DNA of 64,000 bases, from positions 12,338,001 through 12,402,000 of the forward strand of contig JAPNXP010000002.1 of the NCBI GenBank assembly GCA_028753945.1, read 5' to 3'. The notes beneath the pieces are model-generated. The model was not told the origin of the DNA, did not search any database, and saw only the letters and a program-made list of their open reading frames with translations. A program made the position numbers and the translations under genes. Positions 1 through 64,000 of this stretch are shown here, piece after piece; position 1 is the first letter of the stretch; every line of letters starts with the position of its first letter. The DNA is from Hexactinellida sp. DTS-2022. Taxonomy: Eukaryota; Porifera; Hexactinellida.

Positions 1-2
1 GC

Positions 3-167
3 GCCGATGGTGACCTGGATAGCGCCGCAAGTCGTAAGCTGCTTATTGATATAAAGCGTGAGCTAAACGACCGTGGGTATGCACTTGACAAGGGTAACAT
101 CGACCTAGAACGGATCGTTAAGGTCGCGGTAGTATCAGAGCCGGTCAGAGCTGATACGAGTTCCTGA
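3..167 (+). pseudogene. gag C-terminal remnant of Ty3/gypsy retrotransposon
   Basis: The third forward frame is open from the window edge to a stop at about 165-167 and reads as a charged, helical stretch (AADGDLDSAASRK then LLIDIKRELNDRG). It lies just upstream of zinc-knuckle and protease sequence, so the natural reading is the end of a Gag nucleocapsid precursor. The reading continues only after frame changes between about 165 and 330. A half zinc knuckle (CYVCGEDH) is readable at 304-327 in another frame. The true start and the 5' LTR lie left of the window. The gag assignment is by position, since Gag is poorly conserved. Confidence 0.45.
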
Positions 168-329
168 ACCAGCGGGTGACTCACGAGCACCAGATGCACC
201 GGATGGACTAGCCACTCACGAGCAGTCAGTAGCCTATACCCAACACCAAAGAAATTGGAAAAGAGGGACAAGCAAAGCACAACCTCAGCACCGCCAGTCT
301 GGATGTTACGTCTGTGGTGAAGATCATTC

Positions 330-1688
330 ATGCGCTTCTGCCCACAGAAATGCTGCCCAGTGTGTGGTACCCGTGGACACTCTCTTAGCAACTGCCCCCG
401 GAAGAAGCGCGGGCCGAAACAAAGAATCATGCAAGTAAAAAACCGTACACTCGGCTCAGAGCTGTTCGTCATACTCACTGTGAAACTAGACAACGCAGCA
501 TTAGAGATGGTACTGGACTCCGGAGCGGGACCCTCGGTGATCGACCTGGGAACTGTACGATACCTTGGGCTGGAACGAGAGATAAATCTCCGCGCAGGGA
601 TGGTGTACGGCGTCGGCCAAAATCCGGTACACCTTATCGGGAACATCACCTTGGACGTCGACATCGGTGACAACCAGATTGCCCGGCATTCATTCGGAGT
701 ACTGGCAGATACCAACAAAACTCGAATATTGGGGCGGGACCTGCTTAGAAAATTTGGTCCCACAGAATTCGACTGGGACAGTCACCGCGTGCGCCTGGGA
801 TCCGTGTGGAAAGATACCCGTGCAATCCTCCAGGGAGGCGATGCAATATCGCGTTCTGCCGTCGCTGCACTTGAAACCGAAACCAATAAGCAAGTACACA
901 TTTCAAGTGGTTCCGCAATAGAAGGGGAACAACCCAAAATTTCGATCAACCCGGAATTACCAGAGCGAATCAGAAGGGAACTGGGTTCCTTAGTTTACGA
1001 GTTCTCCGAAGTATTTGCTCACAACCCTAAGTCACCAAACGTCACTCCTTTCGCTAAACACGCGATCCTAACAGGGGACAACCTGCCTGTTAAGAACAAG
1101 CAACGGCGCGTCTCCCCATCCACCCAGACGATGATAGACGATCAGATTACAGAGATGTTGCACAACGGGATCTGCAGTCCATCCAACTCACCGTGGAGCA
1201 GCCCGGTCATACTCATCACTAAGAAAGACGGGGGTACCCGATTTGTGGTAGACTACCGGGGACTCAACGACCTAACAAGGAAGGATGCATACCTAATGCC
1301 GAACCCGCGCGATATACTGGATACCCTCCTTGGAAATAACTATTTCTCTTCCCTCGACTGCGCAAGCGCATATTGGGCTGTAGGCATCGAAGCGGAGGAC
1401 CAACCGAAGACAGCCTTCTCTACCCCGCGGGGGCACTTCGAAATGACTCGAATGGCCTTTGGGCTATGTAACAGCCAGGCAACTAATCAACGGCTTATGG
1501 ATCAGACTCTGCACGGCGTAAGGCACTCCCACTCATACGTAGACGATGTCTTAATCCACTCTCCAAGTTTCGGCTACATATCAGCGATATCCGTGAGGCT
1601 CTTATGCGTATCCGCAGTGCGCGGATACAGCGACGCGCCGACAAATGCCGACTCGGATATCAACAGATCGAATTCGTCGGGCACTTGA
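330..1688 (+). pseudogene. pol: Ty3/gypsy gag zinc knuckle, aspartic protease and reverse transcriptase
   Basis: This is the pol polyprotein of an LTR retrotransposon, which copies element RNA into DNA inside virus-like particles. A CX2CX4HX4C zinc knuckle spans residues 9-22. The retropepsin motif DSGA is at residues 63-66 (LDSGAG). The RT core follows: FVVDYRGLND, SSLDCASAYW, FSTPRGHFEMTRMAFGL and the catalytic YVDD at about 403-406. Shortly after YVDD, near position 1560, the frame slips and the ORF tail is not RT. The lost frame is readable downstream (EFVGHLITPSGH), followed by stops near 1730. A frameshift also separates this ORF from the first zinc knuckle. The copy is therefore dead although its motifs are well kept. 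Confidence 0.9.
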
Positions 1689-1844
1689 TTACTCCCAGCG
1701 GCCATAAACAACTCGCTAGCAACGTAGAGAAATAGTAGCTTATGAACCCCCTAAGGACAAGCTAGAACTACAGCGCTTCCTGGGCCTCGTAAATTTCTAC
1801 CGGGATTATAGATAGATAATATATAGATATATGATATCCCTAAC

Positions 1845-2303
1845 ATGGCCACCATTGCCGAGCCCTTGTACGCACTGACTCGGAAAGGCGTCACATACTC
1901 CTGGAACCCAGCATGCTACGAGGCTTTCAACACTCTAACCCAAACGTTAACTCGGGACCCCGTATTAATCTCTCATCCCGACTGGGACAGCCCGTTCTAT
2001 TTGCAGACCGACGCGTCGCTTGTTGCGGTTGGCTGCGTCCTCTCACAACTCGATGCTAACAATAAGCTGCGCCCACTGGCATTCTACTCTACCAGCTTGA
2101 ATGCGAGTCAGCGAAACTATGCCGCGGGTGAAATCGAGTGCTGGGCAATGATCGCACTGAGCAGAAAATTTCGAGACTACCTAAAGGCCGCTCAAAAAAT
2201 CATATTCCTCAGCGACCACAATCCTTTACGCTGGCTAAGACGGCAACGAGACCCCAGAGGAAAGTTCGTCCGTTGGATTCAAGAGCGAGGGGTGGAACTA
2301 TGA
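1845..2303 (+). pseudogene. pol: Ty3/gypsy RNase H domain
   Basis: This RNase H removes the RNA strand during reverse transcription. The family blocks are visible: the RT-RNase H connection (AEPLYALTRKG), FYLQTDAS with the first catalytic Asp, RPLAFYSTSLNASQRNYA, the E of GEIECWAMI and the SDHNPLRWL block. It follows the RT by about 160 bp and belongs to the same polyprotein. Between them, near 1805-1838, a short AT-rich stretch (repeated GATA/TATA) expands the sequence and breaks the frame. The frame is lost again at about 2300 before the integrase. Confidence 0.88.
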
Positions 2304-2379
2304 GATTCAGTATGTAAAGGGGACCGACAACGCCGCGGCAGACTTCCTTTCCCGGATCGACAGTGAGGTCGACCATGGC

Positions 2380-3171
2380 ATGAATGATGAATATGAGTTT
2401 ATGGACCGACTCGTGTACAACATTCAAACCGGGGGCACTCTGTATGACGAACTCAGGAGCGAACAAACACTAGACTCCGCCATTGCATTCGCTGCAGAAC
2501 AGCTGACGGATAGAGGGGTTGTTTCATACGGTCGTTACCGAAATCAGCGGCTCGCGTTCTCTGATGCTCTCGTCACACGCGAGAATCGTATCCTGATACC
2601 CGAACACTTTCGTAATACGGTTCTTACTCGCATACACAACGCCTCTCATCCAGGGATAAAACGAACCCTTCACTTGCTGAAACGGCAATTTACTTGGGAT
2701 GGGATCCACCGCGATACTCGGGCGTTCTGTAAGGCATGTAACGTTTGTCAGCGTGAGAAGAACAAGAACAAAACAGACGAACCACTCAAGCCTATTCGTG
2801 CTGCGTCCAAACCATGGCAAATGATCGCGTATGATGTGGCAACCCTTCCTTGGGGAAACGGGAAATTTCGGTACTTTCTAATCATGACCGACTTATTCTC
2901 CAAAAGGGTGGAGATCGCCCCCATGTCCGATCAAACTTCCAGCACCATACTTGTTGCACTGAACATGTTTTGGTTTTACCGGCATGGCCTACCCGAAACA
3001 GTTTTAAGCGATCAGGGCCCAAACGTTGATGGCGCAGAGATTCGCCGGTCCTTACACTCGCTAGGGGTGAAAAAGGTACGTTCTTCGCCATACCACCCTC
3101 AAGGGGACGGTCAGGCCGAGCGAAATATACAAACGGTCAAACAGACTACGCTGTATTATATCGCAACGTGA
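2380..3171 (+). pseudogene. pol: Ty3/gypsy integrase, catalytic core
   Basis: This DDE integrase inserts the cDNA. An HHCC zinc domain is visible (HNASH, then CKACNVC about 30 residues on). The core follows with its first Asp in AYDVATLP, its second in LSDQGPN and the Glu in GQAERNIQ; the last two are spaced as in D,D-35-E integrases. A stop at about 3171 separates it from its C-terminal part, so this copy is inactive. Order protease-RT-RNase H-integrase puts the element in Ty3/gypsy (Metaviridae) rather than Ty1/copia. Confidence 0.9.
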
Positions 3172-3276
3172 GTTGACTAAGGAATGCTGGCCGGAACTAC
3201 TACAGGAAGTGGCATACACTGATACACAATCAACACTCTTCCAAACTTTGGCACAAAACTCACGCCTTTCCATATC

Positions 3277-3912
3277 ATGCATGGTTCCGAACCCATCCCC
3301 AACCCGCGACTCCATACAAGCAAAGGGCAGCCGCGAATGACGCCCTACAGCTGGTTTGAAGAGGCCTCACATGGGGTGGAACGCTCAGTTGAATCAGCAC
3401 GCACGAACTTACAAAACTACCAGGACACTATGAAGCGGACTTTCGATAAGGATCGGAAGGAAACAACAGTCACGAACGGAGACTATGTTTACCTTCGCAA
3501 CGATGCGAAGTCTGACAGTCTCGACCCACGGTACAATGGACCCTTCCTAGTAGTGAAAGCCGACCCCCCGAACGTCACAGTAGACATGGGCGACGGAAGG
3601 AGGAGAACCGTCCATCTGAACCGCTGTAAAGTAACCTCACGGGATAATAACTCACCTTACCGGACAGTAATCTCGGATGGCACCCAACAAGAGCATCTAA
3701 GTGCACCTCTATCCGAACCTAACGAAACCGGTGAAACGAATACAGCCGACATAAGCCAGGAGCAAATTCAGGACCTGCCCATGCCGAGCGCAGATCCCGC
3801 GGGATCACCCACAGTCACCCAACACGGTCGGGTTATCCAGAAGCCCCTCCGCTACCGGGACACACTAATCGTATGGCCGACGCGACGGGGAAGTGATGTA
3901 AGATATCCATAG
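3277..3912 (+). pseudogene. pol: Ty3/gypsy integrase C-terminal domain with GPY/F module
   Basis: The ORF begins inside the integrase tail. It contains a GPY/F-type module around LDPRYNGPFLVVKAD, preceded by a basic stretch, which is typical of the DNA-binding C-terminus of gypsy integrases. The last ~70 residues are acidic and Ser/Pro-rich, as in pol tails. It is joined to the integrase core by a short frameshifted gap. No envelope-like ORF follows, so I see no support for an errantivirus-type env gene. Confidence 0.8.
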
Positions 3913-4071
3913 TTCCTAAGCGGAGGCGACCACCCACTAAGATATCAATAGCCGTAGTTAGTATTTATTTGTTATTTTTCCATTAGGTCATTGTAGGCAT
4001 TTCTTAATTCTCTTATTCTTCAGCATAGCAATAAATTTCTTTAGTCACTTGCGTTCCCGGCTCACCACATT
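3913..4071 (+). repeat. possible 3' LTR region of the gypsy element
   Basis: Directly after pol there is non-coding DNA with an AATAAA signal near 4029 and a CA end near 4070, as expected for the 3' LTR of the element. The partner LTR lies outside the window, so neither the boundary nor a target duplication can be shown. Nothing else is visible from 4072 to 4230 beyond AT-rich DNA. Confidence 0.25.
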
Positions 4072-4230
4072 ATAATTCCCGAAACATTAGACAAAAATAA
4101 ATTGCAACTCGAAACAAATTCCCAATTAGACGAAAATTTCAGTAAAGATAGAACAAAGATAATATAATTGTAAAATAATATAATTGGTCAAGTAAAATGA
4201 AATTTTTGTTAGAAAAATTATAGAATTTCT

Positions 4231-5088
4231 CAGGGATGCCATTCTCTGGAAACCAAAAAGCGGGAGATTTTTCCATTTTGGCGGGAGTTTTAACAAAAAA
4301 GCGGGAGGTCGAAGATGAAAAAGCGGGAGACTCTAAATATATGCTAGGTATTTTTAAAATCTATCAAGAATAGAACGATATTATATGATTATTAGTAAGT
4401 TTTGATATCTACAATTAGGAAAATAACTTGGTACTCGAAAAAAGTAAAACTAAAAACTACAACTAAAAAAACTTGAAAAACAAACGAAAACTCAAAAAAC
4501 TTGTTGCTCGAAGGTTGACTAATTACTTGAATAATTTAAACAATCCCGTTATTATACTTAATTATCATAAAATATAAATATATAAACAATTTCCAAAAAG
4601 CGGGAGTTTAAAAAGTTTGGCGGGAGGTCGGGAGGATGGGAGAGAAAAAAGGCAAAAATGGGGGACTCCCGCCAAAGCGGGAGCATACCTGCCAACCGTA
4701 CAGGGATTTAAACATTTTGGCTGTTCTGTACAGGCGTTTATTCAATTTGTACAGGGAATGTGTCAAATAATGGCTAAAAATGTCTAGTTATGATAGTATA
4801 TTCTGCCATGTATTCTGCATTGACCACATAAAGGCACAACTGGTTTATATATTTATTCAAGCGTACAGGGATTATCTGCACAATATATAATTCAATGCTT
4901 TCGCCTTTCCAAAGTACTAATTTTGCAATGTAAGTGTATATTAATTCCCTGGACGAGCGAGCGCAGCGATTGAGAAAATCTTTGGGAGGTGTACAGGGAT
5001 TTTGGCCAATGTACAGGGGAAAATTGGAGCCTGTACAGGTATATGACTCAAATAGGTTGGCAGGTATGCGGGAGGGTTGGCAACCCTG
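4231..5088. mobile_element. hAT-like non-autonomous element with GCGGGAG motifs (host of a nested MITE)
   Basis: The left end reads CAGGGATGCCATTC and the right end, reversed, CAGGGTTGCCAACC. The interior repeats the motif GCGGGAG many times. A truncated copy of the same end lies reversed at 59068-59165. No matching 8-bp target duplication is seen, so exact limits are uncertain. A second element (4684-5067) sits inside it. No coding capacity. Confidence 0.55.
4684..5067. mobile_element. MITE with CATACCTGCC ends and 7-bp target duplication
   Basis: Ends are CATACCTGCCAACC and GGTTGGCAGGTAT, flanked by a direct 7-bp repeat GCGGGAG (4677-4683 and 5068-5074). The interior is full of GTACAGG motifs and the string GCGAGCGCAGCG. 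A second copy lies reversed at 36519-36865. The CAT start with 7-8-bp duplications resembles the P/THAP elements of this window, so it may be mobilised by a P-type transposase; that is inference. Confidence 0.75.
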
Positions 5089-5390
5089 GATCGAATCAAG
5101 CTTAGCAAAAACTAATAATATGGTATTAACCAATTAAAAACGATTAGTAACAATTTATTAGTGACACATTGGATCCTTTGTGATATAGTGTATATTGATA
5201 ATAACAATTATTATATTAGTGCAACGAAGGAATTCATATTGTGGTGAAAGATGTATTATAAGGCACAATAACTATTTTGCAGACTCAATATTATAAAGTC
5301 CTAAAGAAACATTCAGATGCCGATCCGGGGCCCCCGGTTTTACCCCAAGCAACCCCCCCTCTCGCCGCCCCTGCTGGAGAAACTCAAGTT

Positions 5391-5777
5391 TCAGATCAAG
5401 AAAGACAGGTTCAAGGTAGCCAGGCCATTACGTGTTTTTAGTTTCTCCGCGATATATTTGGACTTTTCCAGAAGAAAGGGACCGGTTACTGACTCCTCTG
5501 GAGCTGTACTCTTCAAGCAGCGAAACCACTCAAGCAGTGCAGCATCGATCTTCGGGTATCTAGACAGCTTTGTGCTCTTCGAACCCAGATTTGAGGCACT
5601 TGCGATGGACGCTTCAATGGTCGCCCGATTCGTCAAGAAGTCAGCTAGGGTCCAATGAGAAATACCATGTTTCCGCTCCAAGAATGGTCTCTTCGCTCCT
5701 GCATCCAGCTCCTTTAAAATTTCGTATTTTTCAGCAAAAGAAAAGCGCTTTCTTTTGACACCTCCGCTCGAATCCAT
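5391..5777 (-). pseudogene. pogo/Tigger-type transposase N-terminus (CENP-B HTH), truncated
   Basis: The start MDSSGGVKRKRFSFAEKYEI followed by a psq-like helix-turn-helix (residues about 10-55) and the beginning of a CENP-B/Tc5 type HTH (WFRCLKS... then LEKSKYIAEKL) identifies the DNA-binding half of a pogo-family transposase. Similarity stops at about residue 120, where the expected basic second half of the HTH and the whole DDE domain are missing. The sequence joins a C-rich segment at 5317-5395. It is a truncated relic, distinct from the longer Tigger element at 14491-17479. Confidence 0.75.
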
Positions 5778-5935
5778 GACGATGATAAAGAAATGATATT
5801 GTACATACTAATGGCTTTAAATACGTTTTCATTTTGATAAGAAGCCAGCTGTTGATTCAAAACAGGGGAAATTTTAATTGGTTAATATTTAGATCAATCA
5901 AAATTCAATTATTCATTAATTAGACAAATCGAGCC

Positions 5936-6173
5936 CGGGGCTATACGCATTTCTGCACATTTCTGAATTCCAAAGTCGTAATATCCAATGGAATTTCGAG
6001 GCATCGGGCATAGAAATATGTCGATAAATTCGAAGTGTCGTTATTTGGCATGTCGTTATACCCGAAGTATGGTGTGTGCAAAATAGAGATGCGCATTTCT
6101 GGGCAAGAGAAATAGGTCGTTATTAGCGATTTGTCGCTAAATCCGAAGTCGTTAAATCCAATGTTTACTGTAC
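5936..6173. repeat. partial mariner/pogo-type MITE
   Basis: The right end reads GATTTAACGACTTCGG reversed, up to TTTACTG followed by TA at 6174, in the style of TA-targeting elements. Internal GTCGTTAT/GTCGATAA motifs repeat. The left end is not convincingly matched. ORFs drawn through it are spurious. Confidence 0.35.
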
Positions 6174-6196
6174 TATTAAAACACAAGCCTGGGTGG

Positions 6197-6382
6197 CAGG
6201 GCAGGATTTACCCTTGAGTGGCCTGAAGGCTGAACCACACAAGTGGCCCGAACATGATCGACATTGGTCGGTAGTGGTCCTGTAGGCTGTAGTGGCCCAT
6301 TGGTCCTGTAGTGTCCTGTACATTGGTCCTGTAGTGGCTCGAAGGCTATAGACTACTTAGCCTAATGGTAAATCCGGCCCTG
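6197..6382. mobile_element. hAT-type MITE, 186 bp
   Basis: Ends CAGGGCAGGATTTACC and GGTAAATCCGGCCCTG are inverted repeats. The flanking 8-bp duplication CTGGGTGG is perfect (6189-6196, 6383-6390). The interior repeats TGGTCCTGTAG. CAG/CTG ends plus 8-bp duplication are the hAT signature. Confidence 0.88.
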
Positions 6383-6392
6383 CTGGGTGGGT

Positions 6393-6416
6393 ATATATAT
6401 ATATATATATATATAT
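6393..6416. repeat. (TA)n microsatellite
   Basis: About 12 TA dinucleotides run directly to the right of the 6197-6382 MITE. Confidence 0.9.
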
Positions 6417-7063
6417 TTGTTTGTATGTTACGAGTTGATTGAAGAAAGTGGACGGTTTCCAAATGTGATTTTTGGCATATAGGGGTAACTTTTGGCACCC
6501 GCCAACAAGTTGTTGTTTCCACTCAAAATTTGTTACAATTCGACAAGTTATGACGTCATTGTCACATTTCGAGAACCCTGAAAATTAACTTAATCGCACA
6601 TAATTAGCGCCCTTTAAGAGAGAAAAACCTTAAAATTTAATAGAACATGTACATTAATGATGTGGACACATTGGTAACACCAGATTACCACTATGCTTAC
6701 TCATGATCGCATCATGGCGTAATCACTAAATTTCACATTCTTAAATTCTACTATTTTAGGTCTATTTACGCTTTATAATCAATATTAGGAGTATATAAAC
6801 CACACACCAACCACGAAGCGGTTGGTGTGTGGTTGTGTTCTCCTGTTCACTTTACCAAGCTATAAACTTTGCCAAGCTACAAAAATCCAGTTTTAACAGT
6901 ATTGATTCCCGAATCTAAGTTATACGATTTGTCGTATGATTCCTTGCATATTCTTCGTATAAGAAGTGTAAATATAGTTTAATGAAAGGACAATGCTAAA
7001 AAATGAAAACTATGAATTATTATATGTTAATATTATATGCTATCCCCCTTAAGTAATCTAGAA

Positions 7064-7247
7064 CAGCGGTTCTTAACCGGGGGTACGCGTACCCTAAGGG
7101 TACTTGATTATGTACAGGGGATACGTAAGTGGCTTAAAATTAGCGTGTGCTAGTATACAATAAATATAGAATTAACATCAGGGGGGTACATAGCATGTCA
7201 GATCGAGGTCAAGGGGTACGCAGACCGAAAAAGGTTAAGAACTACTA
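7064..7247. mobile_element. hAT-type MITE, 184 bp, in MULE 3' region
   Basis: Left end CAGCGGTTCTTAACC, right end GGTTAAGAACTACTA, with the last base mutated from G. The 8-bp duplication ATCTAGAA is perfect (7056-7063, 7248-7255). The interior contains GGGTACGCGTACCC and related G-rich repeats. It inserted next to the stop codon of the MULE transposase. Confidence 0.8.
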
Positions 7248-7628
7248 ATCTAGAAGATTGCGATTTGAGTAGGCAGCAACTAATGTGAAGATCCTCTCTT
7301 CTCTTTTTCGGGACAGCTTGGAAATTACTTTGTGATCTCCCCCTTCCCATTTCGAGTGAACTGCATCCTGAAGTGATTGTTCCCGCTTCAAATGTTTTAG
7401 TAATTTTGGTAGGCTTGGGTGTGAATGAGAAATTCCAAATCCAAAGGCGTTGTGCCAGCCTTCCACAGAGTTGTTGGTACGCGCTTGCTTGCTGATAATT
7501 CGCATATACATATTCCATACCCTGATAGGAAATGGAAGCATTCTTCTGGAATTATTAGGTAGCTTCTTTCCTACATACGTATTCTCGAAGTATTTAGCTA
7601 CTCCCTTAGCCAGGGCCGGATTATCCAA
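7245..7628 (-). pseudogene. MULE transposase C-terminal part
   Basis: The minus-strand ORF carries ARTNNSVEGWHNAFG, the conserved block of MULE transposases that includes the catalytic Glu, and FENTYVGKK upstream. It continues the ORF at 7767-8114 after removal of the 125-bp MITE at 7611-7735. The last residues (YSNRNLLD) end at the MITE inserted at 7064-7247. This enzyme cut and pasted the element by the DDE mechanism; here it is interrupted. Confidence 0.8.
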
Positions 7629-7735
7629 TAGGCACAGTAGGCACTGTCCCTAGGGCCTACGAAAAATTTTGGGACTAATTGCTGCCTGGTATCCTCAAAG
7701 TGCCTAGGGCCTACGAAGACCTTAATCCGGCCCTG
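7611..7735. mobile_element. hAT-type MITE, 125 bp, inside MULE CDS
   Basis: Ends CAGGGCCGGATTA and TAATCCGGCCCTG pair exactly. The flanking octamers CCCTTAGC and CCCATAGC differ at one base, so this is an older insertion. It contains two copies of AGGGCCTACGAA. Confidence 0.82.
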
Positions 7736-7766
7736 CCCATAGCTGATTGTGGATATTCTTCCATTA

Positions 7767-8114
7767 TCATATTGAATGAATCAATAACATCATTCTCAGG
7801 CACAAAGGCCAAACAAGGTAACATCTTGAGTTCAGAGCAAACTCTTTATCTTGTTGGTACCTTGTAGTTAAGCCCTCGGCTTGAATTTTTCTGTAAACAC
7901 TCTGAGCTAAGTGGAAGAAGCAGCCAGATACTGAAGCATTGAAGTGATTTTCGAAAGAATTCATTGCGGCTTTCTCAAAATCTATCATAATGGATTTCGG
8001 ATTTAATTCGGGCTCTAGTTCGAGTAGTTTGAGATTCATTTGATCATAAGTTCGTTCATTCTTATCCTCAAGCAAACCATATACACAAGGGTATGTAACC
8101 ATCTTTTTCGGCAT
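7767..8114 (-). pseudogene. MULE transposase central DDE part
   Basis: The frame reads YPCVYGLLEDK, then SIMIDFEKAAMN with the second catalytic Asp and SGCFFHLAQS with the conserved Cys/His of MULEs. Upstream, near 8115-8190 on the minus strand, a DGTFKV-like first Asp block is readable in a shifted frame. The fold and order match the MULE DDE core. It is interrupted downstream by the MITE at 7611-7735. Confidence 0.78.
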
Positions 8115-8189
8115 GGATTGTATATATCTGAAAGAAATGTTCGGGTACTACTTTGAAAGTTCCATCACAAAACCAGTTTGGAATTTCTT

Positions 8190-8761
8190 TTAGAATAGAT
8201 AGAAAGTTGGGAGTTCCAAAAAGAAAGAGTCTGTGTACATCGCCATCCCCAGAATCAAAAAGTAAGAAACTATCTCCCTTTGAGAAAACTTTAGAGAATT
8301 TGAAATGATCACTTCAGCACAACAAGAAGGATTGCCAAAATATTCTTCTGCTGTACTTTTGCAATTTCGTATTGTTCGTTTAACAGATGCAAGTTTCGGA
8401 AGTTTAACTATGCTCTCTGCAGACATGTTTTGAACTAAGTTGGCAAGAAGGTTCCTAGTACTTGTTTCTGAATTCTTTACAACTTCTTTGAGATTGTTAT
8501 AACCTCTTAACATTTCTACCCTAGACATGTCAGGGCTATGTGAATGTTGACAATATATCTCAGACAATTGTGTGGTTTAATGATATCATTGTTAGATGTA
8601 TGTATTCTAGCTTTGCAACTTCCTCGTTTTTCACAGACCCAGTATTCGATGCCATTCGCAACCCTGTTCAAAGTGTAAATATATCTGTGTGTAGTTGCCT
8701 TGTCTTTATTTATTTCGCTTTTGATCCTCTCAATAGTTAAGTTGGGTAAGGAGGTCGCCAT
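8190..8761 (-). pseudogene. MULE transposase N-terminus with FLYWCH-like zinc finger
   Basis: Two overlapping minus-strand ORFs (8516-8761 and 8190-8567) start MATSLPNLTIERI. The block IEYWVCEKRGSCKARIHT looks like a FLYWCH or WRKY-GCM1-type finger; its His partners (HNC, then THSHSPD) lie across a frame change near 8560. FLYWCH fingers are the usual DNA-binding head of animal MULE transposases. Several frameshifts make it inactive. Confidence 0.6.
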
Positions 8762-9017
8762 TATTGATGAAACTTAAAACAAAATAGCCCATATTTATAT
8801 ATTCTCATGAATGGATTATCCAGGAGTTTGTTAACAAACAAACACATCTTAGTAGTGCTGAAACATGTCAATGAAAATTAAAAGTGAAAAATGATAACAG
8901 CTTTGTCCTTTCATTAAACTATATTCACACTTCCTATACGAAGAATATACAAGGTATCATAGGACAAATCGTATAACTTTAGATTCGGGAATCAATACTA
9001 TTAAAACTGGATTTTTG

Positions 9018-10675
9018 TGCTTATGTTGTAAATTTCGGGTTGACTTTTGTCTGTGGCTCTGTGCAACAAATTTTCCGGCGACCTATTTTCAATGCGACGA
9101 ATTTTTCCGGCGACGAATTTTCCGCTATTCATCTATCTCATAGGAATGTAGATTTTTTTGAAATATTTTGATTTAAGAAACGTCCCATAGTTACAAAGAT
9201 ATACACAAAGTTTAAATTCAATTTCGAAAAAAAATGTCAATTTTTTTTTAGTGCTGTTGCATAGGATTCTGAACCGCAATATAAAATTGTAATACAGGCC
9301 CGTTGCACGCCAACATTTATTGGTGCGGCATAGTGGCGTCACTATATTTAATATAAACAGACATTAATCCTTTGTACTTTATACGCGCTTTCCCTCTATG
9401 TTTTAAGTTACTCAACTAAGGGAAATAAAATAAAAACATACCTACGTACTAATTTTATACATTCTTTTTTCAAGTTTAAAAAGAGTTGCTACTTGCTAAA
9501 TAATCTAATGGTTACAAATACGATATATTATAATTGTACCGAACAGTTTGGCGGTTGCAGCAGCACCTATGTCACACCTGTAGCAGTTGTGTTTACCGAT
9601 ACCGTTATGCCGCTCCTATAGTTGTCGGTGACTTAAATGTATCACCGAAAATTTATGTGGTCACCAAAATTATTGGTGCGGCCATGGCCGCACCTGCCGC
9701 ATCTGCTCCTACGGCCCTGTAATAGCATGTCCCTGGTGCGGGTCAAATTCCTACGGTAGTCAAGAGTGTAGGATTCTCACACGAAATACAAAATTATAAT
9801 AGCGAATCCATGGTGCGGGTCAAGATCCTACGATAGTCATCCGTAGGATTTTGACCCGCATTGATATTATTACATTAATTATGATTGTATTATCGAGCCT
9901 ATCTCGGTTTTCACAATAACATTCAGGGTGTGAACAGAGGGATCGCTGGGATCCCCCCAACAAAAGTCCCCCCCCCCACCAGGAAAGATGCCCCCATCCC
10001 AAGAATTGTCTTGTTTTGGCCTATACATGTATATGCTGCTCCTTTATCCAAGGGATAAAGAAAGTTCCCCTCCCCCAAGGGAAAATTTCTGTATCAATCC
10101 TGACATTATTGAATTGCTAACATAGAGATAGCATATTTTACGAATTTTTCTTGCTTGTTTAACTTAGATAATTTAGTAAACTAGTGAAGTCGATAATTAT
10201 CCAACTTGATTAGTGAACCAATAATGTTCCCAAGATATTTCTAATTTCAGATCTATCCATTCTCTTTGTACGGGATACCTTTAGCAAAAGTAGTGATTCT
10301 ATTCGCATTGTTAATCAGATTCTACTTAAGGTTAATAAATAATTAATAATACAAAATTCATTGACAAAGAAAATAATAATAAATACATTACTTTATTAAG
10401 AATAAATAAAATATATGTTGGAATAATTATTAAACTGTGTCGAATAGGATGTAAAAAGTAGAACCTTGTCCCTTAGGTTTCTGTAACCACAATATATATT
10501 AACACGCACATCCAACTCTCTAATTGAGCAACTAATGGATTTGTGAGCTAAATCTTCTACACTATTTACCAATAACTCCATATGTGAAAGACATAATCTA
10601 GAAATAAATCAAGTAATGTTGGCCTCCTCCACCCCTACAGCCACAAACAATCATCTCCATTTATAATTTTATATA
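9018..10675. other. non-coding AT-rich stretch with short repeats
   Basis: I see no credible gene. Visible structures: near-duplicate GCGACGAATTTT(T)CCGGCGACG units at 9090-9120; a fragment starting CAGGCCCGTTGCACGCC at 9297 that resembles a hAT-type end but lacks a matching duplication; two units of GGTGCGGGTCAA followed by CCTACGRTAGTCA at about 9736 and 9811, the second forming a hairpin with TGACCCGC near 9851-9861; and a C-rich patch at 9950-10080. Confidence 0.5.
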
Positions 10676-11439
10676 CAGTAGAACTCGGTTAATTCGTACC
10701 TGGTTTAGTACGTACTTCGGCTTAATACGTACTAACTTGTATTAACAAAGTTTGTAAATTTATATGCATCTCTATCAGGGAATGAAAGGTTCACGAACGG
10801 ACAGAATTGACGCAATTCAGTTCATCTTAAATTGACCCACGTTCAGTTCGTTCAAGTTCACCTCCTAACTTCAGCTCCACCAACGTTCGTTCAGTTCGTT
10901 CACGGGCTAACCCGCGTTCGTTCAATCCGTTCAATCCGTTCAATCCGTTCAATTCGTTTAGTTCAGTTCGTTCAGTGTGCAGTGAGTGGGTCGATATATT
11001 CCGTTTATGATAAACTGTTCGGTCCTCCAAACTGTTATTGAAGTTCAGGGTAAGAAGCTAGAATCTAAGCTAAGAGACATGAGTCCACTAGGGATGTCCG
11101 GAATCAGCACTTTTGCAGTCACCTATTATATTTAATGGGTCTATATTTATAATTTATCTTTATTCAGTTTAGTTCGTTCAGTTCAGTTCGTTCAATCCGT
11201 TCAATTCGTTCAGTTCGTTCAATTGCCGTTCGGAAACCGTTGGCGTTCGTTCAGTTCGTTCACGGTGAATCCCTTAAAAGCCCTGCGTTCAGTTCGTTCA
11301 GTTCAAGTTCAATAAGTTCGTTCGTGAACCTTTCATTCCCTGATCTCTATGTAGTGTCAAATCGGTTCGTACGTACACTCCAATAATACGTACTAAATTC
11401 TCACCTCCGAGGGGGTACGTAACTAACCGAGTTATACTG
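10676..11439. mobile_element. TA-targeting (mariner/pogo-like) MITE, host of nested MITE
   Basis: Left end CAGTAGAACTCGGTTAATTC and right end AACTAACCGAGTTATACTG are inverted repeats flanked by TA. Internal TACGTACT motifs repeat near both ends. A 567-bp hAT-type MITE (10776-11342) inserted into its centre, so the outer element is the older of the two. Confidence 0.85.
10776..11342. mobile_element. hAT-type MITE filled with GTTCGTTCA minisatellite
   Basis: Ends CAGGGAATGAAAGGTTCACG and CGTGAACCTTTCATTCCCTG are perfectly inverted. The 8-bp duplication ATCTCTAT is perfect (10768-10775, 11343-11350). Most of the interior is irregular tandem units of GTTCGTTCA / GTTCAATCC. The open frames with Glu-Arg-Thr-Leu or Arg-Ser-Ile repeats are by-products of this 9-bp periodicity and are not genes. 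Confidence 0.92.
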
Positions 11440-11648
11440 TATTATAAGAAACTACTGCTATACTAACAGACCACACTAGTGTATTAACAGACCGCACTGC
11501 TATACAATGTTCCCTATAATGACCGGCCTTAGGGTATGCTGATCGGCCAATGGCAGGCTCGTGCCGACCATCGGAAATAGTAAAATCGTTAATGACCGGC
11601 CACCTTTTGTAACATGCCATTGTTCCCAGGCTGTTACTCATGCACGAC

Positions 11649-11819
11649 CAGTAGTGGTCCCAGGGGGGGGGGGGGGTATCCGGGGCAAATGCCCCGAGTC
11701 AAAATATTTTGCTCCGGATTCCAACCCAATTGGTAGTATAATTACATGGAGCATGCCCCGGATTTATACTGAAAGCTGCTCTTTTGCCCCGGGCTGGCCA
11801 GATCCTGCGACCGCCCCTG
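11649..11819. mobile_element. hAT-type MITE, 171 bp, nested in hAT
   Basis: Starts CAGTAGTGGTCCCAGG and ends GCGACCGCCCCTG, with a perfect 8-bp duplication TGCACGAC (11641-11648, 11820-11827). It contains a long G run and ATCCGGGGCAAATGCCCC. A close relative is at 61715-61878. Confidence 0.9.
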
Positions 11820-12399
11820 TGCACGACCCTGTATTGTGTGTTTAATCTATAAACCCAATATTTATACTACTGTTTGAAATAATTAACGAATATAGAATAT
11901 TTGTTTAAAGTTTGGCCCTCTTTGGCTGTGGTTGATCTTCAGAATCCAAATCGTAACCTATGGATGTTGACATCCCAATCTTCAAGGATATCTCCATCTC
12001 ACACTCCTTCTGAATGTCCTCTATCTCACCCTCAGAATTTCCTCTTCAAAATCCTCCCAACTTACATCCGAGATGTCCTGATCGTCCTCACTATATTCTT
12101 CGTCATCGAGCTCGTTCAACTCAGCAATGGACATCTGAACATTGTGGCGATTGTCTGTCTTTGGCTTGCTACCTGTAGACGTCTCCTCTCCTTCGACGCC
12201 TTCCAGTCGGACACAATGTCGGAGCTTGACGGCAACGGATTCAAACTCATGGACATTACAGCCTCCAGGTTGTCACCGCAGACGATTTCTCGTTTTGTTC
12301 GAGTCCTGTTTAGCGCACTGAATCCGAAGAGAAAGAGCTAAGGATGCTAACGAAAACGTCGATAACTTTTTGATCTGTCTCTTCGAGAGTCAGCGTTGT

Positions 12400-13904
12400 A
12401 GTCACATTGAATAAATCGTAGAGGTCTCGGAGGTGGGCGTCTCGACAAAGGTGTCTGTGAATACGCGACAAGATCTTAAGAACAAGAGAAAAAATCCCAA
12501 AATCTTTGTAGAACCGGTAAAACGTGGAGAGATGATGCTTTAAACTTTTATTCTATTATTCCTTTGGGAAATAATGCTGTTCCGACCCATCAGAGTTTTT
12601 CAAAATACGAAAATCGTAAATAGCATAGAGTTTGCCTTCTTCAGGCGGAAAACTTATTTCCGTCCTTAACTTGAGTTCTTTGCCGAGTGCCTGTCCAGCA
12701 TCTTCCGACTCCAATTTAACATCCTCCATCAAGCCCACCGCACGCTGGATGATTAGATAAGACTGCTAAGGAGACTGAGAGTTATACTGAAGACGAATAG
12801 ACAGTCTGTAAAGCACTCGCAAAGCCTGTCTCGTCACTTTCATATCGCGCATGAAAACTTCGTCTGTTAAAGACGAGATGACGAACTGCGCTTCATGAGA
12901 GTAATTGATTGCGCTGTTGGATGCCCATTCTACTATTGCTTTAGCATTGTCCACAACACACGACACTGCAGAGAAACGACTCAACCACCTCGTGTCACAC
13001 CAACTGCTAGGAAGAGTAATCTTGGAAAACGTACTGATGAGCTTCTTGTACTCACGCCTTCTCTCGGAACTTCTGGAAAAGAAATTGTAACAGTACTTCA
13101 CCACAATTTCAATCTTATCAGCAAGCTCCGAGACTCGTCGCTCCACCCCCTCTTTCCTAAATACATCGTCGACAGAAAGGTTCACTCTATGACAGACGCA
13201 GTACACACTGAAAACAGAGAGCATTTTTCATCAAATTCCAAATGAAGTTTGCTATAAATGTACTTGTTCAGGCGAGTCCTAAGTCCTCCTTTGGCTCCTA
13301 CCATGGTGGAAGCACCATCGCTGCTGAAACAAGTAACGTTGCAGATGTTTACCCCACAATCTTAAACGAGTTTCACAGTGGCTTCAAGCAACCCCTGACC
13401 TGATCCAGACTCAATGTTGAAGAGACCCAAAACCTACAGCACGCTTGGCCTTAGCGTATACAATCATCTGCTTCTGAACAGCAATGTCGGTGGTCTCATA
13501 CACGGTAAGTCCAAATGGACCTTTCGCGAAATCACGAACTTCCTCAAACTGTAGAGTCGCGCCAGAACGGACGAAAAGTAAAGGATAATTATTCCCTCTC
13601 CAGAAAGGAGTAATATGAACTTCGTGTTTCTCTAGTAGTTTAGCTATTGGGTTGACTTTCCTCAATGCCAGCTCTTCAGTCATACAAAGCGCCACGATAT
13701 TAACAAGAGGAACCACGCTCTTATGAATCTCGTGCTCACGATCATCCTATTTCTTTTGTAGACGACCTCTGTTCCTCTCACAAGTGTATTCAATCGACAA
13801 TTGAGATGTATGCTTGTTCGTGGTGTGTTCTTTGAATCTCTCTTTCTTAGTATTCCCTGTGCACACGCGCCAAACCGACCGGATGGTGTGCTGATCGGCC
13901 TCAA
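12400..13904 (-). pseudogene. hAT transposase remnant
   Basis: Readable blocks in order on the minus strand: ALCMTEELALRKVNPIAKL at 13640-13690, YETTDIAVQKQMIVYAKAK (DeSTDi-like first catalytic region) near 13450-13510, then VYCVCHRVNLSVDDVF and SSWCDTRWLSRF (12990-13210), matching hAT DDE and insertion-domain blocks of the ZNF862-like group. Stops and frameshifts separate them, and no clear C-terminal dimerisation (hATC) block is seen. The acidic region near 12000-12150 may be the tail. Assignment to hAT is firm; the subgroup is inference. Confidence 0.65.
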
Positions 13905-13986
13905 AATCGATTTGACCGGCCATCTGACAGGCTAAATCCAGTTTTGACCGGCCGGCCGTCCAAAAATTGGCTTAGAGGGAACACTG

Positions 13987-14490
13987 CTGTATACTAACAG
14001 ACCGCACTGTTATATTAACAGACCGTACTATTATACTAATCATTAGGACCTGTTAATAACGGCTACCCAAGGGACTTCAAAATGGCCATTATAACAGATG
14101 ACAGTTATACACAGGATTATAATATTAAGGGAAGTCATGTGTGGACCTATTCTAAGTGGCCGTTATACTAGACTTTTCTAGAATATACTTTAATGTTATA
14201 GTCAATAAATAAGTCTAGAAACTCACTTCTGGTTCCAATCTTTAGTTTCGTCCCGGCCCGGACTCGTCAGTTGCGTTGCCTTTCACTCAATACACTTGGG
14301 ATGGTTTACATAGTGTTGGAAGTGTTACGCTGTCAGTCGCCACTGGGAACCTCCCGTTGCAGGTCGCATTCCATTATCTGGGCTCACAATGATAGGGATT
14401 GCGTTGCCTGAATAGCCTCTAGCAGAGGTCCCCACAAGGTTCGATGTACCTTGCCTTTGAGCGCTTTCGAATGAATAAGAAAAAGAATTA
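13987..14490. other. flank of nested insertions: ~20-bp repeats and unidentified sequence
   Basis: 13987-14040 continues the TATACTAACAGACCGCACTG units interrupted by the hAT. 14200-14490 on the minus strand is open for about 60 codons (SARGYSGNAIPIIVSPDNG) and abuts the Tigger insertion at TA 14489. The other flank resumes at 17480, so both may belong to one decayed retroelement. Confidence 0.35.
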
Positions 14491-14786
14491 CAGTAGAGCC
14501 TCTGAACAACGGACACTTTGGAACCGGAGTCGTTGTCCGTTATTTAGAGGTTGTCCGCTATTCGGAGGTCGAGCCTTATATTAGCTAATAGTACTATAAT
14601 ACAATATCAAATAGTGCTAATACATCCCTAATCACACTGTACATAATTAATAGTAAATAATTGTCCGCAGGGGCCCCAAGTGAACAAATGGTGAACATGA
14701 CGATTAGAGAACTGACAATTAGAGAACTAGACAATTAGAGATTTATCAATTAGGGAATTGGACTATAAGGGAACACTACTTGATGA

Positions 14787-15630
14787 CTAAAAATAGTTAT
14801 GCAAGTTAGTTTGCACAGAGTATTGTATCTTGAGATTCGCAACTGAGTCTATGGCAGAGCCAACACTGTTTATGGCTTGAATATTCCCTTTCTGGGCCTG
14901 CAGAAATGTATACACATCTTCAGGTGCCAGTAGAGCCTCCTTGAAATTAGTTAGCTTGGATCGAGGTTGTTCAACATCAATATCAACTACTCCTTCTGTA
15001 CCAGTTACTCGATCCGAATCATCAGAATCATTATCTTCATCTTGCTGATCTAGCTCAAGTTCTTCCATAAAGTTGACATCCCAATTTTCATTGTCTTGGT
15101 CTATGAATACTGGGAGATTATCATCTCCTTGTAGATACTCCTCCAAAGTACAACGATCATCAACAGCCATGGATGGACCTCTCAATAAGAGTTTGAATCT
15201 CTCCTCTGACATCACATTCAAGAAATGGATCTTCACTATCATCATCATATCCAACAGTAACAACATCCATCTCATCACTTAAGATTCCAGCTTTTCGGAA
15301 ACATTTAGAAATTGTTTCCGAAAGAACTAAAGACCAAGCCTCGCTCACCCATCTAATTGCCGAAAGTATATTTACCGACTTTACAACATCAGAAGCAGTA
15401 TCACATGAGTCAATCTTTGAGAGAACATATCTCAATAAAAATCGACGGTAGTATATTTTGAAATTTTGAATAATGCCCAAATCAAGAGGCTGAAGTTTTG
15501 ATGTGGTGTTAGCAGGCAAAAAAGTAATTCTGATATTGCTAAACTTTGTTACCAATTTATCGGGATGACAGCCTGCATTATCCATCAATAGTATAATGAA
15601 ACGGTTAGTACCTATCAATCGACGATTCAA
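14787..15630 (-). pseudogene. Tigger transposase, C-terminal DDE part
   Basis: The frame continues the transposase begun at 16449. It carries FIILLMDNAGCHPDKLV with the second catalytic Asp (near 15561-15585) and FLPANTTSKLQPLDLGIIQNFK with the third (an Asp, giving DDD as in pogo/Tigger). After about residue 120 there is an acidic tail, readable to 14787. A run of seven A (minus strand, ~15675) and another small change near 15640 break the join to the N-terminal half. Apart from those breaks the sequence is well preserved. Confidence 0.88.
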
Positions 15631-15660
15631 ATTTTTAGGACTGTCTCCATGATTCCCCAG

Positions 15661-16449
15661 TCATCCATGCTTTTTTTGGCTGAAGTAATTTACGGGAAAT
15701 TCAGATTTATTTATTCCTTTAAGACATCTTGGATTTTCAGATTTCCATATTAAAATAGGCTGTTCTTTCGTACCAGCTGCGGAAACAAAGAACGCAACAG
15801 TTACACGTTGTTTGACTTTCTTTCCTCCTTTACATTCCTTTCCCTTTTTCCCAAATCCGCGATGGGGTAGAGCCTTCCAAAAAACACCCGTCTCGTCCAT
15901 ATTCCATATATCTTCCTTTGTGTAGCCCTGTAGAATCTCGGGGAGCCGCTCTTTCCATGAACTTAGGGTTGGTCCCTGCACATCACCTGACTCTCCACAA
16001 ATAGTCAACTGTTTCACATTATATCTAAATTTCCACTTCTGTAACCAGCCCCGAGAACATTTAAAATTTGAAATCTTAATGCGCTCGGCAATTTCTTTAG
16101 CCTTTTCCATCAGCTGAGGTCCTCCTGGAAATATATTCTTCGAGCATGCTAAGATATACCATTCATGAAGTACTTTGTTTATTTCACTGAATTGTGATTT
16201 ACGACCTATCACATTTACATGTAGTCTATCCACAGATGCGTTAGACTCATACATGGTAAGAATTGATTCCTTGTTCTTGAGGATGCTTGCAATTTGAGTC
16301 CTACAACACGTGAAAATTTTCTCTATGCTTCTGATACTGATGCCTGGATTCTTTTCAGTGAAGTGAATCAATTCAACTTTCTTCTTCAGATTTAGAAATT
16401 TTCTCTTTTTTGGTACTAGACTAGTCATCCTATTAATTAAATGCAACAT
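15661..16449 (-). pseudogene. Tigger transposase, N-terminal HTH and first DDE residue
   Basis: Residues about 10-55 form a psq-type helix-turn-helix (VPKKRKFLNLKKKVELIHF). Residues 75-145 are the CENP-B/Tc5 HTH (LHEWYILACSKNI, SRGWLQKWKFRYNV). The catalytic core opens with EDIWNMDETGVFWKALP (first Asp near 15890) and RVTVAFFVSAAGTKEQPILI. The enzyme binds the element's inverted ends and cuts at TA. It stops early at KKHG because of a frameshift in a poly-A run, so this copy would not make active protein without it. Confidence 0.9.
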
Positions 16450-16781
16450 TAATACAATTCAAGTAAATTCTAATCCCACTCGTCACTATTTTTCTTATTT
16501 GGATAATAAATTAAGTACGGTGGAAGTGGAACAAGCTTAAAATCGCGCCAAGGACTGGAAGAAAAGATTGAGGATTTTAGGTAGATTATAGTGGCAAACT
16601 GGCAAATACCTCGTACTATTTCACTGTATAATATTCAATTAATATGTAATTTTCATTACATTACTTTGAAAATGTGATTTAATAACAAGTTATAATATTT
16701 TTGTATGCATTGCTGTTTAAATAAACGTATAAAGCATCAAATATATCAAGAAAACTTTCAAATATAACTAATCTATTTGGC

Positions 16782-17185
16782 ATGGCTTGTAAACACAGCA
16801 TACCTAAAGAACTGGAACTTTTAGAGATCCAGTCATACATAAGGGGTTACCATGCTTACAAAGACAGTTGGACTCCAGTGCTGGGTGAAACATTTTCGTT
16901 AAAGAGAGAGACGACAAACCCAAAAGATAAAAATGCAGTAGCCGTTCATATGGAGAGACTATTGTAGGACATGTACCTTATAATATCACACCATACATGT
17001 CTCGATTTCTAAAGAGAGATGTCAACATCGCTTATGCAAAAGTGACAGGGGGAAAAATTAATAGAGGAGCTGGTTATGGACTAGAAATCCCCTGTATATA
17101 TCAGCTTTATCGACCCAGGGAATACATTGATAAAATGAAAAATAATTTACTCTTTGAAGACCAATGGATTTGTATAGAGAGCTAA
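16782..17185 (+). CDS. HIRAN-like domain passenger gene of the Tigger element
   Basis: This short gene is divergent from the transposase and lies within the inverted ends. Reading MACKHSIPKELELLEIQSYI, then a GYHAYKDSWTPVLGE block, LKRETTNPKDKNAVAV, then in the next frame TIVGHVPYNITPYMSRFL and VTGGKINRGAGYGLEIPCIY, it has the HIRAN layout: a beta-strand start, a reE.NP.D.nAv.V core, and a vGhvP turn before a helix. HIRAN domains bind DNA ends in HLTF/Rad5 helicases. The two halves are in different frames, shifted in the GGAGAG purine run near 16957. At ~130 residues it is a stand-alone domain. Its role in transposition is unknown; DNA-end binding would fit. Confidence 0.65.
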
Positions 17186-17814
17186 ATTTATCATAATATT
17201 GTACATATACTTTGGTAATGATAAAAATCTTCTAACTATCATGAATTCATGGCGTATCATTATTTCGATATGCATTTGCCCGTTATTCGGAGGTAAAAAA
17301 AGTACTAATAATTCAATTCGGGACCCAATCACTGTCCGCTATTTAGAGTTCGGAGTCGTCCGCTAATTAGAGGTTGCTTTTCTATTAGACATATGCTAAA
17401 TTCAATCCGTGCCACGAGGGTTGTCCGTTATTTAGAGGTTATCCGCTATTTGGAGGGGCCGTTATGGGAGGCTCCACTGTAGTCAGAAGAGTGCAAGAGG
17501 TAGAATACAGTATTGAGTGATCCGATGAAGTGCTTACAGTTCCATAGTTCGACAGTAGGGTTTCTCATGCCGTCATATTTATAAAATTGTCCGTTGTCAC
17601 ATAGATAGAGTAAAAGTGATTGCTAACGAAGATGGAAAATCCAGGTAGAGTATAATGTAATGTCTGTTGTTGATGACTGATGGTAAATTGTTGGTCGATG
17701 TCAGATATTAATTAATACTTGTTTGCTTCGTGGTAGAATGTGTCTAATTTCAATGGTTAGCAGTATAGGAATGGTTTAAAAATTCCCAGATAACCTCTCA
17801 CAGATTGCATCACT

Positions 17815-17978
17815 CAGTGTCGGCTTTAGCTCTTTCGGCGCCCCACGCAAAAGTATCTTGGCGCACCGCGGTTTCCATCAAATACTAATAGTTTCAACAA
17901 AATGACCAAATTTTTCGCCCCCTAAATAATGGCGCCCCATGCGGTTGCTTGTGTTGCGTAGGCCTAAAGCCGGCCCTG
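17815..17978. mobile_element. hAT-type MITE, 164 bp
   Basis: Starts CAGTGTCGGCTTTAG and ends CTAAAGCCGGCCCTG, with a perfect 8-bp duplication GCATCACT (17807-17814, 17979-17986). The interior repeats GGCGCCCCA. Confidence 0.9.
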
Positions 17979-19249
17979 GCATCACTTGATCCACAGGACT
18001 TAAATTTTAGTTGGAATGAGTTTTCGGTTTATAGAAGACTCCAATTTAGTGAATACGCTGCCAATATTTCCTATCATAGTCGTGGTGTTAAGATGTTGGT
18101 GCAGTGGTGGCATTTGAAGTTGGTAATGTATCTGTCTTTGCATAGGTCTTCTGCTCTTAGGAATTGAATGATGCTGCCTTCTGATCCAAAAAAATTGTAT
18201 GATTGCATCAAACCAGTGGCAATATAATCTCGCAGTTCTTCGAATTTATTACTAGCTGCCAGTTTGAACAGATGGTAGAATTTGGTGTCACTTGGTGAAG
18301 TTCCGATTAAGTTCAGTACTTCGAGTATGTTTTAGTTCTTAGAGGATGGCTAGGATGTTGTCCACTGAGCAGGTATTGGATTGCATGATTTCGTTGTGCT
18401 CCCCATATAGGATATGCTGTTGGTAGTGATGCAATCTATGTGATGGTATTCAGATGGTTAGATGGTGATGGATTGGTGTCGATGGTAATTATCTCTTCTA
18501 CTTGATGCTTAGGTATTATTAACTGATTCACAACAGGTAACAGAACTGCGAGTGGATGATCATAGTCTTTTCTGATTTGTATTGGATCGTTACAGGGATG
18601 GCTATTGCGATATTCGTTGTACCAATTAGCATAGCGATGGCGATTGTTTCTTTGGTTGTAAAATCAAGTTCAGTCGATGGTTGGTAATCGTATAGTGATT
18701 TTAGTGATGTTAGTGATTCAGCTTTGATGGCGAGCGTTTTATGTAGTGGGGTTAGATAGGTACGGTTGTAAGGGCTGTTAACTTAATACTTGAGGTTTTA
18801 TGGTAATTAGTCTGGCATCAATAGATTCTTCCGTTTCTCGTTGTTCAGGGATTTCATAGATTTCTTCAGTTGCTCCCAAAGTCAGGTTCTCCTCAAATGT
18901 TTTTTTTACGATTAAACTAGTTCGATTAGTATATACAAATATCATGACCAATGTTTAAATCACATCAAATATTTCAAATATTTGATTTGATTTAGGATAA
19001 TTTTCAGTGGCTAATTATTTGATTTGATTTGATTTGAAATTATTTGAAATCTAAAAAGATTTATTTGCAACCCTGCTGTCTGATTCCTAACCGTGCTTGT
19101 TAATTACACATTTTTAATATAGCAGTAATCAATCGAAAATACTTACCAATTGCATGAAATAGAAAATGTGGTTTATTCTTCGTTGGTGTAAGCTAAAATG
19201 TACTTATTAGGAATGAGTCATTAGTAAGAGGGTAAACTAATAACCTAAG

Positions 19250-19477
19250 TTAACTTACTGGTTGTTTGCCTGAGTAATATTTTCGAGAGAGATGGAGAGG
19301 TAATTTTGTTACTTTTTTGCTGTTGGGATCTTTTCGTGCTAAGAGGTGGCTTGGTGTTACTTTCTCTACTGAATATGGGCCTAAGTATTTATTTGCTTCT
19401 TTTGTTCCTGGGAGTCTCTTTGCATTCTTCGGAAGTTGCGTAAATGAACCAGAACTTCGGCAATAACAATAACACAT
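19250..19477 (-). pseudogene. LTR-retrotransposon integrase C-terminal fragment
   Basis: The frame reads KEANKYLGPYSVEKVTPSHL and ends near LHLSRKYYSG. This matches the GPY/F-type module and following beta-barrel at the end of gypsy/BEL integrases. It is ~75 residues and lacks the catalytic core, since its upstream side is cut by the MITE pair at 19485. It anchors the orientation of the retroelement debris to its left. Confidence 0.5.
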
Positions 19478-19484
19478 TCAAATA

Positions 19485-19842
19485 CACACTGTTCTCTCTA
19501 ATAGTCCACCAGTGGGCAATTGGCCCAAAGTGGACTATAATAGAATATGGACTATTACAGATATATAAATACGGTAGTTGATTTGTACAAGTAAATAAGT
19601 GGACTATTAGAAAAGTGGACTACAGTCGACTCCGCTTAATAGAGCCACCTCGGGACCAGGTGGTTTTGACCCGATTAAGCGGAGAAACCGATTAACCGAA
19701 AATATTGCAAGCCAAACTGATATTCTGTCCTATAAATCCTGTGAAATTTTGACCCGATTAAGCGGAGAAACCGATTAACCGGTGGCTCTATTAAGCGGAG
19801 TTGACTGTATTAGAGAAGTGGACAATTAGAGAGAACAGACTG
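19485..19842. mobile_element. TA-targeting MITE, host of a second MITE
   Basis: Left CACACTGTTCTCTCTAATAG and right TTAGAGAGAACAGACTG are inverted, each flanked by TA. Motif AGTGGACTATTA repeats inside. The 19623-19807 element sits within it. Confidence 0.82.
19623..19807. mobile_element. TA-targeting MITE nested in another TA MITE
   Basis: Left CAGTCGACTCCGCTTAATAG and right CTATTAAGCGGAGTTGACTG are inverted and flanked by TA (19621-19622, 19808-19809). Two internal direct copies of GACCCGATTAAGCGGAGAAA occur. The ends resemble pogo/Tigger-type MITEs. Confidence 0.9.
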
Positions 19843-19867
19843 TACCTAAGGTCACAATTTTTAGCCA

Positions 19868-19945
19868 TCACATTGTAGTCTCATTTATGTTTCGTAAGAT
19901 GTTATGCAGGAAACAACAAACAACACAATACATTTGAAATATGAA
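19868..19945 (-). pseudogene. possible PIF/Harbinger nuclease C-terminal scrap
   Basis: The minus strand reads MYCVVCCFLHNILRNINETT, resembling the 'LHN' helix at the end of DDE_Tnp_4 nucleases. Nothing else of that family is visible nearby and the fragment is very short, so this is a weak call. Confidence 0.25.
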
Positions 19946-20017
19946 AGCAATTCTATAAAATGTTTTTATTACAATTACAATAGCAAAGTGAAAAGAGTAA
20001 AATTGACGTATCAACAC

Positions 20018-20184
20018 CAGGGCCGGCGGAAGCTCGTGAGAGGTGAGGTGGCCTTGTATTATGATGATAATTGTGAGAATTGCAGAGTAAAAAACACGCC
20101 CGGGAAATTTAAGAGTACCAAAGAAATCATAGAAAAAGTGGGGCGGGCCCGACCGCCCCAAACGCCCCTCTTCCGCCGGCCCTG
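20018..20184. mobile_element. hAT-type MITE, 167 bp (family A, copy 1)
   Basis: Starts CAGGGCCGGCGGAAGCTCGT and ends CTTCCGCCGGCCCTG, with a perfect 8-bp duplication ATCAACAC (20010-20017, 20185-20192). Near-identical to 51114-51279, so the two copies moved recently in evolutionary terms. Confidence 0.95.
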
Positions 20185-20192
20185 ATCAACAC

Positions 20193-20600
20193 ACCTATTG
20201 CGTTTGACTTTGCGGTCGTAGGTTTTCATTTTGGACTTTTTGCTTTTATTTGATGTTATGTCTGGAATTTTTAGTGTGCTTCTTCTAGTAAAAACGTTAT
20301 AGTAGGATTCTACTATAGTTTTATACCATAAGATGCACAGTTGTAAATTTACCCCTGTCGGGCTTCCGGCCGGCCGGCCAGCCGTACGCGATGGCCTTGA
20401 CTAGACCATTGGTGATAGAGATTTAGATATGCACATCTAAGCCCGATTTCTCAATTTCGCTTTTGTTCATCAGTTATATCGAAATTTGTGTTCTGGTCCA
20501 GTGACTCTTTAATAATTCGAATTAGCTGTTGAAAATATAGAGGTTGTATTCTCCTAGGGATGTTATTTTTATATATCAATTAAAATGATTAAGTCGCTAA
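20193..20600. other. no gene recognised
   Basis: AT-rich sequence with a GC patch at 20355-20400 (repeated GGCC). By position it should belong to the DIRS-like element whose RT resumes at about 20620, but I cannot read a domain in it. Confidence 0.3.
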
Positions 20601-20619
20601 TCAATTCTCCGTTTTATTA

Positions 20620-20855
20620 ACGGTTTTTGACACCCTCTGAGCTCTCAGCATCCTTATCGGGTATTTAATTATCCGAGTAAAAACTGAAGGAGCAATATTT
20701 AGGCCGAATGGCATTGTGTATGTACTGATACCGCTTCGCCCTCCATTTGAATTGGAGCAGGATAACTGACTGGGGTATCACTGGTACTGTCAAGTAAGCA
20801 TCCTTGAGGTCTATCTTTGCTAAGAGCGAGTTTGGTTGAACTGTATAGGGTAGAC
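20620..20855 (-). pseudogene. DIRS-like reverse transcriptase, central part
   Basis: The minus strand reads KLALSKIDLKDAYLTVPVIP, then LLQFKWRAKRYQYI and MPFGLNIAPSVFTRIIKY. These are the RT blocks with the first catalytic Asp (KIDLKDAYL) and the MPFGL fingers motif in the form typical of DIRS/Ngaro retrotransposons. The YxDD block is not found further on. Its N-terminal continuation lies at 29247-29460, on the other side of the P element at 20856-29236. Reading is broken by frame changes. Confidence 0.75.
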
Positions 20856-21389
20856 CATAGCAATCTACAGTATATACTAAGGCAATGGCACTCTAGTGAA
20901 TTACTGGACCATGGATGGCAATTGCCATGGGTTTTCCAAGTTTCTACTAATTGCCATATAGCTATCCTTTCAGTGGTATTTAATGTGTAACAGATGTTAT
21001 ATTTTGAATTCTAAGACTACCCAGCCCCAATTCTCATAATATTTTGATATTAATTTAGAAATAAATACTTTATTTTTAATGAAGTAAAAGTAACACAGAC
21101 AATACAGCAATAATTTATATATGAACAAATACGTAGAATAAGAAATTGTACATAAGCAGCATGTAATCCTTTAACTGTTCGACTGACTGTAGACTCATCG
21201 CTCTCTCTTACGCTCGTAGACACACTCATCGCGTGGTAGAATAATCTATAACCAAACAAGCAATAAAATTATTTGTGATTTTTTTAGTTTAGTGTTATTT
21301 TATTTAAAACCATGACATTATAATTGCGACCTCTTCGATAAGATAATGTTTGACCAAGTTAAACACAATTTCTTTAATATATCCCAATT

Positions 21390-24043
21390 CTAAACACCAC
21401 AGAAACACCAATCTTTCCAGACATCACTGTATCCCTCTTCAATAAAGTTCATTGAGATACTCATCAACAGGCTACGGGATGGTCCAGAATAGAATTCCTT
21501 GCTTAAAGATTCACAGTTGTCAATTCTGAGGAAGGTTTCATATAATATGCAAACACATTTTACCACATAACGAGAAGGATATTTAAGAGAGCCCCTATCC
21601 ACTAAATCAATCAAAGTATATTGGGAGCAGTGGCGTAGCCAAGCCCGGGCCTGGGAGGCACAGGCCCGGGCAACTTCTCTCTGTGCCCGGGCAATATCTT
21701 TAACTGGGGTCATATTTAGTGCAGTGGCGTAGCCAAGCCCGGGCCTGGGAGGCATAGGCCCGGGAAACTTCTCTCTGTGCCCGGGCAATCACTCGGGGCT
21801 GGCTACGCCACTGATTGGGAGCCAACGTCATTGTTAACTTCTAGGAGTTTATCTGATGTTAAAAGATGATGGCAAGATAGACAGCCATTAGACTTCTTAA
21901 AGTAAGAGAAGACTGCGTATCCTGCTATATAAACGAGACATTTCATTTGAGAAACCTCTATTTCAGGGACTGAAATTTCATTCAATGTGGTTAGATAAAT
22001 TTCTATATCGTGTTGCTGCTCATTACAACTATCAAAATCGTCAGCAAATTTGTGAAGGTATTATTTAAGAGAAATAATGTCACACAAGAGATAGCACCAT
22101 ATTTTAGAGCGACCACTTTTAGAATGTTAAAAAGTTAGAGTCTGCGTTCGCTTTCCAAAATTTGGTTAAATGAAATCTGGTAGTGAGACCCTGACATATG
22201 TCTATATAAACCGAAGTGGTGATCCAGCGCATCATTTTGAATTCTTGCAGTTTGACGGTACTGGTATCCGCAGTTCTCGGTAAGTTGTTTGACCAGCAGT
22301 GGTAACGCCTCGCATGTGTGTAGGAAATTGGTAAAGGTTTGTGGTGTTAACTTTCCATATAAAGATGGCAGATTATTCCAAATATCTAACCAAGAGACGA
22401 CTTTTTCTTTATGTAAAGGAAAATATCCTGGGTAAATTGGAGCTGAAATATTCATCCTTAAAACGTATATCTTTTCCGACCCAGTTGACATTGAATAGTT
22501 TCCACACCTGATTGATTAATTCAAGGAATTCTACTGTTTGAGTCGTGTGTATGATGTCTTTTTCCATTTTCAACGATAACAAGCTGGCATATGTTGTCTC
22601 ATGGAAAATTTTCAAAGCAAAACTAACATTTTGTCGTTCTATCCTTGTGGCCCAACACGCTTCGCTGTTAATCTTGGTGCTCGTTTCAAGACATTACATT
22701 TATCAGAATTGAATAAATATGGATATCTTGAAAGGGTGCATAACATAGTTCAGGATAATGAGATTTAGAGGTAAATTGAATGGTCGAAATGTTGGTTCTA
22801 GAAATGGAGACGTAAAAACCTTTGTTTACGTTACTGATATTTTGTTGTACACATAATTTGCATTCAGCAAATTTCGGAAAAATAAATGTATTGTCAAAAT
22901 TTTTTAGATTTAACCAATTATTCCTGATGGACTTAATGATATGAACAAAATCAAAAAACAAAATTAAACTTCTTTGTGGATTGCATGGGTGCTGTACCTT
23001 TGGTTCCAGTCTCGAATTAATTGAAAAGAATTTGTATTAACGAACATTGAGTGGATAATTATCAGTACACACAGCTTCAACAAACAGACCACAAGCTTCG
23101 ATGTCACATATAGTTGATTTAACAATTGGGTATACTAATTCTGCAGATGAAGAACCCAAAGGTATTAATCACACAATGGTGGAAAACCTGGCCGATAAAC
23201 TAGAAACCATCATAGAAAAAACTGTAGTATGTGGATCATCCGGATTATGAATCGACTCAATTATCCTTCCTCCCTTATAGGATGCATTACTACGAATGTG
23301 AACTTCATCCATTTGAAGAATCACATGGCGCTCTAAATCATTAAACGTGGTAGCAACTTCTTCAAGAATTTTAGTATACTCACTCTCTAGGCCAATACTA
23401 TTTTTGATCTTCAACAAATTACGTTCGTGTGGAAGTATGATGCAGTTAGAGCTTTGGATAAGCCGATAACAAGCTGGTGAAATTCCGTGAATTTTTAGAC
23501 AAAAGACCTGAGTGAGAATATTATAACGGCGAGCATGTTTATTAACAATTAAGTATTTCAGCTGATCGAGCAAAAAATTAAGTCGGATTAGCATATAATC
23601 ATTTCTCGGCTTCGAAATCAAATGTGGAATGGGTAGGATCTAGTGTATCATTAGCACTAGAAAGAATATGAATGGCATTCTCGACATGTTTTTTCAAAGG
23701 GGTCGCTGTGGAAATTGAGCAATCTTTTTGACTCATTTCAAATATTTCAACTTTATGAAGAATATTTTTTAACAATCTGATATCGTTAAACAAATTACAA
23801 GATAGTTTGATTATATTATTTTCTTTAAAACAATTATTGAACGTTCGACCGTAGAAATTTCATTATGATGTTGAATCTTAAGAAATAGATATGATTGTAG
23901 AATTGGGTCGATGAAGAAGCCAACCGTTAGGTAGTGAAGTTCAATTAGATGTAACTTAGAAATAATACAATTAAGAGTAGAAAGAATAAACTTGGCTTCA
24001 GTTTCTTTGAAATATGCGCGGGTCTTCTGGTAGGCTTCCTGTA
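21390..24043 (-). pseudogene. P/THAP9-like transposase body
   Basis: Fragments in order along the minus strand: WKRVQEAYQKTRAYFKETEA at the nested hAT edge, a helical region (23600-24000), HVILQMDEVHIRSN (catalytic Asp, ~23300), VFSMMVSSLSARFSTIV, FFDFVHIIKSIRNNWLNLK (second Asp region, ~22930), the helical insertion (22400-22650), NDALDHHFGLYRHMSGSHY (~22200), and YIAGYAVFSYFKK near 21920. This order is that of P-element/THAP9 transposases (RNase H fold split by a GTP-binding insertion). Several frameshifts and a MITE near the end make it inactive. At the usual LE-type position this copy has LD, unlike the copy at 59566. Confidence 0.82.
21628..21813. mobile_element. hAT-type MITE, 186 bp, with internal duplication
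   Basis: Starts CAGTGGCGTAGCCAAGCCC and ends GGGGCTGGCTACGCCACTG, with a perfect 8-bp duplication ATTGGGAG (21620-21627, 21814-21821). A ~75-bp left-end unit is repeated at about 21722, giving two left ends in tandem. Nested in the P-like transposase gene. Confidence 0.93.
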
Positions 24044-24420
24044 CCCTCTTCCATGGGCGGCGCGGCCGCACCCCGCGCGGGTGATTCACCCGCGGGCCCC
24101 TCAACCGATTACAAAGGGGGGGCCCCCCGGGGCCCTGGACAAAGGGGACTAGTAGGGCAGGGAATTACGGGCCGGGTGGGGCCCTCATGGGCCTACATGA
24201 ACAAATACTGGGCCCCAGTGATCACCCTAAAACACGATGGCTCTACTAGCGATGTTCGGTAAACATATCACCTGTGAATAAACAACGCGCGAACAGGCAA
24301 TTGAACACCAGTCAAACAAACAAGTCAAAGCATTAAATCAGCTACAATACAGAGAGGGGCCTGCAGAACGTATACACAAACATTAATTACAATTTAAACA
24401 CAACACAATAATATGCAGAA

Positions 24421-27400
24421 TTATACTTGCAGTAGCCTCCTCCACACACTGGTCTCGACTGCAAACTGATCGACCAATGCTTCAAGGTCGAGCGATTTAA
24501 GAATGTCGGCATTGACGTAGCACATCAGTGCATCGGCGGTGTGCTCTTCAGAGAGCGCTGCCCTGAGCCGTGTTTTCAGAAACTTGAGCCCTGACCAACT
24601 ACGTTCACATTCATCGACATCCACACTCAGAGTGAGGATGTGATGATAGATCAGCGAGACGTAGCGGTAGCGTTGTGGGTTGGTGGATCTAGAGTACAAT
24701 ATGTACTGGTATGTGCATATGAGACACTTCCACGGCTTGTGCTGCTTGACACGGTGAGCCCCAATTTCCTCCAGTTCGCTCATGAAATCACCACCATATG
24801 ATCCATCATCATCGATCACCTGCCAGTCATCTTCGTCATCGTGATTGTGGCAAGCAGACTCAAGCTCAGCAGTTGCTTGGGTAGCGAGGTGCTCCCGCAG
24901 CATTCTGAGCTGGGCCCGCAGTGCTGGTACGTCGATGTTGTACAAAGACGGCTTGTCCCGAATGTAGGAGTCGAAGTCGAACCTCCCAATCTCCAGGTCG
25001 GTCCTTCCAACCAAGTGCACAGGTACCACCATAGAGCACATTCTGTTGAAGCTCCGCCCTCCCTCGGATCTGAACCGAGCATTAAGCTCTTCCAGAATCG
25101 CGTTCAACATATTTTCTCTGATTGATTTGAGCTTCTGACGAGGCATGGCCCACTCTTGATTTCGTCTAGCTGCACGCACACCTCTGCCGTACTCGAACCC
25201 CACGTCAAGGTAGTCAACATTGGCTCCACCCACGCCCAAACGACGCACAACTGAGTCTTCCAGACGCTGGAGGTATTCCTCAGCTGCTATCCAAAACTGA
25301 TTCCACTGCTCTTCTGATACCGCCGCCTCTATGCGAGCAATCACCCTTTCGATCAGCTGATCGACAGAGCTATAGTCTGAGTCTCTGGCCTGCATGTAGC
25401 CCATTATCAGGTCAATCCAACCCAGACACTGCGAATATGCGAGCCCAACCATGACATGTTCACTCTTCAGCAGTTGATCCAGAAGCGCGGTAGCGTCTCC
25501 ACGAGTGCCGGCGTCGAAATCGTCATTCTCTCGGATTGCCACCACCGCATCAATAACATCCACAAACAGCGCGTCATCGAGGGTGTTTGCTGCAGAACCT
25601 TCCTCCCAACGACCGATCAGCCTCCGTAGGGACGCGTACCTCCCGTGCCACTTATGTGTCTTAAACTTCTTCAAACGTCTCGTGCCGGCATTCCCTGTAT
25701 GGTTTCCCTTGATAACTGTAGCCAAAACATCATAGCGCTTGTATCCGCCAAAGAAAACTGGCAGGCTTTGCAACACCGAGAATAGTCCCTGCGTGCTCCT
25801 GTCGGCGGCATCGGCACAATGGTTGACCACCACCAGTGACAGGCGATGAGAATGACACCACGCATGTACGTGTCCCGGGACTACAGCGGCGAAATTTTCA
25901 GCGAGTTTCTGCATAACAGACGCACCATCGAAGGAATGCCCAACACATTTCCTCTTCCAATCAAGCCGAAACCTTTCGAATATGTTCTTCAGCTTCCAAA
26001 ACAGGTCATCTGCACGGCCCTTGACTACGGTCGACACATCTAGCAGCCGCTCTTCGATGAGACCCTCCTGAGGCACAAACTTCTCTTCAGCATCCCGATG
26101 TGTTTTGCGCACTGTTCGGATCACAAGCGCAAACTGATCCCTTGAACTGGTGTCGATGGTGCTGTCGACCTGGAAGGAGAACGTCACACAACCAGTAATT
26201 CGACACAGAATGCTTTTCCTCACAGCGTTTGCTAGAATCAGCAGTATGGTGTCGATAGTGGTCTTGCCGAAAAAGGATGGCCGCTGATCGTTTGGTGTCA
26301 CCATCGTCAGCTTTGTCCCAGCCCTTGACTTCTGGAACTGCATCAGGTGCTCCCGCAGCAATGGATCCACTGCGGCCATAGTCTGGAGCATAGCCTGCAG
26401 GTTGCCCAGCCGACAATAAGGATTGAGTGTCTGTGACGCCGCTTCGTTGCGGTGGCCCCTCCAGGCTTGTCCCTGGCACAACAAATGCTGCATGGCGAGG
26501 AAGATGCGCCTGACAATCGCTCTGTTGCGCTCCACCTCGGGTTTCATGCCCTTCTTCAGCAGCTGTCTGGTGCTCTTCCCCTGCCTCTCCGCGTAAAAGC
26601 TGTCGCTTGCAGCGTCATGTGCGGGGCTATTCTCGTGGCGAGCGATGGTTCGCAGGTGATAACCGTGAGCGGCCTCGAACGGATCCCCGCGTACCATGAC
26701 CGCGGTGGGATCCTTCCCGAAGCAAATGCAAATCGTACAGTAGAAGCGGCCGTTGCACACGTTGTACGATAACCACTTGCGCCTGCTTTCCTCTTTGCAT
26801 CCGTGGTCGTTAGCGAAGTATGTGTTCCAAGTCGAGAAAGGAATTCGATCTGTGGGCTGAATGAGGTGCACCTTCATCAAAAATTCGAGCTCTCCACCGC
26901 CAGCGGGCCTTCGGAATCGATCGTCCACTATGTCGGTGCCGTCCTCCTCAGCATTATGTTCCATCGAAGGATTCTCCGATAGGGATGCGCCAGGTTCCAA
27001 GAGGAGCTGTGCCGCGCCGGACACGATTTCCGGAGGATCTGTGCTTGGCCCGGCTGCAGGAGGAGATGTGCTGGAGGAGGTTGCAGGAGCTGTCCCACCT
27101 CCGCCGGACACATCTTGCTTCTGCCTCCTCAACTTCAAGTAGTTGAAGAGACCCAATTGACCTTTGGGCACTTGCAGCTTTTGAGTATCACTCCTTTTCT
27201 TTCTCTTGGCCCAGCCAGAAGTAGTAGAACGCTGTGTCAGTGCCACCACCTGCCCAGTGCCGGATTGCATCCGGTCGGATTCGGCAACCGCGCTGACTTT
27301 CCGCTTCTTCTCAGCAGACTCGTGCGGGTTTGTGTTGGAAGTCTGCTCAGAAGCCGAGGTAGTCCCACCCTCGCTATCATCAGGGTTCTCGTAAAGCGGC

Positions 27401-27972
27401 CCCAGGCTAGCGCTCGCTCTTGCAACAGCACGATTCACCTGCTGAATCGCATCCGCGTCCACACTCCAGTCAACCTCCTTAATATTGCAGTTTAGGTCGA
27501 TGTTGTCCACAATCGTAGCGATCTGGTGATGGTTGATGGTCGCGGGCAGATAGGGGAAGCCATCGCTGGCGAAGGCTGCCGCCTGATAGTGGCCCCCGCC
27601 TCGGCTCCTGAAAATCAGCGGAATCACTACCGATTCGGGGTCTACATTAAGCAGATTCCCAGCATCGATGCAGGAATAAAACTGCACATTCCAGCCTTGA
27701 AACAGGTCGAACAAAACGACGATGTGAACTCCGACCGCCCTAGCCAGCACCGCTAGCTCTGCGTCATCAGGCTCTGATCCAAGCTCCTTGAGATGCTCCT
27801 TGCGAGGTCCGTCGGGCATTGCATCAACCATTCGTGCACGATATAGCGCATGATAGGTTTCGTCACCGTCATGCAGAGCCATCGAAATCGAGTTGAAGCA
27901 GCAATTTCCGTCGCCAGTCGAATTGAAGATAGTGAGAAACATGAGAATAAACAATCTAATGAAGAACTGCAA
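24421..27972 (-). CDS. hAT transposase with N-terminal OTU cysteine-protease domain, 1183 aa
   Basis: The protein joins two modules. Residues ~17-135 form an OTU deubiquitinase-like domain: GDGNCCFNSIS supplies the Asp21/Cys24 pair and GGHYQAA the catalytic His128. After a Ser/Pro/Lys-rich linker (~200-340, with a likely nuclear signal AKRKKR) comes a hAT transposase: TTF-type zinc-finger region (LSYNVCNGRFYCTICICFGK), first Asp block QVDSTIDTSSRDQFAL, second block GHSFDGASVMQ, AWCHSHRLSLVVV, a long helical insertion, and the hATC dimerisation segment with ERSWSGLKFLKTRLRAAL. All three OTU residues and the hAT blocks are intact and there is no stop. Met 27972 is the first in frame; the OTU fold may begin right there, so an upstream exon is possible. 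The protease could edit ubiquitin on host factors or on itself; that role is inference. Confidence 0.9.
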   Translation of the reverse strand: MQFFIRLFILMFLTIFNSTGDGNCCFNSISMALHDGDETYHALYRARMVDAMPDGPRKEHLKELGSEPDDAELAVLARAVGVHIVVLFDLFQGWNVQFYSCIDAGNLLNVDPESVVIPLIFRSRGGGHYQAAAFASDGFPYLPATINHHQIATIVDNIDLNCNIKEVDWSVDADAIQQVNRAVARASASLGPLYENPDDSEGGTTSASEQTSNTNPHESAEKKRKVSAVAESDRMQSGTGQVVALTQRSTTSGWAKRKKRSDTQKLQVPKGQLGLFNYLKLRRQKQDVSGGGGTAPATSSSTSPPAAGPSTDPPEIVSGAAQLLLEPGASLSENPSMEHNAEEDGTDIVDDRFRRPAGGGELEFLMKVHLIQPTDRIPFSTWNTYFANDHGCKEESRRKWLSYNVCNGRFYCTICICFGKDPTAVMVRGDPFEAAHGYHLRTIARHENSPAHDAASDSFYAERQGKSTRQLLKKGMKPEVERNRAIVRRIFLAMQHLLCQGQAWRGHRNEAASQTLNPYCRLGNLQAMLQTMAAVDPLLREHLMQFQKSRAGTKLTMVTPNDQRPSFFGKTTIDTILLILANAVRKSILCRITGCVTFSFQVDSTIDTSSRDQFALVIRTVRKTHRDAEEKFVPQEGLIEERLLDVSTVVKGRADDLFWKLKNIFERFRLDWKRKCVGHSFDGASVMQKLAENFAAVVPGHVHAWCHSHRLSLVVVNHCADAADRSTQGLFSVLQSLPVFFGGYKRYDVLATVIKGNHTGNAGTRRLKKFKTHKWHGRYASLRRLIGRWEEGSAANTLDDALFVDVIDAVVAIRENDDFDAGTRGDATALLDQLLKSEHVMVGLAYSQCLGWIDLIMGYMQARDSDYSSVDQLIERVIARIEAAVSEEQWNQFWIAAEEYLQRLEDSVVRRLGVGGANVDYLDVGFEYGRGVRAARRNQEWAMPRQKLKSIRENMLNAILEELNARFRSEGGRSFNRMCSMVVPVHLVGRTDLEIGRFDFDSYIRDKPSLYNIDVPALRAQLRMLREHLATQATAELESACHNHDDEDDWQVIDDDGSYGGDFMSELEEIGAHRVKQHKPWKCLICTYQYILYSRSTNPQRYRYVSLIYHHILTLSVDVDECERSWSGLKFLKTRLRAALSEEHTADALMCYVNADILKSLDLEALVDQFAVETSVWRRLLQV

Positions 27973-28044
27973 GGGGGAAGAAGGAAAACACTGGATTTAT
28001 AAAAGACCAATTTTTATGGTTTATTAATAGGTCCATTTAAAAAC

Positions 28045-28205
28045 ATGCCTATATTGGGCAGAGAAAATTTCACATATAGGGCCGCTGATAAAACCTTCCA
28101 TATTGGGCACAAAGCTGAAGACAAATCGGCCATATTGGGCGCACGTACTTGACTATAGTAACCTGCCCATATTGGGCAGACTAGCCTGCCCATTTTGGGC
28201 AAACA
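28045..28205. promoter_or_regulatory. subterminal ATATTGGGC repeats of the OTU-hAT
   Basis: Four copies of (C)CTATATTGGGC / CCATATTGGGC plus one CCATTTTGGGC occur between the right end and the gene start. Short repeated motifs just inside the ends are where hAT transposases usually bind, and this region should also hold the promoter. Function is inferred from position. Confidence 0.5.
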
Positions 28206-28342
28206 ATTTATGTTGTAGCCTTCCCTTAAAAACTGTGGCAAGGCCGAATTTAGATAGGGATCCGGGGGCTTCCAAAAAATGTGGGCCCCTCAAGGTCGAA
28301 CACCCGGGGGCCCCCAAAAGGCGCGCCGCCTCTGCCCTCTTC

Positions 28343-28539
28343 TCCTCCTTAACATCTAAAGATAGTCTTTGACATCTATCAACAGCATCTGTTACATAGC
28401 TAGGACAGTTTGGAAAGATGCTAGGGACTGCACACTTCTTCAGAGCCACTTTCTTCTTGATCGTCTCAATCATCTCCATTCCATTGAAGTATTGAATGGT
28501 CCTCTCTATGTCTTCTTCATGGAAATGGTGTATGCAGAC
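28343..28539 (-). pseudogene. P/THAP9-like transposase exon 2 (end of THAP domain)
   Basis: Reading VCIHHFHEEDIERTIQYFNG then LKKCAVPSIFPNCPSYVTD, this is the second half of a THAP zinc finger: C-x2-H of the C2CH site and the AVPtiF tail. It continues into a basic stretch ending at the OTU-hAT insertion site. The transposase body resumes at 24043 on the other side of that element. Confidence 0.8.
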
Positions 28540-28584
28540 CTTCAAAACAAAAGATATAGAAGTAAACATATGATAACAAAGTAC
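28540..28584 (-). other. 45-nt intron in the THAP domain
   Basis: On the minus strand GTACTTTG begins and TTTTGAAG ends the segment, both matching GT-AG. Removing it joins MNKRLK directly to VCIHHF at the spacing THAP domains need. It contains no stop, so retention would still be open; splicing is inferred from the domain. Confidence 0.55.
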
Positions 28585-28739
28585 CTTCAATCGTTTATTC
28601 ATTTCGTAGTCTTCTCTCTGACTAGGTATTGCTCGGAACCACTTCTCACGAGTTTCAACATCAGTGGGAAAGAGAAAACAGGTACATATTCATCTTTGTC
28701 AGAATAGTTCGACTTACACCGAGGTACGAGGCAAGTCAT
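28585..28739 (-). pseudogene. P/THAP9-like transposase exon 1 (start of THAP domain)
   Basis: Begins MTCLVPRCKSNY at 28739, giving the C-x4-C half of the THAP C2CH finger, then VPVFSFP and, after a one-base deletion near 28665, REKWFRAIP with the conserved Trp. This is the DNA-binding head of the P-like transposase and the point where its transcript would start. Confidence 0.78.
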
Positions 28740-29246
28740 GTTGAAATTAGAATAAGTAAGTGAAAATTATGAAGTTTAGCAAGTAATGCAATTAAAATCA
28801 TTATTGAATATCGGAAAAAATTAATGTAATAATTATGGGTGGTTATTTTGTGGTTAGTCAAATTCGTACTCTCATTACTCTGACGTTTATTGGGCAGAAT
28901 GTGGAAATTAGTCAGCTACTTAAGTGTAATAACATCTATTATCATTCAGTACTTGTATTTCTTGAACGTAAATATGATCTAAACGAATTTTAATCGTTCA
29001 TTAGCGATGAATTCCAACAATTGTTACCGCTAGATTAATATAGGGAATATCCATGAAAATAAAGTTTATAGTCTCGCAGTTACTCCCAAAATAAATTCTA
29101 AGGGGCATAAAGTAGGTAAATTCACCATAAATACTCAAATCATCTTCAAATTTCAAGTTATTGTATAGAATAATTCCATGGTAATTGCCATCCATGGTCC
29201 AGCAAGTGCCATTGCCTTAGTAAATAGATTGCTATGGGTAGACATT

Positions 29247-29640
29247 TCAATCCCGCCATTTGAAGTGTGGAGATAAGAGATATTGATTTAATCCTTTAAG
29301 ATTCAGGATGAGTATCCAACCTCCTAATGGTTTGGGCCGTAGGAAAATCGGAGATGTTAACCCTTTGCTGGATGTTTCCTCGATAGCACCCTTCGATAGA
29401 AGGCTTTGTATCTCCTGATCTATGATCGCACACAAGCTGATCGCCGTATTTTGCTGCACTAGTTGCTGTGATGGCAGTTGTTTCAGACTCAGGTCCAGGC
29501 CCGAAATTATGTTTATTATATCAGTGGGTGCCTTTGTTAATCGGCAGTTGTTTGTAAAGAATATTAGGCGAACAGTCGGAGGGGAAGTTTTTGATATAGG
29601 GTTCAGTGAGCTTAAAAGCTCCGAAAATTTGGGCTCTTAC
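29247..29640 (-). pseudogene. DIRS-like reverse transcriptase, N-terminal part
   Basis: Minus-strand blocks EIQSLLSKGAIEETSSKGLT, then SPIFLRPKPLGGWILILNLK and GLNQYLLSPHFK are the opening RT motifs of DIRS/Ngaro-type elements. The next motif (KIDLKDAYL) is found at ~20800, the far side of the P element. Upstream, to ~29640, the minus strand reads weakly conserved pre-RT sequence. No tyrosine recombinase is visible in the window. Confidence 0.75.
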
Positions 29641-29641
29641 G

Positions 29642-29849
29642 CAGTGGTGTTTTTCCAAAAAAAGAAGTGGGGGGGCGCTCCCTTTTCAAATTTAGCATTT
29701 TCTTAGAAAACATAGGTGAAAACGGCCGCCAATAATGAATCTATGGATAACTGATAGGAAGGAGCGCCCCCCCTGGGATATAAGCGCCCCCCTAGCGAAA
29801 TAAGTGGGGGGGCGCGCCCCCCCGAGCCCCCCCCCCCAAAACATCACTG
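29642..29849. mobile_element. hAT-type MITE, 208 bp, G/C homopolymer-rich
   Basis: Starts CAGTGGTGTTTTTCC and ends CAAAACATCACTG, with a perfect 8-bp duplication CTCTTACG (29634-29641, 29850-29857). The interior alternates G and C runs (GGGGGGGCGC, GCGCCCCCCC), which generate long artefactual Gly/Pro-rich reading frames. Confidence 0.9.
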
Positions 29850-30109
29850 CTCTTACGATCATTTGGTTTCGAGAATTTGTTCTCCACATATTTGATGGAT
29901 GTGAAGTTAGCAGCGCGAAAAGTGAGCACGACATAACTGGTTATAACTTTTCACTTAGGCTGAATATCCAGTTCAAATTTGTTACACAGCTTTATGAGAG
30001 AGGTAATTTTGCATCATTCCAATTTTTTGTCCCTCTCTTCAAAAACCACTTCACAATGACTTTGCAAAAATTCCCGAATTTCACTATCCGAACACTGATT
30101 TTTAGTATA

Positions 30110-31700
30110 GTCGGCACGGTAATTATCAAAAATTGCAGCTGTGCCGAAAGCATGTTCCTATGAAGCCACTATTTTTTATTGCAACTGGCTGATTAATTGA
30201 TAGTGCTTCCAAAGGAAAATGTTGTCTGCACACAGGGCCGCCGAGAGGATTACCAGAGGCTTTGCGGGCCCCGGGGCAAAACAATAATGATGGGCCTCTC
30301 TGGAACCTTTCCCAAACCCAAATGTTCATTTTTACACGATTTTCGTATTTTCACGGCCCCCTTAGATCCACGGGCCCCGGGGCAACTGTCCCCCCTGCCC
30401 CCCCTCTTGGCGGCCCTGTCTGCACAGATGCAATTCTGAGAATTCTATTATTTCTCAGTAGACGGTGCCCTGCCCACACCTTTATTAATAAAGAGCTAGA
30501 ACTTGGCATGTAGGTGCGGAGTGACCGTCTAATTTGCACCTGGGTATGATTCATGATTAACAAATTTTGGGCACATTTTTGAGACCTTTCAAAATTTGTT
30601 TGGACCATAACTCGAAAAGTGTTTTACTAAACCCCAATTTTTATTTTACCATTGGATTCACCATAAAATCATAAAATCAGAGATATGTAGGTGCTATTAA
30701 TTTACATGTTGTATTAAATTTTCACGTTTCTATCTCTCATGGAGCGTGAGTTATAAGCTAATTTGTGGATTTCACATTTTCGAAAAGGTGACAATGACGT
30801 CATAATTACATTTAGGTATGAATTTTGGTTTAAGACTCGAACTTGTCCGAGCCAGACCCAAAATACCCCTGCATGCAAAAAATCAGCCCCGTAGGTCTTG
30901 TAGTTTCTTCAATCAACTCTGATCATAGAAATATATACATATTTATAAAGACTATTTGTGTTAAAATTACCTTTAGGTGACGTGGTAAAAGGTCTAAAGT
31001 GTAATAAATTGATTTCTCATCCCTAAAAATTCCATGTTAGACACCAAGATGAAGGTTCTAGCATGTGTACAACCCAAGATATGATCGGGACCCAAATTGA
31101 ACTTGGGACCCAAGTTCCGCAATCCCAGATTGTCAAATACTAGTCCTTCTATTAAAGGAGTCTATGGACGCACATGACATGTCGAAAAATCCAAAATTGC
31201 AGCCTGTGGCGAAAGTATTTCCCTTTGCAGGCGCAACTAGTTAGCCAACCACTAAATGTAGTGCCTCCAAAGGGATACGAGTCTGCACTGGCTGCAATTT
31301 TGGATTTTTTATTACTATGATTGTTTCTCCGTAGACGGTGCCCTGCCCACACCTATATAAATTAAGAGCTAAAACATGACATTTAGGTGCGGAGTGACTG
31401 TCTAATTTGCACCTGGGGTTATGATTTTTGATTAAAGAATTATAACACCTATTTAATTAATTTTGGCTCATAACATGAATACAAAATAGAAAATTCCTTC
31501 ATTTACATATTTGGATAGATAATTAAATTCTACACCTTTTGGCAAATCACAAATGTTCAATTTGGCCTTGGTTTGTGCCATAATTGGGGTGCCAATCTCC
31601 TCTATTTCCTCACACTTCAGAATAAGTAAACTGTTAAATCTAATTCTATTGTTTCAACTTGTAATAATTATATTGAATCTACTTCTATATTGTTTCTTAC
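30110..31700. repeat. dispersed repeat family, two direct copies
   Basis: Copy A (~30120-30560) and copy B (~31180-31450) share AATTGCAGC, CCTCCAAAGG and the block GTAGACGGTGCCCTGCCCAC followed by GGTGCGGAGTGAC and TCTAATTTGCACCTGGG. Parts recur near 53620-54130 and 58830-58915, and the 31500-31680 part matches 53950-54130. Short palindromes around GTGCCTCCAAA suggest termini of a non-autonomous element, but ends and duplications are not clear. No gene is seen in 30420-31690. Confidence 0.45.
30233..30418. mobile_element. hAT-type MITE, 186 bp
   Basis: Starts CAGGGCCGCCGAGAGG and ends CCTCTTGGCGGCCCTG, with a perfect 8-bp duplication TCTGCACA (30225-30232, 30419-30426). GGGCCCCGGGGCAA occurs near both ends. 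It split copy A of the repeat family around it. Confidence 0.93.
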
Positions 31701-31847
31701 TTTTATGTATTCCCAATTGGTAAATTGTGACAATTCAGAACAGTAATGCTGATCATAATGGCATTAGTTCGCGGCCCGAAAAACGCGGGCCACCCGCGGG
31801 CTGGGCGCGGGCTTGCGGTTCGGGCCGACCCGCGTGCAACTCTGCGT
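31690..31847. repeat. truncated hAT-type MITE end (relative of 38848-39268)
   Basis: Read on the minus strand from 31847 it runs CAGAGTTGCACGCGGGTCGG and matches the start of the 38848 element for ~150 bp, then diverges. The outside flank TATACCTGACG is also shared with the 38848 copy, hinting at a segmental duplication rather than two insertions. Confidence 0.55.
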
Positions 31848-31857
31848 CAGGTATAGG

Positions 31858-32912
31858 TGGAAACTTAGATAATATGGAGAAGTTGATTCAACAAAACGTT
31901 CAATGATAGGATTTTATTTGGGACGAGTGAAATGATTCTTCAGAAGATTTTAATAGAGGCTCAACAACAGAAGTTTGTTGAAAATCCAGCAAGTCATCTT
32001 CATCATAAAAACGTCCCAATATTCTTTAGGAACATTAAAAGTGTCAAGTCCGAATAAGGGAACTTTGCCATAAACTGCTCCAAACGGTGTCATTTGAATG
32101 GTAACTCGTGTTGTAATTGAATTTTATAAATTTTAGATATTTTACCCAGCATTGATCATTATCATGGTGCATCATATAAATTAATTCATCTTTAACATCT
32201 CTATTTACACGTTCAACTGTACCCTGACATTCAGGATGCCTGGGTTTGCCATGTACAATTTGGTAGAGGGCCAAGTATCTCGCAGAGTTTTAATTAATAG
32301 ACGATTTGAGAATTCCGCTCCATTATCCGAATGTAAAATATGAGGTGGGCCTTGTTCGCAAAAAAAGTCAACTAATATATCACAAACATTTTTTGCTGTT
32401 TTTCTAACGAGAGGAAAGCCAAATTTATTTTCTTTGTAATATGATATATGTTTACTAAGAGGTATTTATAGGGAATGACTCCGTCTGGTCTCTGGTGACA
32501 TGTTTTCAACGATTCAAATCACTGAAGTCGATCAGATTAATTTGACCCCTACTCAGGTAATTGCTTGACACAATTGGTTTTTCCACCACAGATTTTATCC
32601 ATTTTTTTTTTTTGCATTTTTTAGATGGCAGGTAGGACCTGATCTTACATAGATACCACACACTTATTCAGTAATTCCAAAGTAATGTTGAGAAACCCTT
32701 TTGTACAATTTTGTTCTACCAGAATGTTCTTGAGTATTTACATGTAATTCTTTTTGGACATCAAATATCTCATCCTTTGCCAGAACTATATTGGTATTAG
32801 CAAACTTGTGTTATTGAGCCTCTATTAAAATCTCTCACTCGTCCCCAAAATCAAAATCCTATCATTGAACGTTTTGTTGAATCAACTTATCCATATTATT
32901 CTAAGTTTCCAC
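31858..32912 (-). mobile_element. Ginger-like element remnant between ~110-bp inverted repeats
   Basis: GGTGGAAACTTAG, AAGTTGATTCAACAAAACG and TCAATGATAGGATTTT on the left recur inverted at ~32803-32912. Between them the minus strand encodes a gypsy-integrase-like core. A cut-and-paste element with an integrase of this type and inverted ends fits Ginger. The inter-arm distance of ~1 kb means most of it is deleted. Confidence 0.55.
32044..32620 (-). pseudogene. Ginger/KRBA2-like integrase fragment
   Basis: Blocks on the minus strand: SRGQINLIDFSDLN near 32540-32580 (first Asp), PHILHSDNGAEFSNRLLI near 32310-32360 (second Asp), then VHGKPRHPECQGTVERVNRD (catalytic Glu) in the ORF 32044-32274. 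HG.PRHP.sQG.vEr.N is characteristic of Ginger-1 and KRBA2/SCAND3-type integrases rather than of LTR elements. Frames change twice. Confidence 0.65.
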
Positions 32913-33260
32913 ATGTACCCATAGGCGCCGATGTTGGAGTTCTGGGGAGTCTGGACCCCCCAGGTCGGAAGGCTGGGGGGTACTGGGGGTCCACTGGGGG
33001 AACATACAAACAAAGACACAACAATCGAATTTATTAATATAGATTTCCATTGTTAGTTCTGGTGTACTTTGTATAGAAAATAATTTACAATGAGTTAACA
33101 ATAATTATGCGGAACCATTGAAAATTGTTATGGAATTAATAATAGAAGCTACTCGATCTCAAAAGTAAATAGAAGCTATTCTATCTCACAAATTTATTTC
33201 GAATAGCTTCTATTTTCAATTAAAAAATTTAGATTGTATATAAGATTATATAATAATTTA
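32913..33260. other. fragment with CATAGGCGCCGA end, then no gene
   Basis: At 32921 CATAGGCGCCGATGTTGG resembles the start of the 657-bp hAT-type element (47008). It is followed by G/C-rich sequence whose CCCCCCAGGTCG recurs at 38585. No right end or duplication is found. The remainder is AT-rich. Confidence 0.35.
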
Positions 33261-33678
33261 GGGCGTCCCAAAAATTTTAAATGTTCGAAAATGTCATGTC
33301 ACACCCCTCAAATAGTATATTTATTTTAATATATTGTTGCATGTTAAGTTTTAGCTCATTTGGCAAGATTCTAGAGTTCCTCCAAGGATCCGGAACTGAT
33401 GAAAATAATTCCCATAGTTCGGGTTTCTAACTTTTCTCAGCTGTTCACATATGCATATTATGCAAACAGTTTGATTTCTTATTTACCCATTTTGATGGTG
33501 TCTACAAATAATCTAAACTACTTGCTCTTTTTCAATTGTATTTTAAAGCATAATGGATTGTGCTTCACAGCGTCCTAAATTGACTTCTTCCGTGGTGACG
33601 CGAGATAGTGATTACGTCTAGCTAATAGGAAATCCCAGTGAGAAAATCTCCGGATGCCGGCTTCCTTCTGGGCGTGAC

Positions 33679-34338
33679 GTGATGATGAACTTTATCTACT
33701 ATCATCGTTCGATGAAGCATACTATTGCTCGAAGTTCACAAGAGGTTCATGATCACCTTGTACCATTCTGGATGAAGTCGCGAATACCAATAAAAAGTAA
33801 ACACCACATCGTCAGGAAAATAAGCGATTTATTTAATGAGCAAATTCGTTTAATGAAGCATCGGACAAGGACTAACAGAACAGACCAGAAAAATGAAGAG
33901 AACTACAGCAAAAAACTGAACAAAATGTTCGACATAAGTCATGGGAATGCAGATCAGATGATAACGATTGAAGAAGATCAGGAGTTTCTAAATTTACAAC
34001 GAGCGTCGAGGACTGGATCCATCGGGTGTGTCGATAAAAAGCTTGCTACAGTGGAGAAACGATCTGCTGAACGGCGCGAGCGATCCAATAAGTGGGTAAA
34101 AGTGGAATTTGATAGAAAAAGCATAACGCTACTTCCGCCTTTGAATCGACCAAAGTTAGAAATATTCAAATTTTTACAATATTTTTACAGACACTGCGGA
34201 ATGATGGTATCTTTCGATGGGACTTGGGTTTTCATCGATCCGATCATTATTTCCAGAGTTATGACCGTTTTAGTGGAGCGGTATTTAATATTAAAAGACG
34301 GTTTTATAACTTCGAAGGTGTTGCCCACGTTAAAATAA
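33679..34338 (+). pseudogene. 'DTTASNTG' transposase, N-terminal region
   Basis: Residues ~30-150 (KSKHHIVRKISDLFNEQIRL, KKLNKMFDISHGNADQM, EEDQEFLNLQRASRTGSIG) form the charged helical head of a family I know only as uncharacterised repeats-derived proteins from hydra, aphids and similar animals. After ~residue 150 (position ~34140) the frame no longer resembles the family, and may be intron or inserted DNA. No zinc finger is visible. Its role is presumably DNA binding. Confidence 0.5.
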
Positions 34339-35481
34339 CTATTTATTGTATTTACAACGTTTCAATATTCACACATATGATAGTCTGACAAAATTTTGTA
34401 CAAATCAACAAAAAATTTTATGTAAAAGTGGAAATTGCAAAAGTTATAGCCCTTCGGCGGTCTTCAGGATACGGATTCTTAACTAATTTGTAACTCAGAG
34501 AGGAAAAGAGATAAATTATAATAGCACTAATTAAAAATGATCAGAATACATGGTTTCCCATATGCAAATAATTCATTTTGTGAGCCTAGGAAGCCCCGTT
34601 TTCAAAAATTCCCTATATGGTAGTGTGAATGTGACCAATTTTATGACACATGCAAATTTGAAACTTCTAAACGAGAGACTCTAGAGCTTAGATAAATTAC
34701 TAATCACATTGATATATAATTTCTAAATCATTGCAAAGTCAAAAATCACTCAAAACCAAATGGTTACCTTGCTAATAATCTCGAATGCCCATATATGGAG
34801 GTGTCATGTGACCATCAAAAGAGAGAAATCCAAATTCGAAAGTGAACTGGAGCTTAGTTCTAACTTTCAGATACTATCAGTGATTGAATTCCAGCTAGAT
34901 GGCCGATTTTAATTCCTTCCCGGATCAATATTCTTCGATGTAGACGTGTCGAAAATCGTCTCTGCCACCTGAAAACCACAATATCTAAATATAGACTGCC
35001 ACAATTTTTAAAGCTTAGTTCTGGGGAACTTTATGAAGTTATATCGCTGAGATTTGGAATATAGCACTCTAATAAGTAAACTAAGACCTGTTACAGTTCC
35101 GATTGTCCGAATTCGTCCTTAAAATACAAACTGGGGCCTTTGGGAGCAAAAAGTGCCTCAAATGTGGGAAGACCGTCCGTTTTGTTTTTTTATCGAGCCA
35201 TTCCAAGAGAAATTTGACTTTTTTTTACTTAAGAAGCTCCTTCGATATCTCAAGGGGACATGCAATAATGGTTTAGATCAAAAATTAGATCTGTGCCCTT
35301 TTTCAAATTTTCAAGACTAAGCTTTTAGTACTATATTATTCTATATGGGAGCTTAAATCCGGAATTTCAAAAAAAATCAGTGCTTAGAGCCTTATATTAG
35401 AGTACTAGAAGTCTTAAAATAGCCTATACATATGACCCCCTATGTACAGGAAGTATAGACTTACTAGGATCAACGACTACT
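34339..35481. other. no gene recognised within the 33261-38524 element
   Basis: AT-rich and non-coding by inspection. It separates the N-terminal and catalytic parts of the transposase, so it may be an intron or an unrecognised insertion. Phrases like CCCATATATGG recur. Confidence 0.3.
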
Positions 35482-36414
35482 GTGTTGTATAAACTCACTA
35501 ATTTAACCAAGGCGGAACCAGCGATAAGGACGACTAATAGAGAAGAAGAAGACAACTTATTGCATGTGTATTCCAGCCCAAGTTCTGAAGACCTTTCGGA
35601 TGATTTTATTCCTACATCGTTTTACTGCCGGAGGAAATACATAATAACTCACAAGATTACGGCAGTGTTGGACGGAACCAACACACGCATTTGGGGATCT
35701 ACAATGATAATAGCTTCCGCGTTGAATGAAGCAGGTTCTTCAGCATCTTGCTCAGTAATTTCGAAGAGTACTGTTCATCGACAACGTCAACGTTGTCGTC
35801 GCGTAGCTGCTTATGAAATAAAGGGAAATTATCTGAGATCAAAATGTGTTGTACGTACACTGGGATGGTAAGCTGTTGCCAGATATTGGTGGCAGCGCGA
35901 TAGGTATGGTTGATCGCTTAGCTGTCTTGTTATCTTCAACGGTTGAAGGTAATACTAAGCTTATCGGAGTACCTAAGTTAACATCTGGGACAGGTAAAGA
36001 AACAGCTTGTGCTGTTCTTGAGCTAGTGCAGTCATGGCATTTCGAATCACTCGTCATCGGCATGTGCTTCGATACAACTGCGTCAAATACTGGCCAATTC
36101 AATGGAGCGTGTACTCTTCTGGAGGAACGCATGGGAAGGCATATGCTGTGGTTAGATTTCCGTCATCACATGTTTGAAGTGCTGCTGTCAGACGGATTTT
36201 CTGTGTTTTGGAACGTCAGCGGGCCCGGAAATTATTATTTTCAAAAGATTCCGAAACAATTGGAGGAGTCTTAATCATCGTGAACCAAACAAATAAAATA
36301 CGCCACTAGTATTCGCATCAGAAAATTTGAAATGCTTTTTGTTTGAAGAGTTGGCAAAAGAACATCCATGAGATGACTACCTTGAGTTTCTTCAACTGGC
36401 AGCATTTATGGTTG
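35482..36414 (+). pseudogene. 'DTTASNTG' transposase, presumed catalytic region
   Basis: 35482-35850 reads HKITAVLDGTNTRIWGSTMI; a frame change then gives MLYVHWDGKLLPDIGGSAIG, LIGVPKLTSGTGKETACAVL, IGMCFDTTASNTGQFNGACT and DFRHHMFEVLLSD. VHWDGK and CFDTTASNTG look like first and second acidic blocks of an RNase H-fold transposase, and the RHH after them resembles the His/Cys region of hAT-like enzymes. That mechanistic reading is inference. It ends at the hAT-type element inserted at 36423. Confidence 0.55.
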
Positions 36415-36422
36415 GGCTGGAC

Positions 36423-37190
36423 CAGGAGTGGGCAAACTATGGCCCGCCTACGATATTTAACCGGCCCGCTTGACCTCAACAGAAGTCCAAACTTTTGGTA
36501 GTCTAGGCCACATAAAGTATACCTGCAAACCTATTTGAATCATATCCCTGTACAGGGCTCCAATTTTCTCCTGTGCATTGGCCGAAATTCCTGTACACCT
36601 CCCAAAAATATCTCGCTCGCTGCGCTCGCTCGTCCAGGGAATTACTATACACTTTAATAAATATAGAAACAACGTTATGCCTTAATGTAGTCATTACAGA
36701 ATGCATGGCAGAATATACTATCACATCTGTAGGCATTTTAGGCATTATTTACTCATAATTAGTAATTAAAAATCCGTATATAAATGGAATAAATCCCTGT
36801 ACAGAATGGCCAAAGTGGTTAAAATTATTTTACTGACAGGGATCCCTGTACGATTGGCAGGTATGATAAAGTTTATCAAAAATATGTCAAGATCAGTATT
36901 GACAGATGAATACCTTTCTCAGCTTATGTGTATTGATACTTCAGCCAGAGAACCAAATTTTGATTACTATTAAAAACGCAGGATCAACTGCACAACTCCC
37001 ACTAGTTCTTTATACTTCCTAATATGTCATTAAATTAGTTTATACTTCCTCAGTATCATAGTTTATTTCCTATTAATGCTACTGCAAATAAAATAAAAAA
37101 TGTGTTAAATAGGAATTGTTCACTCTCAGGCCCGGAACACTATGACATTTACCCATCTTGGCCCGCGGCCTAAAAGTTTGCCCACCCCTG
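36423..37190. mobile_element. hAT-type non-autonomous element, 768 bp
   Basis: Starts CAGGAGTGGGCAAACTATGG and ends AGTTTGCCCACCCCTG, with a perfect 8-bp duplication GGCTGGAC (36415-36422, 37191-37198). TGGCCCGC motifs stand at both ends. A CATACCTGCC-type MITE (36519-36865) is nested within. No transposase remains. Confidence 0.92.
36519..36865. mobile_element. MITE with CATACCTGCC ends (second copy)
   Basis: Reversed copy of the 4684-5067 element. ATACCTGCAAACC at the left and GATTGGCAGGTATG at the right, flanked by the direct repeat ATAAAGT (36512-36518, 36866-36872). Shares GTACAGG motifs and the GCGAGCGCAGCG-type string with copy 1. Confidence 0.78.
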
Positions 37191-37198
37191 GGCTGGAC

Positions 37199-37935
37199 AT
37201 ACAATTTACCATTCGTAGGCAGGTGCGCTTCACAGAGCTCGTTGGATGGCGAAGGCTATCTACTCTCTTAAAATTGAGCTGTTGTTTGACGGGAATGAAT
37301 CCGCAATCCAGGTAACGGGCCGCGAACTGCAATCTCTATAACGATTCAACCGCTTTGTTATACTTATATACATACAATCTTGGTTTACAAGCAGATCTAT
37401 TGTTGATGCACCAGTAAATGATATATTTTTGATCCAAAGGCTGCAACAATATGATGATGAATCTTTGCGAGAAACTGGCCTTAATATGCTAAAAAGACAC
37501 TCCTGTTATTTAAGTCAAGAATCGGCAACACTTGCTTTGTTTTCAAAGCAACTTTCCTCTGATGATAAAGCACAACTTATAATGAGAATGAAATCAGATC
37601 GAGGCTCACGTTTACTCAAGTTAATTCCTTGCACAATTGCTGATCTGGTTGTTTCAAGAACATTCTTCCAAACTGTTGGCATAAACAACAGTTTTCTTGA
37701 TGTATCCGTTGAATCATGGTCAGAAACGAAATCATTTAAGGAAGCCACAGATATCGTCAATAATATTCCATGCATAAACGACCTAGCTGAGAGCGGGGTC
37801 TCTTTAATACAATATTTCAATGAAACAACTAAGGATGAAGAACAGAAGCAGTTCCTACTTCAAGTCGTCGAGAAACACCGAAAATTTTTCACAATATGTA
37901 ATCGTGATGAACTTATATTCGTGTATAGAACATAA
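37199..37935 (+). pseudogene. 'DTTASNTG' transposase, C-terminal region
   Basis: After the hAT-type insertion, the residues GALHRARWMAKAIYSLKIEL can be read, then an ORF at 37429-37935 with KRHSCYLSQESATLALFSKQ, CINDLAESGVSLIQYFNETT and KDEEQKQFLLQVVEKHRKFF. These blocks follow the catalytic part in relatives from aphids and hydra. The frame breaks near 37240-37400. The insertion therefore lies inside coding sequence. Confidence 0.55.
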
Positions 37936-37948
37936 TATTGTATTTGCC

Positions 37949-38087
37949 CAGTGGTTCTCAACCTTTAATGATCCGTGGCCCGCCTACCGAGACCTTCAGT
38001 ACCCGTGGCCCCTACCCTTCAATAAAAGCCTCGTGGCGAAGGCCTCGTGGCCCCCAGGGGGGCCGAGGGCCCCGGTTTAGAAGGCTG
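37949..38087. mobile_element. hAT-type MITE, 139 bp
   Basis: Starts CAGTGGTTCTCAACC and ends GGTTTAGAAGGCTG, with a perfect 8-bp duplication TATTTGCC (37941-37948, 38088-38095). CAGTGGTTCTCAACC is a well-known hAT (Charlie-like) terminus. It lies just past the transposase end. Confidence 0.88.
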
Positions 38088-38122
38088 TATTTGCCTATCT
38101 TAGTTGATAAATGTATATCGTA

Positions 38123-38290
38123 GTGAGTCGAAACCGGTTTTTTCGAACACCAGTTTTTTCTAACTAACTATTTAATCTAAATGTGTAAGAAATTCCAATT
38201 TTTCGTTATTTCAATTGGTATATTCTAACTATCTGATTTACTACTCTATTTCCGTGGAAAGAAAATATCAGAAAGAACCGGTTTTGACTG
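38123..38290. mobile_element. TA-targeting MITE, imperfect left end
   Basis: Right end CAGAAAGAACCGGTTTTGACTG before TA; left end AGTCGAAACCGGTTTTTTCG after TA 38121, with a damaged first few bases. ~168 bp, non-coding. Confidence 0.55.
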
Positions 38291-38524
38291 TAGTATTATT
38301 TTAAGGGATAATAATTATTCGTTCCAAACTATTTGTGAATTTGTAGAATTTACTATAATTTATATTTAATATCTTACGAACATTGTGAAGCCCTTTGGGG
38401 GACCTCTAGTCTAGAATCTTCCAAAATAAGCTAAGATTTGACATGCAACGATATATTAGAATAAAGAAACTATTCTAGGGGTGAGACATGATATTTTCGC
38501 ACTTTGAAATTTTTTGGGTCGCCC

Positions 38525-38847
38525 TATTATATATACTACCCTTCGAGTAAATGTACCTATCATGGGGGGCTCTGGAGAGTCAGCATCCCCCAGGTCGTTG
38601 ATGTGCTAGCATCCTCTGCAGTGAAGGATGACCCATGCCATACGGTTGTAAATTTAATGTACTATATTTGTTTAAAACATTAGTAGTTTCATCATTGGCC
38701 TCCGAATGCTCAAGTCGCTCGATCTTGAACGATTTGACATTTACCTTGGGCGGCCAAGGTCGAAAGAATTGGAACAGAGTTGTCCCCCCCCCCCCCCGGG
38801 AAATAACTCACTCCTACAAAGATCGGCGCCTATGCCTATACCTGACG
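38525..38847. other. no gene; G/C runs
   Basis: A 16-base C run near 38787 and the CATGGGGGGCTCTGGAG... segment at 38562, similar to 32960, are visible. The Gly/Pro/Arg-rich frames here are not credible genes. Confidence 0.3.
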
Positions 38848-39268
38848 CAGAGTTGCTCGCGGGTCGGCCCGATCCGCAAGACCGCGCCCAGTGCGCGGGT
38901 GGTCCGCGTTTTGCGGGCCGCGAGGGCCGGCCGGGAACTAATCCCATTATGATCAGCATTACTGTTTTAAATTGTCACGAGTTACCAATTGGGAATATAT
39001 AAAAGTAAGAAGACTAATTTCCCTTGTTCATCAGTTTCAGAAACTCGGTTTCACACAAGGATTCTCTAAATATCTAAATATCCACTTGACCTGAAATTAA
39101 TAACAAAAATATTGGAAGTTATATACAAGCTGCAAACTGCAAAAAACAAGCTTCGGGCCTCTTGCGGGCCGAAAATATCCACGCGGGCTGGGCTACGGGC
39201 TGGATTTACTTGATATTGCGGGCCGAGGGCCGGGCCGCTTTTATAAAATTTGGCCCGCGTGCACTCTG
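38848..39268. mobile_element. hAT-type MITE, 421 bp, GGCCCGCG-rich
   Basis: Starts CAGAGTTGCTCGCGGG and ends CCCGCGTGCACTCTG. Flanks ACCTGACG and ACCTGACC match at 7 of 8 bases. GGGCCG/GCGGGC motifs crowd both ends. It inserted immediately upstream of the zinc-finger coding piece at 39290. Confidence 0.78.
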
Positions 39269-39289
39269 ACCTGACCAGTATGAAATCTC

Positions 39290-39757
39290 ACTTTCATATT
39301 CAGTTCCACCAGGCTCAGTTGTAAATGCTAAAGAGTATTATGACCAAATTGAAGTTCTAACGTCAATGTATTCCTCGTATCTAGAAGATCATTTAGAAGA
39401 TTCAGGAAGTGCTTTATCCAATAAAGAACTGTCAAGGTACTCATCTAATTTATCCACATCTTTTAATGCTTCTAATTCTACAAACCTACTGTGTGCAGTA
39501 TGTGAGAATGAAACAAGTGGTGCACACTCTTGTCCGGGTTGTAAACGTTACGTTCACATACCATGTGGAATTTCACAAGGAAAAGAAGGCTTCGGATCTT
39601 CAGTGTGGTGTCAAAGTTGTACACTAAAAGAAAAAAGTATAATTACTCAGAATTTAAGAAAAGGTAAGGAGCGTAGCCAAGAAATATCTCCTGATCGAAT
39701 GCTTAGCGCTAATAATAATAATAAAATAACTGGCGATACTGTACTTATACCCATACA
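39290..39757 (+). pseudogene. Ginger/KRBA2-like C-terminal Cys-rich finger
   Basis: Upstream of Met 39366 the same reading continues (SVPPGSVVNAKEYYDQI). Then NLLCAVCENETSGAHSCPGC followed by KRYVHIPCGISQGKEGFGSS and VWCQSCTLK gives CX2C...HX2CX2C...HX2C...CX2C, a compact PHD-like finger found at the end of Ginger/KRBA2-type integrase proteins. The tail after ~39755 is derived from an inserted GGTCCGGC-rich segment, so the natural C-terminus is lost. Its integrase core is not adjacent; a minus-strand one lies at 32044. Confidence 0.5.
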
Positions 39758-41190
39758 TAGGCGTAGCAAGCGGTCCGGCAGGCCCGGCCATGGCCGGACC
39801 AGATTTCATTTATTCTACTATATTACATAGGACGGCCCGGTTTTGGCCGGACCACTTTAACTGTTTGGCCGGAGTTTTTCAGAGCCGTGCGAAGCCCGTG
39901 CCATATCTCAGCCCAATAAGATGAGCTCGATTGGACTACGTAATTTTATAGGTCAAATAACTGAAGAAAATAACTAAGTGTATACTGTAGCTACATCTCA
40001 TGGTACGATTTCCACTGGCTACACACTAAATCAATTTGATATTTGCCCATTCAAGTTCAGTACATTGGAGTTTCCCTTTATTCCACTATCACTCAGACTG
40101 AAGCAAAAATGCTTCACTTGGATTAGTCAATGGATCTGCACTGTAAAATACTCAGATGCCCTGTAAGAAATCTGGGAGTATTTGTAACACTAGGTGCCAC
40201 AAGGGACATACTTGCTTAACAAAATTGCATAACTCATTAGTTCTAGTAAACATAGGTACACTCGTAACTAGTCTCCTTGGTAATGTTTAAATCTCTTTAG
40301 TCTCTTATAGTACGTGTATCATACGTGTATATACAATTCTCAAAAGTCGTTTATAATTAATTTATCATTTGGTCAGTGGCGTCGTGGCTTTTTGGGGGCC
40401 CATTGGGGAATTTAAGGAAGGGGTTCCCATCCCAATAATATTGACATTTTGGCCGGGTGAACTCGCATCCCGTTGGTTCTTTGTGTACAAACTGGGTGTC
40501 CATTAACTTTGTCAATACATATCTAGATATGTAATATTTACAATGACTAGAATATTAATGTAATGTTGATCTATAATACACATAACGTTTCTCGCACTCC
40601 TGAATTTGGGGATCACGTTGGTAGGTTTACAATATAAAATTAAAAGAAAGTAATTGATACTAGCACGCCCATACACCAGTCTGTCTGCGTACACACCAAG
40701 CACGTTCATAAACTGCAACAATTACACCAATGTGAACGCGTTTACACCAATCTTGCGTTTGCACTGCAACATAACCATGATATCAGAAATCGATTTATAC
40801 AGTATTACCCATTGAATTATCCATATAAAGTAGAATTCTTTATTGAAACTATCATATCAGCAATAAACTTGTATCTTAATAAAGTTGAATTATTCATAAA
40901 AAGTGGATCTTAGGGAAACCACGAAATAATTGCATAATTGAATATTAACGAAATTACTATTTTAGAATGTCAAGGGTGAATTGTGGCAACTTTGAGCCTA
41001 ATTACCAGGAAAATGAGGACTAATTTTGAAAATCGTGAACCGCAATCAGTTCCAAAAACTTTTCTGACGCTAATGATTGGAAATTTTTTTATTGCTTTAC
41101 TTTAATATGGGACAAAAAAAGCTAAAAGTCCCGTAAAAATTTTCACAATTCGAAATTGAAAATTCGGGCCATGAGGTGCACATTAATCAA
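39758..41190. other. MITE scrap then non-coding AT-rich DNA
   Basis: 39758-39900 begins CATAGGCGTAGCAAGCGG and repeats GGCCGGACC, like a hAT-type end, but a matching right end and duplication are not found. At 40376 CAGTGGCGTCGTGGC is another orphan end. The rest to 41190 shows no gene. Confidence 0.35.
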
Positions 41191-41893
41191 CAACCAGACA
41201 CCTATCCTGAAAATCTTAGAGCTCTTAACTCAAAAAGTATAAGTCCAGTGTAAGAAATAGTTATATCATTCGAAAGAACAAACTTGGTACATTTCATATA
41301 ACATTTTAATAATACCAAAATCGTCATGATGAGTCAGCAAAACTCAATATAATTTTGACCTTGGTTTTTGGTTAATAACTCGACAAATATTTATTATAGA
41401 GATATTTCCTTTTAACTACGGTTATATCTCACTTGGTACATTTTATAGTTCAATTTTTAAATAAAAATATTCATTTTTGACCAAATTTGTATTTTAGCAT
41501 TTTTTAACTAGAATCGTATATTATACTCAATAGTCTGATTTTACATTATTTGAATATTGATTTTATCCACAGTAACACTCATTCTTTGATATATATTGCA
41601 TGTATTGTACAAACAAGCCAAATTTAGTTGATATTTAAGACTACTTTTACTATTTACAATTATTCTTAAAATTTTATCAATCGTTATTACTCAATTTATT
41701 TGTTTTTGTTTATACTTTTTTGATCGATTTTTAAATCCTGTCTGCTCTTTCGACTTCACCTTCGACCTTACTTTTGACTTCATCTTCTTCACTTTGGACT
41801 TCCCTTTCGTCAACATTATAACAGGTGAGTAAATTTTATTTTCTACTGGCAAGGCACAATAAAATAATATTAAATTAGTTCAACCTTGAATGG

Positions 41894-41998
41894 CGGACAT
41901 TTCGTCTACGGACATTTCGTCTACGGACATTTCGTCTACGGACATTTCGTCTACGGACATTTCGTCTACGGACATTTCGTATACGGACATTACGTCTA
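41894..41998. repeat. minisatellite, 7 x 15 bp (CGGACATTTCGTCTA)
   Basis: Seven head-to-tail units; the first five are identical and the last two each carry one change. No spacers, so it is not a CRISPR. It lies between the inverted arm and the nested P element. Confidence 0.95.
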
Positions 41999-42740
41999 AG
42001 ATATTTCATTAAGTGGAGTGTGTTCAATATTTGTAACTTCAAAATTGATGATTTCCTTGCAGGAGGGATTGTATTTATAGTGAATTCATAGACTACTTAA
42101 TACTATGGACTGTCGACTCTCAATCTCGGGTCTTCAAACTCGCGTCCATTGTTATATCTAGAACTATTAAGTGTATTGATAATAAATGTATTATTGTTGA
42201 ATAGGAAGTCGTATATGGTGATGCCATTGGTGCTATTGGCATATCTCAAATATATCTGGTTTTTTAGTTTTGCGGTTTTCACACCTTTCCATATATGGTA
42301 AAAATGTTGAAAACTCGGAATCATTTTCCTTGCGTCTCAAGCAACCTAATTCTCTCACAGTATCACTATTATTTAATACATATGCCTTGTATACAACATT
42401 GGTTGCTGTTTGGCATGCATACTCATTTTTGGGAAATAGGTGAATCAACATACTATGATAAAAGTTTTTTGAAGTATATACGTGGTACAATTTCGTCTGC
42501 ATTCCGGAATGTTTTCGTGAGCAGTTATTGCACAATGAACAAAAAAGACTGTATTTAAAGTGGGTATTGATAGCCCTCCTCGATTAAGCTCGTTTAAAAA
42601 TTCTGATGATACCTCTCCTTCATCAACATCAGGTTGTCCATGCTTATGAACTAAAAATCCACCAATGTAAATAACTTTATGTTTTGATGAATCACTTGAA
42701 TTTAGCAAATTTTGTGTATCTTCGACACTCAACTCATGTA

Positions 42741-42909
42741 CAGTCGAAATCGGGGGTTTTTGCCACGGGTTATTTTGCCTCCTTGTTTCTCCTTGTTTCT
42801 TCATAACCTCATAGCACTGTATTATGTTAAATACGGGGGTTTTTTCGTATTGGTTTTTTCCCCTCTTTTTCCATGCTTTTAGGGTGGCAAAAAACCCCGA
42901 TTTCGACTT
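42741..42909. mobile_element. TA-targeting MITE, 169 bp, in P-like CDS
   Basis: Starts CAGTCGAAATCGGGGG and ends CCCCGATTTCGACTT (last base mutated from G), flanked by TA (42739-42740, 42910-42911). Inserted in the transposase gene of P copy 2. Confidence 0.82.
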
Positions 42910-43880
42910 TAGTAGTTGTATGCCAGTTTCTTCAATATCTGAGTCACATACCGAAAATTTCTACCAGTAGTGCCATGGGGAATTATGTCATATTTTATTA
43001 ATTGGTGAACTTGTTGAGTTTTTCCAGCTGATATTACATCTTCAATATCGATGTAATAATTTCCGCCTCAACGCTGCCTAGCCTGACCAAAAAACTTTCC
43101 TAGAGGATCTTGAGAAAATAAAGAAGGAAGAATATATTGGAAATAAGAATTTCCAACAGATATTTAGATGCAGCTATATTATTAATGGTTGTAGTCACAA
43201 ATGCCTCAGCATGAATTTAGTCAACTTCTTTTTCCGTTCTGCCCACCAGTCCATTTACAACTTGAAATTACTTCACAGATTTTTTGCAAAGCATCAAAAT
43301 TTCCGCAATTGTCAGACCAAGGAGCAGGATAATTTATCTTTAACATTCATCATTTTTAATCCCTGCGTTATAAGATTGATGAAAACAAGTGCCCCTTCTT
43401 GAAAATTGAAATTGGACTGGAGTGCTTTAAAAGCAGCGTGGGTTTTATCATTAAAAACTTGGCAAACTAATGGTACACTTTGACGCTGTAGTGGTTTTAG
43501 ATGAACAGAACAGTTAGATAATTTGGAAGTCGATTGGATTTTTTTATCTTCATGATAAAGTTTGATAACATCATCCCAACATGTAACATAGTCTTTGTTG
43601 TTTACTGTAAATGATAATTCTTTAAGGATGCTTCGACTGAGAATTTAGGCGCTTTAATTGCAAAGCGAGTTTATACATTGGAATGAAGCTATAATATCAT
43701 TGAATTATTTGAGAAGTGAAAAATCTTTGAAATATATTCTCCAAAGTCTTCAGAATGCAGATTTAGTGATGTCATCATTGATGATTCAGCATTAGTAAAT
43801 ATCGCAACTGACATTGTTTGATATTTTGGGTAATAGATCGTGCACTTAAATAATTATATCATATAAAGTAATATTAATAA

Positions 43881-43952
43881 GCACATATATCTCAGTGGTT
43901 AGGATATATGGCCAACAATCAGTTGATCATGGGTTCGAATCCCTGATCTGCA
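43881..43952 (+). repeat. tRNA-like sequence, degenerate (tRNA pseudogene or SINE head)
   Basis: 72 nt with A-box-like TATCTCAGTGG, a 4-bp D stem (TATC/GATA), an intact B box GGTTCGAATCC and T loop TTCGAAT, and a GC start with CTGC A end. The acceptor has a mismatch, the T stem keeps only three pairs, and no clean anticodon stem forms. A working tRNA is unlikely; a tRNA-derived SINE piece inside P copy 2 fits better. Confidence 0.45.
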
Positions 43953-46740
43953 TATATTTTTCTTTTCTTATTGCATTATCAACAGATTGATTTACTATAT
44001 GATATATTTTAATTCAATTATAATATATATTTAGTATATACTTACTGTATCCCAACTAATGTAGACATATTATACATATTACAACATTAATCACCACGTT
44101 ATCCCTGTATTATTTCTGGAAACGATGTCCCAGAAGAAAGTGGACTCAGTTAATACTGAGCGACTTGTATGGAATTCGATTAATTATTTCTAATTATATA
44201 TTTAAATGATTTAGCGAACGGTTGCTTAACGGAAGATTTCCACCCGGGATGAAACACCAGTGAATCTTATCTATTGTCTGGAAGAATAATTTATATAACT
44301 TTGATCTCTAATATCTCAAAACACATTATTTTACCCTTCGATGAATATTTTCTAAAAGAAAGAATACGTCTAGAGCTCTGAAATTTTTGGAGACACTTGT
44401 ATTTAGTATAATTAAATTTATGATGCAACCTGGTACTGATCGTGCAATAGTTTCATATATATTTGACCCAAGAAAGGCAAAATATCGAAAAAAATTGATT
44501 CTTTTTCTATATTTCCCCTCGTTTTAATATCCAGAAACATAATGCTGACCCGGATTTATCCAGAAGTGCATCACTTATTTCTAATGGTGGTTAGGAAATA
44601 ACCCAGAAGTTTTTGAAACTCTAGCTTCTATAGTTTCCTCAAATTAATTAAGTCAATTTCAGCACTACAGTGTTATTGCAATGGAAGCCTTATTTCTAAA
44701 GAATTCAATAGCATGCCGAAAATAGAACAATGAAAGTTATACTGAAATGCGGATACTCTTAGTTTTTTTAAATCATTTATGTTTTGATTCAAAAAGTTTA
44801 ATCGAAGTTTTTCGGTAATCCAATTATTTCTTATATTCTTAAAAATATGGATAAAGTCATAAACAAGAAATACTTGTGGTCCATCTGGTTGTAAATAAAC
44901 TCTTCCGGGGCCACCAAGTTGAATATAAGTTTGCTGGTTTAAAGGGCAATTGTCATAGATAAATTAAATAATGTATCCCCTTTTTTTCTTACGACAAAAG
45001 CAGCTTCCAATAGCATATCTTTATATGATAAGATTTTAGGCTTGTGACAGGAATAATTCTTATGATGTACCTTGGCCACCATAATGGCATATTAATTCAA
45101 TTACTAATGCTGAAGTTGCAAGTTCTTCTGGTTTGTTAGCTGCATGACCAACTACATGCCCCCCAGTAAAACGCATTGCTTTTTTAAGTTTTGACCTCAT
45201 CAAATAATATGTTTACCAAACGTTGTTGTGGCTTCAATGTTTCAAAAAGTTTTGCCAAATTGTTGTCTTGATATGATTTTGACATTCACTCTCGAATTAA
45301 TTTTTCTCTTGGTAGTGTAATGGTTTTAGAATTTCTTAACAACCTGTATGCTGCTGGTGATATGCAAAGTAACTCGGTTGCAAGGATAACGATATGCTTA
45401 CTGCTTAGTATAACGGCGTCCTTTAACTTGTGGCAGAAGGAGGTCCAATTGTCCCAGAATTATATGAAAGTTCGGCGAATCTTGTAATTCTTCAATTTTG
45501 TTAAGCTCTTTCATAGCTTTTTGCTAAATAGTCCTTATTTGATGGATGATAACAATTCATTACAGATATTATATTGCTCAACTGTGACCATTTATGTAGA
45601 AAGTTATTCTTTTGTAAATAAAATTTGTTGTTGGGCGCTTCAAATCCATTTTTTTCTGCCAATATGAGTTGTAAATATCCAAATGTGGATTCGACTTCTC
45701 GGAAATGTAAAATATGGACAACTTTTTTACCAAGTGAGTCAGTCATAAACATGGTTAAATCTTTTCCGTTATTATTAAAACGAAAATTAGTAACATCTAA
45801 CATGGGATGCAATATAATTAACAAAGTTCTGATAATTGTTGATTTTATCGAGTTTTTCTCCCAAATCTTCTCCCATTTTATTTCTTGCATAAGATGTTGC
45901 AAATTACTTTGTTTTTTTTTGTTTCATGCATAATTTGGGAACACCAGGAAATATAGTAGGTGGCTTAGCAGGACGTTTCCCTCCTCTTGTTTTTACCCAA
46001 TCGCAGTCAAAGTATGAAGCGCAAATCCAAATTTCCTTTCTTCCAATTAAAGTTTGGGGATGATTGGACATTGCACCAATCCAAGTTTTTCCTTCGTTTT
46101 CATTTTATGGAAAGCTAACTAATTGCGAGTAAGGTTTACGACTATAATTCCCTCGACAGTTAAATGCTGCACAACGTCTGGGCATCTTTGGATTGAAACG
46201 TGGCTAGTAAATAGTTAACCAAAAACTCAAAAATATTAAGTAAATATGGATAAAATATAGATCAATCATAAACGACAAAACTAAAAAACTAGAAATATTT
46301 AAGATATAAATCCAATAGGGTTAATATACTCCCTATATACAACTTCCCATTCGCCCATAATACATTCTTCATGTCTAACTTTAACTTATTCCGAGTTTTC
46401 AACATTTTTACCATATATGGAAAGGTGTGGAAACCGCAAAACTAAAAAACCAGAGATATTTGAGATATGCCAATATGACCAATGGCATCACCATATATGA
46501 CTTCCTAATCAACAATAATACATTTAATATCAATGCACTTTATAGTTCTAGAGATAACAATGAACCTGAGTTTGAATACCCGAGATTGAGAGTCGACAGT
46601 CCATAGTATTAAGTAGTCTATGAGTGAATTAAAGAAGCAAGTATGAAAGTAACTCACAGCCACAGGTGTTGTTTTTAATACTGAAATAAACTAAAATTGA
46701 AATATAGCTGTTAACAATTACAAATCTAGGTGATTTAGCC

Positions 46741-46983
46741 ATGGTATCTATAGAGCAATTCGTACAGGCTCTTCTCAAACTCGGTTATGCTAATTTTCAA
46801 ATAATCAAGGCTGCCTTGGATATGGGAGATAGACACAAAGCCAAATCAATCTGGGGAAAGTTGTCCATAACTATATTTGGAAAGAACAAAGCTTGTAAGC
46901 GTGAATCTCTCTACTTGAAATGGAGACTGAACCGCGGGAATTTTCAACAACTGGTTAAATACATGACTAAACGTAATCCGTAA
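46741..46983 (+). pseudogene. MULE/NOF-like OTU transposase, N-terminal piece
   Basis: Met 46741 begins MVSIEQFVQALLKLGYANFQ, an 80-residue helical, basic segment ending at a stop just before the 657-bp hAT-type element. It lies upstream in frame order of the transposase pieces and may be the first exon. I do not recognise a DNA-binding motif, so the assignment rests on position. Confidence 0.3.
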
Positions 46984-47007
46984 GTCAGTTAACTATAGTG
47001 ACATACC

Positions 47008-47664
47008 CATGGGCGCCGAAACTCTCCAGCGCCAGGGAGGGTGTAACTTTACATTTATATGTGAAAGGTCAAAAAAACGATTCCTATGGTGCATGGACTC
47101 AAAGTTTTACAAGTATGAGGTTAAAGTTTGGGGGCGCGGAGCGAGTATTGCGAGAGACCTTTTTGGGGGTTTTGGGGCAAGCCCCCCAGAAAAAAATGAA
47201 CTGCGAGCGCGAGATACCCAGATATCGATTTGTTTTGAATGAATTATATGTAGTATATTTACTGTCCTAAATGATATTTTTTATCCAGAGGGCAATTAAC
47301 ACCCGCACCAATAATATTGACCCCCTTCAATTTTTACGGGGGTGGGGGGGCGCACGCCTCCCAGCGCACCTCCCTGTTTGCGACACTGCTATGGTGGCTG
47401 AAAATCATTATGTTGGACGGGCATAATTGTATACATATATAAATCATCCAATGTTATTTAGAAAAAACTTCTTATGGAAATAAAAAATTTCAATGGGTCT
47501 ACGTGTATGTTTAATACTTGTAAGTTGTAAAATTAAAGAATATGTCTAATATATCCTCCCTGGCCAGGAGGGGTGTTTCCTCAGCCTTGGGGGAGGTGAA
47601 ACCCTCCCTGACAAATACCAGGGAGGGTGTAACCCCCCTGACCCCCACACTTTCGGCGCCTATG
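47008..47664. mobile_element. hAT-type non-autonomous element, 657 bp (family B, complete copy)
   Basis: Starts CATGGGCGCCGAAA and ends TTTCGGCGCCTATG, with a perfect 8-bp duplication GACATACC (47000-47007, 47665-47672). GCCAGGGAGGGTGTAAC occurs near both ends. The first ~500 bp match 56138-56645. Frames within are not genes. Confidence 0.93.
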
Positions 47665-47699
47665 GACATACCAATGTTGGCCGTCGAACACATCAGCTC

Positions 47700-48025
47700 T
47701 AGCCTCTAGGTTACAATCAGCTAGTTTTTACCATAATAACTCGGAGCTTAGTCTTTGTACTTTTAGTGATTACGATTTTAAGGCAGATAGTTTAGAGCGA
47801 CAAAAAATGAATGACAAACTCCTTGCTTTGTGGGCATCTGGTTGCGAAGAGCCTGAATTATATCATTTAGTGTCCTCCGTCGCTTCTTCTCCTCCCCATG
47901 CCGGAGCAAACAATACGCATTTTTGGACCTACTTAAACTGCGATAATATTGTGTGGCTAGATGCTCTTAAATTTTTTAGCATTGAATGTCCATGTACTAG
48001 TGGAAAATACATCCTCTTAAAATGA
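47700..48025 (+). pseudogene. MULE/NOF-like OTU transposase, second piece
   Basis: From ~47745 the frame reads SELSLCTFSDYDFKADSLER and on through Met 47807 to FSIECPCTSGKYILLK at 48025. The same strand and spacing as the later catalytic pieces put it in the transposase gene. Its function is not recognisable. Confidence 0.35.
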
Positions 48026-48228
48026 AAACTATAAAGAATCTGCTAGATTTTCAAATTTATAATGGACATTTTTCATTCTATTAGATTAGTAAAGAGAGAG
48101 GCTAGTTTAATAGAAGCATGGGTGTTGATGGAAAATATCAAGTGTCTATCAAGTACTAGAAATATTTGACAATTCGTATATTGCATTTACAGTCAACAGC
48201 TAGAAGTATTTATTAAATTTATTTTAAC

Positions 48229-48624
48229 CAGGGATGGAAACAGCCAAGCTGTTAACAGCAATTGAAAATCGAAGCTGTTAACAGCTAGATGCTGACCAAT
48301 GCAATAATTGAAATATTATTATAAGATCATTTAGTTTAATTTTCACTGTTATGTAAATACATTATGCAATTCGAATCTAGACATTTTTGAGTATAACTTT
48401 CTTTACTTGTCCCTTTTCCTTAATTTTACTGATACAATTATTGAATTTGAACAGCTTGAATTGGCTGTTAACAGCTAGAATTGGCTGTTAACAGCTCACA
48501 TTGGCTGTTAACAGCTTAAAGGAGACTTAAATGCAGTTAAGGTTGAATGCCAATTGGGGACGAATTCTTGGCTGTTAACAGCAAACAGCCAAAATGGCTG
48601 TTAACAGCAGATTCACCACCCCTG
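48229..48624. mobile_element. hAT-type MITE, 396 bp, with palindromic GCTGTTAACAGC repeats
   Basis: Starts CAGGGATGGAAACAGCC, ends TCACCACCCCTG, and has a perfect 8-bp duplication ATTTTAAC (48221-48228, 48625-48632). Seven copies of the perfect 12-bp palindrome GCTGTTAACAGC occur: two near the left end and five near the right. Repeated subterminal palindromes are expected transposase binding sites. Non-coding. Confidence 0.95.
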
Positions 48625-48702
48625 ATTTTAACTAGTGAGAATTTATGAATACTAAACTCCTTTCATTCATCTTTATCCGAAAAATTCAAAATTATCTTCT
48701 CT

Positions 48703-49447
48703 TCAAGTGTGCCACAAACCTCAATATTAATAACCACAAAACCTCAGTCTCTCGATGGACTTCGAACAGATAATCTCGTAATTCCGACTCAATCTTATTC
48801 GGATGTATTAGTGGCACCGATAGATGATACTCTAAGTAATGAACTAACTGTTGATCCATTTATGGATAAAGTAGAGATTAGAGGCGAATTTTTGATTAGT
48901 ATAGAGGAATGAAATGGTATTACTCTAATGCAGGAAAACGTAATCAAATTTTCGAACGATTGGACCAATTATTTAGTACCAAAATGGAGAGTATTTTTGT
49001 ATGTGTACTTTGTTTTAAATACAAAAAATAAATAAGGAAATTAGTAGAAAACAAAATACTTATTATTTTAGAGCAAAAGCAGTTTGTAAATTAAGTAATT
49101 GTTTAGAATTTACATTCTTAATCAAGAAGGGGCTGAATTATTTAAATAGTAATGATACTATTATTGTAGAATATATAGCTTCTGGTGCCTTATCTGAGCA
49201 ACATTCAGATAATAAAACTGTTCATTCAAGGAATTTATCTAATTTGCAAAGAACTGAAGTTGCAAAAGAACTAACTGATACGTCTGTGAATAGGTATTTC
49301 TATAATCAATTCGAGTCATCCGAAAACACTGACTTGGCACTTAATTATGGCAATTTAAATAAAATCCATGTTCTTCAGTCTTACAGAAAGCGTAATTTGA
49401 TTTATCTACCTCATATAGATATTCTAATGACAATTGGACTGAATTAA
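48703..49447 (+). pseudogene. MULE/NOF-like OTU transposase, pre-catalytic region
   Basis: 48709-48912 reads SDVLVAPIDDTLSNELTVDP. After stops, WTNYLVPKWRVFL joins AKAVCKLSNCLEFTFLIKKG if the segment 48999-49071 (GTATGT...TTTTAG) is removed as an intron. The next ORF holds LQRTEVAKELTDTSVNRYFY and HVLQSYRKRNLIYLPHIDI. This Cys/Lys-rich head before the DDE core is seen in a transposase family known from aphids and hydra. Confidence 0.45.
48999..49071 (+). other. putative 73-nt intron
   Basis: Starts GTATGTGT and ends ATTATTTTAG. Its removal joins WRVFL to AKAVCKLSNC in one frame. Inferred from reading frame only. Confidence 0.45.
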
Positions 49448-49449
49448 TT

Positions 49450-50177
49450 AGTCTACAACAGTATTATCAGAGCATTAACATAAGTGGTCATGTTACCGGT
49501 TACATTCAATCTTTAGGACATAATTCATTTATTATTCATCTATACAGTGAAGATTAAATTCGAATTTTAACATCTTTCAAAGAAACTAGCATAATCCTTC
49601 ACTTAGACTCCACTGGTTCTATAATTAGAAAAATTGAACAATCACAAAAGAAAGTTTTTATTATGTCGTTACAGTAAGACATCCTACATACACAACTAGT
49701 CCAGTTCCGCTAACAGAGATGGTTAGTTCCGGACACACAAGCGCTGAAATCACTTATTTATTACACAAATGGTCCCTAGATGCAAAGAAAATACTAGGGA
49801 GTAATCTTAATATTTCACAAATCGAAATAGACTTCAGCTTGGCTTTAATTCACAGTACATCCAATGTTTTTCTTAGGTGCAATATCGATTCTTATCTTGA
49901 TAAGTGTTGGAGTAGAGTAGTAAACAATGTGGAACAGAAATCCAAGTAGTTTTGCACTTATGTTCAGCCCATTTAATGCATAGTATAGCTTATCATATAC
50001 ACAAGAAATTCAATTTAAATAAGGATGTAAAAAACTATTTTTACATTATTTTGGATTCATTGTGCGCTGTACCGACATCTCTGATATAAATATATTATTT
50101 AGTTCTTTGAGTTTTGTTTTTAAGAGTAGATCATTAAGTGCAAAGGTGAAAACTCATATGAATACATTATAAACAGG
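49450..50177 (+). pseudogene. MULE/NOF-like transposase catalytic core, first part
   Basis: SIILHLDSTGSIIRKIEQSQ (first Asp, ~49595), KKVF and PVPLTEMVSSGHTSAEITYL, NISQIEIDFSLALIHSTSNV (second Asp, ~49830) and LHLCSAHLMHSIAYHIHK (CxxH, ~49965) give the MULE-type D...D...C/H order. The region is split over three frames. It breaks at the inverted-repeat element inserted at 50178. Confidence 0.6.
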
Positions 50178-51065
50178 CTCGACCCACACCTTCAGAACTA
50201 TTAGTCCCTTCAGATCCAAACTTATATCAGATTTAGCCATATCTATGCTGATAATAAATCCGCAATCGAAATTGAATTCGAACAATATTCGCTCGAATGA
50301 TTGTGTATAGTTCCATATTACGTAATATTAAATTCCTATACCTGACCTAAAATATGTGCGCCGTACTAAAAAAAAATTCACAGAAGTCTAAGTGTTGATT
50401 ATTCCTTGTTTATTCAATACATATACATAGCTAAGCTGCAGACTAAAAGTTGATCGTTTCATAAGCTTACTAATATTTTTCAATGTGTCAAAGTCAAAAC
50501 AAGCTATTTGAATGATGATTATTGCATTTTTCTGATTTAAAGAATTACAACAAGTTGAAAATGTATCATAATCGTCTAATTATAGTTTGCAGCTTAGCTA
50601 TGCATATGTATTGAATAAACAAGGAATAATCAACACTTAAACTTTTGTGAATTTTTATTTATTACGGCGCATGTTGGGCTGGGTTGGTACTTTGTTGAAG
50701 AATATCTGTTTATTTATATTGTAATACTATTTTCCTATATATATACACTTCATTCAGTAGGAATCTTATATAGTGGTTATATAACAATGTTAACTAAGTA
50801 TTATGCATTGGTTTTATCTTAAGTTATGTAGTATTCAGCAATACAAATTAGATAATTCCGCTATAAATTATGACGAAATCCCCCCCAATTTTTGTATTAC
50901 GTCAGTGGCGCAAAGTGGCGCAAGTTGGTATATTTCCTAAAGTATTTGGAATTTCTTGATGAAAATTTCTGTGAATATACTCCATCTATAGAGCATGCGG
51001 AATATGCAATAATATACATTTAATCAATGGTCTGGGCCTCCGTCCTGAAGGTGTGGGTCGAGCCT
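50178..51065. mobile_element. 888-bp inverted-repeat element flanked by a 37-bp direct repeat
   Basis: Ends AGGCTCGACCCACACCTTCAG and its exact 21-bp complement. The host sequence AAGTGCAAAGGTGAAAACTC (37 bp in all, to CATTATAA) stands both before (50139-50175) and after (51066-51102). Ordinary cut-and-paste elements make 2-10-bp duplications, so 37 bp is anomalous. A fold-back element (50356-50676) lies inside. No coding capacity. Confidence 0.7.
50356..50676. repeat. fold-back element with ~95-bp arms
   Basis: GTGCGCCGTACTAAAAAAAA, AAGTGTTGATTATTCCTTGT and TATTCAATACATATRCATAG on the left are repeated inverted on the right, ending TACGGCGCAT. Loop ~120 nt. Nested in the 888-bp element. Confidence 0.75.
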
Positions 51066-51113
51066 AAGTGCAAAGGTGAAAACTCATATGAATACATTAT
51101 AATCATATATACG

Positions 51114-51279
51114 CAGGGCCGGCGGAAGCTCGTGAGAGGTTGGGCGGCCTTGTATTATGATGATAATTGTGAGGATTGCAGAGTAAAAAACACTCCCGGG
51201 AATTTCAGAGTACCAAAGAAATCACAGAAAAAGTGGGGCGGCCCAGGCCGCCCCAACCGCCCCTCTTCCGCCAGCCCTG
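51114..51279. mobile_element. hAT-type MITE, 166 bp (family A, copy 2)
   Basis: Starts CAGGGCCGGCGGAAGCTCGT and ends CTTCCGCCAGCCCTG, with a perfect 8-bp duplication TATATACG (51106-51113, 51280-51287). Differs from copy 1 (20018) at only a handful of bases. Confidence 0.95.
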
Positions 51280-51287
51280 TATATACG

Positions 51288-52014
51288 TCATGAATACCAT
51301 AACTTAACCGAAGTTAGCCCTAATATAGGAGAAGAAGATTTCAATAATTCGATTGCTACCAAGGACAGTAAAACCTTTAAGGAAAAATCTCCATTTGGGA
51401 GACATTTTGTTGCATTGCCAAACTTTTCGAGAATTATATTAATAATAATGCTTCAAAAAGTATACTAAATCCCAATCCTTGCTAAGTTGCTATAATCCAG
51501 ATCTTATAGAATACTTGTTAACTTATTATTGCCAATTTTACCTTTATGGAGTGGTATCATATTAGGATTGAAAAGTATTTCAGTAGGTTCAAATTTTGCT
51601 CATTGTAGTAATGCTGTCGTAGAGAATTGGATGCGTATTGTAAAGTTAAATATTTTGGGCTCTGAAACTAATTTAAGACCTGGAGATTTTATTAAAAAAT
51701 TGTATTCTGATATATTAAGTAGGATTCGTGCATTTAGGTTCGCCTTTCATCCGAGAGCTAATGAAGTTTTTAAAGATCATAAACGATCGAGAGATAATTC
51801 GGAAGAGCAAAGTATTGAAGAGTGGTCAAGGAAAAGTAAACAAACATGTGGCTATTTAAAACCTAAAATTTATGAATTTCCTATGACGAAAAAAATCAAA
51901 GTTGATAATAAAGCACATAAAATTAAAAACAAATTTGTCCCTCGAAAATATCAAAATTATCTGCCTTACATAAGGATTGTAGATTACCAGAAGTTAAAGT
52001 AGCTTCCATCATAA
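51288..52014 (+). pseudogene. MULE/NOF-like transposase catalytic core, second part
   Basis: Before the ORF: EVSPNIGEEDFNNSIATKDS then KSPFGRHF. The ORF 51529-52002 reads LPLWSGIILGLKSISVGSNF then AHCSNAVVENWMRIVKLNIL, with the catalytic Glu in NAVVENW, the expected position of the third acidic residue of MULE-type transposases. A Lys/Arg-rich tail follows (KDHKRSRDNSEEQSIEEW). Frames shift at ~51470 and ~52000. Confidence 0.6.
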
Positions 52015-52645
52015 CTGATGAAGAACTGGTAGAAACGGGTATTATACGTTATAGTTTACCAAACTTTCGTCCACCTCACATTGAGTGGCAAATTGGAACT
52101 TGTAAAAAATGGAATTTGAAATTTTGTCAGCAGGTGGCATACTCCTTTTCTGATATCTTACCGAACGAGGGAGGTTTGTTTAATTTTGATCCACATTTAA
52201 TGGAATATATACTTAAGAGATGGAAATTGCTATTTTTTCTACTATTTCAACCTTATAACCGGACGTAAAGGATATCATTTAGATATACAAACCCTAATAG
52301 TAGAAAATATGCTTGGAAAATTAAGCATGAGCTGTAATAAATATTTGCGTACAAAGTATGTGTACACTCAGGGTAATTATAGAAATGTGCAGGACTGGGT
52401 TAACAAAATGGGAATTAATAAGAATGGGAAATGGGCTACGGACCTGGAGGTTTTCGCAACTGCATGCTGTTTAACATTGATATTTGGATATATTTGGGTC
52501 CTCTTGGAACACGTTGGGCAAGCTTTTCAGGAAATGGAACAAGTTTTGATCAGCTAATAAAGACACCAACATCAAATGGTTTGTATATACAGGTTTGGTT
52601 AATCATTATGAGCCAATTCTTTCTGTTAAGTTAGGAAATCATACT
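52015..52645 (+). pseudogene. OTU domain at the C-terminus of the MULE/NOF-like transposase
   Basis: At 52214 the frame gives RDGNCYFFYYFNLITGRKGY, with the OTU Asp-Gly-Asn-Cys signature (52219-52230). It continues DIQTLIVENMLGKLSMSCNK, VQDWVNKMGINKNGKWATDL and EVFATACCL. After a frame change near 52470 come YLGPLGTRWASFSGNGTSFD and NGLYIQ..., then NHYEPILSVK near 52606-52635, carrying the catalytic His. Cys and His boxes are both preserved although frameshifts separate them. OTU proteases cleave ubiquitin links. The domain sits on the same strand directly after the DDE part, so I read it as one fused protein or adjacent exon. Confidence 0.62.
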
Positions 52646-52876
52646 TAGTAGTAATTCTCAATATTGTATTATTTAATTAAAGTAATGTCAAATAAATCAC
52701 TTGTTTATCATCCCACCTTTCACAATATTATTCTCCAAATAACAACTACTATAACATCTCAATGTAAAATTCTCCTCAGTATTAATATCTTGTATTTAAC
52801 ATTAACAATATTATGAACACATGACATGTTATCGACTACAAAGTAACTATCCACTTTAATCCATTTTATGAAAGTA

Positions 52877-53052
52877 CAGTTGAAACCGGATATTTTTAAC
52901 ACCGGATATTTTTAACAATCGGATATTTTTAACACATTTTCTTGTAAATAATTAATTATTGTTGTTGTTATAAAATCGGGTATTTTTAACAATCGGATAT
53001 TTTTAACAAATTTTCGTGTAAAGAATGTGTTAAAAATATCCGGTTTCAACTG
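52877..53052. mobile_element. TA-targeting MITE, 176 bp
   Basis: Starts CAGTTGAAACCGGATATTTT and ends AAAATATCCGGTTTCAACTG, flanked by TA. The unit CGGATATTTTTAACA recurs several times inside. Confidence 0.93.
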
Positions 53053-54631
53053 TAGATGAATGTAATTTATTGTTGATACTATACTTAGGATGATGATATA
53101 GTCCAAAAGTAAACAACATACGTACATACTACTTTATCATTACGTAATTAGTTCTACCTCTTTCTTCACTGTCAACAATTAGTTCCCTCTTTTCCTAGTT
53201 AAATTAGTTTTCTCTAATTCAAGTTCTCTCTTCTAATTAACATATAGTATGTAATATTCTATAGTATCAGTATACTTGAGTAATACATATGGAGACTATT
53301 GAGTAGAATATACGATTCTAGTTAAAAAATGCAAAAATGCAAATGAGTTATTAACCAAACCAAGGTCAAAATTATATTGAGTTTTGTTGACTCATCATGA
53401 CGATTTTGGTATTATTAAAATGTTATATGAAATGTACCAAGTTTGTTCTTTCGAACGATATAACTATTTCTTACACTGGACTTATACTTTTTGAGTTATA
53501 AGCCTGAAAGCATGGTTTTTGAATCCGCTGCTAAGATAACACTCGTGAAATAAAATAAAGTGGGTCAAAAGGAACAAAGGGTCGTTACCTTACCTACCGG
53601 AACACCTTTCTGAAATGGTTTAATACCCTTATAGTGATAATCACGTGACAAGAAATCTATAATTACACCATGTGCCGACATCATGTTCTTTTGGAGGCAC
53701 TATAAATCCACCAACCACCAAAATATAGTGCCTCCAAAGATCATGCTTGTTCGTACAGGTATAATTTTAGATCCTCTACAATGTCTACATAGAAGGAAGT
53801 TTTATTGACTAGAAACCCAATTTTCAGGATAGGTGTCTCATGGGTTACAGATGTGTACCTGGTTCACCATTTTTTATTACATTCTTCGGACACATTTTAC
53901 ACATATTTAATTTCACAACAGGAACAATAAATGCTGTCCGAATATTGAATTTGTGTGCATTCGATAGAGAATATAATTCTACACCTTTTCACACTGCATG
54001 AAAATTAAATTGGGCTAAATTTGTGCAACAATTGAGTTACAAATTTCCTTTGTTTACTAACACTTCAGTTCTTTTGAAAGTGTTCAATCTAATTATATTG
54101 TTCAACTTATGATATCGAGAGGTCTTCTATTTTCTAATAGAAAACTAAGAACCTACATTCCATAACAATGACAGATTATATGAGTATATTTCCCTATATA
54201 CTCTTGCACTATTAATATACTGACGTATTTGATTCAAATTAATTCAGTGTGACACTTCTAAGTTGTTAATAAGCGATATTATGTAGTGTGGTGAATTCAA
54301 TTAATGTAGTGAAATGGATTTTAAATTATTATTTATTCCAAATTATTAAACTAAATAATAAATGTAGTTGTCATTGAAATTGGTGTTAAATAATTAATAT
54401 TTTAACATTTATTTATTAATACAGTAATTAGCTAAATATCATTAATCTCAGAGATTATAGTACAAGATAGAAACAAATAGCCAATTTATCAAATGATCCG
54501 TATGCCACGTAGCACCTCTACAAATGGGTCAACTTGAGATGAAGATGCATCGTCAAATAATTGTGTTTTACAATTTTTCTTAGTTCGATATTTCGCTTAG
54601 TTTTTTAATACATTTTTATTGGATACGTATT
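53053..54631. other. inverted arm and repeat-family DNA, no gene
   Basis: 53293-53500 is the right arm of the 41193 element. 53620-53820 contains the AGTGCCTCCAAAG palindromic repeat shared with 30110-31700, which looks inserted into the arm. 53950-54130 matches 31500-31680. The rest is AT-rich without ORFs. Confidence 0.4.
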
Positions 54632-55085
54632 CAGGGGCGTCAGGTTGACCAAAAAAGCGGGGGGCCGTGTACTAGTTCATTCAATATGTCAAACACACAA
54701 ATTAAAATGAATAGTAATATCAATTATATTTTGAATCCTTCCATGTCTGCATTCAATGTCTGCATTTCCTCAAGCTAAGTGAAGATAGCTTGAAGAATTC
54801 TTAAAATATGTTAATGACATTAATTTGTTTATGATAATATTAATTGGCTTATATTACACGTATACATTTCAAATACATAAATAAATAATATATAATCAAT
54901 AGTATCTAGTATTGCAATCACGCACTGCATATTTATTCACAGTACATTGAGTAAACTAGGATCAAAATACCTTTAAAGTGAGCATAATTTTTGAGAAGAA
55001 ACTTGGGGGGCGGCCCCCCGGTTTTTGGCTCATTTCAAAACAGGGGGGGCGAGCCCCCCCGCCCCCCCAAAACCTGACGCCCCTG
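54632..55085. mobile_element. hAT-type MITE, 454 bp
   Basis: Starts CAGGGGCGTCAGGTT and ends AACCTGACGCCCCTG, with a perfect 8-bp duplication TACGTATT (54624-54631, 55086-55093). G/C runs lie near the right end and AT-rich DNA in the centre. Confidence 0.94.
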
Positions 55086-55790
55086 TACGTATTACATATA
55101 ATACGTATAATCATAGCCTACTATACATAAGGCCTCACAGTAAATATGAAATCTGGACCAGGGATGCGGTCGCCGCCGGGAAACGAAATTGCAATTTTTT
55201 ATCAAATTTAGTGACATTCCGCTTAAAACAGATATTCCGGTGACTAGCAGTCGATATATATCGAAAAATATGCATATGAACCATAAAGCTAATTTTAGAA
55301 TTTTGTGTTGTTATTCACCCATAATATAAATAAGTGGTTTATGGTATATAACATACATAGCAAATTTATACTTTTATTACGCTCTTAGGTACTCAAATAA
55401 TATCCGTTTCAGTATAATATTCGCTTAAACGATATTCGTTTGGAAACGAAAGAATGTTCGTTCAATAATTTCGAACTAACTTTCGAAGAGTTGGGATAAT
55501 ATTTTCAGCCCTACTAAAATTACCACTGAATATAATCTATTTAGTATTTTTACGATTTCAAATTTTCGAAAAAAAAAACAATGCTATAGTTTAAAACTGG
55601 TTTGAAAAGAATCGAGACAATTGACGTATACTGTGTATATAGTTGAGTCAACATCTAAGATTCTGTGACCAACCTCTGGCAAGTTAAGTTTTATGCCTGA
55701 TTCTGATACTTTAAGGAATATCTCGCGATTTAAGCTCCCATGCCGGTCTCGAAAATTTGGGCAAACTTTTTTATAGCGACAAATTCAAAG
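55086..55790. other. no gene; an orphan hAT-type end
   Basis: CAGGGATGCGGTCGCCGCC at 55159 resembles a hAT terminus with no visible partner. The remainder is AT-rich and featureless to my reading. Confidence 0.3.
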
Positions 55791-56138
55791 GGCCTCCGGC
55801 AATGATTTTGAAAATTAAGGCCCCTCTCTGAACATTTCATAAATTGAGATTAGAGTGTTTTTGAACAGTATACTTTAAGTACTTGCTGCACTGAAATTTA
55901 AACTCAATCGGGACTGTCCTTTTGATGTAATAACCTGTTGAAGATTCCTACGTCACCTCTCATGGTGACAAATAACGTAGGAATCTTCTCAAGGTTACTA
56001 TATTCAAAGTTTAGTCTCGATTGTGTTGAGATTTTCAGTGCAGCTAGTACTTATCGAATACTGTTCAATAACAATCTAATCTCAATTTATGAAATTTTCA
56101 GAGAGGGGCCTTAATTATTCAAAATGATTTCCGGAGGC
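55791..56138. repeat. large fold-back (hairpin) element, ~170-bp arms
   Basis: GGCCTCCGGCAATGATTTTG, AATTAAGGCCCCTCTCTGAA and AATTGAGATTAGA on the left are repeated inverted on the right, ending CCGGAGGC; the centre pairs GATTCCTACGT with ACGTAGGAATC around an ~18-nt loop. A family-B element directly abuts its right end. Confidence 0.85.
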
Positions 56139-56645
56139 ATAGGCGCCGAAACTCTCCAGCGTCAGGGAGGGTGTAACTTTACATTTATATGTGAAAGGTC
56201 AAAAAAACGATTCCTATGGTGCATGGACGCAAAGTTTTACAAGTATGAGGTTAAAGTTTGGGGGGCGCGGAGCGAGTATTGCGAGAGACCTTTTTGGGGG
56301 TTCTGGGGGCAAGCGTCCCAGAGAAAAATGGACTGCGAGCGCGAGATACCCAGATATCGATTTGTTTTGAATGAGTTATACGTATATTTACTGTCTTAAA
56401 TGATATTGTACATTGTATTTTTTATCCAGAGGGCAATTAACACCCGCACCAATAATGTTGACCCCCTTCAATTTTACGGGGGAGGGGGTGGGGGGCGCAC
56501 GCCTCCCAGCGCACCCCCCTGTTTGCGCCACTGCTATGGTGGCTGAAAATCATTATGTTGGACGGGCATAATTGTATACATATATAAATCATCCAATGTT
56601 ATTTAGAAAAAACTTCCTATGGAAATATAAAATTTCAATGGGTCT
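56138..56645. mobile_element. family B hAT-type element, 3'-truncated copy
   Basis: Starts CATAGGCGCCGAAACTCTCC and follows 47008-47502 almost base for base, then stops at AATTTCAATGGGTCT. The right end and any duplication are missing, replaced by the protein fragment at 56646. Confidence 0.85.
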
Positions 56646-56972
56646 TTAATATGACACAGTGTCACAACCAGTCAATGCGTGAAACATTGGAAGAGCACGT
56701 GAAGCTTCTTTTCCAAGAGCAGCGCCTATTTTATGTGCAGCCAGAAAACGATACCGCTTTCCAGTTCCAAAGGCAACCCAGAGCTCAGATTGTGCTTTTA
56801 GTGTTTGTGAAACCATTATGGCAACGACTACAAGGACTTTGTCTACTGTACGTATAAGTATTTTCTGGTGGTTTTCTGAAGCATGTGTTGCATGTAGCAG
56901 CAAGCGAGTATCTTCCTCTTCATGGAGGCATGGCGTCAATGTTACTAGATCTTTTCGAGGAGGAAAGCACAA
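56646..56972 (-). pseudogene. TE-associated 'HEEADTR...HALTGCDT' protein fragment
   Basis: The minus-strand ORF reads PCLHEEEDTRLLLHATHASE, VDKVLVVVAIMVSQTL, ELWVAFGTGKRYRFLAAHKI and ALPMFHALTGCDTVSY. I recognise this as a domain spread through invertebrate repeat proteins; the acidic EEDTR and DTDV-like positions suggest a PIN/XPG-like nuclease fold, which is inference. The upstream part is missing at 56972 and the downstream part is cut off by the truncated family-B element. Confidence 0.5.
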
Positions 56973-57288
56973 AACTTCATCTCCATTAGTAACAATTATT
57001 TCTTTTTCTTGTTCCTGGATGGAGCTGTTGACTGATCTCGATAGGAACTCCCAGAGTTATTTTTTATTCTAATCTACACGCAAAAAATCCTGCAAATTTC
57101 TTGGTATAGATTCAGAGCCACTGCTTGTCTGCGCACACTTTTGCCATGTTTGGCTCTAGCAGTGCCTTTTAAGCTGTCATCAATATACCTGTCCCATACA
57201 AGATCAAGGCATTTACTCGTTCAAGTTGTGTTCTGACACATTAGGAAACAATTCGCGTTAATTTCCTATAATAAGGTATGTAGCAGAA

Positions 57289-57690
57289 TTATTAGTCATA
57301 TGACCATATATGGACATGATTGGAATCAAATTGGTTAACTCATTTCTGTGTAACTAGATAGAACTTAGCTTCCAACAGTCTAAATGTTCAGAATAGCCGA
57401 CTTCTTATACCTAAATAATACATTTGGAAACGATATTTCGCAAAAAAATCGGGATTATTAGTCACATGACCATATATGGACATAATTGGAACCAATTGGT
57501 TAACACATTTTCTCTACTAGATAGAGTTTTGCTTCCAACAGTAAAATGTTCAGAATAACCGACTTCCTATACCTAAATAATACATTTGGAAGCAATGTAA
57601 GGTTCATTTCTGAGTATTAGTCATATAACCAATTTACCATATATGGGCATTAAAATGACATAATTGGAACCATAGAGGTCGAATTCTAGG
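57289..57690. repeat. tandem repeat, ~160-166-bp unit, 2.4 copies
   Basis: Units start at ~57289, ~57455 and ~57615 with TTATTAGTCAYATGACC and share GACATRATTGGAA, CTTCCAACAGT and CCTAAATAATACATTTGGAA. The units have diverged modestly. Non-coding. Confidence 0.85.
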
Positions 57691-57717
57691 TGCCTCCCGA
57701 TCTTAAATAATTGTATA

Positions 57718-58203
57718 CAGTGGAACCTCCACAAACGGGGTGCCAGGGACGCAAGTTTTTTTTCCAGGCACCCCGTTTCTGACACTTGTTGACCACTGTC
57801 AACAATTAGTCTTCATGAGAGTTAGACTTGATAGTTCCTTGATATACTTCGATATGTACTGTTAGAAGCTTATTGTCATTGATAATTCGAGTTTGTAGAG
57901 CATGTTATAGTGATTTTTAGTTACATGGGATTACAAAAGGGATGAGTATGTGTTTCATGGGATTCAGAGTGGAAACCTTTCTTGAAAAATCGCACCTAAG
58001 AATACAAAAATTCACCGTTTGTAGAGGTTCATTTGTGTGGGAATCAAATTTCGGCGAAAAAAGGGTCACCCCGTTTCCCCGTTTCTACCTAATTCCCTGT
58101 TGGTGGAGGTTCATTTGTGTGGGACTAGGAATTTGTTGGAATTTTTTACCCCAGTTCCAGAGGTTCCCCGTTTCCACAGGCCCCGTTTCTGGAGGTTCCA
58201 CTG
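57718..58203. mobile_element. TA-targeting MITE, 486 bp
   Basis: Starts CAGTGGAACCTCCACAAACG and ends GTTTCTGGAGGTTCCACTG, flanked by TA (57716-57717, 58204-58205). Variants of GGAGGTTCATTTGTGTGGGA occur twice inside. Confidence 0.93.
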
Positions 58204-59295
58204 TATACATTTTTCTAGTTGGACAACAAATTTGATGCTTTTATCACTAAATGCACAATTGTCAAGCTAATCCGCCCCACTATTAGACCACCTATGAGGC
58301 AGCTACTAATATAGGCCCTTAGTAAGTGTATAGATAAATCACTCTTCGTATCATTAGAATAGTTTAATTATGTGAAGAGCAAATTCAATAGCTAATCCAA
58401 TGAAATTACAAGCGGAGGAATTAATATTACATTTCTAGATATAGTCTGTTAAGAATTACAGGAAAAATTACGAGCGCACAAATTAAATTTATTCTCTATT
58501 TATTGTCTCAGAATTAAATACTAGGTAGGTATATATAATAATTTTTTATGTAAAATTTCCGGAAATTTTGGAATTTTTTGGAAATTTCCCGACCTTACAA
58601 CATTAATACGTATTATACGCAATACGCGTATTAATCAACTTAGATATTTCGAATGTGTAGGTTGGGATTGGGCAAACACCCAACATCCACAGAAAAAAAG
58701 CTGACTCATCATCGATTATATTGATACTCAAACTAGGATATCTCGGAATGAAGGGAGTTAAAAGGAAACTTCCAACACACTAAAGGTTGTTAACTTCCGA
58801 AACACCTTTCTGAAATGGTTTAACATCTTTATAGTGACGATGAAGTTACAAAAAATTTAAAATTACAGCTTTGCTTATAGCATGTTCTTTTTGAGGCACC
58901 ATGAGTGCCTCCTAGGCAGGGACGGATTATGGGGTATGGAGGCCCCTTTGCACCAGCGTCCTTAGAGGCCCCTCCCCGTGTTGGACGGACATACGCACAC
59001 CTCGTTCTTCGTGGTTTAAGAGCATAGTAGTTATAATAGAAATTCCTGTAGATATAGCTACAGCATCAGGGTGGCCATCCCTCCCGCTTTTTTTCATCCC
59101 ATCCTCCCGACATCCCGCCAAACTTTTCAAACTCCAGCTTTTTTGGAAAATTGTTAATATATTTAGATTCAGATTACTTATATGGAGCTGAGTTACTGGT
59201 AACTGACTTCAGTTACCAGTAACTGAACTAGCAAATGGATGATATGACTTCAGCTAATAAAAGTCAGTAAATTTATTAATAATATTATAATATAT
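58204..59295. other. repeat scraps, no gene
   Basis: 58830-58915 is a piece of the GTGCCTCC repeat family. 58919 starts CAGGGACGGATTATGG, an orphan hAT-type end. 59068-59165 is the reversed end of the GCGGGAG element family seen at 4231-5088. The rest is AT-rich. Confidence 0.45.
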
Positions 59296-59565
59296 CATTA
59301 CTCTATATAAGGCCTACCATCAAAGCTGATATTTTGCACCAAGGATGAAGTAGTGTACGATATTATTATTGACCCATGGTGATTTACATTTATCTCTGTA
59401 CAGTTAGAAATATTTTTAAAAAAGTTGGATCGACTTGTTACTGATTTTTGTTGATTTTTACTAATTAATTAATACAATTCTCCTTCCACCGATATCTTAA
59501 CCACTTCCTAAGTACTATATTTGACTTTGTTTCTCTTTAATAGTTAGATATTAAAAAAATTCTCA

Positions 59566-59847
59566 ATGCCTAACTGTTCTGCCCCTGGTTGTAGGGGTAA
59601 CTATACCCCAGAAGAGCGCGTCCCAGTTTTTAAACTTCCAGATGGTCCACCTGAGTTACGACATGCCTGGATACGTGCTCTCCATCGTGAGGATATTTAT
59701 GACCTCAAAATGGTGTATGTATGTGCTAAGCATTTTCCGAAGGAAGATATTCAATATTTTCACACGGTACCCAGAGATGGCACATCCTATGAGGTCCCGC
59801 GAGGAAGACCCAAATTAAATCCTTGCGCTGTCCCCTCTCCTTCCTAG
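59566..59847 (+). pseudogene. THAP domain of P-like transposase copy 3
   Basis: A complete THAP C2CH finger: MPNCSAPGCRGNYTPEERVP (C-x4-C), HAWIRALHRE with the conserved Trp, VYVCAKHFPKEDI (C-x2-H) and the AVPS tail at ~residue 88. THAP domains bind the element's DNA. Unlike copy 2, all zinc ligands are present. The frame ends right after the finger through a small indel or missing splice. Confidence 0.88.
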
Positions 59848-60154
59848 TTTCCCGTCTTATTATTCCTTTATCCCTTCAATTAGAATCAAACGAACTCGGT
59901 TCTCTTACGACTCCAAAGAGGAAGATTTATTGAACCAAGCAACTAATCTCAGCTTGAGATCAGAGAATACAGAAATGGAGAAGTTTCGTGTTGGTTGTAT
60001 ACAAGAAATACGAGATAAGTTAGCTTTGATAACAATCCCAACTGACTGGTTGGTTTCGATTCAAACAGATAATTGTGTGAGATTTTTTTGCCTATGATGG
60101 AAAATCATAATATTTGTGCAGATATTTCTCTTGAAATAAAATCTTTTTTTATCT

Positions 60155-61714
60155 GTGAACGGATATATATACGGGGAGACCATTTCTCTCTCACTTATCT
60201 CTATCACTGATATTCGACAAATTGAAACGATGTTTACAGAGATTACTCTGAAACTTAGCTCTTCCCCTCAGAAGAAACATCCTCACCATATCTCTAAAGC
60301 AAAAGAACATATTGAGGAGGCCATATGTAATCTATTAGATAGTGATGAAACAGAATCCAACTGTTCCGATTTGCCAAGATTACAATTTATTCTTGGCCAA
60401 CTAGAGAATGTGGGTATTTACAAGAAGAGAAGGAAATATAATGTTATTACACGAATTCTGGCCATAGAAACGCATCTGGTTTCTCCTTGCTAGTTACAAA
60501 TTCTCCAAAGTTCCGAATACATTTCTTTTCCACATGTTCACACACTAGAAAAGTTGTACCCTTCTTTTGGGTTGGAAAACGACTCTTGTACTTACCTTAG
60601 CCAGGTAACTTCTTCTTAGTTCTCAAGAGAAGAATGTAATTATTCAGATGGATGAGATCCACGTTAACTTAAGTCTGAGGGGTGGGAAGGGTGGGAAAAT
60701 ATTTGGTCCTAACTTATCCCCTGAATACCCCACAAGAACTGTATTTGCTATCATGGTTTCTAGTTTACACAAAAAATGGTCCTGTATTTCTCGTTTGATA
60801 CCTTGCGCATCTATATCTGCTGAATACCTTTCCTATAATTAAGTGTTGTATTTAGGATATCGAATCTTGCGGTTTGAAAGTACAGATTATTTCTACCGAC
60901 AATTACCCTTTAAACGTGAACTTATTCAAGTTATTTTCTCCACTAAACAGTTAGAGACTAGTGTACCACACCCTTCTGATAATAAAGAAAACTCCATGTT
61001 ACTTTTGACTTTGTGCACAATTTGAAAAGTATTCGAAACAACTGGTTGAATCAGAAAGATATTAGGAAAACTTTTCACTTTACCAACTTTCAGAAGATTA
61101 AGCTGGATTACTGTATGTATCCTGTTCAAGTTTACTCTGCATCTTTTAGTGATGTGCGTCTCCTCTATAATTTAGAGAAAGAATCCTTAGCTAAGTTAGC
61201 ACCTAGCTTGACTATCAAAGCTTGTTATCCTTCTGCTATTGAGCGCCAAAATATGAAACTTGTTTTGAAAGTATTCAACGAATTAACTGTTGCAGCTCTG
61301 AAGTTACTGAATGAACTCCGTAACCAAGAAGACCGAAACAATACACACGACTTTGTTGAAATGCTTCTTCAAATTTTGAAACTGTTCAACATAAATTCCC
61401 CACTTAAAGGTAAACGTTTGAATGATGTTATCTCAAGACCTCTAACATACCAGGACGAACGATTTTCATTCTTAGCTTGTGTTGTTATTTGGTTAGAGAC
61501 TTGGCTGGCCTTGCCAGGAAATGTAGGAAAGTTAAGTAACAAACGTTTACCAGTTTTAAGCATGCTTGTACTGTATTGCCTCAGATAACTAACCATTTAA
61601 CTGGATTTTGTGGATTTAACTATCTTTTGACATCCTTTTTACAGACAGATCCATTGGAACATCACTTTGGCCTATATCGTATGATGTCAGGTTCAAACTA
61701 TCATATCTCGTATC
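60155..61714 (+). pseudogene. P/THAP9-like transposase body, copy 3
   Basis: Blocks in order: KAKEHIEEAICNLLDSDETE and LPRLQFILGQLENVG (60290-60420); IIQMDEIHVNLSLRGGK (catalytic Asp, ~60650), VFAIMVSSLHKKWSCIS, FVHNLKSIRNNWLNQKD near 61010; the helical insertion HDFVEMLLQILKLFNINSPL and GKRLNDVISRPLTYQDERFS; then TDPLEHHFGLYRMMSGSNYH (61645-61700), which holds the Glu of the third catalytic site. Stops at ~60493 and ~60843 and several shifts break it, yet the chemistry-bearing residues are kept. Confidence 0.82.
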
Positions 61715-61878
61715 CAATGGCGGTCCCAGGCGGGGGCATCCGGGGCAAATGCCCCGGGTTAAAATATTTTGCCCCGGATTCCAGCCCAATTGGTAGAATA
61801 ATTACATGGAGCATGCCCCGGATTTATACTAAAAGCTGCTCTTTTGCCCCGGGCTGGCCAGATCCTGCGACCGCCCTG
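61715..61878. mobile_element. hAT-type MITE, 164 bp, in P-like CDS
   Basis: Starts CAATGGCGGTCCCAGGCGG and ends GCGACCGCCCTG, with a perfect 8-bp duplication CTCGTATC (61707-61714, 61879-61886). It splits the coding block NYHISY from ILETERRLKLS. Same family as 11649-11819. Confidence 0.93.
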
Positions 61879-62383
61879 CTCGTATCTTCAAATCCTTGAA
61901 ACTGAACGCCGCCTCAAGTTATCTAACATATTAAAGATTTTTGCTTCACAACAAGATTGTGGCTTATATTCAATTCAGACATTTATTGATTCATACTCAT
62001 CCTTTGATACGAATAATGGCGATGAAATCGATGTCCAACTAGTCTGGGATGAAATTGATGATATAACTTCCATTGAATGTAGTTTACAGACTCTTCAGTC
62101 ATTAGCTTTTATTGCTGGTTATGCAGTACATAAATATATTTTTTAAACTCAGCCATGTCATGTTTGCATTGATCTTTTGACCATTGACAAAGACTTTATC
62201 TTTGATGAAGATTCACAACCCGAGTTCAGGCTTTTGCAATTAACTGACCGTGATGGCCTAAAGTATCCATCTGAGTTTATCCTCGAATCTATAGTAACTT
62301 TATGGAAGACGTTAATTGCAATTGAAAGCAAAGACAACTTGTTGGCGATATTGAGGGAAGGATCATCCAGAAATTTTTTGTGA
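61879..62383 (+). pseudogene. P/THAP9-like transposase C-terminus, copy 3
   Basis: Continues the body after the MITE: ILETERRLKLSNILKIFASQ, SLQTLQSLAFIAGYAVHKYI, then (after a stop) LTIDKDFIFDEDSQPEFRLL and LTDRDGLKYPSEFILESIV. The parallel piece in copy 1 is at 21390-21985 and 22135-22180. The tail is a helical region of unknown role in P-type enzymes. Confidence 0.7.
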
Positions 62384-62816
62384 AAGTAACCTTGATATTC
62401 TTAGAAGAGGCGATTGCTAAATTGAGTTGCATTTCTTGTGGTCTCTATTTTGACTATCCAAAAATCTTATTTTCACTTGCGCCAACTGTTTACTAGCTAA
62501 GGTTAATAATTATAACTCCGCTGTTGCATCTAAAGGTATAGAAAAGCGAAACTGAAGAAGTTCTCACATTAATGAAATACACCAGAAGGCTACTATTCTA
62601 TTATTATTATTGTTATTTGCATTGTTATTTGAACCCACATTATTATTTATTTATTCTTATCATTGTTGTTAAGTAAGCAATAAAGACTCAATAGAGAAAA
62701 TCTATTAATTTACTAGAATTATTTATTATAACAGATTAATTTCTAAAATTAATCTCATCGTACACTACTTCATCCATGGTACATTTGATGGTAGGCCTTA
62801 TATAGAGTAGGCTATG

Positions 62817-63262
62817 AATATATCTATTAATATTTGTTGTTGTTGTTACACAAAATATATATATTTTGAAAAATTTATGAAAATTAAAATATAACTATCC
62901 CAAATATATTTACTTGTATAATCAATGGTTTAGTGTAGAGTAAGGCCGCAAAGCGGCCGTTAACTTGAGGTGCGAAGCACCGATCTATTGCAAAGTGACC
63001 GAGACCGAAGGGCTCGTAATATATTATACTAATATTACTAAAATATTATTAGTTTAAAGCAAAACTCAAGCTTATCATCTGTGTTAATTTTAATTTTGTA
63101 TATTTAAATATCATTTGAAAATGGGGGAAATAGCAGAGCCTTGGAAATCAGGGAATCAGTCTTAATTAAGTTTAGTATTAATTTAATGAAAGATATTAAT
63201 GAAACATTTTGTTTGAGTACCTAAAGAATAAATAAAGTCTGCAATGCTAATTTCCTTGCAGA
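62817..63262. other. AT-rich DNA with a cluster of small GC hairpins
   Basis: At 62943-63020 three adjacent self-complementary motifs stand out in AT-rich DNA: GGCCGCAAAGCGGCC, GGTGCGAAGCACC and CGAGACCGAAGGGCTCG. Nothing else is recognised. Confidence 0.6.
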
Positions 63263-64000
63263 TTAATCTAAATAACAAAGTGGAAACTGTGAAATTATGG
63301 CAAAATATTCATGTTGTGTGTTTATTGCGTCTTTGTTTTTTTTATATTTTACTTGTTCGACTGCACTTTTTTTTCTCTTTTGTACAGGACGGCCTTTTCC
63401 TTTTACAGTCTTTGGATTTAAAATAATGCATGTATCTTGTTGGGTAAGCCCACTCATCTTCCAATCTTCCTTTATAAGTTTATGTCTTATTTCTTTAATT
63501 GTTTCACGCAATTTATTAGATTTTCTTGTGAAATAGATGCTACATGAGCTAAATTCTTAAAATCTGCACAAAGGATTGTGAATCTATCATCTCTGGTCAT
63601 ATTTGGTGTTTCTCCCTGTTCGACTGTGGGGTGTGAAATGTATAAATTTTGAATATATTCGTTCATTTGGAGATCTGTCTTTAAAAACCAGATATGGGAA
63701 ATGACTTCTTCAGGAATATGTTCTATTTGTTTGTGTATATATAGGCGGATCATATGCCTACATGGAAGTCGTCGGCAACATGGGAAGAGACAAGTACAGG
63801 ATGTTAGAGTAGTCTGTCTCTTAGTCTCATACCAATTAAGATCTTTGGAACTCAAGAATAGAGCTAGATCACAAGCTTGTAAATCTGTATCGGTAAAGGT
63901 TCTGTATCTTCATTCGCTAGATTTGAGTCAGAGGAAGAGGTTAAGCTAGAATTATTTGAAGCTTGAAATTGTATTGTGTAGGTGATCTCCTCTTCAGCCA
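63263..64000 (-). pseudogene. MULE transposase C-terminus with SWIM zinc finger (enters from the right edge)
   Basis: The minus-strand ORF 63487-63855 reads TSCTCLFPCCRRLPCRHMIR, a CxC...CxH SWIM finger, followed by a helical segment. The next ORF (63263-63511) has TVKGKGRPVQKRKKSAVEQV, an AT-hook-like KGRP tail. SWIM finger plus KGRP tail is the usual end of MULE/ZSWIM3-like proteins. The catalytic part would lie beyond 64000. A frame change separates the two ORFs near 63500. Confidence 0.7.

Follow-up and report, generated by a model that had tools for sequence, protein, structure and literature searches.

Boundaries, target and copies of the element

Does the long open frame at this locus belong to a genuine mobile element, is its N-terminus related to the OTU family of proteases, and what might a hAT transposon gain from such a domain? 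The locus lies in a 64,000-nucleotide stretch of the genome of Hexactinellida sp. DTS-2022 (the window). The hAT element occupies 24052..28334 (4283 bp, with its gene on the minus strand) and is delimited by an 8-bp target site duplication (TSD), terminal repeats, empty-site paralogues and ends shared with a family of MITEs. Its two TSD copies (CCCTCTTC, 24044..24051 and 28335..28342, neither assigned a strand) match perfectly, as the initial annotation had it. The same annotation described paired ends of about 14 bp; terminal repeats are present (left, CATGGGCGGCGCGGC, 24052..24066, plus strand; right, CAGAGGCGGCGCGCC, 28320..28334, minus strand), but they agree at 12 of the first 15 positions and are therefore imperfect. 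The right end, CAGAG, agrees with the hAT consensus, from which the left end, CATGG, deviates at its third position. The 8-bp TSD and short terminal inverted repeats are those of the hAT superfamily. Upstream of the gene (28047..28200, plus strand) lie five clustered near-palindromic repeats resembling GCCCATATTGGGC; since this pattern occurs 13 times in the whole window, a count equalled by 9 of 100 shuffles, it is the clustering alone that is notable.

The element is inserted into a decayed THAP/P-like transposon, represented by a THAP-domain fragment (28345..28689, minus strand, Pfam THAP E 2.7e-7) and a TNP-like RNase H fragment (23172..23639, minus strand, Pfam PF21787 E 6e-4, below the cut-off). 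The frameshifts that had been noticed all around the element are consistent with this insertion. All six paralogues of the target that were fetched have an empty site, with CCCTCTTC in single copy. The join is spanned by 36 of the 42 matches listed for the interrupted repeat family (40 of 68 candidates scored), and two of the six that do not span it are the window's own flanks. A host gene mistaken for a transposon was rejected as an explanation, given that the element interrupts a repeat family, and a chance frame or wrong boundaries are ruled out by the empty sites, TSDs and MITEs.

Allowing up to two mismatches, the left-end 18-mer was found at 77 sites in the genome and the right-end 21-mer at 71, while the reversed controls gave none. 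Under a pairing rule of at most two mismatches and 12 kb, these ends form 68 pairs, 67 of them spaced 93–196 bp (MITEs) and the remaining one being the 4283-bp element; 9 of the 77 left and 3 of the 71 right ends stay unpaired. The 20 MITEs fetched have a mean identity of 98.3%, and 16 of them are flanked by perfect 8-bp TSDs. Together, the TSD, the empty sites and the MITEs establish that the ends of this element are mobile. The proposed search for further full copies with identical ends was thus answered in part: the ends do recur, as MITEs, but there was no second full-length copy among the genome's 68 paired ends. The right end of the MITEs is slightly unlike that of the 4283-bp copy, and their source may therefore be a sibling element.

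An OTU-like domain at the start of a single frame

The gene is a single open frame (24421..27972, minus strand) of 1183 codons plus TAA when counted from a TTG, lying within a stop-to-stop frame (24421-27996, minus strand) that stays open for 1191 codons and spans both halves of the protein. The uninterrupted 1183 codons first reported hold from that TTG; the first ATG, at 27942, is residue 11, and an ATG-initiated protein would therefore have 1173 amino acids. As anatomy, the boundaries, the TSD and the single frame bear out a complete hAT element encoding an OTU-like/transposase fusion, and the sequence supports a structurally complete element whose one frame begins with an OTU-like domain.

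OTU cysteine proteases are recognised by the signature Asp-Gly-x-Cys and a C-terminal His. The OTU-like domain (approximately residues 18-135, 27568..27921, minus strand) was delineated with Pfam, hhalign and a database fragment, P0001, its His side being placed by eye. It carries the signature as D21, C24 and H128, all three as initially annotated. A Pfam search with residues 1-200 did match OTU (residues 20-59), but at an E of 0.031, below the cut-off and outscored by a DUF6630 match (residues 150-192, E 0.019); with the full-length protein no OTU match appeared even at E 10. Comparison by hhalign with OTU alignments from the same genome gave probabilities of 92.1% and 95.3% over residues 16-114 and 18-101, ending before the His. 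The OTU profile score was 45.2; the best of 200 shuffles reached 30.2, and the best of nine stretches from elsewhere in the frame 14.1. An OTU HMM gave 21.4 bits, and no shuffle out of 500 exceeded 3.3. As none of the 200 or 500 shuffles reached these scores, the resemblance is beyond chance, and we consider the N-terminal region to be, on these comparisons, a divergent homologue of the OTU family.

Other searches returned less. In a scan of its own genome for OTU domains, in which 150 matches were scored out of 440 candidates, the element did not appear, and a PDB sequence search gave no OTU match. Structure prediction, recommended earlier as a check for a papain-like OTU fold, was run with AlphaFold and proved uninformative (mean pLDDT 36.8 from a 2-sequence alignment, both models too poor to use). 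P0001, from one independent ENA contig, is 92% identical over residues 75-161 (87 residues, covering OTU part and linker) and retains the His motif; it has no precomputed Pfam domain.

The transposase half and its relatives

The two halves are joined by a low-complexity linker (27193..27312, minus strand) whose basic clusters EKKRK (221-225) and KRKKR (256-260) are possible nuclear localisation signals. Beyond it, a zf-TTF-like region rich in Cys and His (approximately residues 395-445, 26638..26790, minus strand) is recognised by alignment to two metagenomic hAT proteins, P0002 and P0003, and is followed by a DUF4371/RNase H-like core (residues 462-688, 25909..26589, minus strand, PF14291 E 2.8e-5, below the cut-off) and a C-terminal dimerisation-like region (residues 1097-1151, with the motif ECERSWS, 24520..24684, minus strand). 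The latter gave a Dimer_Tnp_hAT match (PF05699, E 0.19) that is below the cut-off and at the expected position. Residues D603 and D682 and the Cys/His pattern align with both metagenomic proteins, and the C-terminal E motif, ECERS, with P0003 alone because P0002 ends earlier. The DUF4371 match and the aligned Asp residues are those of a hAT-related RNase H-like DDE transposase, in the zf-TTF/DUF4371 family described in PMC3985635. Of the earlier statement that all main hAT blocks are present, the Cys/His pattern, the two Asp and the E motif stand by alignment, but the two domain matches fall short of their cut-offs.

The nearest relative in the genome (C11:4411670-4418346) is broken, and no match within the surrounding 19 kb precedes residue 680. 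For the broken sister copy, the parts of the transposase that were compared gave a dN/dS of 0.85 (0.53-1.21 by piece), with no clear sign of constraint. A second copy of the OTU part was not found in this genome. That an OTU is unusual for a hAT is supported within this genome: across 39 loci around hAT matches, the element's own locus alone scored for OTU. Many of these loci overlap, and in most of them the match was flanked by 1.5 kb to either side; an OTU displaced beyond that would be missed. Another relative (C1:9.906 Mb, 37-39% identical) aligns from about residue 252 onward, there weakly (E 0.028), and no OTU was detected in the 4.2 kb upstream of that residue.

Elsewhere, six peptide patterns each found no relatives among bacterial/archaeal and viral contigs. 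The whole protein had no match among 7996 protein database candidates scored; by parts, one fragment (P0001) matches the OTU part and two remote hATs (P0002, P0003) match the transposase. No report of an OTU-hAT fusion was found in literature searches, the scope of which did not extend to subscription papers or Repbase entries; PMC2613891, PMC9017028 and PMC12062965 have no bearing on such a fusion.

A possible role for the protease and comparison with known systems

Taking together what can be read from the sequence (boundaries, TSD, fused frame, residues of catalytic type in both halves and MITEs with the same ends), we favour, at a probability of about one half, a recently mobile zf-TTF/DUF4371-type hAT element that encodes OTU-like protease, basic linker and transposase as one polypeptide, the OTU prolonging the life of the transposase or transpososome. 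The transposase half would cut and paste the element, and the MITEs would be mobilised by elements of the same family. The OTU half might strip ubiquitin either from the transposase to which it is fused or from adjacent proteins at the ends of the transposon, with a longer-lived transposase or transpososome in the nucleus as the expected outcome. As everything is in a single polypeptide, the role of the protease in transposition could be tested by one point mutation (C24).

A transposon-borne OTU has precedents and is not new as an idea, such domains having been reported on Ginger1 and Helentrons (PMC2836005, PMC4067079, PMC6431247). The element resembles zf-TTF/DUF4371 hATs (PF14291) in its 8-bp TSD, short TIRs and the order zinc finger, RNase H-like core and putative dimerisation-like C-terminus, and differs from them by the N-terminal OTU-like domain; the N-terminal extras named in the available text of PMC3985635 are THAP and zf-FCS. 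Ginger1 is likewise a DNA transposon with an OTU within the transposase polypeptide, but its transposase is Gypsy-integrase-like and its OTU C-terminal (PMC2836005, available text), whereas here a hAT transposase (by its DUF4371 match) follows an N-terminal OTU. A further mark of the Ginger1 transposase is its GPY/F motif. Helentrons and Helitrons also encode OTUs, which in Helentrons can be additional ORFs (PMC4067079; also PMC6431247), but unlike hATs they are rolling-circle elements; in two Helitron-like frames of this genome (L011 and L016), a PIF1 helicase is combined with an OTU that lies C-terminal of the helicase. According to the available part of PMC9741609, deubiquitinase activity of Helitron OTUs was never addressed. 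The Helitron-encoded VTDs studied there by crystal structure and probe tests are a deubiquitinase-type domain on a mobile element, of another protease family and transposon class. Mutator carries a ubiquitin-like protease on a DNA transposon (PMC2836005), with the differences that this is Ulp1 and not OTU, and Mutator is not a hAT. The OTU would thus be a known transposon accessory, here on a superfamily for which our searches found no report. Were it active, a further class of transposons would be attaching a ubiquitin protease to the enzyme that it encodes, and there would be more reason to believe that animal transposases are under ubiquitin-dependent control. A bolder version, which we regard as distinctly doubtful, is that the cis deubiquitinase is active and makes the transposase self-stabilising, and that recruitment of ubiquitin or ubiquitin-like proteases by Ginger1, Helentron, Mutator and hAT elements reflects a general ubiquitin-based restriction of transposons; if so, these independent recruitments would mark a restriction that transposons repeatedly evolve to escape.

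Alternative explanations

A captured OTU-like domain could be real, divergent and catalytically weak or dead, carried along in a frame that chance has kept open, the insertion being young, and this has a genuine, if minority, chance of being right. The sub-threshold Pfam score, the want of a second genomic copy of the OTU part and the near-neutral dN/dS of the sister transposase all fit such a passenger. So does the Gln found at +2 from the His, where OTU enzymes commonly have Asn or Asp. It sits less easily with the retained D/C/H signature, the 1191 codons without interruption and the copy on the ENA contig, 92% identical over 87 residues.

Alternatively, the OTU might act on another substrate, such as ubiquitin-like modifiers, repair or chromatin factors present where the ends are cut, or a factor involved in silencing. 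For the OTU/Ulp1 of Ginger1, the discussion of PMC2836005 proposes a role together with repair factors, and the available text of PMC9741609 speculates that the transposon-encoded ancestors of VTDs helped to overcome a limit set by the germline on the inheritance of transposons. We think this quite unlikely, as the transposase, fused in cis, would be the nearest substrate.

It is improbable, in our view, that the locus yields its two halves as distinct proteins that do not act as a fusion, whether through internal initiation (e.g. at M235) or splicing. An internal Met 235 does precede the cluster KRKKR, and the C1 relative, with no detectable OTU, aligns (weakly) from about residue 252, but the frame is continuous with no intervening stop. 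That the N-terminal region is an extension unrelated to OTU is very improbable: the low Pfam score, the lack of a PDB sequence match and the uninformative model would fit, but the hhalign probabilities and the profile and HMM scores above every shuffle argue against it.

Base composition

GC3 is even along the frame (OTU 0.60, linker 0.58, transposase 0.61), in keeping with the single polypeptide favoured above, and unlike that of four other OTU-bearing transposon frames of this genome (0.27-0.40). The GC content of the element is 52.8%, compared with 37.9% in its flanks. A horizontal origin was considered from this high GC and not adopted, host RPL3 having a GC3 of 0.77 and the C1 relative 53% GC, although GC3 is 0.36-0.57 in five other hAT frames.

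Boundaries, insertion site and neighbourhood

The hAT element extends over window positions 24052-28334, exactly as the initial annotation had placed it, and the perfect 8-bp duplication described there is indeed identical on both sides (CCCTCTTC). The paired terminal repeats are present but imperfect, with 12 of the 15 outermost bases matching. The minus strand is open at 24421-27996 for 1191 codons from stop to stop; the uninterrupted frame of 1183 codons reported before is counted from a TTG, and the start codon is uncertain; the first ATG (residue 11) would yield a protein of 1173 aa.

The surroundings had been described as frameshifted, which agrees with an old, decayed P-like target: a THAP fragment (E 2.7e-7) occupies 28345-28689, and 23172-23639 matches TNP-like RNase H (E 6e-4, below its cut-off), pieces consistent with a transposon older than the insertion. 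When the joined flanks were used as query against the genome from which the window comes (112.4 Mb in 18 contigs), 36 of the 42 rows spanned the join, and all six paralogues fetched had the empty site, with a single CCCTCTTC and without the insert.

Five near-palindromic GCCCATATTGGGC-like repeats are found upstream of the element's gene (28047-28200), beyond the 42 bp over which that end of the element matches the MITEs. Elsewhere in the window there are pieces of a Gypsy-like retroelement (aspartyl protease and reverse transcriptase, 321-1685, plus strand) inside a GC-richer stretch of ~4 kb, and remains of a Tigger/pogo-like transposase (CENP-B_N and HTH_Tnp_Tc5, 15664-16458, minus strand).

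Shared ends and MITEs

The left end of the element was found by DNA search on 37 short elements, nearly all adjoined by a right-end row. A pattern search of the genome allowing up to two mismatches recovered 77 left and 71 right ends (reversed control patterns gave 0 matches), and 68 left ends had a right-end partner no more than 12 kb away. The spacing was 93-196 bp in 67 of these pairs, five of them in a tandem array on contig C13, and 4283 bp in the remaining one, the element itself. In a non-random choice of 20 of the 37 short elements, the 8-bp TSD was perfect in 16 and had a single mismatch in one; the other three shared a flank on just one side, as though they had recombined. Pairwise identity across the 20 averaged 98.3% (minimum 94.2%). 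Going by these copies, the element's ends are mobile. Since the right end reads GCGGCT in the MITEs vs GCGCCT in the element, a sibling element may have been their source.

The flank GTTGAGAT is common to three MITE copies (L066, L067 and L068), on one side only, as if through MITE recombination or composite formation. At C13:1255042-1293787 a related 179-bp end pair recurs every ~7.6-7.9 kb (five pairs and one unpaired right end), apparently carried in a tandem array.

The two halves of the predicted protein

In an alignment with two metagenomic hAT proteins, P0002 and P0003 (E 7.6e-24 and 1.1e-10), the transposase half keeps the zf-TTF-like Cys/His pattern, D603, D682, C706/H709 and W775. 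Its ECERSWS motif, close to residue 1121, is partnered by P0003 only, because P0002 ends earlier. The Pfam scores of this half (DUF4371, E 2.8e-5; dimerisation domain, E 0.19) stay below their cut-offs.

For the other half, a Pfam scan of the whole protein listed no OTU. Restricting it to residues 1-200, the check proposed with the initial annotation, does bring up OTU, but at E 0.031, below the cut-off, together with a DUF6630 match (E 0.019) that falls beyond the OTU core, over residues 150-192. A PDB sequence search returned no OTU. Profile comparison gave probabilities of 92.1% and 95.3% against four and 12 OTU domains of the same genome, respectively. The four-domain profile scored 45.2 vs 30.2 for the best of 200 shuffles, 11.5 for the reversed sequence and at most 14.1 for nine other stretches of the frame; the 12-domain HMM gave 21.4 bits over the whole frame (best domain 18.8, Cys side only), and 500 shuffles of the OTU stretch at most 3.3 bits. 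These profile alignments reach the Cys side and the middle, and the His side (GGGHY, H128) was assigned by eye. An AlphaFold model built from two sequences had a mean pLDDT of 36.8 and was unusable. A database fragment of 87 aa (P0001), encoded on one 12.4-kb ENA contig, is 92% identical to the element protein across residues 75-161, taking in the His motif and some of the linker; it has no precomputed Pfam domain.

Genomic copies and age of the fusion

A search of the genome with the protein gave 39 matches, and no full-length copy besides the element was among them. The copy next nearest in sequence lies at C11:4411670-4418346; its main pieces show 70-91% identity and contain three stops, it has two interruptions, and it lacks the first 679 residues. 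Three broken copies on C1 have equal scores (37-39% identity), and the other rows show 23-40%, except for one short fragment at 57%. The dN/dS of the transposase against the broken C11 sister was 0.85 (483 codons; pieces 0.53-1.21), a value in which clear constraint is not evident and which partly reflects the sister's decay. The C1 places of the degraded, 39%-identical hAT relative (9906083, 9971929 and 10033598) are 62-66 kb apart, which suggests segmental duplication.

The OTU part (residues 1-200) had no other genome match at E 1e-3 (4 candidates scored), and when 39 loci around hAT matches, many of which overlap, were scanned, OTU scored at the element's own locus only. GC3 hardly changes across the OTU part, linker and transposase (0.60, 0.58, 0.61), compared with 0.27-0.40 in four other OTU-carrying transposon frames, 0.36-0.57 in five other hAT frames and 0.77 in the host RPL3 gene; this agrees with, and does not prove, a common history of both halves. 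Judged by its ribosomal protein L3, the host is probably an animal, with vertebrate sequences of the PDB ranked highest and fly next.

Precedents and possible function

The sequence comparisons establish the element's anatomy, insertion, shared ends and fused frame. The hAT half would cut and paste the element, and the OTU might take ubiquitin off the transposase or its neighbours. Ginger1 transposases bear OTU domains, for which a connection to repair has been proposed (PMC2836005), and OTU is also known from Helentrons (PMC4067079, PMC6431247, PMC5148889); VTD deubiquitinases of Helitrons have been studied biochemically in PMC9741609, which states that Helitron OTU activity had never been addressed. 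In PMC3985635, DUF4371 proteins are reported to carry extra THAP or zf-FCS domains, with no mention of OTU in the passages covered. No OTU-bearing hAT transposase was found in the literature covered, as listed titles, openings of abstracts and selected passages, with Repbase, Dfam and most subscription papers outside its scope. The element has a known kind of accessory domain on a transposase superfamily for which we found no report of such a pairing, and its OTU-like domain lies at the opposite protein end from that of Ginger1.

OTU domains elsewhere in the genome

Of 440 candidate Pfam OTU matches in this genome 150 were scored, and at least 150 matches exceed the cut-off; that of the element is not one of them. 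Eight long OTU frames were scanned, and OTU in long, repeated frames is common here. A second OTU-like fragment in the window (52201-52554, plus strand) scores better with the four-domain HMM (44.7 bits, E 4.8e-12) and has no Pfam match at E 0.01. Two of the eight long frames (L011 and L016) are Helitron-like. The other six (L009, L010 and L012-L015) have a C-terminal OTU and no further Pfam domain at E 1e-3; near-equal OTU scores at many places suggest that they are high-copy elements.
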